Shown piece after piece: positions 1 to 64,000 of a stretch of 64,000 nt of DNA; position 1 is the stretch's first letter, and the number at the start of each line of letters is the position of its first letter. The DNA is from Gilvimarinus sp. DA14 (lineage in GTDB: Bacteria > Pseudomonadota > Gammaproteobacteria > Pseudomonadales > Cellvibrionaceae). The notes under the pieces were generated by a model. That model was not told the DNA's origin. It did no database searches and was given only the letters and a program-made list of their open reading frames with translations. The stretch lies in the NCBI RefSeq assembly GCF_024204685.1, contig NZ_CP100350.1, positions 3,188,501 through 3,252,500 on the forward strand. Direction: 5' to 3'. The translations under genes were made by a program, and so were the position numbers.

Positions 1-52
1 TTGCATTCTTGCTGATCCTTGTGAACTTTCGGGGGCTTTCCTTACGTTAAGG

Positions 53-87
53 ACAATACCGCGCTTTTAATTTCAGCGCGGTATTGT
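53..87. terminator. Strong hairpin, possible terminator
   Basis: Thirteen-base inverted arms (53-65 and 75-87, ACAATACCGCGCT and its complement) surround a 9-nt loop. It lies 3' of the minus-strand glycosyltransferase, so it could end that transcript. No clear T-run follows on either strand, so the terminator role is inferred. The rest of 1-186 shows no gene. Confidence 0.45.
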
Positions 88-186
88 AGCAGCATGGGCG
101 ATTAAATATGTAGTGCCGTAGTGCGGCAGGTTGCCGGTTTGGCGCCGCAATTAATCTAGCCCGTGTCTGAGTGTAAAAATTTGCCG

Positions 187-1080
187 TCAGGCTATTTGCA
201 GTGGGGAGTAGCGGGGCGAGCTTTTCAATGTTTGCCGGAGATTGCTGGCTTCGGCTGCCCCCAAATAGGGCAGGGCTGCCTGCAATGTGTTATGGGCGTG
301 CTCGGAGAGCGTTTCGCCTGCCGGTGGTTTTCCCCCGCTCTCTAATAATTCTGAAAAATAGGTTAACAACCAATGCCCTGGGGCGTTACCCAGGTGCCGG
401 TGAAGCACCTGTAAACCTTCGAGGGCGACCCAGTAACGCATGTTTAGAGTGATGCAGCCATCGTGAAGCCTTGAGCAGGCCTGGACTTCGTCTACAAAAC
501 CGATGCGCCCAGAAAAGGCCTTAAAAGCCCTTAACCAGTACTCAAAGTCAAACGCGGTTTTGATGCTTTCGTCCAGCGGGCCTAGCAGCTGGTGCGCTGT
601 ACGGGTAAAAAACATGGTGGGTTGGCAAATATAGCAGCCCTGGGCAAAGCGGTTATAGGGGGTGCTAGGTGGCAGGGTGGGGTAACGGCTAAGTTCTTTG
701 CCATTTTCATCGACATGAATGCCCTGGCCATAGGCCATAACGTAGTTTTCGGGGCCGGTTAAGGCGCTCACCGCCCGCCCTACTGCGCCGGGTGTGTAAA
801 GGTCGTCGGAATTCAGCCAGCCAATCAGTGTGCCGCGAACGCGGGCCAGGGCTTTGTTGATGGCATTGGCAGGGCCTTTATCTGGCTCGGAAAACCAGCG
901 CAGGCGGCCGTCTTGTGCTTGGATGCGTGTGAGTACATCAACTGTGGCGTCGGTCGAGCCGCCGTCGGCCACTATCAGCTCCAGGCGGGGGTAGTCTTGC
1001 TCCAGCACGCTGGCTATAGATGCCTCAATGAACTCCGCTTGGTTAAAAGAAGGCATGACGATGGAAACAAGGGGCCGCAT
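187..1080 (-). CDS. Family 2 glycosyltransferase
   Basis: This GT-A fold enzyme probably transfers a sugar from a nucleotide donor during polysaccharide assembly in the cytoplasm. The N-terminus reads RPLVSIVMPSFNQAEFIEAS, the classic GT2 opening, followed by VADGGSTDAT (nucleotide-binding DGGS) and WLNSDD as the DxD-like metal site. QPTMFF and the downstream FDFEYWLRA segment fit the acceptor half of GT2 proteins. I prefer the ATG at 1080; an in-frame TTG lies 15 nt upstream. It is transcribed away from the toxin-antitoxin pair and faces the same way as the 5.5-13.5 kb glycosyltransferase genes. Donor and acceptor cannot be read from the sequence. Confidence 0.88.
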   Translation of the reverse strand: MRPLVSIVMPSFNQAEFIEASIASVLEQDYPRLELIVADGGSTDATVDVLTRIQAQDGRLRWFSEPDKGPANAINKALARVRGTLIGWLNSDDLYTPGAVGRAVSALTGPENYVMAYGQGIHVDENGKELSRYPTLPPSTPYNRFAQGCYICQPTMFFTRTAHQLLGPLDESIKTAFDFEYWLRAFKAFSGRIGFVDEVQACSRLHDGCITLNMRYWVALEGLQVLHRHLGNAPGHWLLTYFSELLESGGKPPAGETLSEHAHNTLQAALPYLGAAEASNLRQTLKSSPRYSPLQIA

Positions 1081-1287
1081 GAATTTATTCCGCAAATAGA
1101 TGGTCGCTGTAGACTATGGCGATCATTGTACTTTGTTTGTTCCGAGATTGTTTGAACCCCGAGATTAGGGGGGTGATGTCAGCTCGTTTCTGGCTTCCGG
1201 CGGGCGGAGGGCGGCTAAGGCTCCGAGAGTAAGAATCGCAGGTAATTTTGTAGCAACTCATTACGCCATTTCTTTCAGGCCTATAAC

Positions 1288-1301
1288 TCTAGCGTGCTAG
1301 A
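1288..1301. promoter_or_regulatory. Palindrome, possible TA operator
   Basis: TCTAGC-GT-GCTAGA is a perfect palindrome about 40 nt upstream of the antitoxin ATG, where a type II toxin-antitoxin promoter would be expected. An autoregulatory operator is the likely role; this is inferred from position only. Confidence 0.35.
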
Positions 1302-1342
1302 ATTGACCAAGATGCTTACTGACTCCACGAGGTGCCTCAACT

Positions 1343-1564
1343 ATGAACCTGGAACAAGTCATTCAAGAGACAAAAGGGCTGTCGGCCAGTGATCGAGCGC
1401 TGCTGGCCCATTGTTTGATTTCCAGCCTTGAAACTCAACATGATGAGGGGGTAGATGCTGCTTGGGCCAAACTTGCCGAGCGGCGAATTGATGAGCTTGA
1501 AACCGGCGCGGTGAGGTTTTTGTCATGGGAGGAAGTTAAAAGCCAGCTTAAGCGCCCCGGGTAA
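1343..1564 (+). CDS. Addiction-module antitoxin (TIGR02574-like)
   Basis: This 73-residue protein resembles the putative addiction module component family, which pairs with RelE/ParE-type toxins. It has the typical start, MNLEQVIQETKGLSASDRALL (helix with an LSxxDRxxLA pattern), a central AWAKLAERRIDELETGAV segment and the C-terminal SWEEVKSQL. An SD-like GAGGTG lies upstream of the ATG. Its stop codon overlaps the ATG of the next reading frame by one base (TAATG), the usual translational coupling with the toxin. The toxin frame that follows is broken, so this antitoxin may no longer have a working partner. Confidence 0.82.
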   Translation: MNLEQVIQETKGLSASDRALLAHCLISSLETQHDEGVDAAWAKLAERRIDELETGAVRFLSWEEVKSQLKRPG

Positions 1565-1850
1565 TGGCGGATTTAAGCTTTCACCCAGCAATTTCTGGTG
1601 AGCTCCAAGAAGTTTACTCGTGGTACGAGCGGCAGGCCTTGGTGATGATTTCATTCACGAGCTTGAGTCTGCCTACGAATCAATAAAATCTTGGCCGGAA
1701 ACATGGCCGAAATTCAGTAGGCGTACCCGTAGATTTATATTGAAGAAGTTTCCATTCGCTGTCGTTTATAAGCCCTCCGGCTCTATTTGCCATGTAGTTG
1801 CCATAATGCACCAAAGCCGCAAACCAGGATATTGGCTCCACCGACTATAG
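1564..1850 (+). pseudogene. Frameshifted RelE/ParE-family toxin
   Basis: Read from the coupled ATG at 1564, the frame gives MADLSFHPAISGELQEVYSWYERQ, a normal ParE/RelE-like start (HP...E...WYE.Q), but it stops near 1686. From about 1635 the rest of the family continues in the -1 frame (1620-1850) as GLGDDFIHELESAYESI, WPETWPKF, RRFILKKFPFAVVYK and HQSRKPGYW. One missing base around 1633-1638 explains both halves. I see no slippery heptamer that would suggest programmed frameshifting. Either the toxin is inactivated or the sequence has an indel error. An intact protein would be about 95 residues, normal for the family. Confidence 0.8.
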
Positions 1851-2046
1851 CTAATTGCTATTGGTGGGTAGTTTTAGTCCGCTCGTCCCCCAAAAACCTA
1901 AAAGCTTCTTGTCAGACTTCTGCAATTGATTTATTCCGCTAAGGCTGGCGAGCTTGATGTAGATAATAGCCCTGATCCTACAGATGATGATTGACGGTGA
2001 GTGCCGTATAATCGCGGGCCTTTGAGTGGCAGATTGAGGCATTTGC

Positions 2047-4194
2047 ATGGGGAGTGATGCAGCACCGGTACGTGTTGACAGGATTGTATTACATATAGGG
2101 ACCGAGAAAACCGGAACCAGCTCAATCCAGCGGTTTATGGCAAAAAACCGGGCCGCCTTTGCCTCGGAGGGCGTGGTTTACCCGCGTTTTACCGGGTTTC
2201 ATGGCGGTACGCAGTGGGGGGTGGTTGCCGCCGTGCAGCCGCGTCCGTGGGAGTCGGAAATAGGCGCCCGCCTGGATATTCGCGACAAGGCTGGAGCCCA
2301 GGCCTATCGGCAGCAGTTGGTGACATCTATAGACGAGGAGCTATTGGCTTGTCGCAACCGCCACACCCTTGTTTTTTCTTCTGAGCACTTTCATAGCCGA
2401 TTATCAACTCCTGCCTTGTTGGCTGAGCTAAAAGAGCTGCTGAGTCGCTGGAGTGATAACGTTGAGGTGGTGGTGTACTTCCGCCGCCAGGATCGTGTTG
2501 CTGTCAGCCTGTATTCCACCAAGCTCAAAACCGGCCAGTTGAACCCACCTGTTTTCCCTCCCTTTAAGGCGGGCTCGTTACCTTACTATTTCGACTACGC
2601 GCGCATTTACGCCAATTGGAGCCAGACGTTTGGTGAAGATGCGGTAAAGGCGGGCATATTCGAGCCGCAACGCCTTGATGACGGTGACCTGCTGACAGAT
2701 TTTTGTCATTTGGCGGATATCTCGATGAGTGGGAAAAAGCGGCCTGCAAAGGTTAATGAGTCGCTCAGTGAAACGGGGGTACAGCTGCTGTCGGAGCTGA
2801 ACCGGCAGTGGCCCAAGGGGCCAGGCCAGGGGCTTAATCTGTCGCGTGAGCTTCTCGTGCTCAGCATTTCCCGAAAACATAAAGGGCGTAGCTTTCCTGC
2901 CACCCGAGCTCAGGCGGAGGCTTTTTATGGGCACTTTGCCGCCGGTAATGCCCAGGTCGCCAAGCAAGCGTTTCCGGCTCACGAGGGGCCCTTGTTTGAC
3001 GAGAACTTTAACGATTACCCCGAAGTGTTGGTTCCGCCAGGCGCGGACTTTAGTGATGAAGTGAGTGATCGCATAAAAGCTTGGCGAGCCGCTGCTGCTG
3101 CCGAGCAAAAAGTTGGGGTGGGGCGCTGGTTGCTGCCCGCAAGGAGATTGCTGGGCGGTGCGGTAGTCGGAGTAATATCATGTGTGGCTCGGGTTAGGCG
3201 TTGGCGTGCTAAGCCGCAGGCAGGCTCGGCGGTTGATTTGCCTCCGGTTTTTTTGCATATGGGCTTGCCTAAAACCGCCACGACAACATTGCAGGAAACC
3301 CTGTTCAGCCAGCACCCTGGTATTTGCTACCTGGGTAAGAGCAATAGCTGGAGAACAGGCAAGCATTGCGCCTCTGAAGATATATACCGCGCTCTGCAGC
3401 CTATTCTTTGGCAGTGCTGGAAGCCCACAGATGTAGCCCAGGTGCGATCAGTGCTGCGAAGCTACTCCCAGATGCGGGGGCCGGAAAAGCCAATACTTGG
3501 CTCTTGGGAGGGGTTGTTGATTAAGCCAGCTGTAGAATTTCAAGCGATTTTACGGGGGGCAAAAGATGCGTTGGGGGATATACGCTTAGTCGTGACTATG
3601 CGCAATCCTCTCAAGCGGTTGCCGTCAGCTTATTTGCACGCTCTGAAAACCTGCGCGCTAAACGGTAAGCATCACACGATACCCAACGGCAGGGCTTTTA
3701 TTACTTTTGCCGAATGGCTGGAGTGGGGCGGGCGATTGCGCCTGATAAACGACACTCGGTTTGATTTCGAAAAAAACCTTCGTTTTGCAGTGAAGTTTTT
3801 GGGCGCAGATAAGGTCGGCGTGTTTTTGATGGAGGATATGATTGAAAACCGAGAGGCTTTCTTTGGCCGCGTTATGGATTTTGTAGGCGTAGAGCGTCTA
3901 GGTGCTGAGCTGGTTGATGACAAACATTTGAGCCCAGCGCTTACGGCTGCTGAATTTGATTTTCTTAAATCCCTCGACGCTTCTCCAGAGCAGCGTAATA
4001 AGTGGTTTGCGCTAGGCAATCGCGACCGCCGATTGCGCTTGGCGAGTATCGCGGAGAAAGCTAATGGCGATAAATACACCGCTGTTTTAAGTGATGCGGA
4101 GCGCACCTTGATAGCCAACCGCAGCCGCAGTCTGCATCATTGGTTGCTCAATACCTTCGACCTTGAGCTGGAACGCCATGGGTATCCTCTGTGA
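2047..4194 (+). CDS. Tandem two-domain sulfotransferase-like protein
   Basis: This 715-residue protein carries two sulfotransferase-like domains. The first begins near residue 13 with VLHIGTEKTGTSSIQRFM, the P-loop-like 5'-phosphosulfate binding loop, followed by VVYFRRQDRVAVSLYSTKLK as the 3'-phosphate site. The second begins near residue 399 with FLHMGLPKTATTTLQETL and has VVTMRNPLKRLPSAYLHALK. A basic, weakly hydrophobic linker (about 360-395) joins them. The family transfers sulfate from PAPS to hydroxyls, often on glycans. It overlaps the next glycosyltransferase by 4 nt, so the two are co-transcribed, which points to sulfation of the polysaccharide built here. The substrate is unknown, and one domain could be non-catalytic. 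Confidence 0.82.
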   Translation: MGSDAAPVRVDRIVLHIGTEKTGTSSIQRFMAKNRAAFASEGVVYPRFTGFHGGTQWGVVAAVQPRPWESEIGARLDIRDKAGAQAYRQQLVTSIDEELLACRNRHTLVFSSEHFHSRLSTPALLAELKELLSRWSDNVEVVVYFRRQDRVAVSLYSTKLKTGQLNPPVFPPFKAGSLPYYFDYARIYANWSQTFGEDAVKAGIFEPQRLDDGDLLTDFCHLADISMSGKKRPAKVNESLSETGVQLLSELNRQWPKGPGQGLNLSRELLVLSISRKHKGRSFPATRAQAEAFYGHFAAGNAQVAKQAFPAHEGPLFDENFNDYPEVLVPPGADFSDEVSDRIKAWRAAAAAEQKVGVGRWLLPARRLLGGAVVGVISCVARVRRWRAKPQAGSAVDLPPVFLHMGLPKTATTTLQETLFSQHPGICYLGKSNSWRTGKHCASEDIYRALQPILWQCWKPTDVAQVRSVLRSYSQMRGPEKPILGSWEGLLIKPAVEFQAILRGAKDALGDIRLVVTMRNPLKRLPSAYLHALKTCALNGKHHTIPNGRAFITFAEWLEWGGRLRLINDTRFDFEKNLRFAVKFLGADKVGVFLMEDMIENREAFFGRVMDFVGVERLGAELVDDKHLSPALTAAEFDFLKSLDASPEQRNKWFALGNRDRRLRLASIAEKANGDKYTAVLSDAERTLIANRSRSLHHWLLNTFDLELERHGYPL

Positions 4195-5633
4195 GTAATA
4201 CCGGTTCAGCACAGCGTCGAATTTTTATCGAGTGTAGCCACACTTATTTGGTGGGTGGCAGCAGCGGTATTCGCCGGGTGGCGCGCAATTTGGCGAATGA
4301 ACATCAGAGCGCGTCGAGCGACGCTGTGCAGTTGGTGCCGTTGGTGTGGGCGGGGCGTGGTTTTTTGAGTCCTAAACGGCCGCTTACCGAGAAGGCGCAT
4401 CCAATCACGATTTTTGGGCGCTTGGCGCTAGGTTGCATTGGGGCCGCAAGCCGTGTGGTTAGGGCGGTACTGCGCTTGCCTCTATTGAGGTGGCTGGGCA
4501 AACTTGTTGAGGACTCGCTTGATAAATCTCGCGGCGGCATTGACCGTGAGGATATCGTTGACGGTCAATCTGCACAGGAAGCGGAGCCTGCGCCAAGTAA
4601 CTCCGATGGCTTTTACCGTGTGTTTGGTTTGTTGGTGTGGCCTTTGGGCTTTTTGTTTCTCAAACAAGTTCGCTTCCGCCGCGGGGATATTGTCGTGTTA
4701 GTGGATTCGACTTGGGATTCGCCTGCAATGCTGCACGCCCTGTTTGAGGCGCAAGAACGCGACGGTATTCATGTTGGCGCTATGTTGCACGATTTATTTC
4801 CACTCACCATCCCGCATATGTGCCAAGCCAGCACAGTCGCCGGTTATACCGGTTGGTTTAAGCAAGTGTCGGAGGGGGTGGATTTTTTTATCACTAATTC
4901 AGCCGCTACTAGTCGTGCGCTGGATATGCAGTTGAAAGATAGTGGATCGGAAAGAGCTCGCAGCCTGCCCGCCGGGCATTTCCGGCTTGGGGCAGAGGTG
5001 CATCAAGCTGTGGCGCCACTTTCGGGCTCTGATCCGCTCCATTCTGTACGCGGATTCGTTGTGTTGGCCGTGGGTACTATTGAGCCGCGCAAGAATTATC
5101 AGGTTATTCTCGACGCGCTGGATGAGCTGTGGGAAAAATATGATGTAACGCTAGTCGTTGTCGGCCGGCCGGGTTGGTCCAGTGATGATGTTTTACATCG
5201 CCTGCGTGAGCATCCGCAGGCCGGTGTGCGCTTGCTGCATCTTGATAACGCAGACGATGCGGCCCTGAGCGCTTGCTACGAGCGCGCCGATGCTTTGGTG
5301 TGTGCCTCCTGGGCGGAGGGTTTTGGTTTACCGATTGTCGAGGGTATGCGTTATGGCGCCCCGGTACTGGCGTCGGCGATTGATGTGTTTCGGGAGGTCG
5401 GCGGCGACGCCTGCCGTTACTTTGCCCCTGATCAACCAGCGGAGTTGGCCAGTGAGTTGGAGCAGTTGATTCAGCAGTGGCAGCTAGGTAAGCCGGTGCG
5501 GCAGCCGCAATGTGATTATGCTGTTAGTTGGCACCAAAGCGCGGTTCAGTTTCGTGACGAGGTGCTGCGTTTGGCTTGCGCTGCTTCAAGCAGGACGGCC
5601 AGTGTTGACTCTGCTGCACGATCCCAGCTATAG
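4191..5633 (+). CDS. Glycosyltransferase family 4 (GT-B fold)
   Basis: The C-terminal half has the GT4 hallmarks: VLAVGTIEPRKNYQVILDAL, a VVVGRPGW strand-turn, and ADALVCASWAEGFGLPIVEG, which holds the EX7E motif for the donor sugar nucleotide. The N-terminus has YLVGGSSGIRRVARNLA, the usual glycine-rich acceptor-side loop. A GTG start at 4191 overlaps the sulfotransferase stop (GTGA), so translation is probably coupled. Residues 90-160 are a variable hydrophobic insertion that may contact the membrane. The last 88 nt overlap the 3' end of the opposing gene at 5546-6706. Confidence 0.86.
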   Translation: MSNTGSAQRRIFIECSHTYLVGGSSGIRRVARNLANEHQSASSDAVQLVPLVWAGRGFLSPKRPLTEKAHPITIFGRLALGCIGAASRVVRAVLRLPLLRWLGKLVEDSLDKSRGGIDREDIVDGQSAQEAEPAPSNSDGFYRVFGLLVWPLGFLFLKQVRFRRGDIVVLVDSTWDSPAMLHALFEAQERDGIHVGAMLHDLFPLTIPHMCQASTVAGYTGWFKQVSEGVDFFITNSAATSRALDMQLKDSGSERARSLPAGHFRLGAEVHQAVAPLSGSDPLHSVRGFVVLAVGTIEPRKNYQVILDALDELWEKYDVTLVVVGRPGWSSDDVLHRLREHPQAGVRLLHLDNADDAALSACYERADALVCASWAEGFGLPIVEGMRYGAPVLASAIDVFREVGGDACRYFAPDQPAELASELEQLIQQWQLGKPVRQPQCDYAVSWHQSAVQFRDEVLRLACAASSRTASVDSAARSQL

Positions 5634-6706
5634 AGAGGGGCTAGATCGGCGGCGGCTTTGATCAGGTTTTCGCGTAGCGCCTTATCTAGTGCGACACGCT
5701 GAAGGCCGTTGGCGATAGAGTCGGGCTCCAGAGGGTCGACCAGCAATCCGGCTGCCCCGGCTACTTCTGGCATGCTGGAGAGGTTGGCCGTTAGTATCGG
5801 CAGGCCGTGCTGCAGGGCCTCGACAATGGGCAGGCCAAAGCCTTCATACAGGGATGGCATAACCAGACACAGGGCGTTGGCGTAGAGTGTGGCCAGCATT
5901 GTGTCTGACACCTGCCCGAGCAGGTGCACCCGCCCGGAAATTTTCAAATCCGTTATCTGTGCTTCGAGGTTCTCACCTCCCCATCCTTGCCCCCCGGCTA
6001 TTGCCAGTGAGGGAAAATCCGGCTGTGCGTGGCACGCTTTGGCGTAAGCCTCGAGAAGCCTCGGCAGATTTTTACGTGGCTCCGGTGTACCGACAAATAA
6101 AAAGTAATGCTGCTTTTCAAGGGCGGGGGCGTAGTCTTGCAGCCTGCCCGGTGGTGGCAGCGCCTCGGCGGCTGCGTGGATTACCTGGGTTCGCGGTTGT
6201 GTTTCGGGCCAGTGTTTGGCCACGTCTTGAGCCGTCGCATTGGATACCGTTATTACTCGTTCGGCTTGTCTAGCAGAGCGGCTCATTAAAGTGCGATCCA
6301 GTACGCGGGTGCTGGATCGCAGGGTCTCTGGCACCTTGGCCCAGGCGAGGTCGTGAATAGTGACTACGCCCGCTGTTTCTTTTGGCAGCCAGAGTGGTAA
6401 ACGGTGTGCGGGGGCCCAGAACACATCGGGTTTGTCCTGTCGACACCAGTAAGGCAGTGATAGGGCGGGGGCTAAAATTCGACCTGCGTGTTCGGGTAAA
6501 TGATCTTGGCGCAGAGCCGCGGGGCTTGGCAGCTGGGTGCAAGAATCAGCCGAGCGAGCGTAAAGATACCATTCGACGTTGTCGCGCGAGTTGGCCATCA
6601 TGCGTGGCAGAATGGCCTGCAAGTAGCGCACCAGACCACCGTTGCTGCCGGATAGCAGGCTGCAATCTACCGCGATACGTACAGAGGTTTTAGCGGGCTC
6701 AATCAT
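5546..6706 (-). CDS. Glycosyltransferase family 4
   Basis: This 386-residue GT-B enzyme is of the mannosyl/glucosyltransferase type. The N-terminus, VRIAVDCSLLSGSNGGLVRYLQAILP, contains the glycine-rich loop, ITIHDLAW lies near residue 120, FLFVGTPEPRKNLPRLLEAY starts the donor-binding domain, and PSLYEGFGLPIVEAL carries the EX7E motif. It is the last gene of the minus-strand cluster that starts at 13452, 45 nt after the membrane protein gene. Its 3' end runs 88 nt into the opposing glycosyltransferase gene. Confidence 0.87.
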   Translation of the reverse strand: MIEPAKTSVRIAVDCSLLSGSNGGLVRYLQAILPRMMANSRDNVEWYLYARSADSCTQLPSPAALRQDHLPEHAGRILAPALSLPYWCRQDKPDVFWAPAHRLPLWLPKETAGVVTIHDLAWAKVPETLRSSTRVLDRTLMSRSARQAERVITVSNATAQDVAKHWPETQPRTQVIHAAAEALPPPGRLQDYAPALEKQHYFLFVGTPEPRKNLPRLLEAYAKACHAQPDFPSLAIAGGQGWGGENLEAQITDLKISGRVHLLGQVSDTMLATLYANALCLVMPSLYEGFGLPIVEALQHGLPILTANLSSMPEVAGAAGLLVDPLEPDSIANGLQRVALDKALRENLIKAAADLAPLYSWDRAAESTLAVLLEAAQAKRSTSSRN

Positions 6707-6751
6707 TATCGCTAGCCGGTGCGTTTGTCGTACGTGTTCTTTGTTGGACCC

Positions 6752-9217
6752 TTATTCGGCGTGTTGCGCTTGTTTGCATAACACACCTAGCGGGGTGATG
6801 AGGCTTGGTTTTACTTTTTGCAGTGGTTTCGGGCAGTTCGCCTGAGAGCTGCTTTGGCCATCCGTGAGCCAAATGACAGCACCCGCTGCAGCTGCGCGTT
6901 TGCGTGGCAGGCGGCCATTATTAACGTACACCGCGTGGGGCAAAAGGGCATACTTAAGCCGCCGCGAAACGAATTTATGATGATCGCCCGCTTCCACCAC
7001 AATGACGCGTTGCGGCTCTGGCCCGAGTTGCTCGCGTAATTGCTGTGCAAATTCCATGTTTGCTGCGTCATTGGCCGATTCCAGCGCCTCGTGATTGTTG
7101 GTATTAGCGTAGTGAGCCTGGGTAGCCAGTGCTTGGTGGTAGCTGTTGTGCAGCCAGCGCGCGTCTACAGCTAGCCAGGCAATAAGTGCTACACCAAGCA
7201 TCGGATACATTGGCGCGGCGGCGCGCTTGTTAGTCACAAGCAAAGCAACCCAGCAGAACAGCACCCAGAACCCGGCCAGAACGGGTAGCGATGGCAGGCT
7301 AGTGGTTGCGCTCAGCTCGGTGCGGTTGACCGAAGTTTGATCCCAGTATTCGGGGGTGGCCCAGTCACTTGCGATGAAATCCAGCAAGGCCTGGGGGGTG
7401 GCCGCTTCAAGCTCTAGGCCGTGGAGGACCAAGGGCTGTTTCGAGTTGGCGTAGAGAACGATTCCAATCTCAATAATTTCACCCCGCCAGTTACTGTCGT
7501 CACTTAGCATGATTGGCCCGGCGCCAAAGATCAATTCTCGGCTAAAAGGTTCTGTGGGTCGGGTTTTAGTGCGCCAAAATAAGGTTTGTTTACTATGGCC
7601 TGTCCCTTCTATATCTACATTAAGGATTTCAAGGTTCTCAGCGTTAAATCGCACCGGGCCAGTGCTTAGCACGGCATGCCTGTCGCTGCCCGGCGGCAGC
7701 AGTAGTCCTGCGCGGGTTTTGCGCATTGAGCCATACACAACCTGTAACTGCTGTGCTTCGAGGTCCAGATTAGCTTCGGGTTCGTACTCGCCATTTGAAG
7801 TATCGATGAGCAGCCAAACAACAAATAAAAGTAGGAAGCACGCGGTTCCTGCTAAAACTGCGAGAAAGCTGCGCCATTTATGCCCTGAAGGTGCCGTTAT
7901 TGGAATTGAGCCTGCAAGGTATACCAGTGCAAAAATAAAAACGGGTGAAACCTGCAAGAGTAATCGACTTGAGGCGGTGCCGACCCAGCTGCCTGCGTTT
8001 GTCGTACAGAATAGTACTAATTGGCTAGCGAAAAGGGTGGCAAATATTAGGCTAATGATTTTCGCGGTAGCTCTTGCTGGCGTGCGAGGCAGTAGTGCTA
8101 ACAATAGGGCTGCCGGTAGCAGGTACCAAAGCAGATGCCAGCTATCGGCAATCCACAGCAGTTGCCCGTAGCTGACAAAGTCAGTGTGCAGCTGTAATTC
8201 GAAGCGCGAAAAGCCAAATGCCAAAATCGATAACAGCAGTGCGCCGGCCAGCGCCAGAATTACCGCTGATGTGCGTAGTCGCAGCTTGAGTAGGCAGATA
8301 ACAATCAGGCCGCAGGTCAGCCAGATGATGGCATCGTGTTTGACTAATAACCCCAGTGCCAGGGCTACAACCCCCAGCAGTAGTTGCCCCCGGTGTGACT
8401 CCAGCAGCCCTCGGGCTATGGCTATTAACCCTAAGCCGCTAAACCCTGCGAGCCATAAATCGGCATAGCCTGCCAAGCTTATATGGGTGTTAAGTAGTGG
8501 CAGGGACAGTAGCAGTAATGCAGCCAAGGGGCCCAGCAGGCGTTTGCTGCTAGCCGCTACCGCTTGGCCCCACAAAGCCAGGCCCAGGGCGATAGCGGCC
8601 GACATTGTGGGCCAGCCAGCGAGGTTGTCTTGCCAGCTGCCCACCAGGCTTGCCAGCCACCAGGATTGTGCGGGTAGCAGCCAGGGATAGTGGTGCCCCT
8701 GAGCTGTGTAGTTGTCCGTATCGGTTTGGCTAAACCACTGCCCGGGCGAGACTATGTCCGCCGGAGCGCCGTTGAAATACCAGGCCTTCGCGGTGTACAT
8801 CCAGGTTTGCCAGGCATCCCAGGGGTAGACCGGGCGCAGGTACAGCTCCCACGCGGCGATACCCAGATGCAGGGCAATGATTGCCACAAGCAGAAAGGTC
8901 AGCCAGCGCTGGCCTGAAGAGGCGGCCGATAAAATTAAAGGCTCTGGAATCGGTAACCGGCGAGCTAGCCATCTGGCGCCGCAGTAGAAACCCAGGGCCA
9001 GCATCGCAGGGCAAAAGAGTAACCCCTTTGCTGTGGCCAGCCAGGGAAGTTGCCACGCGAGAAAGGCGCTTGCGGTTATCAGGGTAGCGCCGAGAAAGTA
9101 GCCGTAGCCAAGCCATCCCGTAGGGGTAAGGCTTAGTCTTTGACGTAGCGGGTGCAAAGCCAAAGCACCTGCAACCCACGGCAGCAGCAGGGATATGGAT
9201 AGCAACAAAGGGTTCAT
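6752..9217 (-). CDS. Polytopic GT-C-like membrane protein
   Basis: This 821-residue protein has many hydrophobic segments through residues 1-470, a polar extracytoplasmic stretch (about 475-610), two more hydrophobic segments (about 640-690) and a soluble tail. The first large loop holds RPVYPWDAWQTWMYTAKAWYF; an acidic residue here is typical of GT-C enzymes that use polyprenyl-phosphate sugars. It overlaps the DUF2304 gene by ATGA, and a dolichol-phosphate-mannose-synthase-like GT lies just before that. The likely scheme is that the GT2 makes a lipid-linked sugar and this protein transfers it on the periplasmic side. The transfer role is inferred from topology and context. Confidence 0.7.
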   Translation of the reverse strand: MNPLLLSISLLLPWVAGALALHPLRQRLSLTPTGWLGYGYFLGATLITASAFLAWQLPWLATAKGLLFCPAMLALGFYCGARWLARRLPIPEPLILSAASSGQRWLTFLLVAIIALHLGIAAWELYLRPVYPWDAWQTWMYTAKAWYFNGAPADIVSPGQWFSQTDTDNYTAQGHHYPWLLPAQSWWLASLVGSWQDNLAGWPTMSAAIALGLALWGQAVAASSKRLLGPLAALLLLSLPLLNTHISLAGYADLWLAGFSGLGLIAIARGLLESHRGQLLLGVVALALGLLVKHDAIIWLTCGLIVICLLKLRLRTSAVILALAGALLLSILAFGFSRFELQLHTDFVSYGQLLWIADSWHLLWYLLPAALLLALLPRTPARATAKIISLIFATLFASQLVLFCTTNAGSWVGTASSRLLLQVSPVFIFALVYLAGSIPITAPSGHKWRSFLAVLAGTACFLLLFVVWLLIDTSNGEYEPEANLDLEAQQLQVVYGSMRKTRAGLLLPPGSDRHAVLSTGPVRFNAENLEILNVDIEGTGHSKQTLFWRTKTRPTEPFSRELIFGAGPIMLSDDSNWRGEIIEIGIVLYANSKQPLVLHGLELEAATPQALLDFIASDWATPEYWDQTSVNRTELSATTSLPSLPVLAGFWVLFCWVALLVTNKRAAAPMYPMLGVALIAWLAVDARWLHNSYHQALATQAHYANTNNHEALESANDAANMEFAQQLREQLGPEPQRVIVVEAGDHHKFVSRRLKYALLPHAVYVNNGRLPRKRAAAAGAVIWLTDGQSSSQANCPKPLQKVKPSLITPLGVLCKQAQHAE

Positions 9218-9576
9218 GATGCGGAGGCGTCGTCGTTCCTTTTGGCCTTCTGCCGTAAGCTGCCTTCCAGCATGGCAACCCGTTGAATCAGGCGTTGTAG
9301 CTGTACTTCTTGATGGGCCTGGTCAATGTCCATCAGTAAAATCTTGATAACCAGCACGGCGATGGCGGCTACCAGAGCGAGTATGGGCGGGTAGCCAATT
9401 CCCACAGTTTTGGCCAGCCAGTCCACCATGGGCGGGGCAAAGCCCAGACCTGCGAATACTAAGGCTACCAGCACCCAGAAAACGCCGTGGCGCACGTGCA
9501 ATTTATCGCGGCGAATCAGAACCAGAATAGTGGTTGCCACTATCAAGCCAAGGGTAGCGCTAATCCATAAAATCAT
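9214..9576 (-). CDS. DUF2304 small membrane protein
   Basis: This 120-residue protein has three hydrophobic segments (about 4-20, 33-50, 62-85) and a charged coiled-coil-like tail with HQEVQLQRLIQRVAMLEGSL. It resembles DUF2304 proteins, which are usually found beside DPM1-like GT2 enzymes. It overlaps both neighbours by 4 nt (ATGA), so the GT2, this protein and the GT-C-like protein form a tight translational unit. It may anchor the soluble GT2 to the membrane; that role is inferred. Confidence 0.78.
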   Translation of the reverse strand: MILWISATLGLIVATTILVLIRRDKLHVRHGVFWVLVALVFAGLGFAPPMVDWLAKTVGIGYPPILALVAAIAVLVIKILLMDIDQAHQEVQLQRLIQRVAMLEGSLRQKAKRNDDASAS

Positions 9577-10289
9577 GTCTTACTCTCCATTCGTGCGCTC
9601 AATCGGCGTTTGGATAGGCCCAACACCAGGGTCTGCAGCATGTAGCGGCTGACAACAAGCCAGGAGTGAAAAACCCGCGATGACCCTTCGCAGCGATCGC
9701 CCATTTGCACCGGTACATCCAGCAGCTTGAGTCCGGCGGCCTGCAAACGCAGCAACACTCCTACATCTTGGTAATCCAATAAAGTGGCGCGCGCATCGGC
9801 TAACACTTCCATGGCGCGGCGGTTGTACACTCTGAAACCCGAGGTGATGTCCTCCATGCGCAGGCCAGAGGTGGTTTTCATCATCATCCAGGCGAGCAGG
9901 CGCAGGCGCGAAACCCGGCCCGGGCAGGTGCCTATGGCGACGTCGGCGCTACCTTTGATAACAGACTCTAACAGGGTAGGGAGTGCGTCCGGCTCATGCT
10001 GGCCGTCGGCATCTAGGGTGACTACTATGTCGAAGCCTTGTTGCAAAAGGTAGCGAATTCCCGTTTGCGTTGCGCCCCAGGCGCCCAGCCGGGTGGCCAA
10101 CGGCAATACCAAGGCGCCCGCTTGGGAGGCGACATCGCCGGTATCATCGCTGCTGTAGTCGTCGACAACCACTATCGGGTAGTCGCACTGAGCCCGCAGG
10201 GTGGAAATCACCTTGCCGATTGAGGCTGCTTCATTTAGCGCGGGAATGATGACGCCAACTCTGGGCGAAACACTGGCTCGTGTTGTCAC
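9573..10289 (-). CDS. Polyprenyl-phosphate glycosyltransferase, GT2 (DPM1-like)
   Basis: This 238-residue enzyme should move a sugar from a nucleotide donor to polyprenyl phosphate at the inner face of the membrane. It opens with VGVIIPALNEAASIGKVI, then IVVVDDYSSDDT (nucleotide binding) and VVTLDADGQHEPDALP, the catalytic DAD-GQHxP motif. The GFRVYNRRAMEVL segment matches the DPM1/DPMS-like subfamily. It has no C-terminal membrane helices, so it probably relies on the coupled DUF2304 protein for anchoring. The start is GTG at 10289. Confidence 0.87.
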   Translation of the reverse strand: MTTRASVSPRVGVIIPALNEAASIGKVISTLRAQCDYPIVVVDDYSSDDTGDVASQAGALVLPLATRLGAWGATQTGIRYLLQQGFDIVVTLDADGQHEPDALPTLLESVIKGSADVAIGTCPGRVSRLRLLAWMMMKTTSGLRMEDITSGFRVYNRRAMEVLADARATLLDYQDVGVLLRLQAAGLKLLDVPVQMGDRCEGSSRVFHSWLVVSRYMLQTLVLGLSKRRLSARMESKT

Positions 10290-10394
10290 AAAATATCCTA
10301 TTTTTCAGAGCGCGTTTTGAAAACGGGGCAGTATAGGCGAGGCGACAAGGATATTCTATGGTAATACTGTAATATTCTTGCGAGGAGTGAGCCG

Positions 10395-11546
10395 TTACAC
10401 CAATTCGCGGTAGATTTTTGCCATCGCTGCGGCCGAAACGTCAATGGTAAAGTCGTCTTTGAAACGAGCCAAACCAGCCTCACCCATAGTTTTGCACAGA
10501 AGCGGGTCGCCCGTCAGCTGATTTAACGCCTCTGCTAGTGCACTTTCATCGCTAGGCGGTACCACTAAGCCGGTTTTATTGTGCTGCACAATCCACGACA
10601 TGCCTGTGCCGGGCACTGAAGTGACTACGCAAGCTTTGCCCTGGGCCATTGCCTCCAGTAGCACTATGCCGAATGCTTCTGTGCGCTCAATAGACGGCAA
10701 ACACAGGCAGTCACTGGCTCGCAGTCGCTGATCGAGTTCGTCGTCCGAAAGGTTGCCGAGTAAATTTACTCGCTTTTCCAAGTGCAGTTGCTCGATAAGC
10801 GCTTCGAGCTCTTGGCGTCGCTCGCCCTCACCGACTATTTCTAGCTCTACGTCGGGGCACTGGGTTAGCGCTCGAAGCAGTACATCAAAACCTTTGTAAT
10901 AGGTAAGCCTGCCCACGGCAATGACGCCTAGTTTAGGTTTTGACCTCGCGGCGGCGGGTAAGGCGCCCAACTGCGGTTCGGGAATGCCGAGTGGTACTAC
11001 CCGGCAGCTTGTGCGGTAGGCGGCAAGTGCCGGGCTGCTTTGCATATAAGGCGGCGAGCTCGCCACAATGACCGAAGCGCGGCGCAGTACCCATTGCTCA
11101 AACGGTCGGTACAGGCGGTAAAACCAGCGCACCCCACGGTTAAGCGCCTTCACTGGAACATCCGCATGCCAATGCACCACCCAGGGAATTTTGCGGGCTC
11201 GGGGTAAGAGCAGTGCCCAAAATGCCGAGACATTGGGCATATGCAGGTGCAACACAGACGGGGCTTCGTTTTTTATCAGGCGGTTGAGGTGCCAGGGAAA
11301 GCTGGGGCTGATGGGGGTAAAAAGCAGGTTGGCCCACACCGGTACGCGAAAGACTTTGGTGGCGCTTCGCGCGGGCTCATCTTGGTTGCCCTGAGGGGAG
11401 GCATGCACCAGAGCAATAGAATGAATGTCTTGTTGCTCAAGTGCGGTGGTTAAATCGCGCAGATAGGTTTCCATACCGCCACGGTGTGGTGGATGGAATT
11501 TGCCAATATGTAAAACAGTAGTGGCTGGTATTGATTCTGAGCTCAA
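10395..11546 (-). CDS. Glycosyltransferase family 4
   Basis: This 383-residue GT-B enzyme starts TTVLHIGKFHPPHRGGMETYLRDLT, with the acceptor-side GGxE loop. It continues with VLHLHMPN, WVVHWHADVP, IAVGRLTYYKGFDVLLRAL at the start of the donor domain, and PSIERTEAFGIVLLEAMA with the EX7E motif. The pattern is that of mannosyl- or galactosyltransferases in exopolysaccharide and O-antigen clusters. It sits between the PqqD/GT-A-like gene (58 nt upstream) and the DPM1-like gene (about 105 nt downstream), all on the minus strand. Confidence 0.88.
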   Translation of the reverse strand: MSSESIPATTVLHIGKFHPPHRGGMETYLRDLTTALEQQDIHSIALVHASPQGNQDEPARSATKVFRVPVWANLLFTPISPSFPWHLNRLIKNEAPSVLHLHMPNVSAFWALLLPRARKIPWVVHWHADVPVKALNRGVRWFYRLYRPFEQWVLRRASVIVASSPPYMQSSPALAAYRTSCRVVPLGIPEPQLGALPAAARSKPKLGVIAVGRLTYYKGFDVLLRALTQCPDVELEIVGEGERRQELEALIEQLHLEKRVNLLGNLSDDELDQRLRASDCLCLPSIERTEAFGIVLLEAMAQGKACVVTSVPGTGMSWIVQHNKTGLVVPPSDESALAEALNQLTGDPLLCKTMGEAGLARFKDDFTIDVSAAAMAKIYRELV

Positions 11547-11604
11547 TGGCTAGCGTCCGTAAAAGTTTGGGCAAGTCTGCTTTTGGGGGCTGGTGTTAAC
11601 TCAC

Positions 11605-13452
11605 CTATTTGCGCAACCGCAGAAAGCTCAGCAGCTGATTGCGGTTGTTAGCGTCGGGGGCCTTGAGTGCCATTTCCAGGGTGTTCGCTTCGCCGATTTG
11701 ACGGCAATGTTCCCACGCCAGGCGCCAGCTATTGAGGGCTTGGCTGTAGTGGCCGGCGCGGTCTCGTACTTGATTAAGAACCTGCTGTTGATTCTGTTGG
11801 TCACTGGCCAGGCCCTGGCGGCAGTTTGCCAGCAGTTGTTGCATGTCTGCGGCTAAATAGGGCGGCGGCTGCAGTGTCCGCAAGTTGTTCATCACCTCGC
11901 TCGACATATTGGCGCGGTTACTGGTCAGATGGCATTGGTAGTCAGTCGCCAGGGTTTCGTTCGGTGCCTCCGCCAGAGCTTGCAAAGATTGCCCCAGCCA
12001 CTGTAGCCGGGTGTTGGTCGTGGCGCTGGGTATGGTGTCGCGCAGCTTGTGTAGATATTCGGCCAGCACCTGACAGGCTGAGACGCTTCTAGGGGTTAAT
12101 AAGTCTTCCTGGTCAAACTTTCGTTTCTGCTCTGGTTCGTGTTTCAGCATCCACGGAAGCTGGGCAAACAAGCTTTCTGGGTATACGCAACAAACCAGGT
12201 CGGCAAAAAGCAGGTCTTCACCGCGGCCATTGGGAAAGGTGGGGGGCATTAGTTGGCGGTTATCGACCCCCACTAGTGGGCTTAGCAGGGTGTGGTGTGG
12301 TAATACCTTTTGCCCTTCAGATTGGCGCGCCATAAGGCGTTGAGATGTTAGGCGGCGATAGGATTCTTCGCTTTCTAGCCAGGGGGCCAGCTGCTCTGTT
12401 GGTAGTGTGTAGAGCCAGCTGGCACTGCCGGTGCCGGGGTCGCCCAAAATGCCGTTGACACTTATTTTTACCTGCGCGTTGGGTTTCAGCCAGTGCAGGT
12501 CGGCGCTCGTAATAGATTGCCAAAAGCTCTCTCGCTGAGGCGTTTGTTCTGCCAATGTGGATAGCGATTGACCCAGCCAGCGGCTGTGGGCCGCCAGCGG
12601 GTCGAGATCCAATGTTGACCAGGCGCTTTCCATGGACTCGTCGCTAGGGTACATAGTCCATTTCGCATTTTCGTCCGAGGCGACTTTTATTGCTGCGGTG
12701 TCTTCGGGGGCGCCAATGGGGGTGAGCTGGGCGTCGTCATCTATGAGTGCGGTGGTTGTCCCAGCGCTCAGCAACAGGGCCGTATTAAACGTTGCTCCGG
12801 CACTCATTTCGGGATCATTTGGATCGCCGTTTAGCCACCACTGCAAGTGGTCAGCATTTGCGCCCGAGGCAGTTGCTAAGGTGTCCGCCATGCGCTCCCT
12901 ATCTGCACGTGTTATGTGAATCAGGTTCGCCGATAATTTATCGCGATAGGAGTCCAGCAGGTTTCGGCTGTGCTCCAGGTCCGACTCTTCGCGGGCGTCA
13001 TCGATAACCACAAGGGTGTTTATCGAGGCGCCACTGCGGCCGTTTTGCACACTCTTTAATAGTCGTTCTAATGCCTGCGGGCAGCGAAAGGTTCGCACAT
13101 AAAGGGTCTTGATGCTTTCGTGTTCGGTGCTGGCTGTGGCCGAGTTTGCGTAGTTTTGTGCAAGTTGTTCAGCGCTTACCAACAGCCCCTGCTTGACCAT
13201 GTGTTCTAAGCCCTGGTGGATCTGCTGGGCGTGAGGTTGCAAGGCCGGCATTTCTTTAATCGCAATAGCTGTATGCTCATCGAGACTGCGCCATTGGTTG
13301 CATAACAGCAGTACGTTCGCCAGAGTCTCGTGTAAAGGCTGTGCCTGCTCGCCGTTTTGAGGCAGCACCAGGCGCTCGGCTTCATGGAGCGGCCAGCTGA
13401 CAAAAGGGGGAGCAATATATAGGTGCCCAGCACCGGCGAGAGGTTCTTGCAT
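11605..13452 (-). CDS. PqqD-like/GT-A-like protein of unknown function
   Basis: I do not recognise a named family for the whole protein. Residue numbers here count from a TTG 90 nt upstream of the preferred ATG (13452, which has an AAGGA about 11 nt upstream). Residues 45-125 (FVSWPLHEAERL, LHETLANVLLLCNQWRSLDE, LEHMVKQGLLV) resemble a PqqD-type winged helix. Residues 145-290 look like a GT-A nucleotide-sugar domain: TLYVRTFRCPQALERLLKSV, NTLVVIDDA and TALIDDDAQLTP, with DDD at 268-270 as a possible metal site. Further on, PNGRGEDLLFADLVCCVYPES resembles the second conserved block of GT-A enzymes. It is the first gene of the minus-strand cluster, so a glycan role is likely but inferred. Confidence 0.6.
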   Translation of the reverse strand: MQEPLAGAGHLYIAPPFVSWPLHEAERLVLPQNGEQAQPLHETLANVLLLCNQWRSLDEHTAIAIKEMPALQPHAQQIHQGLEHMVKQGLLVSAEQLAQNYANSATASTEHESIKTLYVRTFRCPQALERLLKSVQNGRSGASINTLVVIDDAREESDLEHSRNLLDSYRDKLSANLIHITRADRERMADTLATASGANADHLQWWLNGDPNDPEMSAGATFNTALLLSAGTTTALIDDDAQLTPIGAPEDTAAIKVASDENAKWTMYPSDESMESAWSTLDLDPLAAHSRWLGQSLSTLAEQTPQRESFWQSITSADLHWLKPNAQVKISVNGILGDPGTGSASWLYTLPTEQLAPWLESEESYRRLTSQRLMARQSEGQKVLPHHTLLSPLVGVDNRQLMPPTFPNGRGEDLLFADLVCCVYPESLFAQLPWMLKHEPEQKRKFDQEDLLTPRSVSACQVLAEYLHKLRDTIPSATTNTRLQWLGQSLQALAEAPNETLATDYQCHLTSNRANMSSEVMNNLRTLQPPPYLAADMQQLLANCRQGLASDQQNQQQVLNQVRDRAGHYSQALNSWRLAWEHCRQIGEANTLEMALKAPDANNRNQLLSFLRLRK

Positions 13453-13689
13453 AGCCGTAAATATCCTTAGCGATGGTTCTGAAAGCGTGGCCGCAGTCCA
13501 ATTGGGGCTGGCTATGCTAGCGCGACAACCGTTGATCAGCAAGTCGAACGCCAGCGGTCGCCGCTGGGTTTGTGGCGCAAGTTCGAGCGGTAAAAATGCC
13601 GACCAGGTGGTGCGTGCGCTTTATCATCGGCGTGTGGCACGGCTGGTAGGAGGTTACGCGGGGTTCGTTCGCCTGGGCCGTTTGCAGGC

Positions 13690-14895
<1,206 letters not shown>

Positions 14896-15003
14896 CGGAG
14901 TCCTCGCTTACTTGCGCGGTGGGTGATGGAACGGCTCGCCAACTAGATTAGGAAAGATTATTCAGGGTGACCAATAAATGCCTTTAATAGTGCTTATTTG
15001 AGT

Positions 15004-15056
15004 AATTTATAAGAGCCGCAGTGCAGCCCCTATAAATAGTGCGGCTCTTATAAATT
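15004..15056. terminator. 17-bp perfect inverted repeat downstream of uvrA
   Basis: Arms 15004-15020 (AATTTATAAGAGCCGCA) and 15040-15056 are perfect complements around a 19-nt loop. The AT-rich base beside a GC-rich core fits a factor-independent terminator for uvrA and probably insulates cfa. The arms are longer than a terminator needs. Confidence 0.7.
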
Positions 15057-15065
15057 CTGCAGAGG

Positions 15066-17897
15066 TTATTGCTTTGCCTTTAGCAGGGGTTTTAAAAAAT
15101 GCCCGGTGTAGGAGGCTTTGTTTTGCGCTACGTCTTCTGGCGTGCCGGTGGCAATTATCTGCCCGCCGCCGCTGCCGCCCTCGGGGCCCAGGTCGATCAG
15201 GTAGTCGGCCGTTTTAATGACATCCAGGTTGTGTTCAATCACCACGATGGTGTTGCCGTGATCGCGCAGTCGATGCAGTACGTCCAGCAGCAGCTGAATA
15301 TCGCCAAAATGCAAACCGGTGGTGGGTTCGTCGAGAATATAAAGTGTCTTGCCTGTGTCGCGCTTTGACAGCTCTTTGGCCAGCTTAACGCGCTGCGCCT
15401 CACCGCCAGATAACGTGGTTGCCGCCTGGCCCAGGCGAATGTAAGAAAGGCCCACATCCATCAGGGTTTGCAGTTTGTTGGCTACCGATGGAATGGCATC
15501 GAAAAATTCGCGGCCTTCTTCTACGGTCAGCTCCAACACTTCGTGAATGTTTTTGCCTTTGTATTTTATTTCCAGGGTTTCGCGATTGTAGCGCTTGCCC
15601 TTGCAGATATCGCAGGGCACGTACACGTCGGCGAGAAAATGCATTTCAACTTTGGTAACACCGTCGCCCTGGCAGGCCTCGCAGCGCCCGCCTTTGACAT
15701 TAAAACTAAAACGCCCGGCTTTGTAGCCGCGCGAGCGCGCTTCGGGGGTGCCTGCAAAAAGCTCGCGTACCGGAGTAAAAATACCCGTGTAGGTGGCGGG
15801 GTTAGAGCGGGGTGTGCGGCCAATGGGGCTCTGGTCGATATCCACGCACTTATCCAGTTGGTCCATGCCGGTAATACTTTTAAAGGGCGCTGGTTTTAGG
15901 GTGCTGGCGCCATTCAGTTCGGTGGCGGCAATGGGGTAAAGGGTGGAATTAATCAGGGTGGATTTACCCGAGCCAGAAACGCCGGTCACACAGGTCATTA
16001 GGCCCAGTGGCAGCTCCAGGGTGACGTTTTGCAGGTTGTTGCCGGTGGCGCCAGTGAGGGTGAGTATTTTATCCGCGTTAACGGGCGTGCGTTTAGCGGG
16101 TACGGCAATTTGCTTGCGCCCCGACAAATACTGCCCGGTAAGGGAGTCGGCGTTGGCCATAATGTCGTCTACCGTGCCCTCGGCAATGACCTGGCCGCCG
16201 TGCACTCCCGCGCCCGGGCCTATGTCAATGACATGGTCGGCGAGGCGAATGGCGTCTTCATCGTGCTCTACCACAATCACGGTGTTGCCCAGGTTGCGCA
16301 GGTGGGTGAGGGTGCTCAGCAGTCGTTCGTTGTCGCGCTGGTGCAGGCCGATGGACGGTTCATCCAGAATGTACATAACGCCCACCAGCCCCGCGCCTAT
16401 CTGGCTGGCTAGGCGAATGCGCTGCGCCTCGCCGCCAGACAGGGTGTCGGCGCTGCGGTTCAGGGTCAGGTAGTTAAGGCCCACGTCCACCAAAAAGCGA
16501 AAGCGGTCGCGCAGCTCTTTTAATATTTTGTCGGCAATGCCGGCGCGGGCGCCTTCGAATTCCAGCGCCTCAAAGTAGCTGTGTGCTTCGCCCACGGGCA
16601 GCTCAACCATTTGCGGCAGTGTTTTTTCATCCACAAATACGTGGCGTGCCTCTTGGCGCAGGCGGGTTCCTTTGCACGAGGGGCAGGGCTGGGTGGACAG
16701 AAACTTGGCCAGATCTTCGCGCACGCTGGCTGATTCGGTATCGCGGTAGCGGCGCTCCAGGTTGGGAATGACACCTTCAAAGGTGTGGTTGCGCTTGATG
16801 ACATCGCCGCGCTCGTTGACGTAATTAAACTGAATAGAGTCTTTGCCCGAGCCATTTAAAATGGCGCTCTGTTGTTGGGGGGTAAGTGCCTCCCAGGGGG
16901 TGTCCACATCAAAGCCGTAGTGCTCAGCCAGCGAGGTGAGCATATGAAAATAGTAGATATTGCGTTTGTCCCAGCCGCGAATCGCCCCCTGCGACAGCGA
17001 CGCTTCGGGGTAGAGCACAACTTTGCTCTGATCGAAAAACTGTTTTACGCCCAGGCCGTCGCAGGTGGGGCAGGCGCCTGCGGGGTTGTTGAAAGAAAAC
17101 AGGCGCGGTTCCAGTTCGCTTAGACTGTAGTCACACACCGGGCAGGCGTGCTTGGCGGAGAACAGTCGATCCTCCTGCTCACCATCCATAAAGCTGATGC
17201 CGGCCAAGCCTTCGCTGAGGTTTAGGGCGGTTTCGAAAGATTCCGCGAGGCGAATTTGCAGGTCATCGCGCACTTTAAAGCGGTCCACCACCACATCGAT
17301 GCTGTGTTTCTTCTTTTTATCCAGCTTGGGGGCATCGTCTAAATCTACCAGCAGGCCGTCAATGCGGGCGCGAATAAAGCCTTCGCGTTTCAGGCTCTCT
17401 AAGGTATGTAAGTGCTCACCTTTGCGGTCGCGCACCACAGGTGCCAGCAGCATTAGCTTAGTGCCCTCGGGCAGCGCCAATACGGTATCGACCATTTCAC
17501 TCACGGTTTGCGCCGCCAGCGGAATGTCGTGCTCGGGGCAGCGCGGTTCGCCCACCCGGGCAAACAGTAGGCGCAGATAGTCGTAAATTTCGGTAATGGT
17601 GCCCACGGTGGAGCGCGGGTTGTGCGAGGTGGACTTTTGTTCGATGGAGATGGCGGGGCTCAGACCCTCTACATGGTCGACATCCGGCTTTTCCATCATC
17701 GACAGAAACTGGCGCGCGTAGGTAGAAAGCGACTCGACGTAACGGCGCTGGCCCTCGGCATAGAGGGTGTCGAACGCCAGCGAGGATTTGCCCGAGCCGG
17801 ACAGGCCGGTAATCACTACCAGCTTGTCCCGGGGAATATCCAGGTCAATGTTCTTCAGGTTGTGCGTGCGCGCGCCGCGAACGTAGATGGTATCCAA
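15066..17897 (-). CDS. uvrA: Excinuclease ABC subunit A
   Basis: UvrA is the damage-recognition ATPase of nucleotide excision repair; it loads UvrB onto distorted DNA. The 943 residues show two ABC modules: Walker [22 protein letters not shown] near the N-terminus and [19 protein letters not shown] near residue 640. There are two signature motifs ([16 protein letters not shown] and [16 protein letters not shown]) and two Walker B regions ([10 protein letters not shown] and [10 protein letters not shown]). Zinc-finger cysteines appear as CPVCDY...CPTCDG and CEACQGDG...CDICKGKR. The start is TTG at 17897 with GGTGAG just upstream. It is divergent from yajR; uvrA-MFS-ssb is a familiar gammaproteobacterial arrangement. 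Confidence 0.98.
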
Positions 17898-18021
17898 AAG
17901 CTCACCTGTGATTCGTTCAAAAACCGCCCATTATACGGTAATTACAAGACAGGGGCGGCTCCGATACGGGGGAATCTCTGGTAGAATTCCGCTCTTTTCG
18001 ACCACTGGTTTAGGTTTATTC

Positions 18022-19383
18022 GTGACGCCCCGTCCCGCCCAATTTGAACGCCGCGCCGTGATGGCTCTGTCTTCGCTCTATGCGTTTCGCATGTTGGGGC
18101 TGTTTATGGTGCTGCCGGTGTTGAGTGTTTATGGCGCCAGCTACACAGGGGCCAGTGCGGCGCTGTTGGGTTTGGCGCTGGGCGCTTACGGCGCTTCGCA
18201 GGCATTATTGCAAATTCCCTTTGGCGTGCTGTCCGACAAAATTGGTCGCAAGCCGGTCATTATTGCGGGCTTGCTGATTTTTATTGCCGGCTCGGTAATC
18301 GCCGCCATCGCCGACTCCATCTGGGGGCTGATTCTCGGGCGGCTACTGCAGGGTGGCGGCGCTATAGCCAGCACGGTGATGGCACTGGTGACTGACTTAA
18401 CCTCGGACGAAAACCGCACCAAGGCGATGGCCAGTATCGGCGCATCCATCGGCGTGTCATTCGCCCTGGCTTTAGTGTTAGGCCCGGCGCTAGCGGGCTG
18501 GGGCGGCCTGAGCCTGATTTTTTGGGTGACCGCGGCGCTGGGAGCACTGGGTATCGCCATTACCTTGTTTGTAGTACCAAAAGTGGCGCTGAGCCGCACC
18601 CGGCGGCGCGAATCCGGCGCGGTGCCGCAGCTGCTGTGGCAAACCCTGCGCAACCGCGAGCTACTGCGCCTGGACGCCGGTATTTTTGCCTTGCACTTTG
18701 TGCTGATGGCTACGTTTGTGGTGGTACCTCTGATGCTTAGCGGGCCTCTGGGGGTGGCGCGGGCGCATCAGTGGCTGGTGTATTTGCCGGTGTTGGCGGG
18801 CTCTTTTGTGGCCATGCTGCCGTTTATTATCGTGGCGGAAAAGCGGCGCAAAATGAAACCGGTGTTTTTACTGGCGGTGGCGCTGCTGGCGCTGTCGCTG
18901 CTGTGGCTGGCGATTGTGCCTCAGGGACTCGTGTGGTGGTTGATTGGTTTGTTCGCCTTTTTTATGGCCTTTAACCTTCTCGAGGCCACCTTGCCGTCGC
19001 TGGTGAGCAAGCTTGCGCCGGCAGGCTCGAAGGGCACAGCCACCGGCATTTATTCCACCGCGCAGTTTCTGGGCGCTTTTTGCGGCGGCGCTGCGGGCGG
19101 CATTTTTTACCAGTTAGGTGGTGTGACACTGGTGCTGGGAGTGTGCACGCTGGTGGTTGGGCTATGGTGGTGCCTGGCCCGGGGAATGGCGCCGCCACGT
19201 TACTTGGCGAGTTTGTTGTTGCCACTTAATGGTCGCGACCCGGCGGCGATAGAGCCGCTGCTGGCCGCGCAAGAAGGCGTGGCCGAGGTGCTGATCGTAC
19301 CCGGTGAAGATATGGTTTATTTAAAGGTCGATTCGCGCCGGGTTGATCGGGCGGCAATCGCAAAGCTATTGGAATCTGAATAA
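18022..19383 (+). CDS. yajR: MFS transporter, YajR family
   Basis: This inner-membrane major-facilitator protein has 12 predicted helices and a C-terminal soluble domain of about 65 residues (GVAEVLIVPGEDMVYLKVDS), the ferredoxin-like YAM domain found in YajR. Motif A is FGVLSDKIGRKPVIIAG. SLYAFRMLGLFMVLPVLSVYG and GRLLQGGGAIASTVMALVTDLT match the YajR subfamily closely. I chose the GTG at 18022 (VTPRPAQFERR) because it gives the usual N-terminal length; the frame is open further upstream into the uvrA start region. The transported substrate is unknown. Confidence 0.87.
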   Translation: MTPRPAQFERRAVMALSSLYAFRMLGLFMVLPVLSVYGASYTGASAALLGLALGAYGASQALLQIPFGVLSDKIGRKPVIIAGLLIFIAGSVIAAIADSIWGLILGRLLQGGGAIASTVMALVTDLTSDENRTKAMASIGASIGVSFALALVLGPALAGWGGLSLIFWVTAALGALGIAITLFVVPKVALSRTRRRESGAVPQLLWQTLRNRELLRLDAGIFALHFVLMATFVVVPLMLSGPLGVARAHQWLVYLPVLAGSFVAMLPFIIVAEKRRKMKPVFLLAVALLALSLLWLAIVPQGLVWWLIGLFAFFMAFNLLEATLPSLVSKLAPAGSKGTATGIYSTAQFLGAFCGGAAGGIFYQLGGVTLVLGVCTLVVGLWWCLARGMAPPRYLASLLLPLNGRDPAAIEPLLAAQEGVAEVLIVPGEDMVYLKVDSRRVDRAAIAKLLESE

Positions 19384-19444
19384 TTCGGCCACTGTGTTAA
19401 AGTGGCCCGCTAACGAATGAAGACGCAATTCTCAGGAGAAGATT

Positions 19445-20035
19445 ATGGCATCGCGTGGCGTTAACAAAGTCATCTTGGTGGGTAATCTGGGGCAAGACCC
19501 GGATACCAAATACATGCCCTCAGGCGGCGCCGTAACGAATATCAGTGTGGCGACGTCAGATCAGTGGAAAGACAAAAACACTGGCCAGCCACAAGAGCGC
19601 ACCGAGTGGCATCGCGTGGTCTTTTTTAATCGCCTGGCGGAAATTGCCGGTGAATATCTGCGCAAGGGCTCCAAGGTGTACATTGAAGGTTCACTGCGTA
19701 CCCGCAAGTGGCAGGGCCAGGACGGACAGGACCGCTACACCACTGAAATTGTCGCCAGCGAAATGCAAATGCTGGACTCTCGCGGCGGCGAAGGCGGCGG
19801 CAACTTCGGCCAGGGTAATTACGGCGGCGGCCAGGATAACTATGGTGGTGGCCAAAATTACGGCGGTGGCCAGCAAAACTACGGCGCACCGGCGGCAGCC
19901 GCTGGTGCGGCAGCGGGCGGTTTTAACCAGCCCCAGGGGCAGCCTAATCAGCAGCAGGCGCCCCAGCAACCACCCGCACAGCCTCAACCACCGGCCGGTG
20001 GGTTTGACAGCTTTGATGACGATATTCCGTTCTGA
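19445..20035 (+). CDS. ssb: Single-stranded DNA-binding protein
   Basis: SSB coats single-stranded DNA in replication, repair and recombination. The N-terminal OB fold (residues 1-112) reads [21 protein letters not shown], followed by [20 protein letters not shown] and [15 protein letters not shown] Gly/Asn/Tyr-rich repeat stretch (about 120-150), an Ala/Gln/Pro linker and the acidic tip FDDDIPF, the docking site for partner proteins, follow. AGGAGA precedes the ATG. At 196 residues it is slightly longer than E. coli SSB because of the GGQ-rich linker. Confidence 0.98.
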
Positions 20036-20055
20036 TTTCGTCACGGTGAAGTGGT

Positions 20056-20085
20056 AAAAAGGCTGCGCAGGGCGCGGCCTTTTTT
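20056..20085 (+). terminator. Rho-independent terminator after ssb
   Basis: AAAAAGGCTGCGC (20056-20068) pairs with GCGCGGCCTTTTTT (20072-20085) across a 3-nt loop, with a T-run on the plus strand. This is a textbook terminator 20 nt after the ssb stop. Confidence 0.88.
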
Positions 20086-20156
20086 GTGCGTAAAAGAAAA
20101 ATAGCGCGCCAATTACGTTATCATTGCCGAAGAGTGAACAGCACAGCGGATGAGCT

Positions 20157-20963
20157 ATGGGAATTCTCGACGAATTAAAACAACAGGCCGCCAGTATGCG
20201 CGCCGCCGAGGCCGAAGAGGCCCAGCGCAAGGCGGCGCAGCAGGCATTTTACGAGCAATCTTTACAGCCGGTTATGCTTCAGGTGCTGAGCTATCTGGAT
20301 GAGCTGGTTAAGCAAATTAATTATGTGCAGCCAGAGCGTCATATCGCCTACCCTTTAGCGCCCGATCGCCAGAGCAAAATCGAGTTAGTGCAAAGCGCTT
20401 ATAAATTGGTTATTGATAGCTCCGCTAACCCCAGGCAGTTGGATGTTCGGCTCAGTGCCAAGCTCACTGAGTCTGTCGAGTACGACATTCGCGACCGCGC
20501 CGCTATCGACAGTTACTGCACCTACCTAAACAGCTACAACTTTAAGTACCATCGGCGCGATCAGCTTAACAGCAGGCACAGGTTGCAAAGCGCGCTGTTT
20601 ACGCTGGAGGGGCCGCTGCAGCTTGCCATGCGAGTACAGGCCGACTCTGAGCAGCAGTGCATTGTGGTGTTGTTAAAAAACTTTAGTGCACCCGGAGTGC
20701 AGCGCTACCGGTATCAGCCAGGGCAAGTTGATGACGCTCTGCTCGATCGCATGGGGCGGTTGATTCTGCACGAGGTGGATACGTTAAACGCACCGGTAGA
20801 GGTGCCTACCGAAGTGCGCGAAAAGCTTCGTCAGCAATTGTTGCAGAAACAGCGTGAAGAGACGCAGCTTGAGCTTGATAACTCTGAAGAGGGAGCAAAG
20901 CTGTGGCAGAGATCGGCGTCGCGATTGCGGCAAATCAGTCGCGCAAACGATGACGAGCGCTAA
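20157..20963 (+). CDS. Conserved hypothetical cytoplasmic protein
   Basis: I do not recognise a functional family. The 268-residue protein has a charged helical N-terminus (LKQQAASMRAAEAEEAQRKAAQQAF), a central alpha/beta region rich in Tyr/Arg (YCTYLNSYNFKYHRRDQLNS) and a Gln/Glu-rich helical C-terminus (VREKLRQQLLQKQREETQ) that may form a coiled coil. There is no signal peptide or membrane segment. It has its own start after the ssb terminator, and codon use looks like its neighbours, so it is a normal core gene. Confidence 0.75.
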   Translation: MGILDELKQQAASMRAAEAEEAQRKAAQQAFYEQSLQPVMLQVLSYLDELVKQINYVQPERHIAYPLAPDRQSKIELVQSAYKLVIDSSANPRQLDVRLSAKLTESVEYDIRDRAAIDSYCTYLNSYNFKYHRRDQLNSRHRLQSALFTLEGPLQLAMRVQADSEQQCIVVLLKNFSAPGVQRYRYQPGQVDDALLDRMGRLILHEVDTLNAPVEVPTEVREKLRQQLLQKQREETQLELDNSEEGAKLWQRSASRLRQISRANDDER

Positions 20964-21002
20964 TACAGTGCTGCTTACGGTCATTATAGTTTGAGCTTTT
21001 TT

Positions 21003-22367
21003 TCAGGGCGCCCCCAGCCGATACACACCATGCATTAGCTTTGACTTACCCGCGCTGTTGATGTCGCTGACAGAAAAAATATAAAGGTTGGGCGCCAGGT
21101 TGGTGAGGGCGGACTTTTCCCCTACCAGTGAAGCGCCGGCAAGGTCCAGTTCACTCTGGCTGGCCACTATGGCGCGCTCTGCGTTTATTTTCAGGTTGGT
21201 GGCTGAAACCTTGCTCTGCTCTACCTGCAAACCCGTGCCCGGGTTTGTGATGCTGACATCCAGCATGCTCACCTGACTTTGACTGATGTAAACCGACTGT
21301 GCTTGCACCTGATAAAGCTGAATATTATCGCAGCGGTCAATGTGAATGCTGCTGTAGCGCCCGCTTAATGTTTGATTATTCTGGCCGCTGCAATGGAAGT
21401 CACCTTTTTGCTTGAGGTCGCTTAATGGTTTGTTAGCGGCGGTGTTTTGCGACGTAAAAAATTCTTCGATTACCGGGTAAATCAGCTCCGGGTAGTGGAT
21501 GGGCATATGACCCATGTTGGCAAAGGTTTTTAAGCGCGAGTTGGGCAGTTGGCCATTGAGTAATTGACCGGTGCGCAGCGGTGTGAGCGGATCGTCCTCT
21601 CCCCATAAAATTAAACTGGGTAGGGTCAGCTTGTTCAGCTCGCCGGAGTAATTTTCTTGCACCAGTGCCAGCGCTGCGTTGAGGTTGGGCCGGCCCTGCA
21701 GGGCGGTTGCCCAATTGTTATCGCTGGTGTTTAGTAGCAAGTCAGGGTCGGGTAGGGCGTCCCAGCGCAACAGGTCGCCGCCCAATGTGCGTGCCATTAG
21801 ACTTAGGTTGTCGCGCAGTGGCTCTGGCAATTGCTGCAGTGCTGGCAGCAGATCGCTTTGCAAGGGCATGGCGGCGGAGTACTGGGCGAAGCTGCTGCGC
21901 TCGAGAATGCCCGCGGCGCTAATCAGCACCAGGTGAGTTAAATAATTTGGGTTGCGGGTGGAAAAACGCAAGGCGACATTGGCGCCCATAGAGTGGCCGA
22001 TTAACGCAAAGCGTTGAATACCGGCTTTGTCTACCAGCGCTTTAATCATGCGCGCGTAGTTTTCTGGCGAATATTTACCCGCCGGGGCGCTTGAGCGGCC
22101 AAAGCCGGGCAGGTCGATCGCCAGCACCCGATAGTCGCGCGCCAGCAGGGGTATTAACTCTTGCCAGTCACGCCAACCGTTTTGCCCCAAACCGTGTACC
22201 AGCAGTATGGTGTCGGGGTTTTCTTTGCCCGCTTCTACCCAGAACACCTTGCCGTTAAATACGGGTTCGGCGGCGTAGCCAGAGTGCCAGTTCGCCGGTA
22301 GGGGCGAAGCGCCCACAGAGGCGGCACAGATGAGTAGAGCAAGGATGAGTAAACAGGCGCGGCGCAA
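21003..22367 (-). CDS. Exported alpha/beta hydrolase with beta-helix-like tail
   Basis: The start is a TTG at 22367 with AAAGGA upstream, giving signal peptide RRACLLILALLICAASVGAS. A longer in-frame reading to 22544 would run into the divergent gene and lacks a leader. Residues 20-300 are an alpha/beta hydrolase: ILLVHGLGQNGWRDW (oxyanion loop), AIDLPGFGRSS, GHSMGAN (nucleophile Ser), GEDDPLTPL (acidic residue) and GHMPIHYP (catalytic His). The last 150 residues (IHIDRCDNIQLYQVQAQSVY, VEQSKVSATNLKINAERAIV) show short repeating strands like a right-handed beta-helix. It is probably a periplasmic esterase or lipase-like enzyme; the substrate is unknown. Confidence 0.8.
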   Translation of the reverse strand: MRRACLLILALLICAASVGASPLPANWHSGYAAEPVFNGKVFWVEAGKENPDTILLVHGLGQNGWRDWQELIPLLARDYRVLAIDLPGFGRSSAPAGKYSPENYARMIKALVDKAGIQRFALIGHSMGANVALRFSTRNPNYLTHLVLISAAGILERSSFAQYSAAMPLQSDLLPALQQLPEPLRDNLSLMARTLGGDLLRWDALPDPDLLLNTSDNNWATALQGRPNLNAALALVQENYSGELNKLTLPSLILWGEDDPLTPLRTGQLLNGQLPNSRLKTFANMGHMPIHYPELIYPVIEEFFTSQNTAANKPLSDLKQKGDFHCSGQNNQTLSGRYSSIHIDRCDNIQLYQVQAQSVYISQSQVSMLDVSITNPGTGLQVEQSKVSATNLKINAERAIVASQSELDLAGASLVGEKSALTNLAPNLYIFSVSDINSAGKSKLMHGVYRLGAP

Positions 22368-22519
22368 GATATTTTCCTTTAGTTGCCAGGGCGCTATTGT
22401 GGCAGATGCGACGCACCGCTCGCCAGATAGCGCCGGGCGAATTGAGCACTGGCGCACCGGTAGCCTTGTGCAGTCGCTACTGCGATAATGCAGGCCACAT
22501 TTAACAATGAGAAATTGCT

Positions 22520-23383
22520 TTGAAACTGTTGTTAGCCGATTCACATCACTCGCTCGGCGTCGCCCTGGAGCACGAGCTGGAACGCGAGCCGTTTAACCTG
22601 TTGCAACCGCCCAGCAACGAGCTGGACTGGAGCGATCGCGATGCAGTGGCCGAATATATCGCCCGCCAGCGGCCCAACATTGTGTTGAATAACCTGGGGT
22701 GGGGCGACAGCCCCGCGTCGGCCAATATTGCCCTATTGCCCCAGGCTGCGGAAAATATTGCCAGTGCTTGCGCCGAGCAGCAGATTCCGGTGCTGCAATT
22801 GTCCAGCTATCGCGTTTTTGGCGATGACAATAAAAGCAAACACTCTGAAAAAGACGAGCCCACACCCAATAGCGATTTGGGGCGTGCTTTTTATCTCGCC
22901 GAGCAGAAAGTGCTGGAAGCTGATGCCAGGGCGCTGGTGTTGCGCGCCAGTTGGATTGTGGGCAGCTATGGCGATAACCTACTGACACGCCTGTTGAGCG
23001 CCCTGCAGGAGAACCAGCCCTGGCGACTCAACGCTCGGTTGCGCGGTGCCCCAACCGCCTTGTCTGATCTGGCCCGAGTGACGGTGGCGATTATTAAGCA
23101 AATCAATAGCGGAGCCGAATGCTGGGGGGTATACCACTACTGCTCAGGGGATGCCTGCAGTGAGGTGGAGTTTGCCGAGCAATTGTGGGAGGTGCTGTGC
23201 CAGCAGGACTATAAAGGCCCTGAGCCTGTGTGGGAGCGCATTGACGAGCCAGCGGTAGAGGTGCCGGTCAGTGCGGTGCTAAGCGGTTTGCGGGTGCGCA
23301 ACGATTTTGGTGTGCAAACGCGCACCTGGCGCACTTACCTGTTGCCCATGGTGCGGCAGTGGTTGCATACCCAGCAGGGATAA
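22520..23383 (+). CDS. RmlD-like extended SDR, degenerate active site
   Basis: This 287-residue protein has the layout of dTDP-4-dehydrorhamnose reductase (RmlD) and extended SDR epimerases: QLSSYRVFGDD, LVLRASWIVGSYGDNLLTRLL, and a substrate half with WGVYHYCSGDACS. Key features are altered. The N-terminal dinucleotide loop reads ADSHHSLG instead of TGxxGQLG, and in the YxxxK position the Tyr and Lys are spaced YLAEQK. It may bind a sugar nucleotide without being a normal reductase. The start is TTG at 22520. It is divergent from the hydrolase gene and convergent with fabB. Confidence 0.72.
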   Translation: MKLLLADSHHSLGVALEHELEREPFNLLQPPSNELDWSDRDAVAEYIARQRPNIVLNNLGWGDSPASANIALLPQAAENIASACAEQQIPVLQLSSYRVFGDDNKSKHSEKDEPTPNSDLGRAFYLAEQKVLEADARALVLRASWIVGSYGDNLLTRLLSALQENQPWRLNARLRGAPTALSDLARVTVAIIKQINSGAECWGVYHYCSGDACSEVEFAEQLWEVLCQQDYKGPEPVWERIDEPAVEVPVSAVLSGLRVRNDFGVQTRTWRTYLLPMVRQWLHTQQG

Positions 23384-23411
23384 AGAAAAATTTAAAAGAT
23401 AAAAAGAGGGG

Positions 23412-23433
23412 CTGCGGCCGTCCTTGGCCGCAG
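23412..23433 (-). terminator. Terminator downstream of fabB
   Basis: CTGCGGCC (23412-23419) pairs with GGCCGCAG (23426-23433) around a 6-nt loop. On the minus strand it is followed by a T-rich stretch (complement of 23390-23407), so it terminates the fabA-fabB transcript. Confidence 0.8.
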
Positions 23434-23449
23434 TTAGCGCCGGCGAGCG

Positions 23450-24667
23450 TTATTGCTCGAGGTAGCGCTGGAATACCAGACAGGCGTTGGTGCCACCAAA
23501 GCCAAAGCTGTTGGACAGAATGCGATTGAGCTGCACATTGTCCTGGCGCTTGCGCACGATGTTCATGCCATCGGCTTCGGCGTCCAGCTCATCAATATTG
23601 GCGGAGGCGCAGATAAAGTTGTGCTCCATCATCAACAGCGAGTAAATCGCCTCTTGCACCCCGGTGGCGCCCAGCGAGTGGCCGGTGAGTGATTTGGTCG
23701 AGCTGATGGCGGGTACTTTGTCGAAAGTAGCGCGAATGGCTTTCAGCTCTGCCAGATCACCCACAGGGGTGCTGGTGCCGTGGGAATTGATGTAGTCGAT
23801 ATCGCCGTCTACGGTTGCCATGGCCTGACGCATGCAACGCTGGGCACCTTCGCCCGAGGGGGCCACCATGTCGTAGCCGTCGGAGGTGGCGCCGTAGCCC
23901 ACCAGCTCGCCGTATATTTTTGCGCCGCGAGCCTTGGCGTGTTCTAACTCTTCCAGCACCAGGCAGCCGCCGCCACCGGCAATCACAAAACCGTCACGGG
24001 CCGAATCATAGGCGCGCGAGGCTTTGTCTGGGGTGTCGTTGTATTTGGTAGACAGGGCGCCCATGGCGTCGAACAAGCAAGACAGCGCCCAGTGTTCCTC
24101 TTCGCCGCCACCGGCAAACATAACGTCTTGCTTACCCAGCTGAATCAGCTCCATGGCGTTGCCAATGCAATGGGCACTGGTGGCGCACGCTGAAGAGATG
24201 GTGTAGTTAACGCCTTTAATTTTAAACGGTGTTGCCAGACAGGCCGAGGTGGTGCTGCCCATGGTTTGTGTGACGCGATAGGGCCCAATACGCTTGAGGC
24301 CGCGCTCGCGCAGCACATCGGCGGCTTCTACCAGATTTTCTGACGAGGCGCCGCCAGAACCCATGATAATCCCGGTGCGCTCGTTAGAAACTTGCTCCTC
24401 GCTCAGGCCCGCATCGCGAATGGCCTGATCCATAGAGATGTAGGCATAACCTGCGGCATCGCCCATAAAGCGCAGCACCTTGCGGTCGATGTGCTCTTTT
24501 AGGTCGATATCCACAGAGCCCGCGACTTTAGAGCGGAACCCCATTTCTTCATAGGTGGAATTGTAAGTAATGCCGGATTTGCCCTCGCGCAAGGCGTCGA
24601 GAACAGTGGCTTTATCATTACCGAGGCAGGAGACAATGCCCATACCGGTAACTACAACGCGTTTCAT
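23450..24667 (-). CDS. fabB: Beta-ketoacyl-ACP synthase I
   Basis: FabB elongates acyl-ACP by condensation with malonyl-ACP and is required for unsaturated fatty acids. Residues 1-20 read [20 protein letters not shown]. The active-site cysteine sits in [21 protein letters not shown], and the catalytic histidines lie in [15 protein letters not shown] and [27 protein letters not shown] closes the thiolase fold. At 405 residues it matches E. coli FabB. It lies 146 nt downstream of fabA on the same strand, the classical fabAB operon. Confidence 0.97.
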
Positions 24668-24701
24668 AGGCTACCTCTTTGTATTGCTCAGCCCGCCACA
24701 G

Positions 24702-24740
24702 GCGGCAGTTAACCTGTGCCATTATGGCACAGCCTGCCGC
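24702..24740 (-). promoter_or_regulatory. Long hairpin in the fabA-fabB gap
   Basis: GCGGCAG (24702-24708) pairs with CTGCCGC (24734-24740), and inside it CTGTGCCA (24714-24721) pairs with TGGCACAG (24725-24732) over a 3-nt loop. No T-run follows in the fabB direction. It could be a processing or partial-termination site that sets the fabA:fabB ratio; the role is inferred. Confidence 0.5.
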
Positions 24741-24813
24741 ATTTCTGTGGCAGGGCTGTTTCGACCCGCGGGGGAGAGCTTAGTGCCCTAGTCAGGCAAG
24801 TTTGCCGTTATTA

Positions 24814-25338
24814 TTAAAAGGAGTCGGTGTTAGAAAACAGGCCTACCCGCAAATCCTTGGCAAAGTAGATGTCTTTGCCGTCCACGGATACGCGACCATC
24901 GGCAATACCCATAATCAGTTTGCGCTCGATCACCCGCTTCAGGTTAATGTGATAACTGACCTTTTTCGCGGTGGGCAGGATTTGGCCAGTGAATTTTACC
25001 TCGCCACAGCCCAGGGCGCGACCGCGACCCGGGTTGCCTTTCCAGGCTAAAAAGAAGCCCACCAGCTGCCACATAGCGTCCAGCCCCAGGCAGCCGGGCA
25101 TTACCGGGTCGCCAGGGAAGTGGCAGTCAAAGAACCACAGGTCGGGGCTGATATCCAGCTCGGCGACAATTTCGCCCTTGTTGAACTCGCCGCCGGTTTC
25201 GCTGATATGCGCGATGCGATTGAGCATCAGCATATTGGGAACCGGCAACTGGGCATTGCCCGGGCCAAACATACGGCCGTGGCCACACTCGAGCAACTCT
25301 TCCAAATTGTACGAGCTCTTTTGGACGAATGAAGTCAT
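24814..25338 (-). CDS. fabA: 3-hydroxydecanoyl-ACP dehydratase/isomerase
   Basis: FabA dehydrates 3-hydroxyacyl-ACP and isomerises trans-2- to cis-3-decenoyl-ACP, the branch point to unsaturated fatty acids in anaerobic-type synthesis. The hot-dog fold carries the catalytic histidine in [24 protein letters not shown], which also contains the conserved Asp. The N-terminus, [18 protein letters not shown], and [16 protein letters not shown] are family-specific. The 174 residues match the normal length. The product acts with FabB from the adjacent gene. Confidence 0.98.
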
Positions 25339-25468
25339 ATAGTTTTAACTCTGGATCAAATTCATGGCGGCCAGAGCGTACACTGGCTCTGGCGGCAAAG
25401 GGGCACATTCTACCTTTTGCCCGGCACTTGTCCAGTAGTGAACGCGCCGGGGCGGCGGGGTTGGAGGG

Positions 25469-26431
25469 TTAGTGGTTGCGGCCCAAGGAAAATTGGGCAA
25501 TTTCCACCAGTGCCTGGCGGTAGCGCGATTCGGGCACAGATTTCAGGCTGGCCAGGGCGGCTTCAACCGCGCGCTCGGCAGCTTGCAGGGTGTAGTCCAT
25601 AGCGCCTGTGGCCTCGACAATGGCCACAACTTGCTGCAGTTTGCTGGCGTCGCTATTGCTAATGGCCGCGCGAATCAGCTCGCGATCGGCATCGGCGGCC
25701 CGGCTCATGGCGTAAATTAACGGCAAGGTGGGCTTGCCCTCGGCCAGATCGTCGCCCACATTTTTGCCCAGCGTGTCGGCGTCGCCTTTGTAATCCAGCG
25801 CATCGTCTACCAGCTGAAAGGCAATGCCCACCTGCAGGCCGTATTCTTTAAGTGCCTGGCGGATTGTTTGATCTGCGCCGGCTATTACCGCACCGACCTC
25901 GCAAGCCGCTGCAAACAATACAGCGGTTTTCTTGTGGATGACCTCGATATAACCGTCTTCGGACAAATCCGGGTCTTTGGCGTTGATCAGCTGCTGAACT
26001 TCGCCCTCGGCAATGACATTGGTGGTATCGGATAAAATGGACATTACGTCCATATCGCCGATGGCGACCATCATTTGAAATGAGCGCGAATAGAGAAAGT
26101 CGCCCACCAGCACACTGGGGGCATTGCCCCACTCGGCGTTGGCGGTGGGGCGGCCGCGGCGCAGGGTAGAGGTGTCGACAACATCGTCGTGCAATAGCGT
26201 GGCCGAGTGAATAAACTCGATAATCGCCGCTAAATCCAAATGCTGCTTGCCTGAATAATTCAGGGCGCGGGCGGCCAGTAAAACCATCAGCGGGCGCAGC
26301 CGCTTACCGCCTGCTTCGATCAAATAGTGGCCGATGTTTTCTACCAGCCCCACATCCGAGTGCAGTTGGCGAATAATCAGTTCGTTAACTTCTTGAAAGT
26401 CATCGGCGACAACATTGTGGAAGGGCAGCAT
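25469..26431 (-). CDS. ispB: Octaprenyl diphosphate synthase-like
   Basis: This trans-polyprenyl synthase extends farnesyl diphosphate with isopentenyl units to make the quinone side chain. It has the first aspartate-rich motif LLHDDVVDTSTLRRGRPT and the second, FQLVDDALDYKGD. GGKRLRPLMVLLAAR is the conserved IPP-binding start. The length of 320 residues matches IspB. It stands alone on the minus strand downstream of ndh, with a hairpin between them. The exact chain length cannot be read here. Confidence 0.93.
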   Translation of the reverse strand: MLPFHNVVADDFQEVNELIIRQLHSDVGLVENIGHYLIEAGGKRLRPLMVLLAARALNYSGKQHLDLAAIIEFIHSATLLHDDVVDTSTLRRGRPTANAEWGNAPSVLVGDFLYSRSFQMMVAIGDMDVMSILSDTTNVIAEGEVQQLINAKDPDLSEDGYIEVIHKKTAVLFAAACEVGAVIAGADQTIRQALKEYGLQVGIAFQLVDDALDYKGDADTLGKNVGDDLAEGKPTLPLIYAMSRAADADRELIRAAISNSDASKLQQVVAIVEATGAMDYTLQAAERAVEAALASLKSVPESRYRQALVEIAQFSLGRNH

Positions 26432-26538
26432 GCAGACGTCCTGTAGGTTTGGCAGAGCGCATCCTAGGCAGAGGGGGGTAGGCTGTCAAGCCGATATACC
26501 CGGCGACATGGGTGCAGCACAAGGCGTGGTGACTAAAG

Positions 26539-26558
26539 CGCCCCCGAATGCGGGGGCG
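26539..26558 (-). terminator. Terminator-like hairpin after ndh
   Basis: CGCCCCCG (26539-26546) and CGGGGGCG (26551-26558) form an 8-bp GC stem with a 4-nt loop just after the ndh stop. Only a short TTT follows on the minus strand, so it may be a weak terminator. Confidence 0.6.
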
Positions 26559-26564
26559 AATCTT

Positions 26565-27857
26565 TTAATGCAGTTTAAGCTTGGGCTTGAGCCAGCGGTT
26601 GATACTGCCCGATAACATTAACAGCCCGGTTTTGATATAGCCGTGTACCGCCAGCTGGTGCATACGGTACAAAGAGATGTACACCACGCGCGCCAGGCGG
26701 CCTTCAATAAATAAAGTGCCGCGGCTGAGGTTGCCCATCAAGCTACCGACGGTGGAGTAGTTGGCAAGCGACACCAGCGAGCCGTGATCCTTGTACTGAA
26801 AGACTTTTTTCTTGCCGCCGTCGAGCTGAGCGCGAATATTGTGGTAACAGATATCCGCCATTTGGTGGGCGGCCTGGGCGCGTGGGGGCACACGATTGCC
26901 ATCGGTTTGGACAAATTCGGCGCAATCGCCAATGGCGAAAATATTGGCCTCGCCTTTGACTTGCAAATAGGCGTTTACCGGCAGCTGGTTAATGCGATTG
27001 GTCTCAATGCCGCCAATGTTCTTTAATACATCCGGCACCTTTACGCCCGCCGCCCAGACCATTAAGTCCGCTTCGATTTTCTCGCCCTCGCCGGTTTCCA
27101 GGCCATCTTGCTGGGCGGCGGTAATGCGGGTGTTCAATTTAATGTTTACCCCCAGCTTCGCCAGCTCGCGACTGGCCGAGGCCGAGATGCGCTCGGGCAG
27201 GGCGGGCAGAATGCGCCCGCCCGCTTCAATCAACGTCACGTTAAGGTGTTCATTGTCGACGGCATCAAAACCGTAGGTGTGGAACTTGTGTACCGCGTGA
27301 TGCAGTTCGGCGGAAAGTTCTACGCCGGTAGCGCCGGCGCCCACAATGGCGATATTGACCGAGTCGCGCACCCCGGGAACGCGTTGAATGCGCAAAAACT
27401 TACCCAGTAATTTATTGCGAAACCGGTGCGCTTGCCCCGGGCCGTCGAGAAAAATACAGTGGTCTTTAACGCCGGGGGTGTTGAAGTCATTGGACGATGA
27501 GCCCATCGCCAGCACTAGCATGTCGTAATCAATGCGGGTTTCGGGCAGCAGCTCCTGGCCGTCTTCATCGAACATAGGGGCCAACACCACCTGGTGGTTG
27601 GTGCGGTCGATGTCGGTCATGGTGCCGATGCGAAAGTGAAAGTGATTGGCAAACGCATGGGCGCGATAGCTGACGGCGTCTACCCCTTCGTCCATGGTGC
27701 CCACAGCAATTTCGTGCAGCAGTGGTTTCCAGACGTGGGTGGTGTTTTTATCAATCAGGGTAATGTGTGCTTTTTCTTTGCGGCCCAGCTTTTTACCGAG
27801 CTTGGTAACTAGCTCCAACCCGCCGGCACCGCCGCCGACTACAACAATCTTTTTCAC
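26565..27857 (-). CDS. ndh: Type II NADH dehydrogenase
   Basis: This single-subunit, non-proton-pumping NADH:quinone oxidoreductase sits on the inner membrane. The FAD-binding Rossmann motif is [19 protein letters not shown], the NADH-binding motif is [20 protein letters not shown], and the second FAD contact is [11 protein letters not shown]. The [17 protein letters not shown] segment and the C-terminal amphipathic region ([19 protein letters not shown]) match Ndh. At 430 residues it is the usual size. It feeds electrons to the ubiquinone pool whose tail the next gene (ispB) makes. Confidence 0.94.
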
Positions 27858-27962
27858 GTGTGACTTTCTCCTTTGCGGCAGAGGGTTGCCCCGCCTCGAC
27901 TAATAAAGGGCTTTTGGCCCAGTTGTTACGATTGTAAGTGTGTTCGTTGTTGTAATAATAAT

Positions 27963-28022
27963 CCGTTCGCCGTTCGCCGTTCGCCGTTCGCCGTTCGCCG
28001 TTCGCCGTTCGCCGTTCGCCGT
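27963..28022 (-). repeat. Heptanucleotide array, unit GAACGGC on the coding strand
   Basis: Eight perfect copies plus four bases of a 7-nt unit (CCGTTCG on plus; GAACGGC register on minus) fill 60 nt. The array touches the stop codon of the oxidoreductase gene, so it forms the start of that gene's 3' UTR. It is one of several heptad arrays at gene ends in this window. Confidence 0.95.
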
Positions 28023-29005
28023 CAAACCTCCAGCCATTGCCCAGCGTTTGCACTGGCAATAATCTTATCCAGCACCTGCATATTGCTGACCCCATCGCGC
28101 AGCGGTGTCGGTACCGGCTTGTTGTGCAGTATGGCATCGCAAAAGTGATCTGCCATGGCGCGGTATTGGTTGGCCGGGGCCAGGGTAATGGTTTCACTGT
28201 TGCCGTTTTGCTGCACAATAATTTGCGCTTCGATGTCGGCGGTGGGGTTAAATGGCAGGGGGATATAAATAAATCCTGCTTCGCCACACAGCTTGGCCCA
28301 CTGGCCGGGCTCGGTTTTGGTCGAGCAGCTGAAGCTGGCGGTGCCGGCGTCGAACTCCATTATCGCCGAGGTGATGGCATCTACTTCGTAGTCCATAAAA
28401 TTCATTTGGCCGCAAACGCGCTTGGGCTCGGCGTTGTAAATAAAACGCGCCAGAGAAATCCCGTAGCAGCCGATATCCATCAACGCGCCGCCGCCCATAT
28501 CGGCGTTATTGCGAATATTAGTGGCGTCGCGGTTGTTGTAGGAGAACTCGCACTGGATATTGCGCACCGGGCCAATCACTTTGTCGCACAATTCGCGCAC
28601 CTGTTGCCACTGGGGGTGAAAGCGGTACATAAACGCTTCCATGACTTTTACATCGGGGTAGTCTTTGCTGGCATCCAGCAGTGTTTGCGCGTCGGCGGTA
28701 TCCATGCCCAGGGGTTTTTCCACCAGCACGTGTTTGCCGGCGGCCATGGCCTTGACAGACCAGGGCACATGTAGGTGATTAGGCAAAGGGTTGTAGATGG
28801 CGTCTACATTTGGGTCGGCTAGCAGTGCTTCGTAGCTGCCGTGAGCGCGTTCAATACCGAGCTTTGCGGCAAAACTTTGTGCTTGCTCCTCGCGGCGCGA
28901 CGCAACAGCGACGACCTCGCCGAGCGACGAGCTTTGCATGGCGGGAATAACGTGTTCGCGGGCAATTTTGGCGGTGCTGAGCACACCCCAGCGGATTTTG
29001 GCCAT
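28022..29005 (-). CDS. Gfo/Idh/MocA family oxidoreductase
   Basis: This NAD(P)-dependent sugar or sugar-alcohol dehydrogenase family member has 327 residues. The N-terminal Rossmann fold reads KIRWGVLSTAKIAREHVIPAM, followed by YNPLPNHLHVPWSVKAMAAGKHVLVEKPLG with the conserved EKP motif. MEAFMYRFHPQWQQVREL and GGGALMDIGCYGISLARFI match the C-terminal substrate domain, including the DxxxY-like catalytic region. I chose the ATG at 29005, which has GGAG upstream; the frame is open 39 nt further. The substrate is unknown. Its stop codon abuts a heptad repeat array. Confidence 0.88.
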   Translation of the reverse strand: MAKIRWGVLSTAKIAREHVIPAMQSSSLGEVVAVASRREEQAQSFAAKLGIERAHGSYEALLADPNVDAIYNPLPNHLHVPWSVKAMAAGKHVLVEKPLGMDTADAQTLLDASKDYPDVKVMEAFMYRFHPQWQQVRELCDKVIGPVRNIQCEFSYNNRDATNIRNNADMGGGALMDIGCYGISLARFIYNAEPKRVCGQMNFMDYEVDAITSAIMEFDAGTASFSCSTKTEPGQWAKLCGEAGFIYIPLPFNPTADIEAQIIVQQNGNSETITLAPANQYRAMADHFCDAILHNKPVPTPLRDGVSNMQVLDKIIASANAGQWLEV

Positions 29006-29167
29006 AGTCTCCTCGGGCGCTGCGGGGTAAGTGAGTGGCGGCATTATACGCTCTTAGACGAGTCCGCACTATGTGGATAACTTCAGACTGACTTTAAAGA
29101 ATAGTCAATTTTAAGCGGCGGTTAAAGGCCGTTTGCTGTGTGCGCTGTGCGTAAATTGGCGGCGAAC

Positions 29168-30178
29168 TTAGAGCGAGGCGCTCAGGGCGCTGGGGAGTAC
29201 GCCGGTCCAGCGTTTAAAGGCGCGGCGCAGGTTGCGGCTGTCGTGAAAGTGCAGGCGTGCCGCGATATCCTCGATATCCAGTCGCTGCCGGGTAAGCCAC
29301 TCAATGGCTAATTCTTTGCGCACACTGTCGTAGCGTTGCTGAAAGTGGGTGCGGTGTTTTTTAAGCTTGCGCTTTAACGTGGCGGGGCTGATTTGCAGTG
29401 TCTCGGCAACTGATTCAAGGCTGACGTGCCCCGGAATGCCGGCGCGAATCAGCCCGTCAATATGGGCAATAAACCCGGCGTTCGGGGCGTCTGCATACTG
29501 CGCCTGACACTGGCGTTTGGCAATAATGACGGCGCTATTGGTGCCCACGGCGCTGGCTGCAGTGGCCCAGGTGCGGGGCAATCTCATGGCGCTGATGTGC
29601 TGGCGCCCGCGCACACGGCAACCCCAGTTAACTTGGTAGTGCTCGAGGTTGCTGAGCTCGCCCGGTAAAAAATAATCCCACGGCAAGGTCTTTTGATGCA
29701 GCTGGCGGCCCAGGGCGGTCACGGCGGTCATCATCATGTCGGTTAAAAAGCCGCTGTGTTCGTTCACTTCGCAGCTGTCGTGCCAGTATAGATAAAGAAA
29801 CTCGGCATCCAGTGATAGCCGGGGGTGCAGTAGGGGGCTCAGGCGCGCGCTGTAGGTTTCCAAGGTTTGCAGGGCGTCCAGTAAATGTGGCGCCTGGGTC
29901 AGGGCGGTGCCGGCGGGACCGAAGTTGCCCGGAAACAGGCGATGGCCGGCGAGAAAGGCCGCGTCTTTGCCGGGCAGTTGCTGGCGAACATTGCGAATTA
30001 ACGCGAAGCCTTGGCTGGGTTTAATGTGGAGATTGCCGGAGAGAAAGTCGTCCATAAAAATGCCGGTGCCGCGCAACAGGCGGTCCGGGTCTAGCCCGCG
30101 ACTGCAGGCCAAATCGATCAGCACCGCGGGAAACTCGTGGGCGGCGATTACCGCTGTGTCATTTTCGTACCAGGACAC
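29168..30178 (-). CDS. AraC-family transcriptional regulator
   Basis: The C-terminal 100 residues form the double helix-turn-helix: VSLESVAETLQISPATLKRKLKKHRTHFQ and LDIEDIAARLHFHDSRNLRRAFKRWTGVLPSAL. The N-terminal part (ALIDLACSRGLDPDRLLRGTGI, and so on) resembles the arabinose-binding-like domain of OruR/ToxR-type AraC regulators. The start is GTG at 30178, overlapping the upstream GGDEF gene's stop (TAGTG), so the two genes are co-translated. Target genes are not evident. Confidence 0.88.
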   Translation of the reverse strand: MSWYENDTAVIAAHEFPAVLIDLACSRGLDPDRLLRGTGIFMDDFLSGNLHIKPSQGFALIRNVRQQLPGKDAAFLAGHRLFPGNFGPAGTALTQAPHLLDALQTLETYSARLSPLLHPRLSLDAEFLYLYWHDSCEVNEHSGFLTDMMMTAVTALGRQLHQKTLPWDYFLPGELSNLEHYQVNWGCRVRGRQHISAMRLPRTWATAASAVGTNSAVIIAKRQCQAQYADAPNAGFIAHIDGLIRAGIPGHVSLESVAETLQISPATLKRKLKKHRTHFQQRYDSVRKELAIEWLTRQRLDIEDIAARLHFHDSRNLRRAFKRWTGVLPSALSASL

Positions 30179-31083
30179 TAAGCAGCCCTCGGCGCGCGTT
30201 TATCTTTCGCCGCTAACAGCCGTTGCGTGGCCTGCTCAATGAGTGCCTGCGCGCTATGGCCTGAGTCTGTGGCGCAGCCGGCACTGGCGCTGTGGTAAAC
30301 GCTTTCACCTTGCGCAGTTTTGTAGGCGAAGTGGCTGACGGCATCTTGCAGCTGAGCACACAATTGGGTTGCCAGCTGTTCCCCCGCCCCCGGCAGCACC
30401 ACCGCAAAGCGATCGCCGGCGTAGCGACACAATAAATCGCAGCGCCGCAAGTTTAACAGCAGAACTTCGGTTAGTTCTTTTAACAGGCGGTCGCCTTCGG
30501 CGTGACCAAAGCGCCGGTTGATGACATCGAACTGATCCAAATCCAACAACACCAATGTCAGCGGTTGTTGCAGCTCGCGGCAGTGTTGCATTTGTTCTTC
30601 GAGTTGCTGGTTCAGAAAGCGTGCATCACCTAATCCGGTTAACTGATCTTGCAGGCGGTAGTCGCGCATATTTTGCTCTTTGCGGCGACGTTCCTGGCTG
30701 AACACTAATTGCTCTTTGTGCCAGTGATAGAGCGCCAGGGTCAGCACAATCAGGCCGATTGGCATAAGCACGGATTCAATGCTGCCACGCCAGGGCGAGG
30801 CGTCGGGAATGGCGACCACCTCGTCCATCAAATCCTGGAACGAGCCGATAAAAATTAACCCTAGCCCGAGTGCCAGTAGGCTGGTTACGGAGCCCTTGGG
30901 GCGGCTGTTAAGGGTAAAAGCCAGCCATAAGGCTGTGAGTAGACAAACACCCGATTCGCCCACAATGTCGAGCCAGTCAATCTCTTGCCATAGCTTAATC
31001 TCACCCACGGCAAGGGTGAGTAATATCGTCAGGTTGGTGGCCAGAGCTATGGCCAGCAGTTTCCATTTGTGCAAGCGAATCAT
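30178..31083 (-). CDS. Membrane GGDEF-domain protein (AGDRF variant)
   Basis: The N-terminal third has about four hydrophobic segments (LLAIALATNLTILLTLAVGE, SGVCLLTALWLAFTL, SLLALGLGLIFIGSF, PIGLIVLTLALYHW). A helix leads to a GGDEF domain: DQLTGLGDARFLNQQLEEQM, LVLLDLDQFDVINRRFGHAEGDRLL, then LLCRYAGDRFAVVLPG. The signature reads AGDRF, with Arg replacing the fourth-position Glu, so diguanylate cyclase activity is doubtful although the metal-site Asp residues remain. I chose ATG 31083 because it puts the start just before the first membrane segment. It is operonic with the AraC regulator. Confidence 0.85.
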   Translation of the reverse strand: MIRLHKWKLLAIALATNLTILLTLAVGEIKLWQEIDWLDIVGESGVCLLTALWLAFTLNSRPKGSVTSLLALGLGLIFIGSFQDLMDEVVAIPDASPWRGSIESVLMPIGLIVLTLALYHWHKEQLVFSQERRRKEQNMRDYRLQDQLTGLGDARFLNQQLEEQMQHCRELQQPLTLVLLDLDQFDVINRRFGHAEGDRLLKELTEVLLLNLRRCDLLCRYAGDRFAVVLPGAGEQLATQLCAQLQDAVSHFAYKTAQGESVYHSASAGCATDSGHSAQALIEQATQRLLAAKDKRAPRAA

Positions 31084-31399
31084 GGGGTGTCCGAAATTAA
31101 CAATAAACGCCCCTGTAACTATCAGCCTTATGTAACAGTTGTGTGACATAGGGCGGGGGCAAATTGGCTCAGGGAGTTTTTGTTTGCACGGCGTTTTCAC
31201 CACGGTTGTTGGGCCGAGGCCCCGTAATGCCGTGTTTTTTGGGGGCTTATTAGCTCAAAACCCGTAACCGCGGGGGTAAATTGAAACGGTTTGCCCAAGG
31301 CTGTCACAGAACTGTCACGCGCACTTTTTACTGTCTGCTCCACTTTCTAAAAGCCAGCCAATTGCTGGCACTGTTGTTAGACCTCTTGGGGGAGATTCT
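31084..31399. other. Divergent intergenic region before the phosphate operon
   Basis: This 316-nt gap separates the minus-strand GGDEF gene from the plus-strand TonB receptor gene. It carries the Pho box and its promoter near the receptor end. A GC-rich stretch around 31200-31280 shows no clear structure, and I see no gene. Confidence 0.6.
31301..31318 (+). promoter_or_regulatory. Pho box (PhoB operator)
   Basis: CTGTCACAGAACTGTCAC is two direct CTGTCA repeats spaced 11 nt start to start, which matches the PhoB box. A -10-like TACTGT lies at 31329-31334, 10 nt after the box, as in known Pho promoters that use PhoB in place of a -35. It lies 82 nt before the receptor GTG. Phosphate starvation should induce the three genes that follow. 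Confidence 0.85.
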
Positions 31400-34174
31400 G
31401 TGAATACACTTGCCAAAATCCGCGCGCCTAAAGTGCGCCGCCAGTTACTTGCCGCTGCCATTGCTATGGTGGGTGCGGCGCATTCTTATGCCGATGGCCA
31501 GATCAGCGGTCAGTTAACCACCGAAATCAGTGGTGTACCCCTGCAGGGTAGCCGGGTAAAAATTGAAGAGTTGAACGTGAGCGCCGTTACTGGTCGCGAC
31601 GGTCGCTACAACCTTTCGGGCATAGAGCCTGGCACCTACACCTTGAGCGTCAGTTACCTGGGTGTACAAACCATGCAGCGCACGGTCGAGGTTGTGGATA
31701 ACGAAACGCTGGTCAGCGATTTCAAAATTCAGCCCTCTCGCCCCGAGCAGGAATATGTAATTGTTATGGGCCAGGCGGGTAGCTTGAATAAAGCGCTGAA
31801 CGTGCAGCGTTCATCCGACAATTTAGTCAGCGCCGTGGCTGCGGATGCCATTGGCCAATTCCCCGACACCAATGTGTCGGAAGCGCTGCAGCGTCTGCCT
31901 GGTTTATCCATTGAGCGAGATCAGGGTGAAGGCCGCTATGTGCGTATTCGTGGCTTGGGGCCAGATTACAACTCGGTCACTGTAAACGGTGTAAACCTGC
32001 CTTCGCCGGATTCCGGTCGCCGTGCGGTGGCTTTGGATGTCATCCCTTCTGATTTACTTGAAGGCTTGGTGGTAAGCAAAACTCTGACGGCCGATATGGA
32101 TGCCAACTCGCTGGGCGGCAGCATTGATATTCAAAGCCTGTCGGCGTTTGATCGCGACGACATGTTCTACTCTTTTACTGCCGAGGGCAGCTATAACGAG
32201 TTGACTGAAAGCACCAGTCCCAAGCTGGCGCTGACGGCCTCTGATCAGTTCAGCATTGGCAGTGGCACCAATAACCTTGGCATTGCCGGTGGTATCAGCT
32301 GGTATGACCGTGAATTCGGTTCGGACAATGTTGAAACCGGCGGCGGTTGGGATTTTGACGATGACGGCGCACTGTTAGAAGAAGTCGAGCAGCGCGACTA
32401 CCTGATTACCCGCGAGCGCTCAGGCGCTACCTTAAACTTTGACTATAAACTGAGTGAAAACACCGAGCTTTACTGGCGCAACCTGTACAGTAAATACACC
32501 GACTCGGAAATTCGCCAAGCCAATATTTTTGAATTTGAAGAGGGTGTTCTGCCGGGGGCTGCTGGTGTGGCCGAAGTGGCGCGCGAGCTAAAAGATCGTG
32601 AAGAAACGCAAGAGATTCTTTCTACCTCTCTGGGTGGTACCACTCGTATTGACAGCTGGACCATTGACTATCGCGCGGCGGTATCCGAGTCCAGCGAAGA
32701 CGAGCCGCAACATGTAAGCGGCGCCGTGTTTGCCGGTAGCGATGCGTTTGAAAATGTTTCTTTCACCGACACTCGCCAGCCTTACTTAAGCGTGCCCGAC
32801 GCTTTCTTTTCCGCCGATAGCTATGAAATGGACGAAGTGGAAAAAGCGTCTTCCGGTACCGACGATACCGAGCAATCTTTTCAGCTGGACTTTACCCGCG
32901 ATTTCTTTATTGCCAAGCACTCAGCGCAGTTAAAGTTTGGTGGTAAGTACCGCAATCGTGAAAAAGACAATGACGTTGAAATTTGGGTGTTTGAGGACCT
33001 GGACGAAAACGGCTTTAGCGATGACGAGCTGTTGATGAGCGGTTACGCCGCCGGCGCCCCGGATTACACATTGGGCGATTTTGGTCCTGGCATCAACACC
33101 GATGCCGTTGCCGCTTCACTGACCGGGTTGGATGAAAGCGAATTTTACTCCGACGAAGATTCCACCATTGAAGACTTTGACGTGGAAGAAACCGTATCGG
33201 CTGCCTACTTGATGGGGCGTATCGATTTAAGCGACTTGCGTTTGATTGCCGGTGTGCGCTACGAGGACACAGAGTTCGACTCCCAGGGTACTCGCTTCGA
33301 TGGCGATGAGTTTACGCCAATTGAAGTGGATAACCAGTACGACAACTTTTTCCCCTCGGTACACGCGCGCTACGCTATCGGTGAAAATACTCAGTTGCGC
33401 GGCTCCTGGACCAACTCGCTGGTGCGTCCTAACTTTGAACAGTTAGCGCCCAACTTTGTTATCGATGACGAAGAGGCCGAATTTGGTAACCCATTGCTAA
33501 AGCCCATGGAGTCAGAAAACTTTGACTTTGGCTTTGAGCATTACATGGGTGTGGCCGGTGTAGTTTCGGCCTATGTGTACTACAAAGATATTGAAAACTT
33601 TATCTACCAGACCGATTTGGCGGGCACTGATCAATACGGCGATTACGACGAGGCTATCACCTTCGCCAATGGCGATGCCGCTGAAGTATCAGGTATCGAA
33701 CTGGCGTTCTCTAAGCAGATGGACTTTTTACCCGGCGCATTCAGTGGCTTACTGCTGTCAGCTAACGCGACTTTCTCAGATTCTGAAGCAAGCTTGAGCT
33801 ACTACGATGAAGACGAAGGTGGCTGGTTGAGCCGCGACAGCAAATTACCCAGTCAGTCGGATACCACCGGTAACCTGAGCATTGGCTACGAGGCCTCGAG
33901 CTTTAATATGCGCCTCGCCGCCAATTACAAATCAGAGTATTTGTTGGAAGTGCAAGACGTCACCGATGCGGCAGAAGATATCTATGTGGATGAACAAACC
34001 CAATTGGATTTTTCGGCCCGCTATTACCTGAGCGAAGGCATGCAGCTTTATTTTGAAGCGCTGAACTTAACCGACGAGCCCTACTACGCCTATGTAAACG
34101 ATTCCTCTTACAATGCGCAGTATGAGAGCTACGGTTTAACCTTCAAGCTGGGTTTAACAATTACCAATTTCTAA
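31400..34174 (+). CDS. TonB-dependent outer-membrane receptor
   Basis: This 924-residue receptor starts at GTG 31400, with GGGGGAG 6 nt upstream. A signal peptide (about 1-33) is followed by a carboxypeptidase-regulatory-like beta domain (about 35-105, SGVPLQGSRVKIEELNVSAVTGRDGRYNL in pieces). A plug follows (DAIGQFPDTNVSEALQRLPGLSI, VRIRGLGPDYNSVTVNGV) and then a 22-strand-type barrel ending in Phe. It is of the TonB-Xanth-Caul type common in polymer-degrading marine bacteria. The Pho box and the downstream phytase and phosphatase suggest it imports inositol phosphates or other organic phosphate; the ligand is inferred. Confidence 0.93.
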   Translation: MNTLAKIRAPKVRRQLLAAAIAMVGAAHSYADGQISGQLTTEISGVPLQGSRVKIEELNVSAVTGRDGRYNLSGIEPGTYTLSVSYLGVQTMQRTVEVVDNETLVSDFKIQPSRPEQEYVIVMGQAGSLNKALNVQRSSDNLVSAVAADAIGQFPDTNVSEALQRLPGLSIERDQGEGRYVRIRGLGPDYNSVTVNGVNLPSPDSGRRAVALDVIPSDLLEGLVVSKTLTADMDANSLGGSIDIQSLSAFDRDDMFYSFTAEGSYNELTESTSPKLALTASDQFSIGSGTNNLGIAGGISWYDREFGSDNVETGGGWDFDDDGALLEEVEQRDYLITRERSGATLNFDYKLSENTELYWRNLYSKYTDSEIRQANIFEFEEGVLPGAAGVAEVARELKDREETQEILSTSLGGTTRIDSWTIDYRAAVSESSEDEPQHVSGAVFAGSDAFENVSFTDTRQPYLSVPDAFFSADSYEMDEVEKASSGTDDTEQSFQLDFTRDFFIAKHSAQLKFGGKYRNREKDNDVEIWVFEDLDENGFSDDELLMSGYAAGAPDYTLGDFGPGINTDAVAASLTGLDESEFYSDEDSTIEDFDVEETVSAAYLMGRIDLSDLRLIAGVRYEDTEFDSQGTRFDGDEFTPIEVDNQYDNFFPSVHARYAIGENTQLRGSWTNSLVRPNFEQLAPNFVIDDEEAEFGNPLLKPMESENFDFGFEHYMGVAGVVSAYVYYKDIENFIYQTDLAGTDQYGDYDEAITFANGDAAEVSGIELAFSKQMDFLPGAFSGLLLSANATFSDSEASLSYYDEDEGGWLSRDSKLPSQSDTTGNLSIGYEASSFNMRLAANYKSEYLLEVQDVTDAAEDIYVDEQTQLDFSARYYLSEGMQLYFEALNLTDEPYYAYVNDSSYNAQYESYGLTFKLGLTITNF

Positions 34175-34196
34175 AACACCAATAACAAAAACTCAC

Positions 34197-34215
34197 AGCG
34201 GCGCGATGCGCCGCT
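34197..34215 (+). other. Intra-operon hairpin
   Basis: AGCGGCGC (34197-34204) pairs with GCGCCGCT (34208-34215) over a 3-nt loop between the receptor and phytase genes, without a T-run. It probably stabilises the receptor mRNA or tunes the downstream genes. Confidence 0.5.
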
Positions 34216-34231
34216 TACGGGATAAAGTGAT

Positions 34232-36121
34232 ATGACGTTAAAGCATTTATCGGCAACTATTGCGCTGTGTGCCAGTCTCGGTGCATGTGCAGCGCCCAAC
34301 AGTGATCAGGGCAATGCCAAAATTGAATCCATACCCGCCATCAGCCAGGGTAAAACTGCCTTTTGGTTAACGCTAAATGAAAGCAGCCAGCTGCAATCTG
34401 GTGCAGGTAACACTATTGTCGACGCTGTGCAGGCAGTTGACTTAGTACCCATCAAAAATGGATTTTTACTGGCAGTGATTGAAGGGGTAGAGTCAACGCC
34501 CAAGCTGTATCAGTTGAGTGAGAATGGTAAAAAAGTAAAACCTCTAGCCGCTCTGGCTTCACCCGAATTTTTGGTAGAAGGCCTATGCCTGGCGCCAGAG
34601 GCGGACGGCAGTGTCTCTCTGTTTATGCTGGATGAGCGCGGCAGCGCCGAGCAATGGGTTGTTTACGCTGAAGGTGAGACCCTTACGCCCGCTAAGCTGC
34701 GCACCTTACCAATCGCGCCCAATGCCACCGCTTGCGCCGCTGATGGCAACGGCGGTTTGTTTATCGCCGAAGAGGAAATGGGTCTGTGGCGTTATTCATC
34801 CAATGCCGAAAAACCTGTCAGCCGCGAGGTGGTTGATTTGGCGAGCCCTTACGGCGAGCTGGGCGAAGGTACTGAAGCAATCGCCTATCTAGGCGGCAAT
34901 ATCATAGCCGTTACTGTAGATAGCGCAGAGGTTCGCTTGTATCAAAAAGCTGGCGATAGCTGGAGTGCGACCGAGCTGGGGCAGTGGGCAGGTATCGCCG
35001 AGCCTGAGCAGTTGCGCGCCTGGCACGATGCCAAAACCAATGAGTTACAGCTGCAAGTGCGCGACGATGCCAGTGGTGAGTTTGCTCGCACAAGCTTTTC
35101 ACTGGATGAAGGGCTGTTGAGTTTTGCCAGCGCCGAAGCCTCCGCTGCTGCGGATGTTAAAGTTGTGCAGCCCCAGGTGCAGACCGAACCGGTGGCCCGC
35201 TTTGGCGACGCGGCGGATGATCCGGCAATTTGGGTTCACCCTACTAGCCCCGAGCAAAGCTTAATTTACGGCACCGATAAAAAGTACGGTCTGGGGGTTT
35301 ATCGCTTGGACGGCTCTCAAGCGCAAATGCTGCCTACGGGGCGTCTGAATAATGTCGACCTTCGCTATGGTTTTGATTTTGGCGATGGCGTTGATGATAT
35401 TGCCGTCGCTACCCAGCGCGATGATAATTCCTTATCCATTTATAGAGTGGATGCCAACAATGGTACGGCAACGCACCTGGCGGAGTTGCCCACCGGGCTT
35501 GAAGAAATTTACGGTTTTTGCATGTATCAGGATGGTGCTAAAACCTACGCCATTGCCAACGGCAAAAGCGGCACCTTCGAGCAGTACCTGCTGAGTGCGA
35601 ATGCGGGCAAGGTAACCGCAACGCTTGCGCGTACCTTTGCGGTTGACACTCAGCCCGAAGGTTGTGTGGCTGACGATGCTACAGGAAGACTGTTTGTGGG
35701 CGAAGAGGCCGTGGGTGTTTATACACTGTCGGCTAAGCCTGACAGCGACGAGGCTTTGTCTTTGATTGCCGCTACCGATGATGTATTAGTAGCGGACGTA
35801 GAAGGCATGGCCCTTTACCCGGCAGTCAATAGTCGCTACCTGATTGTGTCCAGCCAGGGCGATGACAGTTATGTGGTGTTTGAGTCCAGCGCGCCATACA
35901 AGCGTTTAGGAAAATTTCGGGTGGGTGCCAACTATGGTGCCGGGGTGGATGCCATTTCTGAAACCGATGGCCTGGAAGTCACCCACCGGTCCCTGGGTAA
36001 AGGCTATGAGCAAGGTGCATTTGTGGCTCAGGACGGTCACAATATTATGCCGGAGCAACCGCAAAACTTTAAACTGGTCCCTTGGTCGGATATCGCCCGG
36101 GAGTTGGATTTGAATGACTGA
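34232..36121 (+). CDS. Beta-propeller phytase, lipoprotein, two-domain
   Basis: Beta-propeller phytases remove phosphate from inositol hexakisphosphate in a calcium-dependent way. The C-terminal half (about 310-620) shows the family blocks: DDPAIWVHPTSPEQSLIYGTD, LNNVDLRYGF, DDIAVATQRDDN, YGFCMYQ, PEGCVADDATGRLFVGEEA, ADVEGMALY and DAISETDGLEVTH. The first 300 residues form a related, diverged propeller (GLFIAEEEMGLWRY, EGTEAIAYLG), as in dual-domain phytases whose N-terminal domain helps substrate use. The lipobox LGAC at about 17-20 predicts outer-membrane anchoring. It lies 57 nt after the receptor gene and overlaps the phosphatase gene by 8 nt. Confidence 0.9.
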   Translation: MTLKHLSATIALCASLGACAAPNSDQGNAKIESIPAISQGKTAFWLTLNESSQLQSGAGNTIVDAVQAVDLVPIKNGFLLAVIEGVESTPKLYQLSENGKKVKPLAALASPEFLVEGLCLAPEADGSVSLFMLDERGSAEQWVVYAEGETLTPAKLRTLPIAPNATACAADGNGGLFIAEEEMGLWRYSSNAEKPVSREVVDLASPYGELGEGTEAIAYLGGNIIAVTVDSAEVRLYQKAGDSWSATELGQWAGIAEPEQLRAWHDAKTNELQLQVRDDASGEFARTSFSLDEGLLSFASAEASAAADVKVVQPQVQTEPVARFGDAADDPAIWVHPTSPEQSLIYGTDKKYGLGVYRLDGSQAQMLPTGRLNNVDLRYGFDFGDGVDDIAVATQRDDNSLSIYRVDANNGTATHLAELPTGLEEIYGFCMYQDGAKTYAIANGKSGTFEQYLLSANAGKVTATLARTFAVDTQPEGCVADDATGRLFVGEEAVGVYTLSAKPDSDEALSLIAATDDVLVADVEGMALYPAVNSRYLIVSSQGDDSYVVFESSAPYKRLGKFRVGANYGAGVDAISETDGLEVTHRSLGKGYEQGAFVAQDGHNIMPEQPQNFKLVPWSDIARELDLND

Positions 36122-38093
36122 GAAAAACATACAGGGGCGCGATTTCGATATTGACGATATCGCGGTTAACCCCACCCAAAGAACTTCCCTTGGGGAGCTC
36201 GCCTGTTCGCGACGTCGCTTCGTGACAGGTTCCATGGCTGCTTGCCTGGCGCCCGGCGCCGGGCCTTTTTTATTATCGGGGTGTGCCACCCAGAGCTCTT
36301 CGTCCATTTTTAACGATGCGCCGCGTCCGGATATTGGTTTTACTCCTGTGCCAGTGGCGCTCGGCGATCAGGTTGACGTTGTGACTGTGCCCAATGGCTA
36401 CACGGCACGGCCGTTTTTTTCCTGGGGCGATAAAGTGGTTAACGGGGCGGTTGATTGGCGTTCTGATGCCAGTAACTCCGCCGCCGAGCAAGAGCTGCAA
36501 GCCGGGCAAAACAACGACGGCATGCATTTTTTTCCCTTTCCCGATGCGCCCAACGAGCACGGCTTGCTGGTGGTAAACCACGAATACATTAATGACACTT
36601 TGCACAGCAACGGCCCCACCGTAAGCGAAAACGAGCAAGGGCAAAAGCAGCGCCCCATGGAAGAGGTGCTCAAAGAGCAAGCCGCTCACGGCGTAAGTGT
36701 GATTGAAATTAAAAAGGACGCCGCCGGGCAGTGGCAAAAGGTTTACCCCTCGCGCTTCAACCGCCGTTTGACTGCCAATACGGTAATGGATATCAGCGGT
36801 CCGGCTGCCGGTAATGCTGCAATGAAAACCCTGCAGGATGATACCGGGCGCCGTGTGTTAGGTACGTTAAATAATTGCTCAATGGGTGTTACCCCCTGGG
36901 GCACCTATTTAATTTGCGAAGAAAACTGGAAAAATTATTTCGTTAACCGCGACGAGCAGGACTGGAATAGTCGTCCGGCCCACAAGCGCTATGGCATATC
37001 CGCAGGAGCCAACAGCTACTACAATTACTGGGAGTCGGCCGACGAGCGCTTTGATGCCACACCTAAAGCGGGGCAAAAGCACGGCGGTTATGTGAACGAG
37101 CCCAATCGCTTCGGTTGGGTGGTGGAGTTTGACCCGTTCGACCCTGAATCCCGTCCGGTTAAACGCACAGCCCTTGGCCGTTTGGTGCGCGAGGGCTGCA
37201 CCTGTGTGTTGGCTGACGATGGCACCATGGCGTTTTATTCCGGCGACGATACTCGCGGCGAGTATGTGTATAAATTTGTTCCCGAGGGTAAGTTTCGCGC
37301 CGATGCGCCCGCTGCAAATCGAGACTTGCTGGATAAAGGCACCGCCTATGTGGCTGTTTATCATGCGGACGGCACCGGCGAATGGCGCGCTCTGGTGCAG
37401 GGCGAAAATGGTCTGACCCCCGAGAACGGTTTTGCCACCCAAGCCGATGTGCTGATTAATCTGCGCGGCGCTGCCGATGTCGTGGGGGCAACCCCCATGG
37501 ATCGGCCCGAGTGGGTCGCGGTGCATCCGCAAACTACCGACGGTTATGTAACCCTTACCAACAACTACAAACGCGGGGTCGACCCCGACCAGCCGTTGAA
37601 CGCGGCTAACCCGCGCGCCGACAACGACCATGGGCAGATTCTGCGCTGGCGCGAGTTCGATCAAAACCCGGCCGCTGAAAAGTTTCACTGGGAGCTGTTT
37701 CTTCTCGCCGGTCCCGTGCTGCAGACCCAGCCTAAACCCGGCGAGTTTGCCGCGCTTGAGGGGGATCGCTTTTCCTGCCCCGATGGCTTGTGGTTTGACG
37801 GCGACGGCCGCCTGTGGATTGCCACCGACTACGACGAGCTGGAGCCTGAATACGCCGGGCAGGGCACCAATCAGCTGCTGTGCGCCGACCCGGTGACCCG
37901 CGAAGTGAAGCGCTTTATGACCGGACCCGTAGGGGCCGAAATTACCGGCTTAACCGGCACGCCCGATGGCAAAACCCTGTGGTTTAACGTGCAGCATCCC
38001 GGGTTAAGTTACCCGGCCAGCGATGGCGTGACCCGGCCGCGCTCCACCACCGTGGTGGTCACCAAGGATGATGGCGGTGTGATTGGAACCTGA
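36114..38093 (+). CDS. phoX: PhoX-type (DUF839) phosphatase, Tat-exported
   Basis: PhoX enzymes are iron/calcium alkaline phosphatases exported by Tat. Residues 31-60 hold the twin-arginine signal SRRRFVTGSMAACLAP, followed by LLSGC, a possible lipobox. Family blocks include LNNCSMGVTPWGTYLICEENW (with the Cys and Glu expected to contact the metal cluster), FGWVVEFDPFDP, ALGRLVREGCTC, AFYSGDDTRGEYVYKFV and RADNDHGQILRW. The gene starts inside the end of the phytase gene. Together with the phytase it should release phosphate outside the cytoplasm under PhoB control. A 15-nt repeat spans its stop codon. Confidence 0.88.
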   Translation: MTEKNIQGRDFDIDDIAVNPTQRTSLGELACSRRRFVTGSMAACLAPGAGPFLLSGCATQSSSSIFNDAPRPDIGFTPVPVALGDQVDVVTVPNGYTARPFFSWGDKVVNGAVDWRSDASNSAAEQELQAGQNNDGMHFFPFPDAPNEHGLLVVNHEYINDTLHSNGPTVSENEQGQKQRPMEEVLKEQAAHGVSVIEIKKDAAGQWQKVYPSRFNRRLTANTVMDISGPAAGNAAMKTLQDDTGRRVLGTLNNCSMGVTPWGTYLICEENWKNYFVNRDEQDWNSRPAHKRYGISAGANSYYNYWESADERFDATPKAGQKHGGYVNEPNRFGWVVEFDPFDPESRPVKRTALGRLVREGCTCVLADDGTMAFYSGDDTRGEYVYKFVPEGKFRADAPAANRDLLDKGTAYVAVYHADGTGEWRALVQGENGLTPENGFATQADVLINLRGAADVVGATPMDRPEWVAVHPQTTDGYVTLTNNYKRGVDPDQPLNAANPRADNDHGQILRWREFDQNPAAEKFHWELFLLAGPVLQTQPKPGEFAALEGDRFSCPDGLWFDGDGRLWIATDYDELEPEYAGQGTNQLLCADPVTREVKRFMTGPVGAEITGLTGTPDGKTLWFNVQHPGLSYPASDGVTRPRSTTVVVTKDDGGVIGT

Positions 38094-38126
38094 CAGATAG
38101 CAGCCTGACAGATAACAACCTGAGAG
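38089..38126 (+). repeat. 15-nt tandem repeat across the phoX stop codon
   Basis: CCTGACAGATAGCAG (38089-38103) is followed by CCTGACAGATAACAA (38104-38118) and a partial third copy. The phoX stop codon TGA lies in the first copy. The period is 15, not 7, so it is not clearly part of the heptad family. Confidence 0.75.
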
Positions 38127-38186
38127 TTGCTTAAAACTACTGCGCCTGGGTGGGAATAAAATTGGTTTCCAGCCTGGCGCTTTCAC

Positions 38187-38337
38187 CTATTAATCTGGCA
38201 ATTAAGAGGCTCGTCCTGAGCCTCTTAATTGTCGCCCTGTAAAATCGGCGGAATTTGCGAAATTCCTTGATTTTACAGGGCTCTCGCTCGCCTTCGGCGA
38301 CGTTATTAACCCGACAATCATAGTTGCCGGGTTAATA
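38187..38337. repeat. Structured inverted-repeat element, copy 1
   Basis: The ends are complementary (CTATTAATCTGGCAA at the left, TTGCCGGGTTAATA at the right, with wobbles). Inside are a 13-bp perfect hairpin with loop GTCCT (38200-38230), a second 13-bp stem (38234-38246 with 38269-38281) capped by a 7-bp hairpin, and a 5-bp hairpin at 38288-38300. An alternative stem TTAACCCG/CGGGTTAA lies at the right end. The right end supplies the stop codon of the minus-strand transporter gene. A second copy is at 59446-59577. It may also act as a terminator for the convergent genes here. Confidence 0.8.
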
Positions 38338-40743
38338 TGCAAGTCCTGATTCATTCTCGACAGCCTCTGCCTTGCCGGGTAAAAACTTTTTCAGCAAAAC
38401 AGGCAGCAAGGTTAAATCGGCCAGCAGCGCAACGCTCATGGCCAGGCCCGAGAGTAAGCCAAACTGAATGCTGGGCACAAAATCCGAAAACAGCAGCATC
38501 GAAAACCCGATCACGATAATCAAAGTGGTGTACAACAGGGCATAGCCCACGCTGTGATGGGTTCGGTACAGGGCGTCCGTGTGTGAGGTCTCTTCACGGT
38601 AGCGGTGCATATAGTGAATGGTGTCGTCCACGGCTATCCCCATGGCGATGGAGGCGATGGTCATGGTCATTAAGTCCAGCGCAATACCCAACCAGCCCAT
38701 GGTGCCCAGTACGGCGATGGTGGTGAGTATGTTTGGCACGATGCCGATCAATGCCAGGCGCAAAGAGCGAAAGATCACCCAGAACGCCAAGGTTAAGACG
38801 ACATAGACCAAGCCTAAAGAGAGTATCTGCGAGCGGAAAAGCTTTTGCAGAATATTTTGGTACAGCATAAACAGGCCCGTCATTTGATACTCACCCTCCG
38901 GTATCTCTAACGCCCGCATATCCGCTCTAATTTGCTCGATGTAGTCGCTGCGATTTAGCCCTTCAGTTGTGTCCTGTACCCGGGTGCTGACGCGAAACTG
39001 GTGCTCGTCCTGGTTGTAGTATGAGCCCAAAAGGCTCTCGCGCAGGTCTTTGTCCAAGGTCCAGTAAACGGCGTTAATCTCATACTCCGTTAGCGGTTTG
39101 CCGTCGTTAATCTGTTTGGCAAGCTCGGTAAAGTTAACCACCGAGAGCGTATCGCCGCTGGCTTGGTAGTCCGTTAGCGCGGCTTGGATAAGCTGCAATC
39201 TTTGCAGCTGCTGCGCGGTAAAGTCCAGGTCGGTGTTTTCGGGCTTCGCCGGTGAGTAAGTAATATCCAGCGCGGTGGTGCCGCCAAATTGTTTATCAAT
39301 AAAGCTGAGTTCCCGGTGAACCTGGGTGGACTCTTTAAAATAATTAATAAAACTGTTTTCGACGCTCAGGCGGAACAACCCGGCAGCGCTTGCACCCAGT
39401 AGGACAACACTGATTAACACTACCAGCTTGCCGTGCTGGTTTGCCAAGCGGTAAAAACCGTTGAGTAAAAGTTTGGCGAATTTATGGGGTGTTGGCTTTT
39501 CCTCGCGTTTTAAAAACGACAGTAACGCCGGGAATAGCAGCAAACTGGTGGTAATGGACACCAGCATGGCAATCATCATCATCCAACCAAAAGCGATCAC
39601 TGGCTGAATGTCGGTAAGCAGTAATGAGGCGAAGCCCACCGAGGTTGTAATGCCGGCGTAAAGACAAGGTTTAAACTTTTTCCGCAGCGCTTCGCTAAGA
39701 AGCTGCTTTTGCGTCCACTCGCGGTGTTTTTCGCAGGTTTCGCGGTATTGCACAATCAAGTGCACCACAATTGCCAAGGTTAAAATAAGCTGCAAAGCGA
39801 CAAAGTTGGCTGAAATAACCGTGGCTTTAAACCCTAGGGCACCAAATAACCCTAAGGTCATCACTACACTGCTGACGCAACAGGTGGCGGTGAGTGCGAC
39901 CCAGCGCAACCGGCGAAACAGAGCCAGCAATAGCAGGCAGATGATAATCGCGATGGCGCTGCCAAACACCACCAGATCGTTTTTCACGATATTAATCAGC
40001 TGATACCCGAGGGCGTGGGCTCCGCCGATATAAAGATTGGCTGACTTTTCGTAGGGTTTGATGATTTCCCGAATCCGGTCAATCTCGCGGTTGCGGGTTG
40101 CCGTTAAACGTTTCTCTATGGGCTCGGCTCTGGTTTGTAAATTGGCCAGCCTCTGGGTTTCGCTATCGGTAAGCTCCCCCTGCAGCATTTTCTCTTGCAG
40201 CTTGGTGATTTCAGCCTCAATTTCGGAAAGTTGTGGGTCGGCCTTAAACAGCAACTGGATAGCGGTGGCGGTTTGTTCGCGGTTTATCACCAAGTCTTCA
40301 AAGATTGGGTGGTCAGCGAAGGTTTCTTTAAGCTGGGCGGGCGAAAAGTTTTTGTTCTCGATGGTCCACTGGTCGGCCGCACCGGCACTTAGGCCGCCGT
40401 CGGCCAAACCGATTAACGGTACATTTAAAATAGAGCGCACCGATTCGACTCGCTCTATGCTTGCAAACTCTGCGCTCAGCGCGGCTATATCGTCAAAGCT
40501 TTGTTGCGATAGTACATCGTGGTTTTTGGGCTCATAGGCCACCAGTAGAAATTCCTGCGGCGCAAAGCGTGAGTCGGTTACCCGGGTTTTCAGGTACAGC
40601 TGGTTGTCCTTGGTTAACAGGGTATCGGCCGAAGCATCGATGGTGAACTTGCTGGCCTGCCAGGCCAGGGTCAAGGTAAGCGCGATAAATACCAGCAGTA
40701 TGGCTTTGTGATGGCGAACCGCCGCGGCAATTTTATGGTCCAT
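38332..40743 (-). CDS. MMPL/RND-family membrane transporter
   Basis: This 803-residue predicted lipid or hydrophobic-compound exporter has one N-terminal membrane helix, a long periplasmic domain, a block of five helices (about 260-430), a second periplasmic domain and a second block of five (about 630-790). ASADTLLTKDNQLY after the first helix, FGWMMMIAMLVSITTSLLLFPALLSF and GIAVDDTIHYMHRYREE are typical MMPL/SSD-like motifs. The ATG at 40743 overlaps the mlaA stop by 11 nt. Pairing with mlaA points to phospholipid or sterol-like lipid traffic at the outer membrane; the cargo is inferred. Confidence 0.85.
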   Translation of the reverse strand: MDHKIAAAVRHHKAILLVFIALTLTLAWQASKFTIDASADTLLTKDNQLYLKTRVTDSRFAPQEFLLVAYEPKNHDVLSQQSFDDIAALSAEFASIERVESVRSILNVPLIGLADGGLSAGAADQWTIENKNFSPAQLKETFADHPIFEDLVINREQTATAIQLLFKADPQLSEIEAEITKLQEKMLQGELTDSETQRLANLQTRAEPIEKRLTATRNREIDRIREIIKPYEKSANLYIGGAHALGYQLINIVKNDLVVFGSAIAIIICLLLLALFRRLRWVALTATCCVSSVVMTLGLFGALGFKATVISANFVALQLILTLAIVVHLIVQYRETCEKHREWTQKQLLSEALRKKFKPCLYAGITTSVGFASLLLTDIQPVIAFGWMMMIAMLVSITTSLLLFPALLSFLKREEKPTPHKFAKLLLNGFYRLANQHGKLVVLISVVLLGASAAGLFRLSVENSFINYFKESTQVHRELSFIDKQFGGTTALDITYSPAKPENTDLDFTAQQLQRLQLIQAALTDYQASGDTLSVVNFTELAKQINDGKPLTEYEINAVYWTLDKDLRESLLGSYYNQDEHQFRVSTRVQDTTEGLNRSDYIEQIRADMRALEIPEGEYQMTGLFMLYQNILQKLFRSQILSLGLVYVVLTLAFWVIFRSLRLALIGIVPNILTTIAVLGTMGWLGIALDLMTMTIASIAMGIAVDDTIHYMHRYREETSHTDALYRTHHSVGYALLYTTLIIVIGFSMLLFSDFVPSIQFGLLSGLAMSVALLADLTLLPVLLKKFLPGKAEAVENESGLAY

Positions 40744-41599
40744 CGGCTGCCTCGTTTTGTTCACTTAAACCCTGGTAGTCTTCATCGCGCATAATGCTTT
40801 GCAGATACAGGTTGCGAAACAGAATATAAGGGTCGTCGCTCTTTTCTCTTAGCGCCTCGTAGCGTTCGGCATCGCTGGCATAATCTTGCAAGTAATCGAA
40901 GGCTTTTACGCCGAATTTTTCCGGGTTGTCCATCAAGTAGGTGATCGGGTTAAGCAGGTAGTCGGTAATAGCCGAGGTGCCATCGCGTAAATCCGATGGG
41001 CCAAAAAATGGCAACACCAAATATACACCGTAGCCCGCGCCGTATTTCATCAGGGTATCGTCGAAGTGGGCTTCGGCGCGTTCCAGGCCAAACCAATCGG
41101 CCGCCGGGTCAAATAGCCCGGCGAGCCCTAATGTGGAGTTAATTAAAAAGCGCGCCAGGTTGCGACAGGCGAGTGTGCCTTCAAGCTGCAACAGGTTATT
41201 CACTAAATAAATAGGCGTTTTGATGTTGTAAAACAGATTGGTCACGCTGTTGCGTACGGGTAGTGGCACCACTTTGACGTAGCCACTGGCCAGCGGGATC
41301 AGCGCATAGCGATAGGCGACATCGTTAAAGGCAAACATGGCGCGGTTAAAGCCTTCCAGGGGGTCGTTATAATCCGTGTAGGACACCACTGTCGGTTCCA
41401 CATCGGGAATGCCCTCGGGCGCATCGATTACTTTAACTCCGCCTTCAACATCGCTGGCGGGTGTTTCTAGGGGTACGTAGCGGCGGCCCACGTCTTGTTC
41501 GGGTTGGTTAAGGCTGGCGCAGCCACTGCCGGCAACGGCCAGTAAGGTGATAAAAAGCCAACGGCAAAACGTTTGCGTACCAAGGCGGGTGCCGATCAT
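40733..41599 (-). CDS. mlaA: Outer-membrane lipid asymmetry lipoprotein MlaA (VacJ)
   Basis: MlaA removes misplaced phospholipids from the outer leaflet of the outer membrane and hands them to the periplasmic Mla pathway. The signal peptide ends in the lipobox GSGC. The conserved core is NDPLEGFNRAMFAFNDVAYRYALIPLASGY, NLFYNIKTPIYLVNNLLQL, RFLINSTLGLAGLFDPA and GAGYGVYLVLPFFGPSDLRDG. At 288 residues it is slightly longer than E. coli MlaA because of an acidic N-terminal spacer. It is translationally linked to the MMPL/RND gene rather than to an mlaFEDCB set. Confidence 0.94.
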   Translation of the reverse strand: MIGTRLGTQTFCRWLFITLLAVAGSGCASLNQPEQDVGRRYVPLETPASDVEGGVKVIDAPEGIPDVEPTVVSYTDYNDPLEGFNRAMFAFNDVAYRYALIPLASGYVKVVPLPVRNSVTNLFYNIKTPIYLVNNLLQLEGTLACRNLARFLINSTLGLAGLFDPAADWFGLERAEAHFDDTLMKYGAGYGVYLVLPFFGPSDLRDGTSAITDYLLNPITYLMDNPEKFGVKAFDYLQDYASDAERYEALREKSDDPYILFRNLYLQSIMRDEDYQGLSEQNEAADGP

Positions 41600-41771
41600 G
41601 GTGGAGTCCTGTATCGCGCTATCGTGTTGTGATTTTTAGGCGTATCCATCGGCATTTAGCAAGCGCTGTGCCAAGCGCTTTTTTTACTCTGAGCCTGCGG
41701 TGAGTGCGCGGCGCGCGGGCGAGGTGAGTCAAAAACTACAGAAGGGGGCTGAGGAGTTTGTAATATCTACC

Positions 41772-41795
41772 AAAAAAGGGGCGGCCAGGCCGCCC
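41772..41795 (-). terminator. Terminator downstream of the OmpA-like gene
   Basis: GGGCGGCC (41779-41786) and GGCCGCCC (41788-41795) fold back, followed on the minus strand by six T (complement of 41772-41777). A clear terminator 30 nt after the OmpA-like stop. Confidence 0.87.
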
Positions 41796-41826
41796 AAGTT
41801 GGGGGTGAGCTAGAAAGGTTCGGTTG

Positions 41827-42513
41827 TCAGTGGGCGTGAACCAACGTCGGCGATTGGCTTTGGTTGATAATTTGAATGTCCACCCGGCGCTCCAGGGCGT
41901 AGGTTTCTAAATCTCGCCCATTGCTGCGACCAGAGGATGCGCCGTGGGCGGTGATGCTGATGCGTGCGGCATCGACGCCCGCCGCGACCAAGGCATCTTT
42001 GACCGAGTGAGCGCGATATTGCGACAGCACGTTGTTGTATTCATCGGTACCGCGCGGATCGGCGTAGCCGTCCAGCTGCACGCTAAGCTCGGCGTTATCC
42101 ACCAAAAATTTTGCCAGGCTGTCCAGCGCTTGCTGGTTTTGCGGGCTTAAGGTGTCCTCGCCCGTTTTAAACATCACTTGCAGTTCAAGTTGATCCAGAG
42201 TGATGCTTTCAAAATCGTTGATGGTGGAGTGGGCTAGGTGCAGCTGTTCGGTGACATCACGCAGCTGACTTTGCGAGAGTTGGTATTCTTTCTCCAGTTG
42301 CTTGGCCTCCTCGTTATTTTCCATTTGTTCAGTCACATAAATGGTGCCGATAAAAGCCGCCAGCATGCCTACCGGGCCACCCACTAAGGCGCCGGTAATA
42401 ACTCCGGCTGTGGCAACCCCGGCTTGCTTGGTTTCCAGGCTGGCGGCTTGGGTGCTGGGCATTTGCGTGGCGCTGGCGGCAATGATGGCGCTGGCAAGTA
42501 GTGCTTTTTTCAT
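41827..42513 (-). CDS. OmpA-family peptidoglycan-associated protein
   Basis: This 228-residue exported protein has signal peptide KKALLASAIIAASATQMPSTQA, a glycine-rich hydrophobic segment (AGVITGALVGGPVGMLAAFIGTIYV), a coiled-coil region (about 65-100) and a C-terminal OmpA domain. The OmpA domain reads VMFKTGEDTLSPQNQQALDSLAKFL, VQLDGYADPRGTDEYN, SQYRAHSVKDALVAAGV and RRVDIQII, with the Asp and Arg that bind diaminopimelate. The glycine-zipper plus OmpA layout resembles OmpA proteins of proteobacterial sortase systems, but no sortase gene is near. It probably tethers the envelope to peptidoglycan. Confidence 0.85.
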   Translation of the reverse strand: MKKALLASAIIAASATQMPSTQAASLETKQAGVATAGVITGALVGGPVGMLAAFIGTIYVTEQMENNEEAKQLEKEYQLSQSQLRDVTEQLHLAHSTINDFESITLDQLELQVMFKTGEDTLSPQNQQALDSLAKFLVDNAELSVQLDGYADPRGTDEYNNVLSQYRAHSVKDALVAAGVDAARISITAHGASSGRSNGRDLETYALERRVDIQIINQSQSPTLVHAH

Positions 42514-42818
42514 GGTGTTGCTCCTGTTGTTGCGCTAAAAAGTGGATGTTTTCTGTGTCTACAGGAGCTATTTAACCGTCGCAAAAGGGCAGGGCGGTGG
42601 CGCAAATCGGGCAAGTTGCGTAGCAATTGTGCTGAATAATGGCGCCGTGCGCCGGAGTGTTTGAGTGAGTTTTAAGTTTTGCAATTCTGTGTGTTTTGAC
42701 AACGTTGTCTCTGGCGCTGACGGTAATCCGCTGTTAAGCTTGGTCAGTTCATAATATCGGCCCAGCCCCGCCGACGGCGGGCGGCACAATAACAGACAAA
42801 TCAGCGCGGAGATTATGT
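42514..42818. promoter_or_regulatory. Divergent promoter region before acsA
   Basis: This 305-nt gap holds no gene. It contains a perfect palindrome GACAACGTTGTC (42698-42709) inside TTGACAACGTTGTCTC, shaped like a LacI-family operator with a central CG, and a -35-like TTGACA overlapping it. A GC-rich stretch CCCCGCCGACGGCGGG lies near 42764. GGAG precedes the acsA ATG. Confidence 0.45.
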
Positions 42819-44756
42819 ATGACCGAGCAGCACATTTACCCGGTACCCGAGGCAATCAAACAGAGCGCCGCTATCGATGCCGAGACCTATCAAAGCCTCT
42901 ACCGTCAGTCGGTAGAATCACCCGACGCCTTCTGGGCCGCCCAGGCCGAGACCTTTTTAGATTGGAAAGAAAAGTGGCATACCGTCAGTGAAAGTGACCT
43001 GAAAAAAGGTGAAGTGGCCTGGTTTGTAGGCGGTAAGCTGAATGTCAGTGTTAACTGTATCGACCGTCACCTTGAAGCGCGCGGCGACCAAACTGCGATT
43101 ATCTGGGAAGGTGACGACCCGTCTGAAGATCAGCTGATTACTTACCGCGAATTACACGAAGAAGTTTGCCGCTTGGCGAATGTGCTGCGCGATCGCGGTG
43201 TTAAAAAAGGTGATCGGGTTTGTCTGTATATGCCCATGATTCCCGAGGCCTGCTACGCCATGCTGGCCTGCGCCCGTATTGGCGCGGTGCACTCGGTCGT
43301 GTTTGGTGGTTTCTCGCCCGACGCGCTGAAAGATCGCATTCAAGATGCCGACTGCCAAGTGGTGATTACCGCCGATGAAGGTGTACGCGGCGGCCGCAAA
43401 ATTCCCCTCAAAGCCAACACTGATAAAGCGCTGGCTGCATGTCCCGGGGTGCATACTTGCCTAGTGGTAAAACGCACGGCGGGTGATATCGAGTGGCACG
43501 AGTCGCGCGATGTCTGGTATCGCGACGCCGTAGAGGCGACCAACCCCGAGTGCGAGCCCGAGTGGATGGATTCGGAAGATCCGCTGTTTATTCTCTACAC
43601 CTCAGGCTCAACCGGTAAACCCAAGGGCGTGTTGCATACCACCGGCGGTTATTTGCTGCAGGCGGCGATGACCCACAAGTATGTGTTTGACCTGCAAGAG
43701 GGCGATGTTTACTGGTGCACCGCCGATGTCGGTTGGGTTACGGGCCACAGCTATATTGTTTACGGCCCCCTGGCCAATGGCGCTACCAGCTTAATGTTTG
43801 AAGGCGTGCCTACCTATCCGGATGCGGCGCGCTGCTGGGAGGTGGTCGACAAACACGGGGTGAACAGCTTTTACACCGCGCCAACAGCCGTACGAGCCTT
43901 GATGGGCGCGGGCGATGATTTTGTCAAACGCACTTCGCGCAAATCTTTGCGCATTCTGGGCAGTGTGGGCGAGCCCATCAACCCCGAAGCCTGGGAGTGG
44001 TACTACAAAGTTGTGGGCGATGAGCGCTGCCCGATTATGGATACCTGGTGGCAGACCGAAACCGGCGCTCATATGATGACCCCGTTACCGGGCGCTACCG
44101 ACCTTAAGCCGGGCTCGTGCACCAAGCCATTTTTTGGTGTACAGCCGGTGCTGCTGGATGCCGAAGGTAATGAAATTGAAGGCGCGGGCGAAGGCAGCCT
44201 GGCGATTAAGGCCAGCTGGCCCAGCCAGATTCGCACAGTGTATGGCGACCACCAGCGCTGCATTGATACGTACTACTCAACCTACCCCGGCTATTACTTT
44301 ACCGGTGACGGCGCGCGCCGCGACCAAGATGGCTACTTCTGGATTACCGGCCGTGTCGACGATGTGCTGAACGTCTCTGGGCACCGTATGGGGACCGCCG
44401 AGGTTGAAAGCGCGTTAGTGCTGCACGAACAGGTGGCCGAAGCGGCTGTGGTGGGTTACCCCCATGATATTAAGGGCCAGGGCATCTACGCCTATGTCAC
44501 GCCAATGAGCGGTGTGGAGCCCAGTGATGAGCTGAAAAAAGAGCTAATTTCACTGTGTGTACAAGAGATTGGCGCTATTGCCAAGCCGGATATTATTCAG
44601 TGGGCACCGGGTTTACCGAAAACCCGATCGGGTAAGATTATGCGGCGTATTTTGCGTAAAATTGCCGCTAATGAGTTGGATACTCTGGGTGATACTTCAA
44701 CCCTGGCGGACCCTGCGGTGGTGGATGATTTAATCGATAACCGAGAAAATCGTTAA
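42819..44756 (+). CDS. acsA: Acetyl-CoA synthetase (AMP-forming)
   Basis: Acs activates acetate with ATP and CoA through acetyl-AMP. The core motifs are [20 protein letters not shown] (P-loop-like), [18 protein letters not shown] (acetate and AMP pocket), [34 protein letters not shown] (hinge and CoA site) and [17 protein letters not shown], whose lysine is the site of regulatory acetylation in this family. At 645 residues it is full length. It is monocistronic between divergent and convergent genes. Its promoter gap has a LacI-type palindrome that may regulate it. Confidence 0.98.
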
Positions 44757-44778
44757 GCCTTTTCGCTATCACTAAAAA

Positions 44779-45663
44779 TCAGGCGGCTCTGCTCAGGGCC
44801 GCCTCGTTACCATTCACCAAATCATCCAGTGACGTTGTTTCCGATGACTGCTGAATGTCCCACTTAACCCGAACCGATAGTTGTTTTTCTTCCGGATGCG
44901 ATAGCGTCACCGTTGCCATCATGCTCTGTAAGCGTTTGGCAATCGGCTCGGCGTCGCTGGCCTGCATATTAGGTACAAACAGCGCCAATTTACGCCCGCC
45001 GATGCGGCAGGCAATATCTTGCTCGCGAGTATTGTTCAGTAGCACGCGGCCTAGCTCGCTGAGCACCGCATCGCCGTGTTGCAGGCTATAGCGTGTGTTT
45101 ATCTCCGGTAAATCAGTAATGGCGAAGGTAATCAGTGCGCAAGTCTCGCCGTTCGCCTGGCAGGTGCTCAGCAGCTCAGAACAGCTGGAGTAAAAATAGC
45201 GCCGGTTAAACAGTTGGGTCGTCTGGTCGCGGGTAGACAAACTGTGTTCAATTTTTCGGTAGCTACCCAACAGCAACCGACTCAGCCGGTAGGCTTTAAT
45301 AATTCGGTAGGCGCCTAATACCAGCAGTATCAGGCCTGTGGGCCTTAACACTTTAATTGCGCTTTCCATTGGCGGCGGCATAGTAAACAACAGGTTGCGA
45401 AGCAGATCGTGCCAGCTGCTCAGAAATAACAGCGCGCTGGCTAATACCAACACCACCGCCAGGGATCTTTTTATGGGAGCAAAGCAGAAAATAGCGAGTA
45501 ATAAGAAGCTGGCGGCGGTTAAAGCCAAATCGCACACCATGAAAAATACGTTAAGTTGGGTTACGGGCCTGATATCGCCACTGGCAAAACCGGCAGCCGT
45601 CCAAACCAGGCAAGCCAGCAGGGCACTGAGTAAGGTGAGCATCGCCTGAGAGAAGTGACTCAT
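44779..45663 (-). CDS. Degenerate GGDEF membrane protein (GGRKL)
   Basis: About four hydrophobic segments occupy residues 5-125 (ALLACLVWTAAGF, FMVCDLALTAASFLLLAIFCF, SLAVVLVLASALLFL, PTGLILLVLGAYRII). A GGDEF-like domain follows: RDQTTQLFNRRYFYSSCSELL, YSLQHGDAVLSELGRVLL and IACRIGGRKLALFVPN. The signature is GGRKL, lacking both acidic residues, so it should not make c-di-GMP and may act as a sensor or binding partner. It has the same overall plan as the AGDRF protein at 30178-31083, which suggests paralogy. It converges with acsA only 22 nt away. Confidence 0.82.
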   Translation of the reverse strand: MSHFSQAMLTLLSALLACLVWTAAGFASGDIRPVTQLNVFFMVCDLALTAASFLLLAIFCFAPIKRSLAVVLVLASALLFLSSWHDLLRNLLFTMPPPMESAIKVLRPTGLILLVLGAYRIIKAYRLSRLLLGSYRKIEHSLSTRDQTTQLFNRRYFYSSCSELLSTCQANGETCALITFAITDLPEINTRYSLQHGDAVLSELGRVLLNNTREQDIACRIGGRKLALFVPNMQASDAEPIAKRLQSMMATVTLSHPEEKQLSVRVKWDIQQSSETTSLDDLVNGNEAALSRAA

Positions 45664-45785
45664 GGTATTCCCTTGCTCTGATTGTTGTTTACACGGGTTC
45701 TGACAGCATAGTCCAAAACCGGCGTGATGCTAGTTCCAAAATCCGGCATAATACATCGTCAAATGTAGTGTATAGATGTAGAGCC

Positions 45786-46364
45786 ATGAGTGACAAAGAC
45801 CAGGACATTTTCCTGCAGGAAATGAGCGATGTGCGTCCCATACGCGCCGACAAAAAAGTCGCCCTGGAAAAAACCAAACCCAGCACCCAGACTTTGGCTA
45901 AGCGCCGTCAAGCCGCTACTGCCACCACGGCCAAAGACACCAATTTTCTTAGTGCCGAGCATATCGACCCGGTAAAGCCGCTGGATATTCTGGAGTTTAA
46001 GCGCGATGGTGTGCAGCACGGGGTGTATAAAAACCTGCGCCTGGGCAAATACAGCATCGACGCCCGGTTGGACTTGCACCGCATGACCGTCGAGCAAGCC
46101 CGCACTTCGCTTTATCAGTTTGTGCAAGACTGCATGAACCACGATATTCGCTGCGCCCTTATTACCCACGGTAAAGGTGAAGGCCGCGAACATCCCGCCC
46201 TGTTAAAAAGCTGCGTCGCCAACTGGTTGCCACAGTTTGACGATGTGCTGGCCTTTCATTCCGCGCAAAAACATCACGGCGCCAGTGGTGCCACTTACAT
46301 ATTGCTAAAAAAGAGCGAGCAAAAGCGGCAAGAGAATTGGGAGAAGCACTCGCGGCGGAAATAG
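45786..46364 (+). CDS. smrA: Smr-domain nuclease-like protein
   Basis: This 192-residue protein has a basic, disordered N-terminus (about 1-75) and a C-terminal Smr domain. The domain carries LDLHRMTVEQARTSLYQFV (the LDLHGxT-like motif), ALITHGKGEGREHPALLK (the HGKG motif) and QKHHGASGATYILLKK. Smr proteins are DNA/RNA endonucleases or nickases; in bacteria SmrA/SmrB are implicated in mRNA cleavage at stalled ribosomes or in DNA processing. The ATG at 45786 is preferred over upstream in-frame codons. A short pair of GAACG heptads follows in its 3' region. Confidence 0.87.
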   Translation: MSDKDQDIFLQEMSDVRPIRADKKVALEKTKPSTQTLAKRRQAATATTAKDTNFLSAEHIDPVKPLDILEFKRDGVQHGVYKNLRLGKYSIDARLDLHRMTVEQARTSLYQFVQDCMNHDIRCALITHGKGEGREHPALLKSCVANWLPQFDDVLAFHSAQKHHGASGATYILLKKSEQKRQENWEKHSRRK

Positions 46365-46697
46365 TCGCGTAGCGGTAAAGCGCGCGTCGGGGCTGATAAT
46401 ACTGAACGCTGAACGTCTGAGTCCTAAGGGGGCGAGGGTGGTGCGCTGGTGCGGTGGCCCTTAAGCTGATATTGTATGATAAATAAGGGTTGCCTATTCG
46501 CAAACCCATAATAATGGTAAGAATACCTTAAGCGAGCGTGTCGCTTACACCTCGCTAATCCACATCAATGAGATCATGCCTATCCCTGCCACTGTGTTGG
46601 GGTTGCGCACTGACATGTCTTATTGTCATCGGTATGCCTTGGGGCGCCGTATCATTCGCTGAAAAACAATATTGAACCGATCAGCCGGAGACTTTGC
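46365..46697. other. Intergenic region with a weak heptad pair
   Basis: No gene is seen in this gap. GAACGCT (46404-46410) followed by GAACGTC (46411-46417), 40 nt after the smrA stop, resembles the stronger gene-end heptad arrays. A GGGTTGC/GCAAACCC hairpin lies near 46487-46507. The promoter of the efflux operon is expected between 46560 and 46690. Confidence 0.5.
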
Positions 46698-47882
46698 ATG
46701 AATCACAATAACGAGACTCAGCCCGCCATGCCATTAAAGAAAATGCTGTGGGGGTGCGCGGTGGTTATCGCGATCGCGTTGGGAGCCTCTTATTTAATTC
46801 ACAATAGCGAACCTGTTGCCCAGCGCGAGGGCGCCACTAAGCGCACCGCCATGTTGGTGGATGTTATGCCAGTTGAGCGCGGTACTTACCGCCCCGTGAT
46901 TGTCACTATGGGTTCCGTATCGCCCTCGCAAGAGGTCACCCTACAGCCTCAGGTGAGCGGCCGAATAGCTTCGCGGGCGGATAACTTCCGCCCGGGCGCC
47001 TTTGTGGAAAAAGATCAGCTGCTGCTCACCATTGATCCGGCGGACTATGAAATTGAATTGGCCGCGCGCCAAAGCGCCCTGGCCCAGGCCGAAGCCGCCT
47101 TGAATATCGAGCAGGGCGAACAGGTAGTCGCCGAGCAGGAATATCGCCAGCTGGGGCGCGATTTGCCCGCGATGCAAGAGGCCCTAATGCTGCGCCAGCC
47201 CCAGCTGGCGGCGGCCGAGGCCGAGCGGCAATCGGCAAAAGCCCAGGTGGATAGAGCGGCGTTGGATTTACAGCGCACCCGACTGATGGCGCCCTTTGAT
47301 GCGCAGATAGTCTCGCGCGCGGTTAACGTGGGCTCGCAGGTGGCGCCGGGCAATGCCCTGGCGCGGCTGGTCGGCACGGAAAGTTATTGGGTGATCGCCA
47401 CCATCCCCCTGTCTAAAATGCCTCACATTGATTCGGTAAAAGATTTAAGTGTTGAGCTGCGCGATCGTTCCGCCTGGCCCGAGGGTGAGACCCGCGAGGG
47501 CAAGGTTCTCTCGCTGGTGGGCGAGCTGGACGAGCAATCGCGTATGTTGCGGTTATTGATTGAGGTGGACGACCCGCTGGCGCGCACCGAGGCTCACGCC
47601 GACAAAATGCCGCTGGTGCTGGGTAGCTATGTGGAGAGCCGCATAACCGCCGAGCCACTGCAAAATGTGGTGCGTTTAGAGCGCCAATACTTGCGCAAAA
47701 ACGACACCGCCTGGGTGTATGAAGACGGCAAGCTGTCTATCCGCTCGCTGGATATAGCCTTTATGGATGCCGAACACGTTTATGTTCGCCAGGGGCTTGC
47801 CAGTGGTGACCGCGTGGTGACTACCAGTCTGGCGCGTATCAGCGACGGCGCTGCTCTGCGTTTGAGTGAAGGGGAGCAGTAA
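46698..47882 (+). CDS. RND efflux periplasmic adaptor (membrane fusion protein)
   Basis: This periplasmic adaptor links an RND pump to an outer-membrane channel. An N-terminal anchor ([19 protein letters not shown]) is followed by the lipoyl/barrel-sandwich halves ([35 protein letters not shown] and [23 protein letters not shown]), a helical hairpin (about 115-180) and the beta-barrel domain. I chose ATG 46698, which follows GGAG and places the anchor correctly. The stop overlaps the pump start (TAATG). No outer-membrane channel gene is adjacent, so a TolC homologue elsewhere is probably used. Confidence 0.92.
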
Positions 47883-50800
47883 TGAGCGATAACCAAGCGA
47901 CCCATACGCGCTCCCAGGGGCCCATAGAATGGATGGCGCGCAACGCCATCGCCGCCAACCTGTTAATGATTATCTTGTTGGCGGGCGGCCTTTACATGGC
48001 GCTGACCATGCAAAAAGAGGTGTTCCCCGAGTTTGAAATCGATGTGGTGGAGGTGACCGTCTCCTACCCGGGCGCCTCGCCGGAAGAAGTAGAGCAGGGC
48101 ATTTTGCAGCCCATTGAAAGCTCGGTACGCGGCGTTCAGGGCATTCAAGAAATGACCTCCGAGGCCCGCGAAGGCTGGGGCATGGTCAGCCTTGAGCTGG
48201 TGGCTGGCGCCGACCGCATGAAAGCCTTTCAGGAAGTTGACCAGGCGGTGAACCGTGTGCGCACCTTCCCCGACGATGCCGAAGACCCCGAAGTGCGTAT
48301 TCGCGACAACTCCCGTGAAGTGATGGAGGTGGGCCTTTACGGCGATATCGACATCTGGAGTCTGCGCAAGCTGGCGGAAAATTTGCGCGACCGCTTACTC
48401 ACCGAGCCCGAAATTACCCAGGTGGACCTGGGTTGGGTGCCGGGCTACCTCACTCACGTAGAAATCCCCCGCGAGCAACTGCGCCGCTATAACCTGACCT
48501 TGGGCGAAGTCGCGCAAATGATTGAGTCATCGGGGCGCGATGTGCCAGCCGGTTCGGTGGAAACCGACCGGGGTGAAATTCTGCTGCGCATGAATGAGCG
48601 CAAACAATGGGCCGAAGAGTTTGCCACTATTCCTGTGGTAACGACTCCCGCCGGTGCAATCGTCACCCTGGGTGATATTGCCGAGATACGCGATGGCTTT
48701 GAAGAGACCGGGTTTCACTCGCAGTTTAATCGCCAGCCGTCGGTCGAGGTGAATATTTTTAGGGTGGGTAATCAGTCACCCCTGGACATTTCAGCCGCCG
48801 TCGAGCGAGTGCTTAAAGAGCTGGACACCACCTTGCCCGAGGGCGTTCACCACCGCATTGACAGCAACAGCGCCGAAGATTTTAGTGACCGTTTAAACCT
48901 GCTGTTAAGCAATGGCGGCCTGGCGATTTTAATTGTATTAACCATTCTCACCATATTTCTCGAGCTGCGACTCGCCTTCTGGATCATGATGGGTATGACC
49001 ATCTCCTTTGTGGGCGGCATACTGTTTTTGCCCGCGCTTGGGGTCAGCATCAACATGATTTCCATGTTCGCCTTTTTGGTGGTGCTGGGTATTGTGGTGG
49101 ACGATGCCATCGTCGTAGGCGAAAACATTTACGAGTACCGACAGCGCGGCTACAGTCATTTGCAGGCTGCCATTAGCGGTGCCAAAGATATTGCCTCGCC
49201 GGTGACCTTTACCATCTTAACCACCGTGGTCGCGTTTATTCCGGTAATGTTTATTCCCGGCACTACCGGCAAATTCTGGTGGCCTTTCCCCGTCGTGGTG
49301 ATTATTGTCCTGCTTATCTCGCTGGTCGAGGCTTTATTCATTCTGCCCGCCCACCTGGCCGAAAGTGGCAAAGGCCGCAAAAGCAAACTGGAAAACTACG
49401 CCCACGACCGTCAGCAAGCCCTGGCCAACAAGTTCAATGCCTTTGTGCAAAACCGCTATCGACCTTTTGTAGAAAAATGCATTCGGGTTCGCTACTTCAC
49501 CATCAGCGTGGTGGTGTCAGCATTGATTATCGCCGGCGCCTATGGCACCAGCGACCATATGGGCACAGTGATGATGCCCCGGGTAGCGGCCGATGAAATC
49601 GAAGCGGGTGTTCGTCTGCCGGTCGGTACCACCCTGGAGCAGGCTGCCGTGGTGGCCAATGCCATCACCGAACAGACCCACGAGATGTTTGAAAAGCACG
49701 ACCTGTACAAGGCGGCCGAAGGGATTAAAACCAATGTGCGCGGTAAAAGCTTTATCGATGTGGAAATTGTTATGCTGCCGCCAGATGAACGCGACATTGG
49801 CTCGCGCGAAGTGATCGAACTGTGGCGCAACGAAATCGGCGATATTGAAGGCGTGGATCAAATCACCTTCGAGGCCGAGCGCGGCCCCGGCGGCTGGCGC
49901 GACGACTTAAGTGTGGACTTGAGCCATACCGACACCGAACTCTTGGCCGAAGCCAGCCAGGTCTTTAAGGCGCGCATGGAAGAGTTTGCCAACACCCGTA
50001 ACGTGAATGACAACTACAACAAAGGCAAACTGCAATACAACTTTTCCCTGCGCCCCGAGGGCGAGTTGCTGGGCCTGACGCCTTCCGAAGTAGGCCGACA
50101 AGTGCGCGACTCCTTTTACGGCGCCGTGGCCATGCGCCAGCTGCGTGGCATTAACGAAATTGAAGTGCGCGTCAAACTGCCCCTGGAGGAGCGCCGCCAA
50201 CAGCACACTCTGGATAATTTGCTGATTCGCACTCCCGATGGGGTAGAAGTGCCCCTGTACGACGTGGCCGATCCGCATCTGGCCGAAGCGTTTAGCTCGC
50301 TCAGCCGACGCAACGGCCGCCGGGTGATTAACGTGGGTATGGATGTGCACCCGCAAAGCGCGCTTAACCAGGTATCGGCGGCAATGAAACAGCAAGTGCT
50401 GCCCCAGCTGCGTGCCGAATATCCGGGCCTAACCTGGACATTTCGCGGCAGCGACGCGGAAATGCGCGAATCCACCCAAGTGCTCTGGGGCGGATTCGGC
50501 ATGGCCATGTTCGTGATCTACTCGTTACTCGCCATTGCCTTTCGCAGCTACTTACAGCCGCTCATTGTCATGGTGGCAATACCCTTCGGCATTATCGGCG
50601 TGGTGATTGGCCACCTGGCCCTTGGGTACGACCTATCACTGGTGAGCCTGATGGGTATTGTGGCACTGTCCGGCGTAGTGGTGAACGGCTCGTTAATTCT
50701 GGTCGATCATGCCAACAAAACCCGCGACGAATACGACAGCGCCTACCAGGCGATCTGCGATGCCAGTGTGCGGCGTTTCCGGCCTATTTTTCTCACCACA

Positions 50801-51016
50801 CTCACCACCTTCGGCGGGCTTTCGCCCATTATTATGGAAACCTCCCGCCAGGCGGCGCAGCTGATTCCCATGGCGATCTCGCTCGGTTTCGGGATTGTCT
50901 TTGCCAGCGCCATTGTGCTGATTGTCGTGCCCTGTTTCTTTATGGTGCTGGATGATTTGAAGCGGTGGCAGGCGAAGTCGAATGGTGGGGCAGAGAGTCG
51001 GATGTCGGACGTCTGA
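47882..51016 (+). CDS. RND efflux pump, inner-membrane permease
   Basis: This 1044-residue AcrB/MdtB-type proton-driven pump has 12 helices in two repeats, each with a large periplasmic loop. Motifs include [48 protein letters not shown] in helix 4 (with the proton-relay Asp pair) and [22 protein letters not shown] in helix 10. Codons overlap with the adaptor gene. The family exports drugs, detergents or metals; the substrate is not readable. The last residues (about SRMSDV) are encoded by a heptad repeat array that contains the stop codon, so the C-terminus was probably remodelled by the repeat. Confidence 0.93.
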
Positions 51017-51066
51017 TGTTGGACGGGACAAGAGGTGGGGAACGGTTTACGGCTAACGGGCGGTAG
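50997..51066 (+). repeat. Composite heptad array at the efflux gene end
   Basis: Four 7-nt units of GTCGGAY type (50997-51024, e.g. GTCGGAT, GTCGGAC) are followed in the same register by two linker heptads (51025-51038). Then come GGAACGG, TTTACGG and CTAACGG (51039-51059). The TGA stop of the pump gene is at 51014-51016, inside the third unit. The register is unbroken for at least nine units. Confidence 0.85.
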
Positions 51067-51150
51067 GCCGCCTCACCTTGCAAAGTAAGCCGAGCAACGG
51101 CTATTCTGCGACGCAAAATAATCGTAGGAAAACCACAAAAAGGAAAGTTT

Positions 51151-51354
51151 ATGAAACTACCCATTCACCTGGCCGTACTGGATTTTTTTGCCTGCATTTT
51201 AATTGGCCTGGGCATGGCCATGCACTTTGCTAATATCGATTTTCTGCCCGAATCAATGCGTTTTGAAAAAGACGGCTTGGTGTTTATCGTCGTGGGAATC
51301 GCGCTTATGTTGCCAGCGGTGCTTTATATATTGCGTGGATTGCGGAAGAGATAA
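51151..51354 (+). CDS. Small two-helix membrane protein
   Basis: I do not recognise a family. The 67 residues form two hydrophobic helices (HLAVLDFFACILIGLGMAM and GLVFIVVGIALMLPAVLYIL) joined by a short polar loop with an acidic patch, and end in RGLRKR, which places the C-terminus in the cytoplasm. AAAAGGAAAG precedes the ATG. Its codon use and ribosome site make it a credible gene. Its 3' end is followed within 12 nt by a heptad array. Confidence 0.72.
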   Translation: MKLPIHLAVLDFFACILIGLGMAMHFANIDFLPESMRFEKDGLVFIVVGIALMLPAVLYILRGLRKR

Positions 51355-51365
51355 ATGATTTAAGG

Positions 51366-51421
51366 GGAACGGATAACGGTTGGCGGGTGCACAGTCGGAC
51401 GTCGGACGACTGATGTCCGAT
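51366..51421 (+). repeat. Composite heptad array after the small membrane protein gene
   Basis: Eight consecutive 7-nt units keep one register: GGAACGG, ATAACGG, TTGGCGG and GTGCACA (51366-51393), then GTCGGAC twice, GACTGAT and GTCCGAT (51394-51421). These are the same two unit types as after the efflux gene, in the opposite order. Confidence 0.82.
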
Positions 51422-51477
51422 GCTAATTAAAGACAGAAGAAAGCCACTTGCGAAAGAAAATAAACGAGCAAAATTCC

Positions 51478-51516
51478 GTTCCCCGTTCCCCGTTCCCCGT
51501 TCCCCGTTCCTCGTCC
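51478..51516 (-). repeat. Heptad array abutting the hipB stop codon, unit GAACGGG
   Basis: Four perfect GTTCCCC units (plus strand) at 51478-51505 and a degenerate fifth lead directly to the hipB stop codon. On the hipB coding strand the unit reads GAACGGG, starting right after the TAG. Confidence 0.92.
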
Positions 51517-51804
51517 CTACAACCGCTTTTGCACCAATCCCGCCTCTAACCCAAAAGCCTTACAGCAGCGATTAATAGTACTCAGGCGCGGGTCGCCCTG
51601 ATTGTTTTCAAGCTGTGATAGGGCCTTGCGCGACACTTTGGCGACTTTTTCGCCGTACTCTGTTTGTGTCATCCCCAGTAATTCGCGCATGGTGCGAATG
51701 GCTTCGCCGATGCTGATATCACCGTGGTTAATTCGCTCCAACAAGGCGTTGCGCCCCTGAATAAAAGATTCCTGTTCCGGGGCCACGAGTTTATTCTTGG
51801 GCAT
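51517..51804 (-). CDS. hipB: HipB-like XRE-family antitoxin/repressor
   Basis: This 95-residue DNA-binding protein has an N-terminal helix (LLERINHGDISIGEAI) and an XRE helix-turn-helix: IRTMRELLGMTQTEYGEKVAKVSRKALSQLENNQGDP. As the antitoxin of a HipBA module it should bind HipA and repress the operon. ATG 51804 lies inside the end of hipA (14-nt overlap), so here the toxin gene comes first, the reverse of E. coli hipBA. A palindromic operator is at 53178-53209. The gene ends directly at a heptad array. Confidence 0.85.
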   Translation of the reverse strand: MPKNKLVAPEQESFIQGRNALLERINHGDISIGEAIRTMRELLGMTQTEYGEKVAKVSRKALSQLENNQGDPRLSTINRCCKAFGLEAGLVQKRL

Positions 51805-53125
51805 GTAACAAGTCCTCAATCAGTTGGCACTGCTTTTTTATAGAGTGTTCACGCATTTGAATAATGTCTTCGTCCAGGCCTTGCTCGCGAGCAGTAGCGC
51901 TAAACGCTTTTAGAGCAGCAAGCCAGCGCGCAAAGGCTGCGCACATTTTGCCAGTGCTTACCTGGGGGTAGTGCGTCCTCACGTAGTGAAATACCCCGTC
52001 CCAATTCGGCTGACCCGCAGTTTCCAAGGGTGTTTGCCAGCGACATACACGCGGAATCATTTCCGGGTCTAAAAACATAGGGGCGAAGTCGAACAAAGGC
52101 GACAGCCGCGTAGAGCCGTCCTCTAATTTGAGCAAGGCACTGTTGCGTGCGTGATTATCTTTATTGCCCAGCGCGATGTTGGCGACGTCGCGTCCAATAA
52201 ACTCAATAATGTCTTGTTCGGGGTCATCGCTAAAGTTGGCCACTGCTGCAAGCAGCTGTTCTTGTGGAGGGCTTGCGCCAAAATCGGCAATGCCCGCTGC
52301 GCTGCACAGGCTTTCCTGGCCGCGCCGTATAACAGTATTGTTTGCTACAACGCGATCAAAGCGCGGAATAAACAAGGCATTATTTTTATAATCTAGGGCT
52401 TCACCTACGTTAAGCCCTAGGGCACGAGCAAGCTCCAGATATGCTCCCTCGTTGCTGAGTACTTGCCGGTCACGCTCGCTGTGACCGCGGGGGAACTTAA
52501 CCAGCCAGTGCTTTTGCACCTGGGCGTCATCAATGGCGCCTTCAGCGTGCCAGCGATCATTGTGGTCCTGCACCAGTAAAAACTTGGGGGCCTCCCCTTG
52601 AACATCCGAAGCGCTGGCGGTCAGTGCGCCGTGGGCAAAGGCGTACTCAATAAAGTGCTCGCCTCGCTCGACAATTTCCGCTCGACTAAACCCCGGGTGT
52701 TGCTCGCCGGAGTAGGGCATGCCCTGTCCGTCAGGCGCGACAATATCGCGCCGATTTTTGACTGCCTCGCGCACGCGTAAATTACCCGGCGGCGCTCCGG
52801 CCCCATGCATAAGCAAAGTCCAGTCTGCCGATAGGCCGTCATTTAAGTCGTGTTTGTCGATAAGGTGGCGGCGGCCGGCCCCGGTAGGTAGCAAATCCAA
52901 AACAAAGGCAGGCCAATGTGGGTAGGTATAGTTGCCAAAGCTGATCGGAAGCTGGCAACTGACCGCCCGCCAATCGGGAGACTCCTGCAGGTGGTTGCCC
53001 GCGTAGGTTACGTGGTAGTCAAAGTGCCCACGCCCGTAAATACCGCGCTCCGGGTCATCCACTTGCAAAATGCCCGCTAAGTGCCACCGCCCGCTATGGT
53101 GTACTTCAATATGCGCCTTAGCCAC
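51791..53125 (-). CDS. hipA: HipA-like serine/threonine kinase toxin
   Basis: HipA kinases phosphorylate glutamyl-tRNA synthetase or related targets and cause growth arrest and persistence. It has the N-subdomain 1 start (AHIEVHHSGRWHLAGILQV), NEGAYLELARALGLNVGEA, ALFIPRFDRV, then NIALGNKDNHARNSALL (catalytic Asp in the NKDNHARN loop) and LSPLFDFAPMFLDPEMI (metal-binding Asp). I chose the GTG at 53125, which follows a perfect AAGGAGG; another in-frame GTG is at 53149. At 444 residues it matches full-length HipA. It is coupled to hipB downstream. Confidence 0.9.
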   Translation of the reverse strand: MAKAHIEVHHSGRWHLAGILQVDDPERGIYGRGHFDYHVTYAGNHLQESPDWRAVSCQLPISFGNYTYPHWPAFVLDLLPTGAGRRHLIDKHDLNDGLSADWTLLMHGAGAPPGNLRVREAVKNRRDIVAPDGQGMPYSGEQHPGFSRAEIVERGEHFIEYAFAHGALTASASDVQGEAPKFLLVQDHNDRWHAEGAIDDAQVQKHWLVKFPRGHSERDRQVLSNEGAYLELARALGLNVGEALDYKNNALFIPRFDRVVANNTVIRRGQESLCSAAGIADFGASPPQEQLLAAVANFSDDPEQDIIEFIGRDVANIALGNKDNHARNSALLKLEDGSTRLSPLFDFAPMFLDPEMIPRVCRWQTPLETAGQPNWDGVFHYVRTHYPQVSTGKMCAAFARWLAALKAFSATAREQGLDEDIIQMREHSIKKQCQLIEDLLHAQE

Positions 53126-53177
53126 AAAACCTCCTTTTGAGTTTGCCACCTATAATATGCATAAAAATACAAAAGTC

Positions 53178-53209
53178 CATTATATGAGTAATTAACAACT
53201 CATATAATG
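53178..53209. promoter_or_regulatory. 12-bp inverted repeat, likely HipB operator
   Basis: CATTATATGAGT (53178-53189) and its exact complement (53198-53209) flank an 8-nt spacer, 53 nt upstream of the hipA start. HipB homologues bind palindromes with 8-nt spacers in their own promoters, so this is the expected autoregulatory site. The right arm overlaps a TATAAT-like -10. Confidence 0.75.
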
Positions 53210-53365
53210 CGTGGGATGGCAAGGTATGACTCTTTTAAGATGCATGCTTTTGGTCGTGGGGGCGGTAGGTGAGGGTGAGACAGCATGTTGTTCTATCGCC
53301 GGTTTAATCAGGGGGCATTGAGTAGACGGGGTTGAGTGTCACACCCGATGTAAGACAATCGTCTG
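53210..53365. other. Intergenic stretch without a gene
   Basis: Between the hipA operator and the next heptad array I see no reading frame with family character and no clear hairpin. It would hold the far upstream side of the hipA promoter. Confidence 0.5.
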
Positions 53366-53487
53366 TTCTGCGTTCTGCGTTCTGCGTTCTGCGTTCTGCG
53401 TTCTGCGTTCTGCGTTCTGCGTTCTGCGTTCTGCGTTCTGCGTTCACCGTTTTTTGTACCTCCGACATCAGTCGTCAGACATCAGAC
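53366..53487 (-). repeat. Composite heptad array at the BASS gene end
   Basis: On the coding strand of the transporter gene, four GTC-type heptads (53487-53460: GTCTGAT, GTCTGAC, GACTGAT, GTCGGAG) follow 4 nt after the stop codon. Two linker heptads (53459-53446) and then more than 11 copies of GAACGCA (53445-53366) come next, all in one register. This matches the order at the end of the efflux gene. Confidence 0.9.
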
Positions 53488-53491
53488 GCTT

Positions 53492-54403
53492 CTATCTCCT
53501 CTTTTTCCACCAACTCGCCAAAACCGACCCGGACACATTGTGCCAAACCGAAAACAGTGCCCCCGGCAGGGCCGCTGTGGCGGTAAAAAACTGTTGCGCC
53601 AGGGCCACGGCCAGCCCCGAGTTTTGCATGCCTACTTCAATAGCAATGGTGCGACAGGTGGGCTCGTCAAAGAGCAGTGCGCGGGCCAGCCAGTAACCGC
53701 CGAGCAAGCCAACGCCGTTGTGCAGCACGACGGCCAGCAACACCAATGCCCCGATACTCGCCAGCCGTCCGGCGTTCAGCGCCACCACAATGGCAATAAT
53801 CAGCGCAATTAATGCGACGGCAATACTGGCCAGCATCGGCTCAAGCCGTTTTATTGTTTTGGCGATGAAGTGATGTAACGCTACGCCCAGCAGCACAGGC
53901 GCCACGACAATTTTGGCAATGCTTGCCAGCATACCCAGGGTATTAATTTCAACGGTGTTCTTTAGCAGCAGCCAGGTAATAAACGGGGTTAACACCACCG
54001 AGGCCAAAGTGGACGCGAGGGTCATAGACACCGACAGCGCCACGCGGCCCCCGGCCAGCCAGGCAATCACGTTGGATGCCGTGCCGCCTGCCGCCGAACC
54101 CACCAACACCATGCCGGTGGTCAGCTCCGCGCTTAAACCTAAAAGCCGCGAGACCGCGAGCGCGGCTAAAGGCATTACCGTAAACTGCAAAGCAAGCCCC
54201 AGCAATATCGGCCTTGGCGTGCGAACCACACGCGCAAAATCCGCCGCCGATAACGTCAGCCCCATCGCAAACATCACCAGCGCCAGCAGCCAGGCAATGC
54301 CGGGTGCCATCGGGGTGAAGGTGGCGGGGAGCAAGTAACCCAGCGTTCCCAGCAAAATGGCCCAAAGGGGGAATAGACGGTTGAACTGGTGGAATGGCTG
54401 CAT
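53492..54403 (-). CDS. Bile acid:sodium symporter family (BASS) transporter
   Basis: This inner-membrane protein of about 303 residues has 9-10 helices. FMLVMFAMGLTLS-type text (ALVMFAMGLTLSAADFARV), LALQFTVMPLAALAVSRLLG, GMVLVGSAAGGTASNVIAWLAGGRVALSVSMTL (sodium-site region) and AIEVGMQNSGLAVALAQQFF (the EVGMQNSGLA motif) are diagnostic. Bacterial members move organic anions such as pyruvate, ketopantoate or pantoate with sodium. I prefer ATG 54403; an in-frame ATG at 54436 is possible, and neither has a good ribosome site. The gene ends next to a heptad array. Confidence 0.9.
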   Translation of the reverse strand: MQPFHQFNRLFPLWAILLGTLGYLLPATFTPMAPGIAWLLALVMFAMGLTLSAADFARVVRTPRPILLGLALQFTVMPLAALAVSRLLGLSAELTTGMVLVGSAAGGTASNVIAWLAGGRVALSVSMTLASTLASVVLTPFITWLLLKNTVEINTLGMLASIAKIVVAPVLLGVALHHFIAKTIKRLEPMLASIAVALIALIIAIVVALNAGRLASIGALVLLAVVLHNGVGLLGGYWLARALLFDEPTCRTIAIEVGMQNSGLAVALAQQFFTATAALPGALFSVWHNVSGSVLASWWKKRR

Positions 54404-54515
54404 TTTTATGTCTATATAGGAGGAAGAATTTAACATGCTGCTTGAGCTTTTCGGGGCTTGGCATCGCTATAACTGGCAGTGGCTAGGTTAGTCGCGTGTT
54501 AATGCCGACAACTAC

Positions 54516-55091
54516 TTAGTTGGGCTGCTCTTGTTGGGTAAGCATTGTCATGTACTTGGTAAATCGCTTTTGTCTGGTTTCGGATTTCTTGGCGCTGGTT
54601 AGGCCGTGCGCAATAACATACCGAGTTGATTTATTGAGCGTGGCATAAAACTGCTTTGCGTTTGGTTGGTTTTCTAATGCCGCTAAGAAATCTTCGGGCA
54701 CGGTCATCTCGCTGACCACATAAGCGTTATCCCAGCGCCCATCGGCTTTTGCTGCGCGAACGTGCGCTAGCCCGGGATCCTCCATTCGGCCTTCTTTTAT
54801 CAGGCGTTCAACATGCTCCGTGTTCCTTTTAGACCAATTGCTTCGTGGTGTTCTGGGTGTGATGCGCTGAAGATAGACCTGATCATCCAGCGATTTCTTA
54901 ACTCCGTCAATCCAACCCCAGCATAGAGTTTCAATAACAACATCATTCCAGGTGACGCTTTGAACCCCTGTGCCTTTCTTAAATATCTTTACCCACAACT
55001 CGCTTTCAGTTGCGTGATTAACCTTGAGCCATTGCCGGAGCGTTTTGGACGTTGGAAAGGACATGATCTTTTGTGGGTCAGGTTTGGGCAT
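54516..55091 (-). CDS. YdeI/OmpD-associated (OmdA) family protein
   Basis: This 191-residue protein matches the YdeI/OmdA family, annotated as bacteriocin-protection-like. It has SKTLRQWLKVNHATESELWVKIFKKGTGVQSVTWNDVVIETLCWGWIDGVKKSLDD (given in pieces by the family as WLxxNH, LCWGWIDG) and RSNWSKRNTEHVERLIKEGRM. The C-terminal VPEDFLAALENQPNAKQFYATLNKSTRYVI contains the helical YdeI signature. The function is poorly known. The segment 54.5-57.9 kb is a run of small stress or accessory genes with slightly lower GC. Confidence 0.82.
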   Translation of the reverse strand: MPKPDPQKIMSFPTSKTLRQWLKVNHATESELWVKIFKKGTGVQSVTWNDVVIETLCWGWIDGVKKSLDDQVYLQRITPRTPRSNWSKRNTEHVERLIKEGRMEDPGLAHVRAAKADGRWDNAYVVSEMTVPEDFLAALENQPNAKQFYATLNKSTRYVIAHGLTSAKKSETRQKRFTKYMTMLTQQEQPN

Positions 55092-55193
55092 CAGGTAAAG
55101 CTCTGTTGTGGGTAACCTTCGTAAGTCAAAGCGAGTTGTGGTGAGTCTAGGTGCTGTCGAACCCTAGGGAATTGGCCTGAACCACATCATTTT

Positions 55194-55631
55194 CTAAGTT
55201 TTAAGTTCTAGCTGGAACCTTAGCTTCAGCTCGTTACCTCGATCTAAGTAGGTGCCGACAACTCGCATTCCTGTCTTTAAGTTTACTAACTGCATCGGCA
55301 GGTTGTCGTTAGCAGTGGTGGTCTCAAGATAACGATACCCCTTCTCCTTGACTTTATTTTGCAAAGCGAGTGCAAGTTCGGTGGCTATTCCACGGCACTG
55401 GTAATCTTTATGCACACCACCAATCCAGCTTTCAAAATATCCCAGCCTAGGGCTAAAGCCTATCTTGCAGCCCACTAACAGATCCTTCTCGTAGGCATAA
55501 ATACCTATAATGTCAGATCTGTTTCTAAGTGAGTGCTCAATCACGTTTTCATTAAAGTCGCCGAAGCTACGGAAGAGGCTTTCGATGCTTTCCATTTTCG
55601 CGGGGTAACCTTCGGCGATTTGTATGTTCAT
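55194..55631 (-). CDS. GNAT-family N-acetyltransferase
   Basis: This 145-residue acetyltransferase has the acetyl-CoA loop in YQCRGIATELALALQNKV (Q/RxxGxG/A), preceded by FESWIGGVHKDY and followed by GYRYLETTTANDNLPMQLVNLKTGMRVVGTYLD, the usual motif B. The start is ambiguous between ATG 55631 and an ATG 27 nt upstream. The substrate is unknown. It is in the same direction as the YdeI-like gene. Confidence 0.85.
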   Translation of the reverse strand: MNIQIAEGYPAKMESIESLFRSFGDFNENVIEHSLRNRSDIIGIYAYEKDLLVGCKIGFSPRLGYFESWIGGVHKDYQCRGIATELALALQNKVKEKGYRYLETTTANDNLPMQLVNLKTGMRVVGTYLDRGNELKLRFQLELKT

Positions 55632-55750
55632 TTTTAAGTCTATATTTAACGCCTGCATTTGTGGCTGGTTTGGAGCCTAGCGGAAAACCAGTCCGACAAC
55701 ATGCGTTTGTTAGCTGATGATTCAGACTTACTCAAAACCACTTTTTCGAT

Positions 55751-56113
55751 TTACGTTTTTATATCATTCTCTTCAGACCATATTCTTAAATCGTCAAGAA
55801 TTCTCAGGGCGCTTCTCCCAAAGTCCGTTAATTCATAGGTAACCGCTACTGGGCGGTCATTAATAACCTTGCGTAGTACCATACCGTTAGCTTCCAACTC
55901 TTTTAAACGTTGATCAATCATCTTCTTGCTGGCGCCACCGAGCATTCGAGCAAGATCGTTGAAGCGGACAGGCGAATCCTTTAAGTGATAAATAATTGAG
56001 CCTGTCCATTTACCGCCAATGAGTCTCATTCCTCTCTCGATGGCGCAAGGCTCGGTGCAAGCATTGAGTGCCGTCTTTCGGCCTTTACCGTCGATTTTCA
56101 CAATACTCTCCAT
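55751..56113 (-). CDS. HxlR-family transcriptional regulator
   Basis: This 120-residue winged-helix protein matches HxlR/YodB-type regulators: CAIERGMRLIGGKWTGSIIYHL, PVRFNDLARMLGGASKKMIDQRLKELEANGMVLR and AVTYELTDFGRSALRIL. Two cysteines near the N-terminus (CTEPC) are where YodB/QorR proteins sense quinones or thiol stress. It is divergent from a quinone reductase and a peroxiredoxin-like gene across a gap with nested inverted repeats, so it probably represses both. Confidence 0.92.
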   Translation of the reverse strand: MESIVKIDGKGRKTALNACTEPCAIERGMRLIGGKWTGSIIYHLKDSPVRFNDLARMLGGASKKMIDQRLKELEANGMVLRKVINDRPVAVTYELTDFGRSALRILDDLRIWSEENDIKT

Positions 56114-56145
56114 CTTTCACACTCCACGAGAACCAGGTTACTAAA

Positions 56146-56198
56146 AGTATACTAGTTGATTTATGGGAAAAGATTACCATAATAAACCGGTAAATCAA
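56146..56198. promoter_or_regulatory. Nested inverted repeats in the HxlR-MdaB promoter
   Basis: AGTATACT (56146-56153) is a palindrome. TTGATTTA (56156-56163) pairs with TAAATCAA (56191-56198), and TATGG (56162-56166) pairs with CCATA (56177-56181). The region lies between two divergent starts and suits binding of the HxlR dimer. Confidence 0.5.
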
Positions 56199-56239
56199 GT
56201 TTAGACCCCGTTTTCAAAGAGCACGAGAGAGGTTCACCT

Positions 56240-56824
56240 ATGAGTAATGTTTTAATCATTAATGCACACCACGAATATCCGTTCTCCAAGGGTGAGTTAA
56301 ACAGGTCGCTTGTCCTTTTGGCTCAGCAACTAATCGAGGCAAAAGGCCATGTCGTGAGGCTGGTGACAGTAGACGATGGGTGGAATGTGGAGGAAGAGCT
56401 TAAAAATCATCGATGGGCAGACATTATTCTTCTTCAATCCCCTATTAACTGGATGGGAGTTCCATGGACATTTAAAAAATACATGGATGAGGTCTATACA
56501 GCAGGTATGGACGGTACTTTATGCAACGGCGATGGGCGGACCAGAGAGCAGCCTCGCAGTAACTATGGCGCCGGGGGTACCTTAGCTGACAAAAAATACA
56601 TGATTTCGCTTACATTTAACGCCCCAATGGAAGCTTTTGATAATAGTAATGAATACTTATTTCAAGGCAAAAGCGTGGACGATCTAATATTTCCTATGCA
56701 CATGAATTTTCGATTTTTTGCTATGGAGGCAATGGAAACTTTTGCTTGCTTCGACGTGATGAAGAACGCGACGATAGAAAACGATTTTAAGCGCTTTGAA
56801 GACCATATAAACAAGCATTTTTAG
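56240..56824 (+). CDS. mdaB: NAD(P)H quinone oxidoreductase, MdaB-like
   Basis: This 194-residue flavodoxin-fold FAD enzyme performs two-electron reduction of quinones. [22 protein letters not shown] is the FAD-binding start, [30 protein letters not shown] is the conserved active-site block of MdaB, and [23 protein letters not shown] follows. It avoids semiquinone and protects against redox stress. The peroxiredoxin-like gene follows 8 nt later. The divergent HxlR gene is the likely regulator. Confidence 0.9.
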
Positions 56825-56832
56825 GAGAAATT

Positions 56833-57366
56833 ATGTATACAAAAAAACTGCATGCGGGAGCCAAATTTCCCGAGGTTAAAGCCACATTACTAAACGGTGA
56901 AAAAATTCTTCTTTCGCGCCCAAACGGCGATAAAGATTGGAAGCTTGTGCTTGTGTATAGAGGAAGACATTGCCCGCTATGTACGAAGTATCTTAATGAA
57001 CTGGAGCAACACATCCAATCTTTATACGACGCCGGCGTTGACGTTGTAGCAGTATCAGGCGACAGCAAAGAGCAACTAGAGAGCCACCTGGAAAAGCTGG
57101 ATGTAAGCTTCCCAATGGTATATGGTTTAACTCAGGAGCAAATGCAAGAGATGGGTTTGTATATTTCCACTCCTCGGTCCGAGAAAGAGACAGATCACAA
57201 CTTCTCAGAGCCGGGGCTGTTTGTTATCAACCAGGACGGCAATATTCAGGTGGTCGATATTTCAAATAATCCATTCGTAAGGCCAAGCTTATCTGAATTT
57301 ATCTCAGGTATTAATTGGATTCGAAACCCAGAAAACAACTACCCTATTCGTGGAACCTTTAGGTAA
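56833..57366 (+). CDS. Peroxiredoxin-like AhpC/TSA-family protein
   Basis: This 177-residue thioredoxin-fold protein has the redox site RGRHCPLCTKYLNELEQHI, a CxxC in the peroxiredoxin-like position. VDVVAVSGDSKEQLESHLEKLDVSFPMVYGL and GLFVINQDGNIQVVDIS are AhpC/TSA blocks. The CPLC motif differs from the PxxxTxxC of true peroxiredoxins, so a thiol-disulfide or quinone-stress role is as likely as peroxidase. AGGAGA gives a good start. It is operonic with mdaB. Confidence 0.85.
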   Translation: MYTKKLHAGAKFPEVKATLLNGEKILLSRPNGDKDWKLVLVYRGRHCPLCTKYLNELEQHIQSLYDAGVDVVAVSGDSKEQLESHLEKLDVSFPMVYGLTQEQMQEMGLYISTPRSEKETDHNFSEPGLFVINQDGNIQVVDISNNPFVRPSLSEFISGINWIRNPENNYPIRGTFR

Positions 57367-57449
57367 AAACTCGGAATCTTGGAGCAGCTAACAGCTAATT
57401 CATTAGCATGGTCATATCTAGACGTTATGTCTAAATCTAGCCATTTTTT

Positions 57450-57887
57450 CTACATGTACACATGTCTATATCTGACCAACGTTAACGTTATTCTATAAAG
57501 CTTGTATCTATATCCGTACATTTCTCTGCGGCGCCCTCGATGATACGGCTTTGAATGCCCATGCTTATCGCTGAGTTGCGTGGCATTTAACCAGAGCTTT
57601 AGTTGTGGGCTCCAGCGAGCGCCGTGGGCTTTGAGGTTTTGCCGTAGTTCAGTTTCTTTATACTCGCATTGTAATGCCACAACTTCCTTGCGGTGCTGGG
57701 ATAGTTGCTGGTTGGTCGAAAGGGGTAGGGAGTGCTTTTGGCGTTGGTCTACCACGATTTCGATAGTAGTCAGTGTGGTTTGATTGCCCCCGTCGCGGTA
57801 GCGTACAGCCACGAGTTGTTCGCCCCATTCATGTAAAAAGCGACGGGCGCCGGCTGAGTCGTGTCGAATGGTTTTTATAACGCGCAC
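57450..57887 (-). pseudogene. Orphan small protein, 3' end frameshifted
   Basis: The start VIKTIRHDSAGARRFLHEWGEQLVAVRYR and TLTTIEIVVDQRQ match a family of small proteins of unknown function common in proteobacteria and often near mobile DNA. The usual C-terminus (GARWxPxxKLW then a short LGLxxRIV block) is seen as HGARWSPQLKLWLNATQLSD in this frame. MGIQSRIIEGAAEKC then continues in another frame, ending at 57488. One indel near 57557-57575 explains it. The present C-terminus (YRYKLYRITLTLVRYRHVYM) has no family character. Confidence 0.55.
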
Positions 57888-58077
57888 TCGCTTGCCTCTT
57901 CCTTGTGTTTTTAATTGTTGGGCGCCCCTCTCGGCGATTCTTTTGTTATAGGTGCTGGGGCAATCAAAAGCGTTTTTTGCTTTGCCGCAATCGCTTGGTC
58001 GATTGGCAACTCGGCTGTCGGTCGTGCTGGTCGTAGGCTAAATCGCCTTTATTGATGTATCTGGGGTCGTGGCTAAC

Positions 58078-58506
58078 TCAGGCCGTGACGAATACGGCGA
58101 TAACCGATGCCAGGCAGGCTACCACAATGAATGTCAGCCTGGTGCGAAGCCATTGGTAGCCGGCTTCTTGCCGAACCCACACCCGCTCGCAGGCCCAGCA
58201 GGCGATGAAGCCTAGCGTTAGCCCCGCCAGCGCGAGTAACGGCCAGCCGGTTACGGCGTAATACAGTGCGGCCCAGCCACTGAGTGCGAGGGCATTGCTG
58301 GCGATTAATGCCCCGGCACGCGAGCCTGTCTCGCTCTGTACCTGGCCCCACAGGCTGCCCGCCATAAAGCTAAGGATGATGGCGCCATAACTGATAAGCC
58401 CCAGCACCGCCGTGTGACGATAGTCGGGTAGGGCGCATGCGAGTGCGAGACCGATAAAGGGAATTAAGCCCGCATAACCGAGCAGGTTTCTAAGTGTTTG
58501 GTTCAT
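58078..58506 (-). CDS. DUF3429 membrane protein
   Basis: This 142-residue protein has four hydrophobic segments ([83 protein letters not shown]). The LSFMAGSLWG block and the overall layout fit DUF3429. AGGAGG lies 5 nt before the ATG. The function is unknown; relatives are usually single membrane genes in marine gammaproteobacteria. Confidence 0.85.
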   Translation of the reverse strand: MNQTLRNLLGYAGLIPFIGLALACALPDYRHTAVLGLISYGAIILSFMAGSLWGQVQSETGSRAGALIASNALALSGWAALYYAVTGWPLLALAGLTLGFIACWACERVWVRQEAGYQWLRTRLTFIVVACLASVIAVFVTA

Positions 58507-58710
58507 GGTGCCTCCTAACGCGTTTTACGCAGTCGGCGGGAGGATGGATGTATGGCTGTGGGATTAGCGCTATTTGAGCCACAGGTCGTGGGTATGGGTG
58601 GCTTTTGCGGGAGTCAGAAATATTTGTGGAATTGCGCTGGGCGCAGAGGAGGGGCAGAGCTCCGGTGGGCCACCGCGTTGTCGGTGCCACCGGTCGCTGA
58701 GCAAATGCGT

Positions 58711-58992
58711 TTAGTCTTGACGCTCGGTTACTTCCAGCAGGTGATAACCAAACTGGGTTTTTACCGGGCCCTGCACTTCATTAAGCGGTGCGCTGAATAC
58801 GACTTTGTCGAATTCCGGTACCATTTGGCCGGGGCGGAATGAGCCTAAGTCACCGCCGTTACGGCCCGAGGGGCATTTGGAGTGGTCTTGCGCCAGTTTG
58901 GCGAAATCTTCCCCGCCTTGGATTTGGGCTTTCAGTTCGTTACAGGTGTCTTCGCTTTCCACCAGAATGTGGCGTGCGGATGCTTGGGCCAT
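58711..58992 (-). CDS. ppiC: Parvulin-type peptidyl-prolyl isomerase
   Basis: This 93-residue single-domain parvulin speeds cis-trans isomerisation at proline bonds in the cytoplasm. It has [21 protein letters not shown] (catalytic His), [27 protein letters not shown] (conserved Cys and substrate loop), and [11 protein letters not shown] (terminal His). Length and motifs match E. coli PpiC. It is a lone gene between DUF3429 and dodecin genes. Confidence 0.95.
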
Positions 58993-59094
58993 GGTAGTGT
59001 CTCTCTCAGTGTTAATGGCTTTGAGTGTTAACGGTTTTCGGAGTTAACGATTGAGGCGCGTAAGATAATGGGTTTTGCACCTCAAATCCAGGTA

Positions 59095-59310
59095 TCAACT
59101 GCCCTCGATGCGAAAACCGATTTTCAGGCCAACCTGGTAATGGCCGACTTTGCCGTCGACAATATGGCCGCGGGTTTCGGTCACTTCAAACCATTCCATA
59201 TGACTCACGCTTTTGCTGCATTCGGCCAGCGCGTTTTCGATGGCCTCTTCAATGCTGTTGGGTGATGAGCCGACAATTTCGAGCTTTTTGTAGGTGTGAT
59301 GGTTGGACAT
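59095..59310 (-). CDS. Dodecin
   Basis: Dodecins are 70-residue flavin-binding proteins that form dodecamers and store or buffer riboflavin/FMN. The sequence SNHHTYKKLEIVGSSPNSIEEAIENALAECSKSV and WFEVTETRGHIVDGKVGHYQVGLKIGFRIE has the conserved flavin-stacking Trp and the Gln of the binding site. AAGGAGG precedes the ATG. It is divergent from the membrane GTPase-like gene, with the second structured repeat between them. Confidence 0.94.
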   Translation of the reverse strand: MSNHHTYKKLEIVGSSPNSIEEAIENALAECSKSVSHMEWFEVTETRGHIVDGKVGHYQVGLKIGFRIEGS

Positions 59311-59445
59311 GTAAACCTCCTTGCTGGAGTAAGAGTGTATGTTCAGTTAAACAGAAGTCCGGCCCGATGAAAAGGCGAGCGACTCGAGTAGAGTTCGTTG
59401 TGAGTTTTACTTTGGTTCAGTGCTATGGCAACGTCAATGCGCTGA

Positions 59446-59577
59446 CTATTAACCTGGCAATTAAACAGATCGTCCCCATCTGTTTATTTGTCGTCCTTAA
59501 AGACGTTCGAGTGACATAGTAATGTCGGTTTTTAAGGGCTCGCATTCACTTCGCAATTTTGATTGCCGAATTAATAG
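59446..59577. repeat. Structured inverted-repeat element, copy 2
   Basis: CTATTAACCTGGCAA at the left end and TTGCCGAATTAATAG at the right are inverted ends. The 5' hairpin keeps the loop core CGTCC of copy 1 but has a different stem (AAACAGAT/ATCTGTTT, 59463-59485). TTGTCG then leads to a second stem CCTTAAA/TTTAAGG as in copy 1, and a small GCAAT/ATTGC hairpin lies near 59553-59566. Here it sits between divergent genes, so it is not simply a terminator. Confidence 0.78.
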
Positions 59578-59629
59578 GTGTGAGAGAACCTTTGGCTTCG
59601 AGTTATCCGAAAACGCGAGACACAACGCC

Positions 59630-61054
59630 ATGAAAGACCTGATTCGCCAGTTTGGTCGTCTGCGCCTATTGGCGCTGGTGTTAGCTTTCTTGCCGTTTGC
59701 CGCACTGCCTTTGGCGGGCATCGTCTGGCTTTGGCAAAGCGGCCATATGTTGGATTGGCTGTTGTTACTGGCCGTGTGCGCCGGTGTCGCCATGTTACTG
59801 CAGTGGTGGCTGGCGTCGCAGGATAAACGCCAGACGCTTGAATCGCGCACCCAGCCAGATGGCAATTGGTCATCTACTGCCGAAGGCGCCTGGGCGCAGG
59901 TTGAGGCGCTGGCCGAAAGTGCTGCCCCCACCGAATACCCGCTAAACGACAGCGGCGCTTTACTGCAGTTAGCGCAGAAGACGCTAGAGCGAGTCGCCGG
60001 GCATTTTCACCCCGAGAAAGAGCAACCCCTGCTGGCGTTAACCTTGCCTCACACCCTGTTGATTATCGAGCGGGCCAGCCGCGAGCTGCGCAAGGAAATT
60101 GTGCACACCTTACCCTTCAGCCACCGGCTTAGTTTGGGCAACCTGGTACAGGCGCGTCGCTTGCAGCAAACGGCGGCCCGTTATCACAATGCCTACCGGG
60201 TTGGGCGAGCGTTTCTCAGCCCCGCGACGGCGCTTTATAAAGAGTTTAGCCGTGCGGTGAGCGGGCAGATTCTGGATTATGGCAGCGAGCGGCTGCAGCG
60301 TTGGCTGCTGCAGGAGTATGTGCGCAAGGTCGGTTTTTACGCCATTGAATTGTACAGCGGCAATTTACTGCTAAGCGGCGAGCTAGTAGGCGCCGAGGGG
60401 CGCCCCCTGCAGGTGTTGGTGCTGGGTCCTGCGCAAAGCGGTAAAACCAGTGTGATTGAGGCGCTGGTGGGTGAGCAGGCACTGGTTGAACCGCCGACAA
60501 GCGATAACGGACTTAGCGAATACCGATTAACCTCGCCCGAATGGGGCGAGCTTGTGCTGTGGGATACCCCTGCCTGGAAAAGCCTGCCCAGGCGGCAGGC
60601 CCGGCGAGCCGTCGCCCAGGCCGATACCATTATTTGGGTGAGCAATGCCGAGCAAATGGATACCGACTACGAGGCTGAACAGCTTGCGCGGTTAAAGCGT
60701 TGGCTGGGTGAGCGTGCCGGGCAGCCCGAGCCGCCTTTGCTGGTGGCGCTGACCCGTTGCGAGCAAGAGGATGCAACAGAGCTTAAGCTGCGGGTGGCCG
60801 GTGCCCTGGCAGTCGCGCCCGAGCAGGTGGTTGCGCTAACCCTTGCTGAGCCTCTTGACGCTTATGCGCGCCAGCCTCTGCAGGCGGTTTTTGCGGCGAA
60901 TATTTCCCAAGCGGTGCGCAGCCACTACTGGCGCTACCTGAACCGGCAGCGCCGGGAAGAAAACCGCGAAATCGCCGGACAGCAATTGCGCAATGCGGCG
61001 GGCAACGCCTGGCGCACCGCTCGCAGCGTATTTCGCCGCCGTAAAAAGCCATAA
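59630..61054 (+). CDS. Membrane-anchored GTPase-like protein
   Basis: This 474-residue protein starts with two hydrophobic helices (LLALVLAFLPFAALPLAGIVWLW and WLLLLAVCAGVAMLLQWWLA), has a helical middle domain (about 90-250) and a C-terminal P-loop NTPase. VLVLGPAQSGKTSVIEAL is the Walker A, ELVLWDTPAWKSL the G3-like DTPG/W region, and LVALTRCEQED a degenerate NKxD. It resembles YcjX/Era-like 50S-binding GTPases of unknown role. I chose ATG 59630 to begin just before the first helix; the longer frame runs through the structured repeat. Confidence 0.75.
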   Translation: MKDLIRQFGRLRLLALVLAFLPFAALPLAGIVWLWQSGHMLDWLLLLAVCAGVAMLLQWWLASQDKRQTLESRTQPDGNWSSTAEGAWAQVEALAESAAPTEYPLNDSGALLQLAQKTLERVAGHFHPEKEQPLLALTLPHTLLIIERASRELRKEIVHTLPFSHRLSLGNLVQARRLQQTAARYHNAYRVGRAFLSPATALYKEFSRAVSGQILDYGSERLQRWLLQEYVRKVGFYAIELYSGNLLLSGELVGAEGRPLQVLVLGPAQSGKTSVIEALVGEQALVEPPTSDNGLSEYRLTSPEWGELVLWDTPAWKSLPRRQARRAVAQADTIIWVSNAEQMDTDYEAEQLARLKRWLGERAGQPEPPLLVALTRCEQEDATELKLRVAGALAVAPEQVVALTLAEPLDAYARQPLQAVFAANISQAVRSHYWRYLNRQRREENREIAGQQLRNAAGNAWRTARSVFRRRKKP

Positions 61055-61293
61055 AGGCCAGCGCTTGCCCTTTGCTTCATCTCACTTTTTAAGCGGTAGA
61101 CCAGCGCGCTTAATGTATTGTCGCTTTTATCATTTGCCACACTACCTGGCCCTTGTTCGCGATTTGCTTACTCTGTGTACTTGGGTAGCCGGCTTGTGCC
61201 GAGGCGGCGGTAATGTGGGTGTTTTTCTGTGATGTCGGCGGCGATGGTTTACGCTGAGAAGGTCTAGGGTGAATGTTTTTGCAGGAGCTAGCG

Positions 61294-61811
61294 GTGGCTC
61301 GATTTATCTTGCTTTGGTTTTGCGTTTTAAGTCTTACGTTAACATCTCCGTCCAGTCTGGCGTTTGAGTTAAGCAGTAAAGGCGAGGTGGTGTGGGTTGC
61401 GGATGGCGACTCGTTTCGCTTTCGCCCCGACAATGCGCTGATGTGGGTAAAGTTGAGAAAACAGGCATTAGCACGGGATAAGAATACCACCCACAGCATG
61501 CGGGTAGACGATCGCTTTGTACATGAGGATATGTCGTTTTTAGTGCGGGTGGGGAATGTCGATACCGCCGAATCGAACACGGCACGAGGAATCGAGGCCG
61601 AACGGTTTGCTCGCGCTAAGCTTGAGGGGGAAAGGGCACTCTGTACTGCTGGGGTATCGGCTATTACGGCCGGCCGATTTGTTCATTTTGGACGAATGAC
61701 TGGGAATATGGTCGGCTTCTGATTGAGTTGGGTTATTCCGATTATGAAACCCGCTATGGAGAGCACCCGCTTTTTCATCACGATTACCTTAAAGCCGCAG
61801 CGCGCCCTTAG
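61294..61811 (+). pseudogene. Frameshifted SNase-like (thermonuclease) exported protein
   Basis: GTG 61294 follows AGGAG and gives a signal peptide (ARFILLWFCVLSLTLTSPSSLA). The mature part has GEVVWVADGDSFRF, FLVRVGNVDTAES and EAERFARAKLEGERA, matching staphylococcal-nuclease-like folds. After about 61645 the frame runs into unrelated residues and stops at 61722. In the -1 frame the family resumes as WGIGYYGRPICSFW, YGRLLIELGYSDYETRYGEHP and ends at 61811. One missing base explains this. The catalytic Asp-Arg-Glu set is only partly visible. The role would be a periplasmic nuclease or a non-catalytic SNase. Confidence 0.65.
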
Positions 61812-62319
61812 CTGTTTTCTTTTCTCTATGCTGTACTGGAAATTCTGTTGCGGCCACAATTTGTGACGCTTTTTATTATTTCTTTTGTCTGATTTTTATT
61901 GGGCGAAGCTGTCGTTTTTGGCCGTCTATTTTGTTGCTAAAAACGCCAAACAATTACACGCAATAAATTTGATAACGATAACTAACGATTTATACGCCCA
62001 GCTTCTTTGCTCTAGATCTCATTTCTGTATTTTCATTGATATGGCTTTTGTTGTTGTGATGAATTTCTCGGTGTTTTTATTCTGTTCGGCGAATGATGTG
62101 CGCGAGCTGAATGGTATCGGTTACACATTTTTGGCCAAAGTGGTGTGTTGTTCTTTGCCGATAAATTTACGGTTCTAGTTGAACTTTTTTCTCGGTTGTA
62201 AACCTGGAAAACCGTAATTAATAGCAGTGGGTTTTATTGTTTTTTTGCCTGCTGAGGATGTCCCGTTTAGCTCTGTTTCTGAGTTGTTTAACAATAATTT
62301 AAAGCAATGGAGTGAACCA
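61812..62319. other. AT-rich leader region of the mannanase gene
   Basis: These 508 nt have lower GC than the surroundings. A 97-residue frame at 61885-62178 has no family character, so I treat the stretch as non-coding. Short features are CGGTT/AACCG around 62193-62214 and a T-rich run near 62230-62247. It probably contains the mannanase promoter and regulatory sites, which I cannot assign. Confidence 0.5.
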
Positions 62320-64000
62320 ATGATAGATATACGATTAAGGCCTGTTTTACCTGTGGCGTTTGCGGCAACATTTGCGTTGGCGGCCAGTGTCGCTCAGGCA
62401 AATACCGTTACCGGTATTAATCAAACATCTGCCACTTTGACCGTTCAGAATGACTGGGGTAGTGGTTATTGTGCATCGGTTTCAGTGGACAATGGCGGCA
62501 GCGCTGCTTTGAGCGAGTGGGAGGTGACACTGCAAACCAATAATTCGTCCATTAATAACTTATGGAACGGCAATTTAAGTGGCAGCCGTGTTACCAATAT
62601 GAGTTATAACGGCCAGGTTGGTGCCGGCGGTAGTGCCTCTTTTGGTTTTTGTGCCACGGCCAATGCCACGGAGAACTATTTGCCTGAGCTGGTGGCGCTA
62701 GAGGTTAATGGTGGCGGTGGAAGCTCAAGCAGCTCTTCGTCCAGCAGTTCGTCATCCAGTAGTTCTTCAGAATCATCTTCGAGTTCGTCCTCTTCAAGTT
62801 CAGAGTCCTCGAGCTCAAGTTCAGAATCTTCCAGTTCATCCACCAGTTCGTCTTCCTCAAGCGCGGGCGATGTTATTCCAAACTCTGCCAGTAACGGTTG
62901 GCCTTACTGTCGCAATGCGGCGTCAGATCCAGATGGCGATGGCTGGGGTTGGGAGAACAGTTATTCGTGCATTGTGTATGAGTCGGCTGCCGACCCGGGC
63001 CCGGGTGATTTTCCTTACTGCCAGATAGGCGCTGAACAAATTACCTTGTGTTCTGCCGATAACGGCAGCTGGGGCAGTGAAAGCGGCGCAGTGTGTTTGT
63101 CGCAGAGCATGTGCCCGGGTATGGGGAGCAGTGAGCAAAGCGCCATGCGCGATTTGCCGGTAAACCCTAATGCCAGTGCCAGCACTGTGGCGGTTTACGA
63201 TTATCTGCAGTCCATTTGGGGCAGTTATATGCTCTCGGGGCAGATGGATCAGACCTGGCAAGATGCGATTGATCAAACCCAGCGTGTGATTAACGATACC
63301 GGCCGCGCTCCGGCGATGATGGGCTACGACTTTATGAACTACGGTTTGTACTGGAACGGCATTTCCGGGCTGACCCAAACCGAAGAGGCCATCGAGTACT
63401 GGAACCAGGGCGGCCTGGTAAGTTTTACCTGGCACTGGCGCGATCCGAATGCGGCCGAGGGTGTTATTGGCGAGTTTTACACCGAAGACACCGACTTTGT
63501 CATTCCCGTTGTAAACGGCGAGCTGGACACCGCGAGTGAAAGCTTTGCCAACATCGAAGCGGATGTGGATATGATTGCCGCCGAACTACAGCGCTTGGAA
63601 GACGCCGGTGTGCCGGTGTTGTGGCGCCCGCTGCACGAGGCCTCGGGCGGTTGGTTCTGGTGGGGCCGCACTGATCGCGCCGACGATGTGCCCGCCGCCT
63701 ACGCCCAGGTGGTGTTGTGGCGCTATTTGTACGAGCGCCTGACCAACCATTACGGCCTGGATAATCTGATTTGGGTGTGGAACGGTCAGGGCGGCGCCTG
63801 GTACCCCGGCGATGAGTATGTGGATATTGTCAGCCACGATATCTACGACGGCCAGCAAAACTACGAATCGCAGATTGATGTGTACGAGCTGACCGCCGCT
63901 TATCCTCACGAGGTGAAAATGGTCGCGCTGAGTGAAAACAGCAACATTCCCGACCCGGACCAAATGGCCGCCGATGGTGCCTGGTGGTTGTGGTTTATGG
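62320..64000 (+). CDS. GH26 beta-mannanase with CBM2 and CBM10 (truncated by window end)
   Basis: ATG 62320 follows GGAG at 62309. Signal peptide 1-27 ends AQA. Residues 28-128 are a CBM2 (NDWGSGYCASVSVDN, WNGNLSGS, GGSASFGFCA), and 133-180 are a poly-serine linker. Residues 192-220 are a CBM10 (WPYCRNAAS then GWGWENSYSCIV). A second Cys-rich segment (FPYCQIG...CPG) follows, then GH26 from about 285. WRPLHEASGGWFWWG holds the acid/base Glu440 and ALSENSNIPDP the nucleophile Glu539. It hydrolyses beta-mannan outside the cell. The frame is open at the window end, so the C-terminus is missing. Confidence 0.93.
   Translation, partial: MIDIRLRPVLPVAFAATFALAASVAQANTVTGINQTSATLTVQNDWGSGYCASVSVDNGGSAALSEWEVTLQTNNSSINNLWNGNLSGSRVTNMSYNGQVGAGGSASFGFCATANATENYLPELVALEVNGGGGSSSSSSSSSSSSSSSSESSSSSSSSSSESSSSSSESSSSSTSSSSSSAGDVIPNSASNGWPYCRNAASDPDGDGWGWENSYSCIVYESAADPGPGDFPYCQIGAEQITLCSADNGSWGSESGAVCLSQSMCPGMGSSEQSAMRDLPVNPNASASTVAVYDYLQSIWGSYMLSGQMDQTWQDAIDQTQRVINDTGRAPAMMGYDFMNYGLYWNGISGLTQTEEAIEYWNQGGLVSFTWHWRDPNAAEGVIGEFYTEDTDFVIPVVNGELDTASESFANIEADVDMIAAELQRLEDAGVPVLWRPLHEASGGWFWWGRTDRADDVPAAYAQVVLWRYLYERLTNHYGLDNLIWVWNGQGGAWYPGDEYVDIVSHDIYDGQQNYESQIDVYELTAAYPHEVKMVALSENSNIPDPDQMAADGAWWLWFM

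Follow-up and report, generated by a model that had tools for sequence, protein, structure and literature searches.

The window, by which we mean the whole 64,000-nucleotide stretch of Gilvimarinus sp. DA14 DNA that was analysed, holds two copies of a short, folding element, one flanked by convergent PhoX and MMPL genes and the other by a dodecin gene and, pointing away from it, a gene that weakly matches dynamin-N. The convergent and divergent contexts are just as the first-pass annotation had described them, and we share its view that this is not a plain terminator. The two copies can be aligned to each other over their length, and the shared parts that had been named (the inverted ends CTATTAA/TTAATAG, the loop core CGTCC, the TTGTCG joint, the second stem and the GGGCTC segment) are all there. 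Some details need adjusting: the ends are indeed inverted, with copy 1 terminating in TTAATAT rather than TTAATAG; its start at 38187 holds, its true 3' end being the terminal palindrome at 38305-38338; and of the two first-hairpin stems, both described as perfect, that of copy 2 is imperfectly paired in its outer part. In the list below, the bit scores of the two copies hold by construction, both being among the 18 sequences behind profile/covariance model R1.

38187..38338, plus strand: copy 1, whole element, 152 bp, without hairpin 4; 147 bits with R1 over model positions 1-175 (training sequence)
38187..38202, plus strand: copy 1, 5' terminal repeat CTATTAATCTGGCAAT, from alignment with other copies
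38197..38233, plus strand: copy 1, hairpin 1, loop around CGTCCT; minimum free energy (MFE) fold and covariation in homologues
38234..38281, plus strand: copy 1, hairpin 2 (GCCCTGTAAAATC ... GATTTTACAGGGC); MFE fold, 8 of 12 pairs with two-sided changes in relatives
38285..38302, plus strand: copy 1, hairpin 3 (CGCTCGCCTTCGGCGACG); MFE fold and relatives
38305..38338, plus strand: copy 1, terminal palindrome (hairpin 5), a direct plus an inverted terminal repeat; from sequence, with a minus-strand match to model positions 141-174
59446..59577, plus strand: copy 2, whole element, 132 bp; 78.7 bits with R1 (training sequence)
59456..59492, plus strand: copy 2, hairpin 1, loop CGTCCCC; MFE fold
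59493..59539, plus strand: copy 2, hairpin 2; MFE fold
59562..59577, plus strand: copy 2, 3' terminal repeat ATTGCCGAATTAATAG, from sequence and alignment

Both are shortened forms, copy 1 lacking the hairpin 4 (GGCGCATCCTGCGCC) that is present in fuller relatives and copy 2 having lost hairpins 3-4 as well as one half of its terminal palindrome. The predicted folding energy of copy 1 is -76.6 kcal/mol, where shuffled versions average -36.3 (z -10.3), and that of copy 2 is -38.6 kcal/mol, where they average -23.2 (z -4.6). The MMPL-family transporter gene stops at a TAA codon (complement of 38332-38334, with the ORF ending at 38332) inside the terminal palindrome of copy 1, and since the inserted element provides this codon, the protein probably ends differently as a result of the insertion.

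Architecture and distribution of the element

Full-length copies of about 170 bp were found by DNA searches in the genus and the family, and these complete elements run from a 16-bp terminal repeat through four hairpins to a terminal palindrome in which that repeat recurs twice, once direct and once inverted. In the consensus, the terminal repeat CTATTAACCTGGCAAT leads into hairpin 1 (loop CGTCCTG), hairpins 2, 3 and 4 follow, and the palindrome CTATTAACCCGACAAT-ATTGCCGGGTTAATAG forms the 3' end, so that the terminal inverted repeats read CTATTAACCTGGCAAT ... ATTGCCGGGTTAATAG. In the alignment of copies the unpaired loops are also conserved, with UUCG in hairpin 3 on the plus strand and GGA loops on the minus strand. 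Lengths of 130-205 bp vary out of frame, no conserved reading frame was seen in the copies, and the transposase for this gene-less element must come from elsewhere.

Variants of this plan are several. Tandem arrays occur in three genomes (L155 2219-2944, L154 2217-2593 and L026 1439-1887), their repeat unit largely without the terminal palindrome, and the most fitting account of such arrays, and of the solo palindromes of 28-35 bp, is that direct copies of the end recombined or that the DNA between them was deleted. In a gammaproteobacterial MAG (L056 6324-6653) hairpin 2 is lengthened by nested palindromes to give about 330 bp in total, while a Candidatus Thiodiazotropha contig (L053, ~1642-1730) has a long palindrome with element-like ends (TATTAACCCGGCGACCAAATAG) and a different interior. 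The first 800 kb of genome G268 (loci L282-L321) carry two forms side by side, one of 153 bp and a subfamily of 205 bp in which hairpin 1 is followed by additional sequence, and several copies (L185, L188, L171 and L029) sit in or adjoin terminator-like hairpins.

That further copies would turn up in related genomes proved correct: the covariance model, built from copies of this family only, has matches in 69 of 143 genomes and 16 of 32 genera of the Cellvibrionaceae, a family name read from the named relatives (at most 19 matches being listed per genome), and the R1 search finds copies in other genera far below E 1e-20. In a wider sample of the class, 29 of 369 Gammaproteobacteria genomes have matches at E<=1e-4. 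A sequence-only profile picks up ten distant loci at E <= 6e-6, and one profile iteration reaches the G268-type copies at 2e-6, covering only positions 19-139 of 174, with reversed-DNA controls empty in both cases. Because the iterated profile matches the G268-type copies over those positions alone, the body, judged by sequence, is homologous across gammaproteobacterial families while the ends differ. Two copies, L253 and L260, share 79% across the body; a G. xylanilyticus record holds a copy 100% identical to one in G007; and a G003 copy agrees with the G. chinensis record in match coordinates and in identities. The genome of the window (G000) accordingly belongs to the genus of G. xylanilyticus and, probably, of G. 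chinensis. Plasmids, phages and viral contigs yielded no copies when searched, Rfam covariance models gave only weak sub-threshold matches to unrelated families, and we found no description of this element family in the literature.

Covariation in the family and decay in place

The proposal that selection acts on folding, made from two copies, is supported by strong covariation in the many further ones. In the 18-sequence set, 82.8% of the cells are paired over 62 pairs, 40 of which have changed on both sides within the family, and two-sided cells number 135 compared with 47.4 in shuffles; sliding the partners collapses the signal. In a second set, of 27 rows from distant genomes, 87.2% of cells are paired, 55 of the 62 pairs are two-sided and 348 two-sided cells stand against 105.5 in shuffles; this set includes a few end fragments, and its alignment was fitted to the model, which favours structure, but shuffles and slides fail to reproduce the signal.

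Copies that stay where they landed behave quite differently. Among eight orthologous same-site pairs, drawn from few genomes and with stem divergence up to ~15%, 36 pairings were broken, 12 went to or from G-U and only 4 were compensated to another full pair, and in most genome pairs the stems change at about the same rate as unpaired bases. Pairing is thus not maintained at these fixed loci as it would be in a structured RNA. On the plus strand, G-U and A-C number 34 and 36 (A5) and 35 and 61 (A2), and enrichment of G-U over A-C is absent on either strand; we infer that neither RNA strand is favoured. Given this one-sided decay of residents, and with G-U no commoner than A-C, it is probably in the lineage that spreads that folding is under selection, acting either on the DNA or on both strands. 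To that lineage we assign the covariation, because resident copies decay without repair, and since it arises there, we reason that the hairpins probably help the element to spread.

Insertion sites and candidate movers

Mobility, the other half of the original proposal, is borne out by an empty site and by target duplications. One pair of related genomes shows a clean empty site, which reads CTAG where the element is absent and C-TA-[element]-TA-G where it is present (G136 empty, AAACTAGAAA; G135 filled, AAA-CTA-TTAACC...GTTAA-TAG-AAA), and at a second site G135 has a full element where G136 has a short palindrome. Two further Gilvimarinus genomes, G007 and G002, have no element at the position that matches window copy 2. 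The element is short and gene-less, has terminal inverted repeats and a target duplication, and occurs as dispersed copies that are present or absent between relatives; it is, in other words, a non-autonomous transposable element (a MITE), and not a riboswitch or terminator. For the Cellvibrionaceae, duplication of TA is seen at the one clean site, and we infer it elsewhere. Of 62 copies, 52 are preceded on the left by C, while on the right 35 are followed by G and 18 by A.

The G268 copies offer a closer view of a possible mover. Over 800 kb of this genome, identical 4-bp flanks accompany 28 of 33 matches (at 32 places), 25 of the 28 being YTAR, and many copies are 95-100% identical to each other. 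The same stretch contains an IS5-family insertion sequence in two copies, 99.9% identical and with YTAR duplications, whose 318-aa transposase matches NCBIfam NF033581 'IS5 family transposase' at E 1.3e-105, and whose end GGATGCTCTGAACAAG shares 14 of 16 bases with the element end GGAAGCTCTGAATAAG. On the strength of the duplication, the YTAR target and these common end bases, the G268-type elements are likely to be moved by a DDE transposase of the IS5 family. Since an ordinary DDE transposase does not need internal hairpins, this mechanism alone leaves the constraint on the body unexplained.

For the Gilvimarinus copies, a search by end motifs, by a DDE_3 (IS630-type) model and by the proteins beside copies turned up no transposase bearing the ends of the element there. 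The end-motif matches listed for G000, G007 and G010 include no facing pair at insertion-sequence distance, and no facing end pair with a gene between its members is among the matches listed, which extend into part of G135. A DDE_3 (IS630-type) transposase was rejected as partner, being found in only 2 of 20 genomes tested, and the proteins that recur beside copies belong only to common large families (GGDEF-like, ABC and TonB receptors, for example).

Weighing the explanations

Taken jointly, these results are best explained by a gene-less, hairpin-built MITE that is mobilised in trans and whose folding is kept during spread, and we consider this quite probable. In the Cellvibrionaceae the element would enter CTAG-like sites and duplicate TA; in other families a homologous body with other ends would duplicate 4 bp (YTAR), with an IS5-family DDE transposase as mover; and covariation would build up in the lineage that spreads. 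The hairpins may pay their way by folding on DNA, as a cruciform or as a single strand at the replication fork, or they may make insertions harmless to the host. A bolder idea, which we hold only tentatively, the odds being somewhat against it, is that the four-hairpin body is a self-serving, end-swapping module whose folding is selected for DNA spread whatever the transposase; on this reading the body has stayed homologous across many gammaproteobacterial families, while its ends, of three types or more, came with duplications of either 2 bp or 4 bp.

Covariation as strong as this, together with conserved loops, a UUCG in hairpin 3 and GGA loops on the other strand, naturally brings to mind a functional structured RNA, with transcribed copies forming a regulatory or sRNA family that is selected in place. 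The stand-alone RNA that had been offered as one option now looks very improbable: the Rfam check found no family match, neither strand has a G-U excess, orthologous copies decay one-sidedly, window copy 2 is missing in relatives, and the copies lie in varied places beside varied genes, none of them a specific one that recurs. A CsrA-like decoy RNA, suggested by the minus-strand GGA loops, was dropped because strand bias is absent, and an integron attC site was dropped on inspection of the end boxes. Pairing might otherwise be a mutational by-product, in which template switching at hairpins matches the arms without selection, and the four resident pairs with double changes are of the kind it would leave behind. 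We regard this as improbable, as broken pairings outnumber compensated ones by 36 to 4 at stem divergence of up to ~15%, far more diverged lineages are still 87% paired, and conservation extends to the unpaired loops.

Movement as folded single-stranded DNA, as the first-pass annotation had it, would involve a tyrosine transposase of HUH/Y1 type (REP-RAYT or IS200/IS605) that cuts the hairpin strand and pastes it after CTA. Hairpins at both ends suit such an element, the excess of left C (52 of 62) over right G (35 of 62) is odd for a palindromic target, and the TA at the one clean CTAG site could be a target-plus-end join instead of a duplication. We nevertheless judge it unlikely, since within the genus no copy lies within 1.5 kb of a Y1 gene, a Y1 partner being rejected there as unlinked to copies; G003 has 12 matches and no Y1 match, whereas G005 and G006 have Y1 matches and no copies; and in distant relatives, where the body is homologous, the target duplication is of 4 bp (YTAR) and the ends have bases in common with an insertion sequence of the IS5 (DDE) family.

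The trans-mobilised MITE that we favour has respectable company. The ERIC, Correia, RUP and NEMIS MITEs are likewise intergenic, stably folding, trans-mobilised elements of ~100-200 bp with terminal repeats and TA duplication (compare the MITE review PMC10969869), from which the present element differs in a covarying multi-hairpin body conserved across many families and in its several unrelated end types. REP and REPIN sequences with RAYT, and their GTAG and CGTC repeats (PMC3733652), are also dispersed palindromes in single and clustered copies; the present element is longer, with several hairpins and with terminal repeats and duplication, its CGTC stands in a loop, whereas the GTAG/CGTC tag described there, which marks the foot of a short palindrome, is absent, and within the genus no linked tyrosine transposase gene was found. 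QMITE2 of Coxiella burnetii (PMC5896051), at ~190 bp, resembles the element, going by its published description, in its very stable fold, terminal repeats and shorter REP-like versions, and differs in its reported duplications of 7-9 bp; it may be a relative.

Covariation is usually taken as proof of a functional RNA, and here it is found within a transposable element that decays once it is resident, so that the constraint probably acts on spread. A hairpin MITE of this kind counsels care in RNA discovery and offers a case in which a role of DNA folding in transposition can be tested; and if the body has persisted through exchanges of its ends, it also illustrates a way for miniature elements to survive the loss of their transposases. 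The IS5-family insertion sequence of G268 has the target, the 4-bp duplication and 14 of 16 end bases in common with the element there; the element lacks a transposase gene, the insertion sequence lacks the hairpin body, and in the Cellvibrionaceae the ends are different and the duplication is of 2 bp. At one locus in G268 (L318 ~8606-9772, G268:C1:728606-729772) an IS5-family insertion sequence lies within an apparent CRISPR repeat array.
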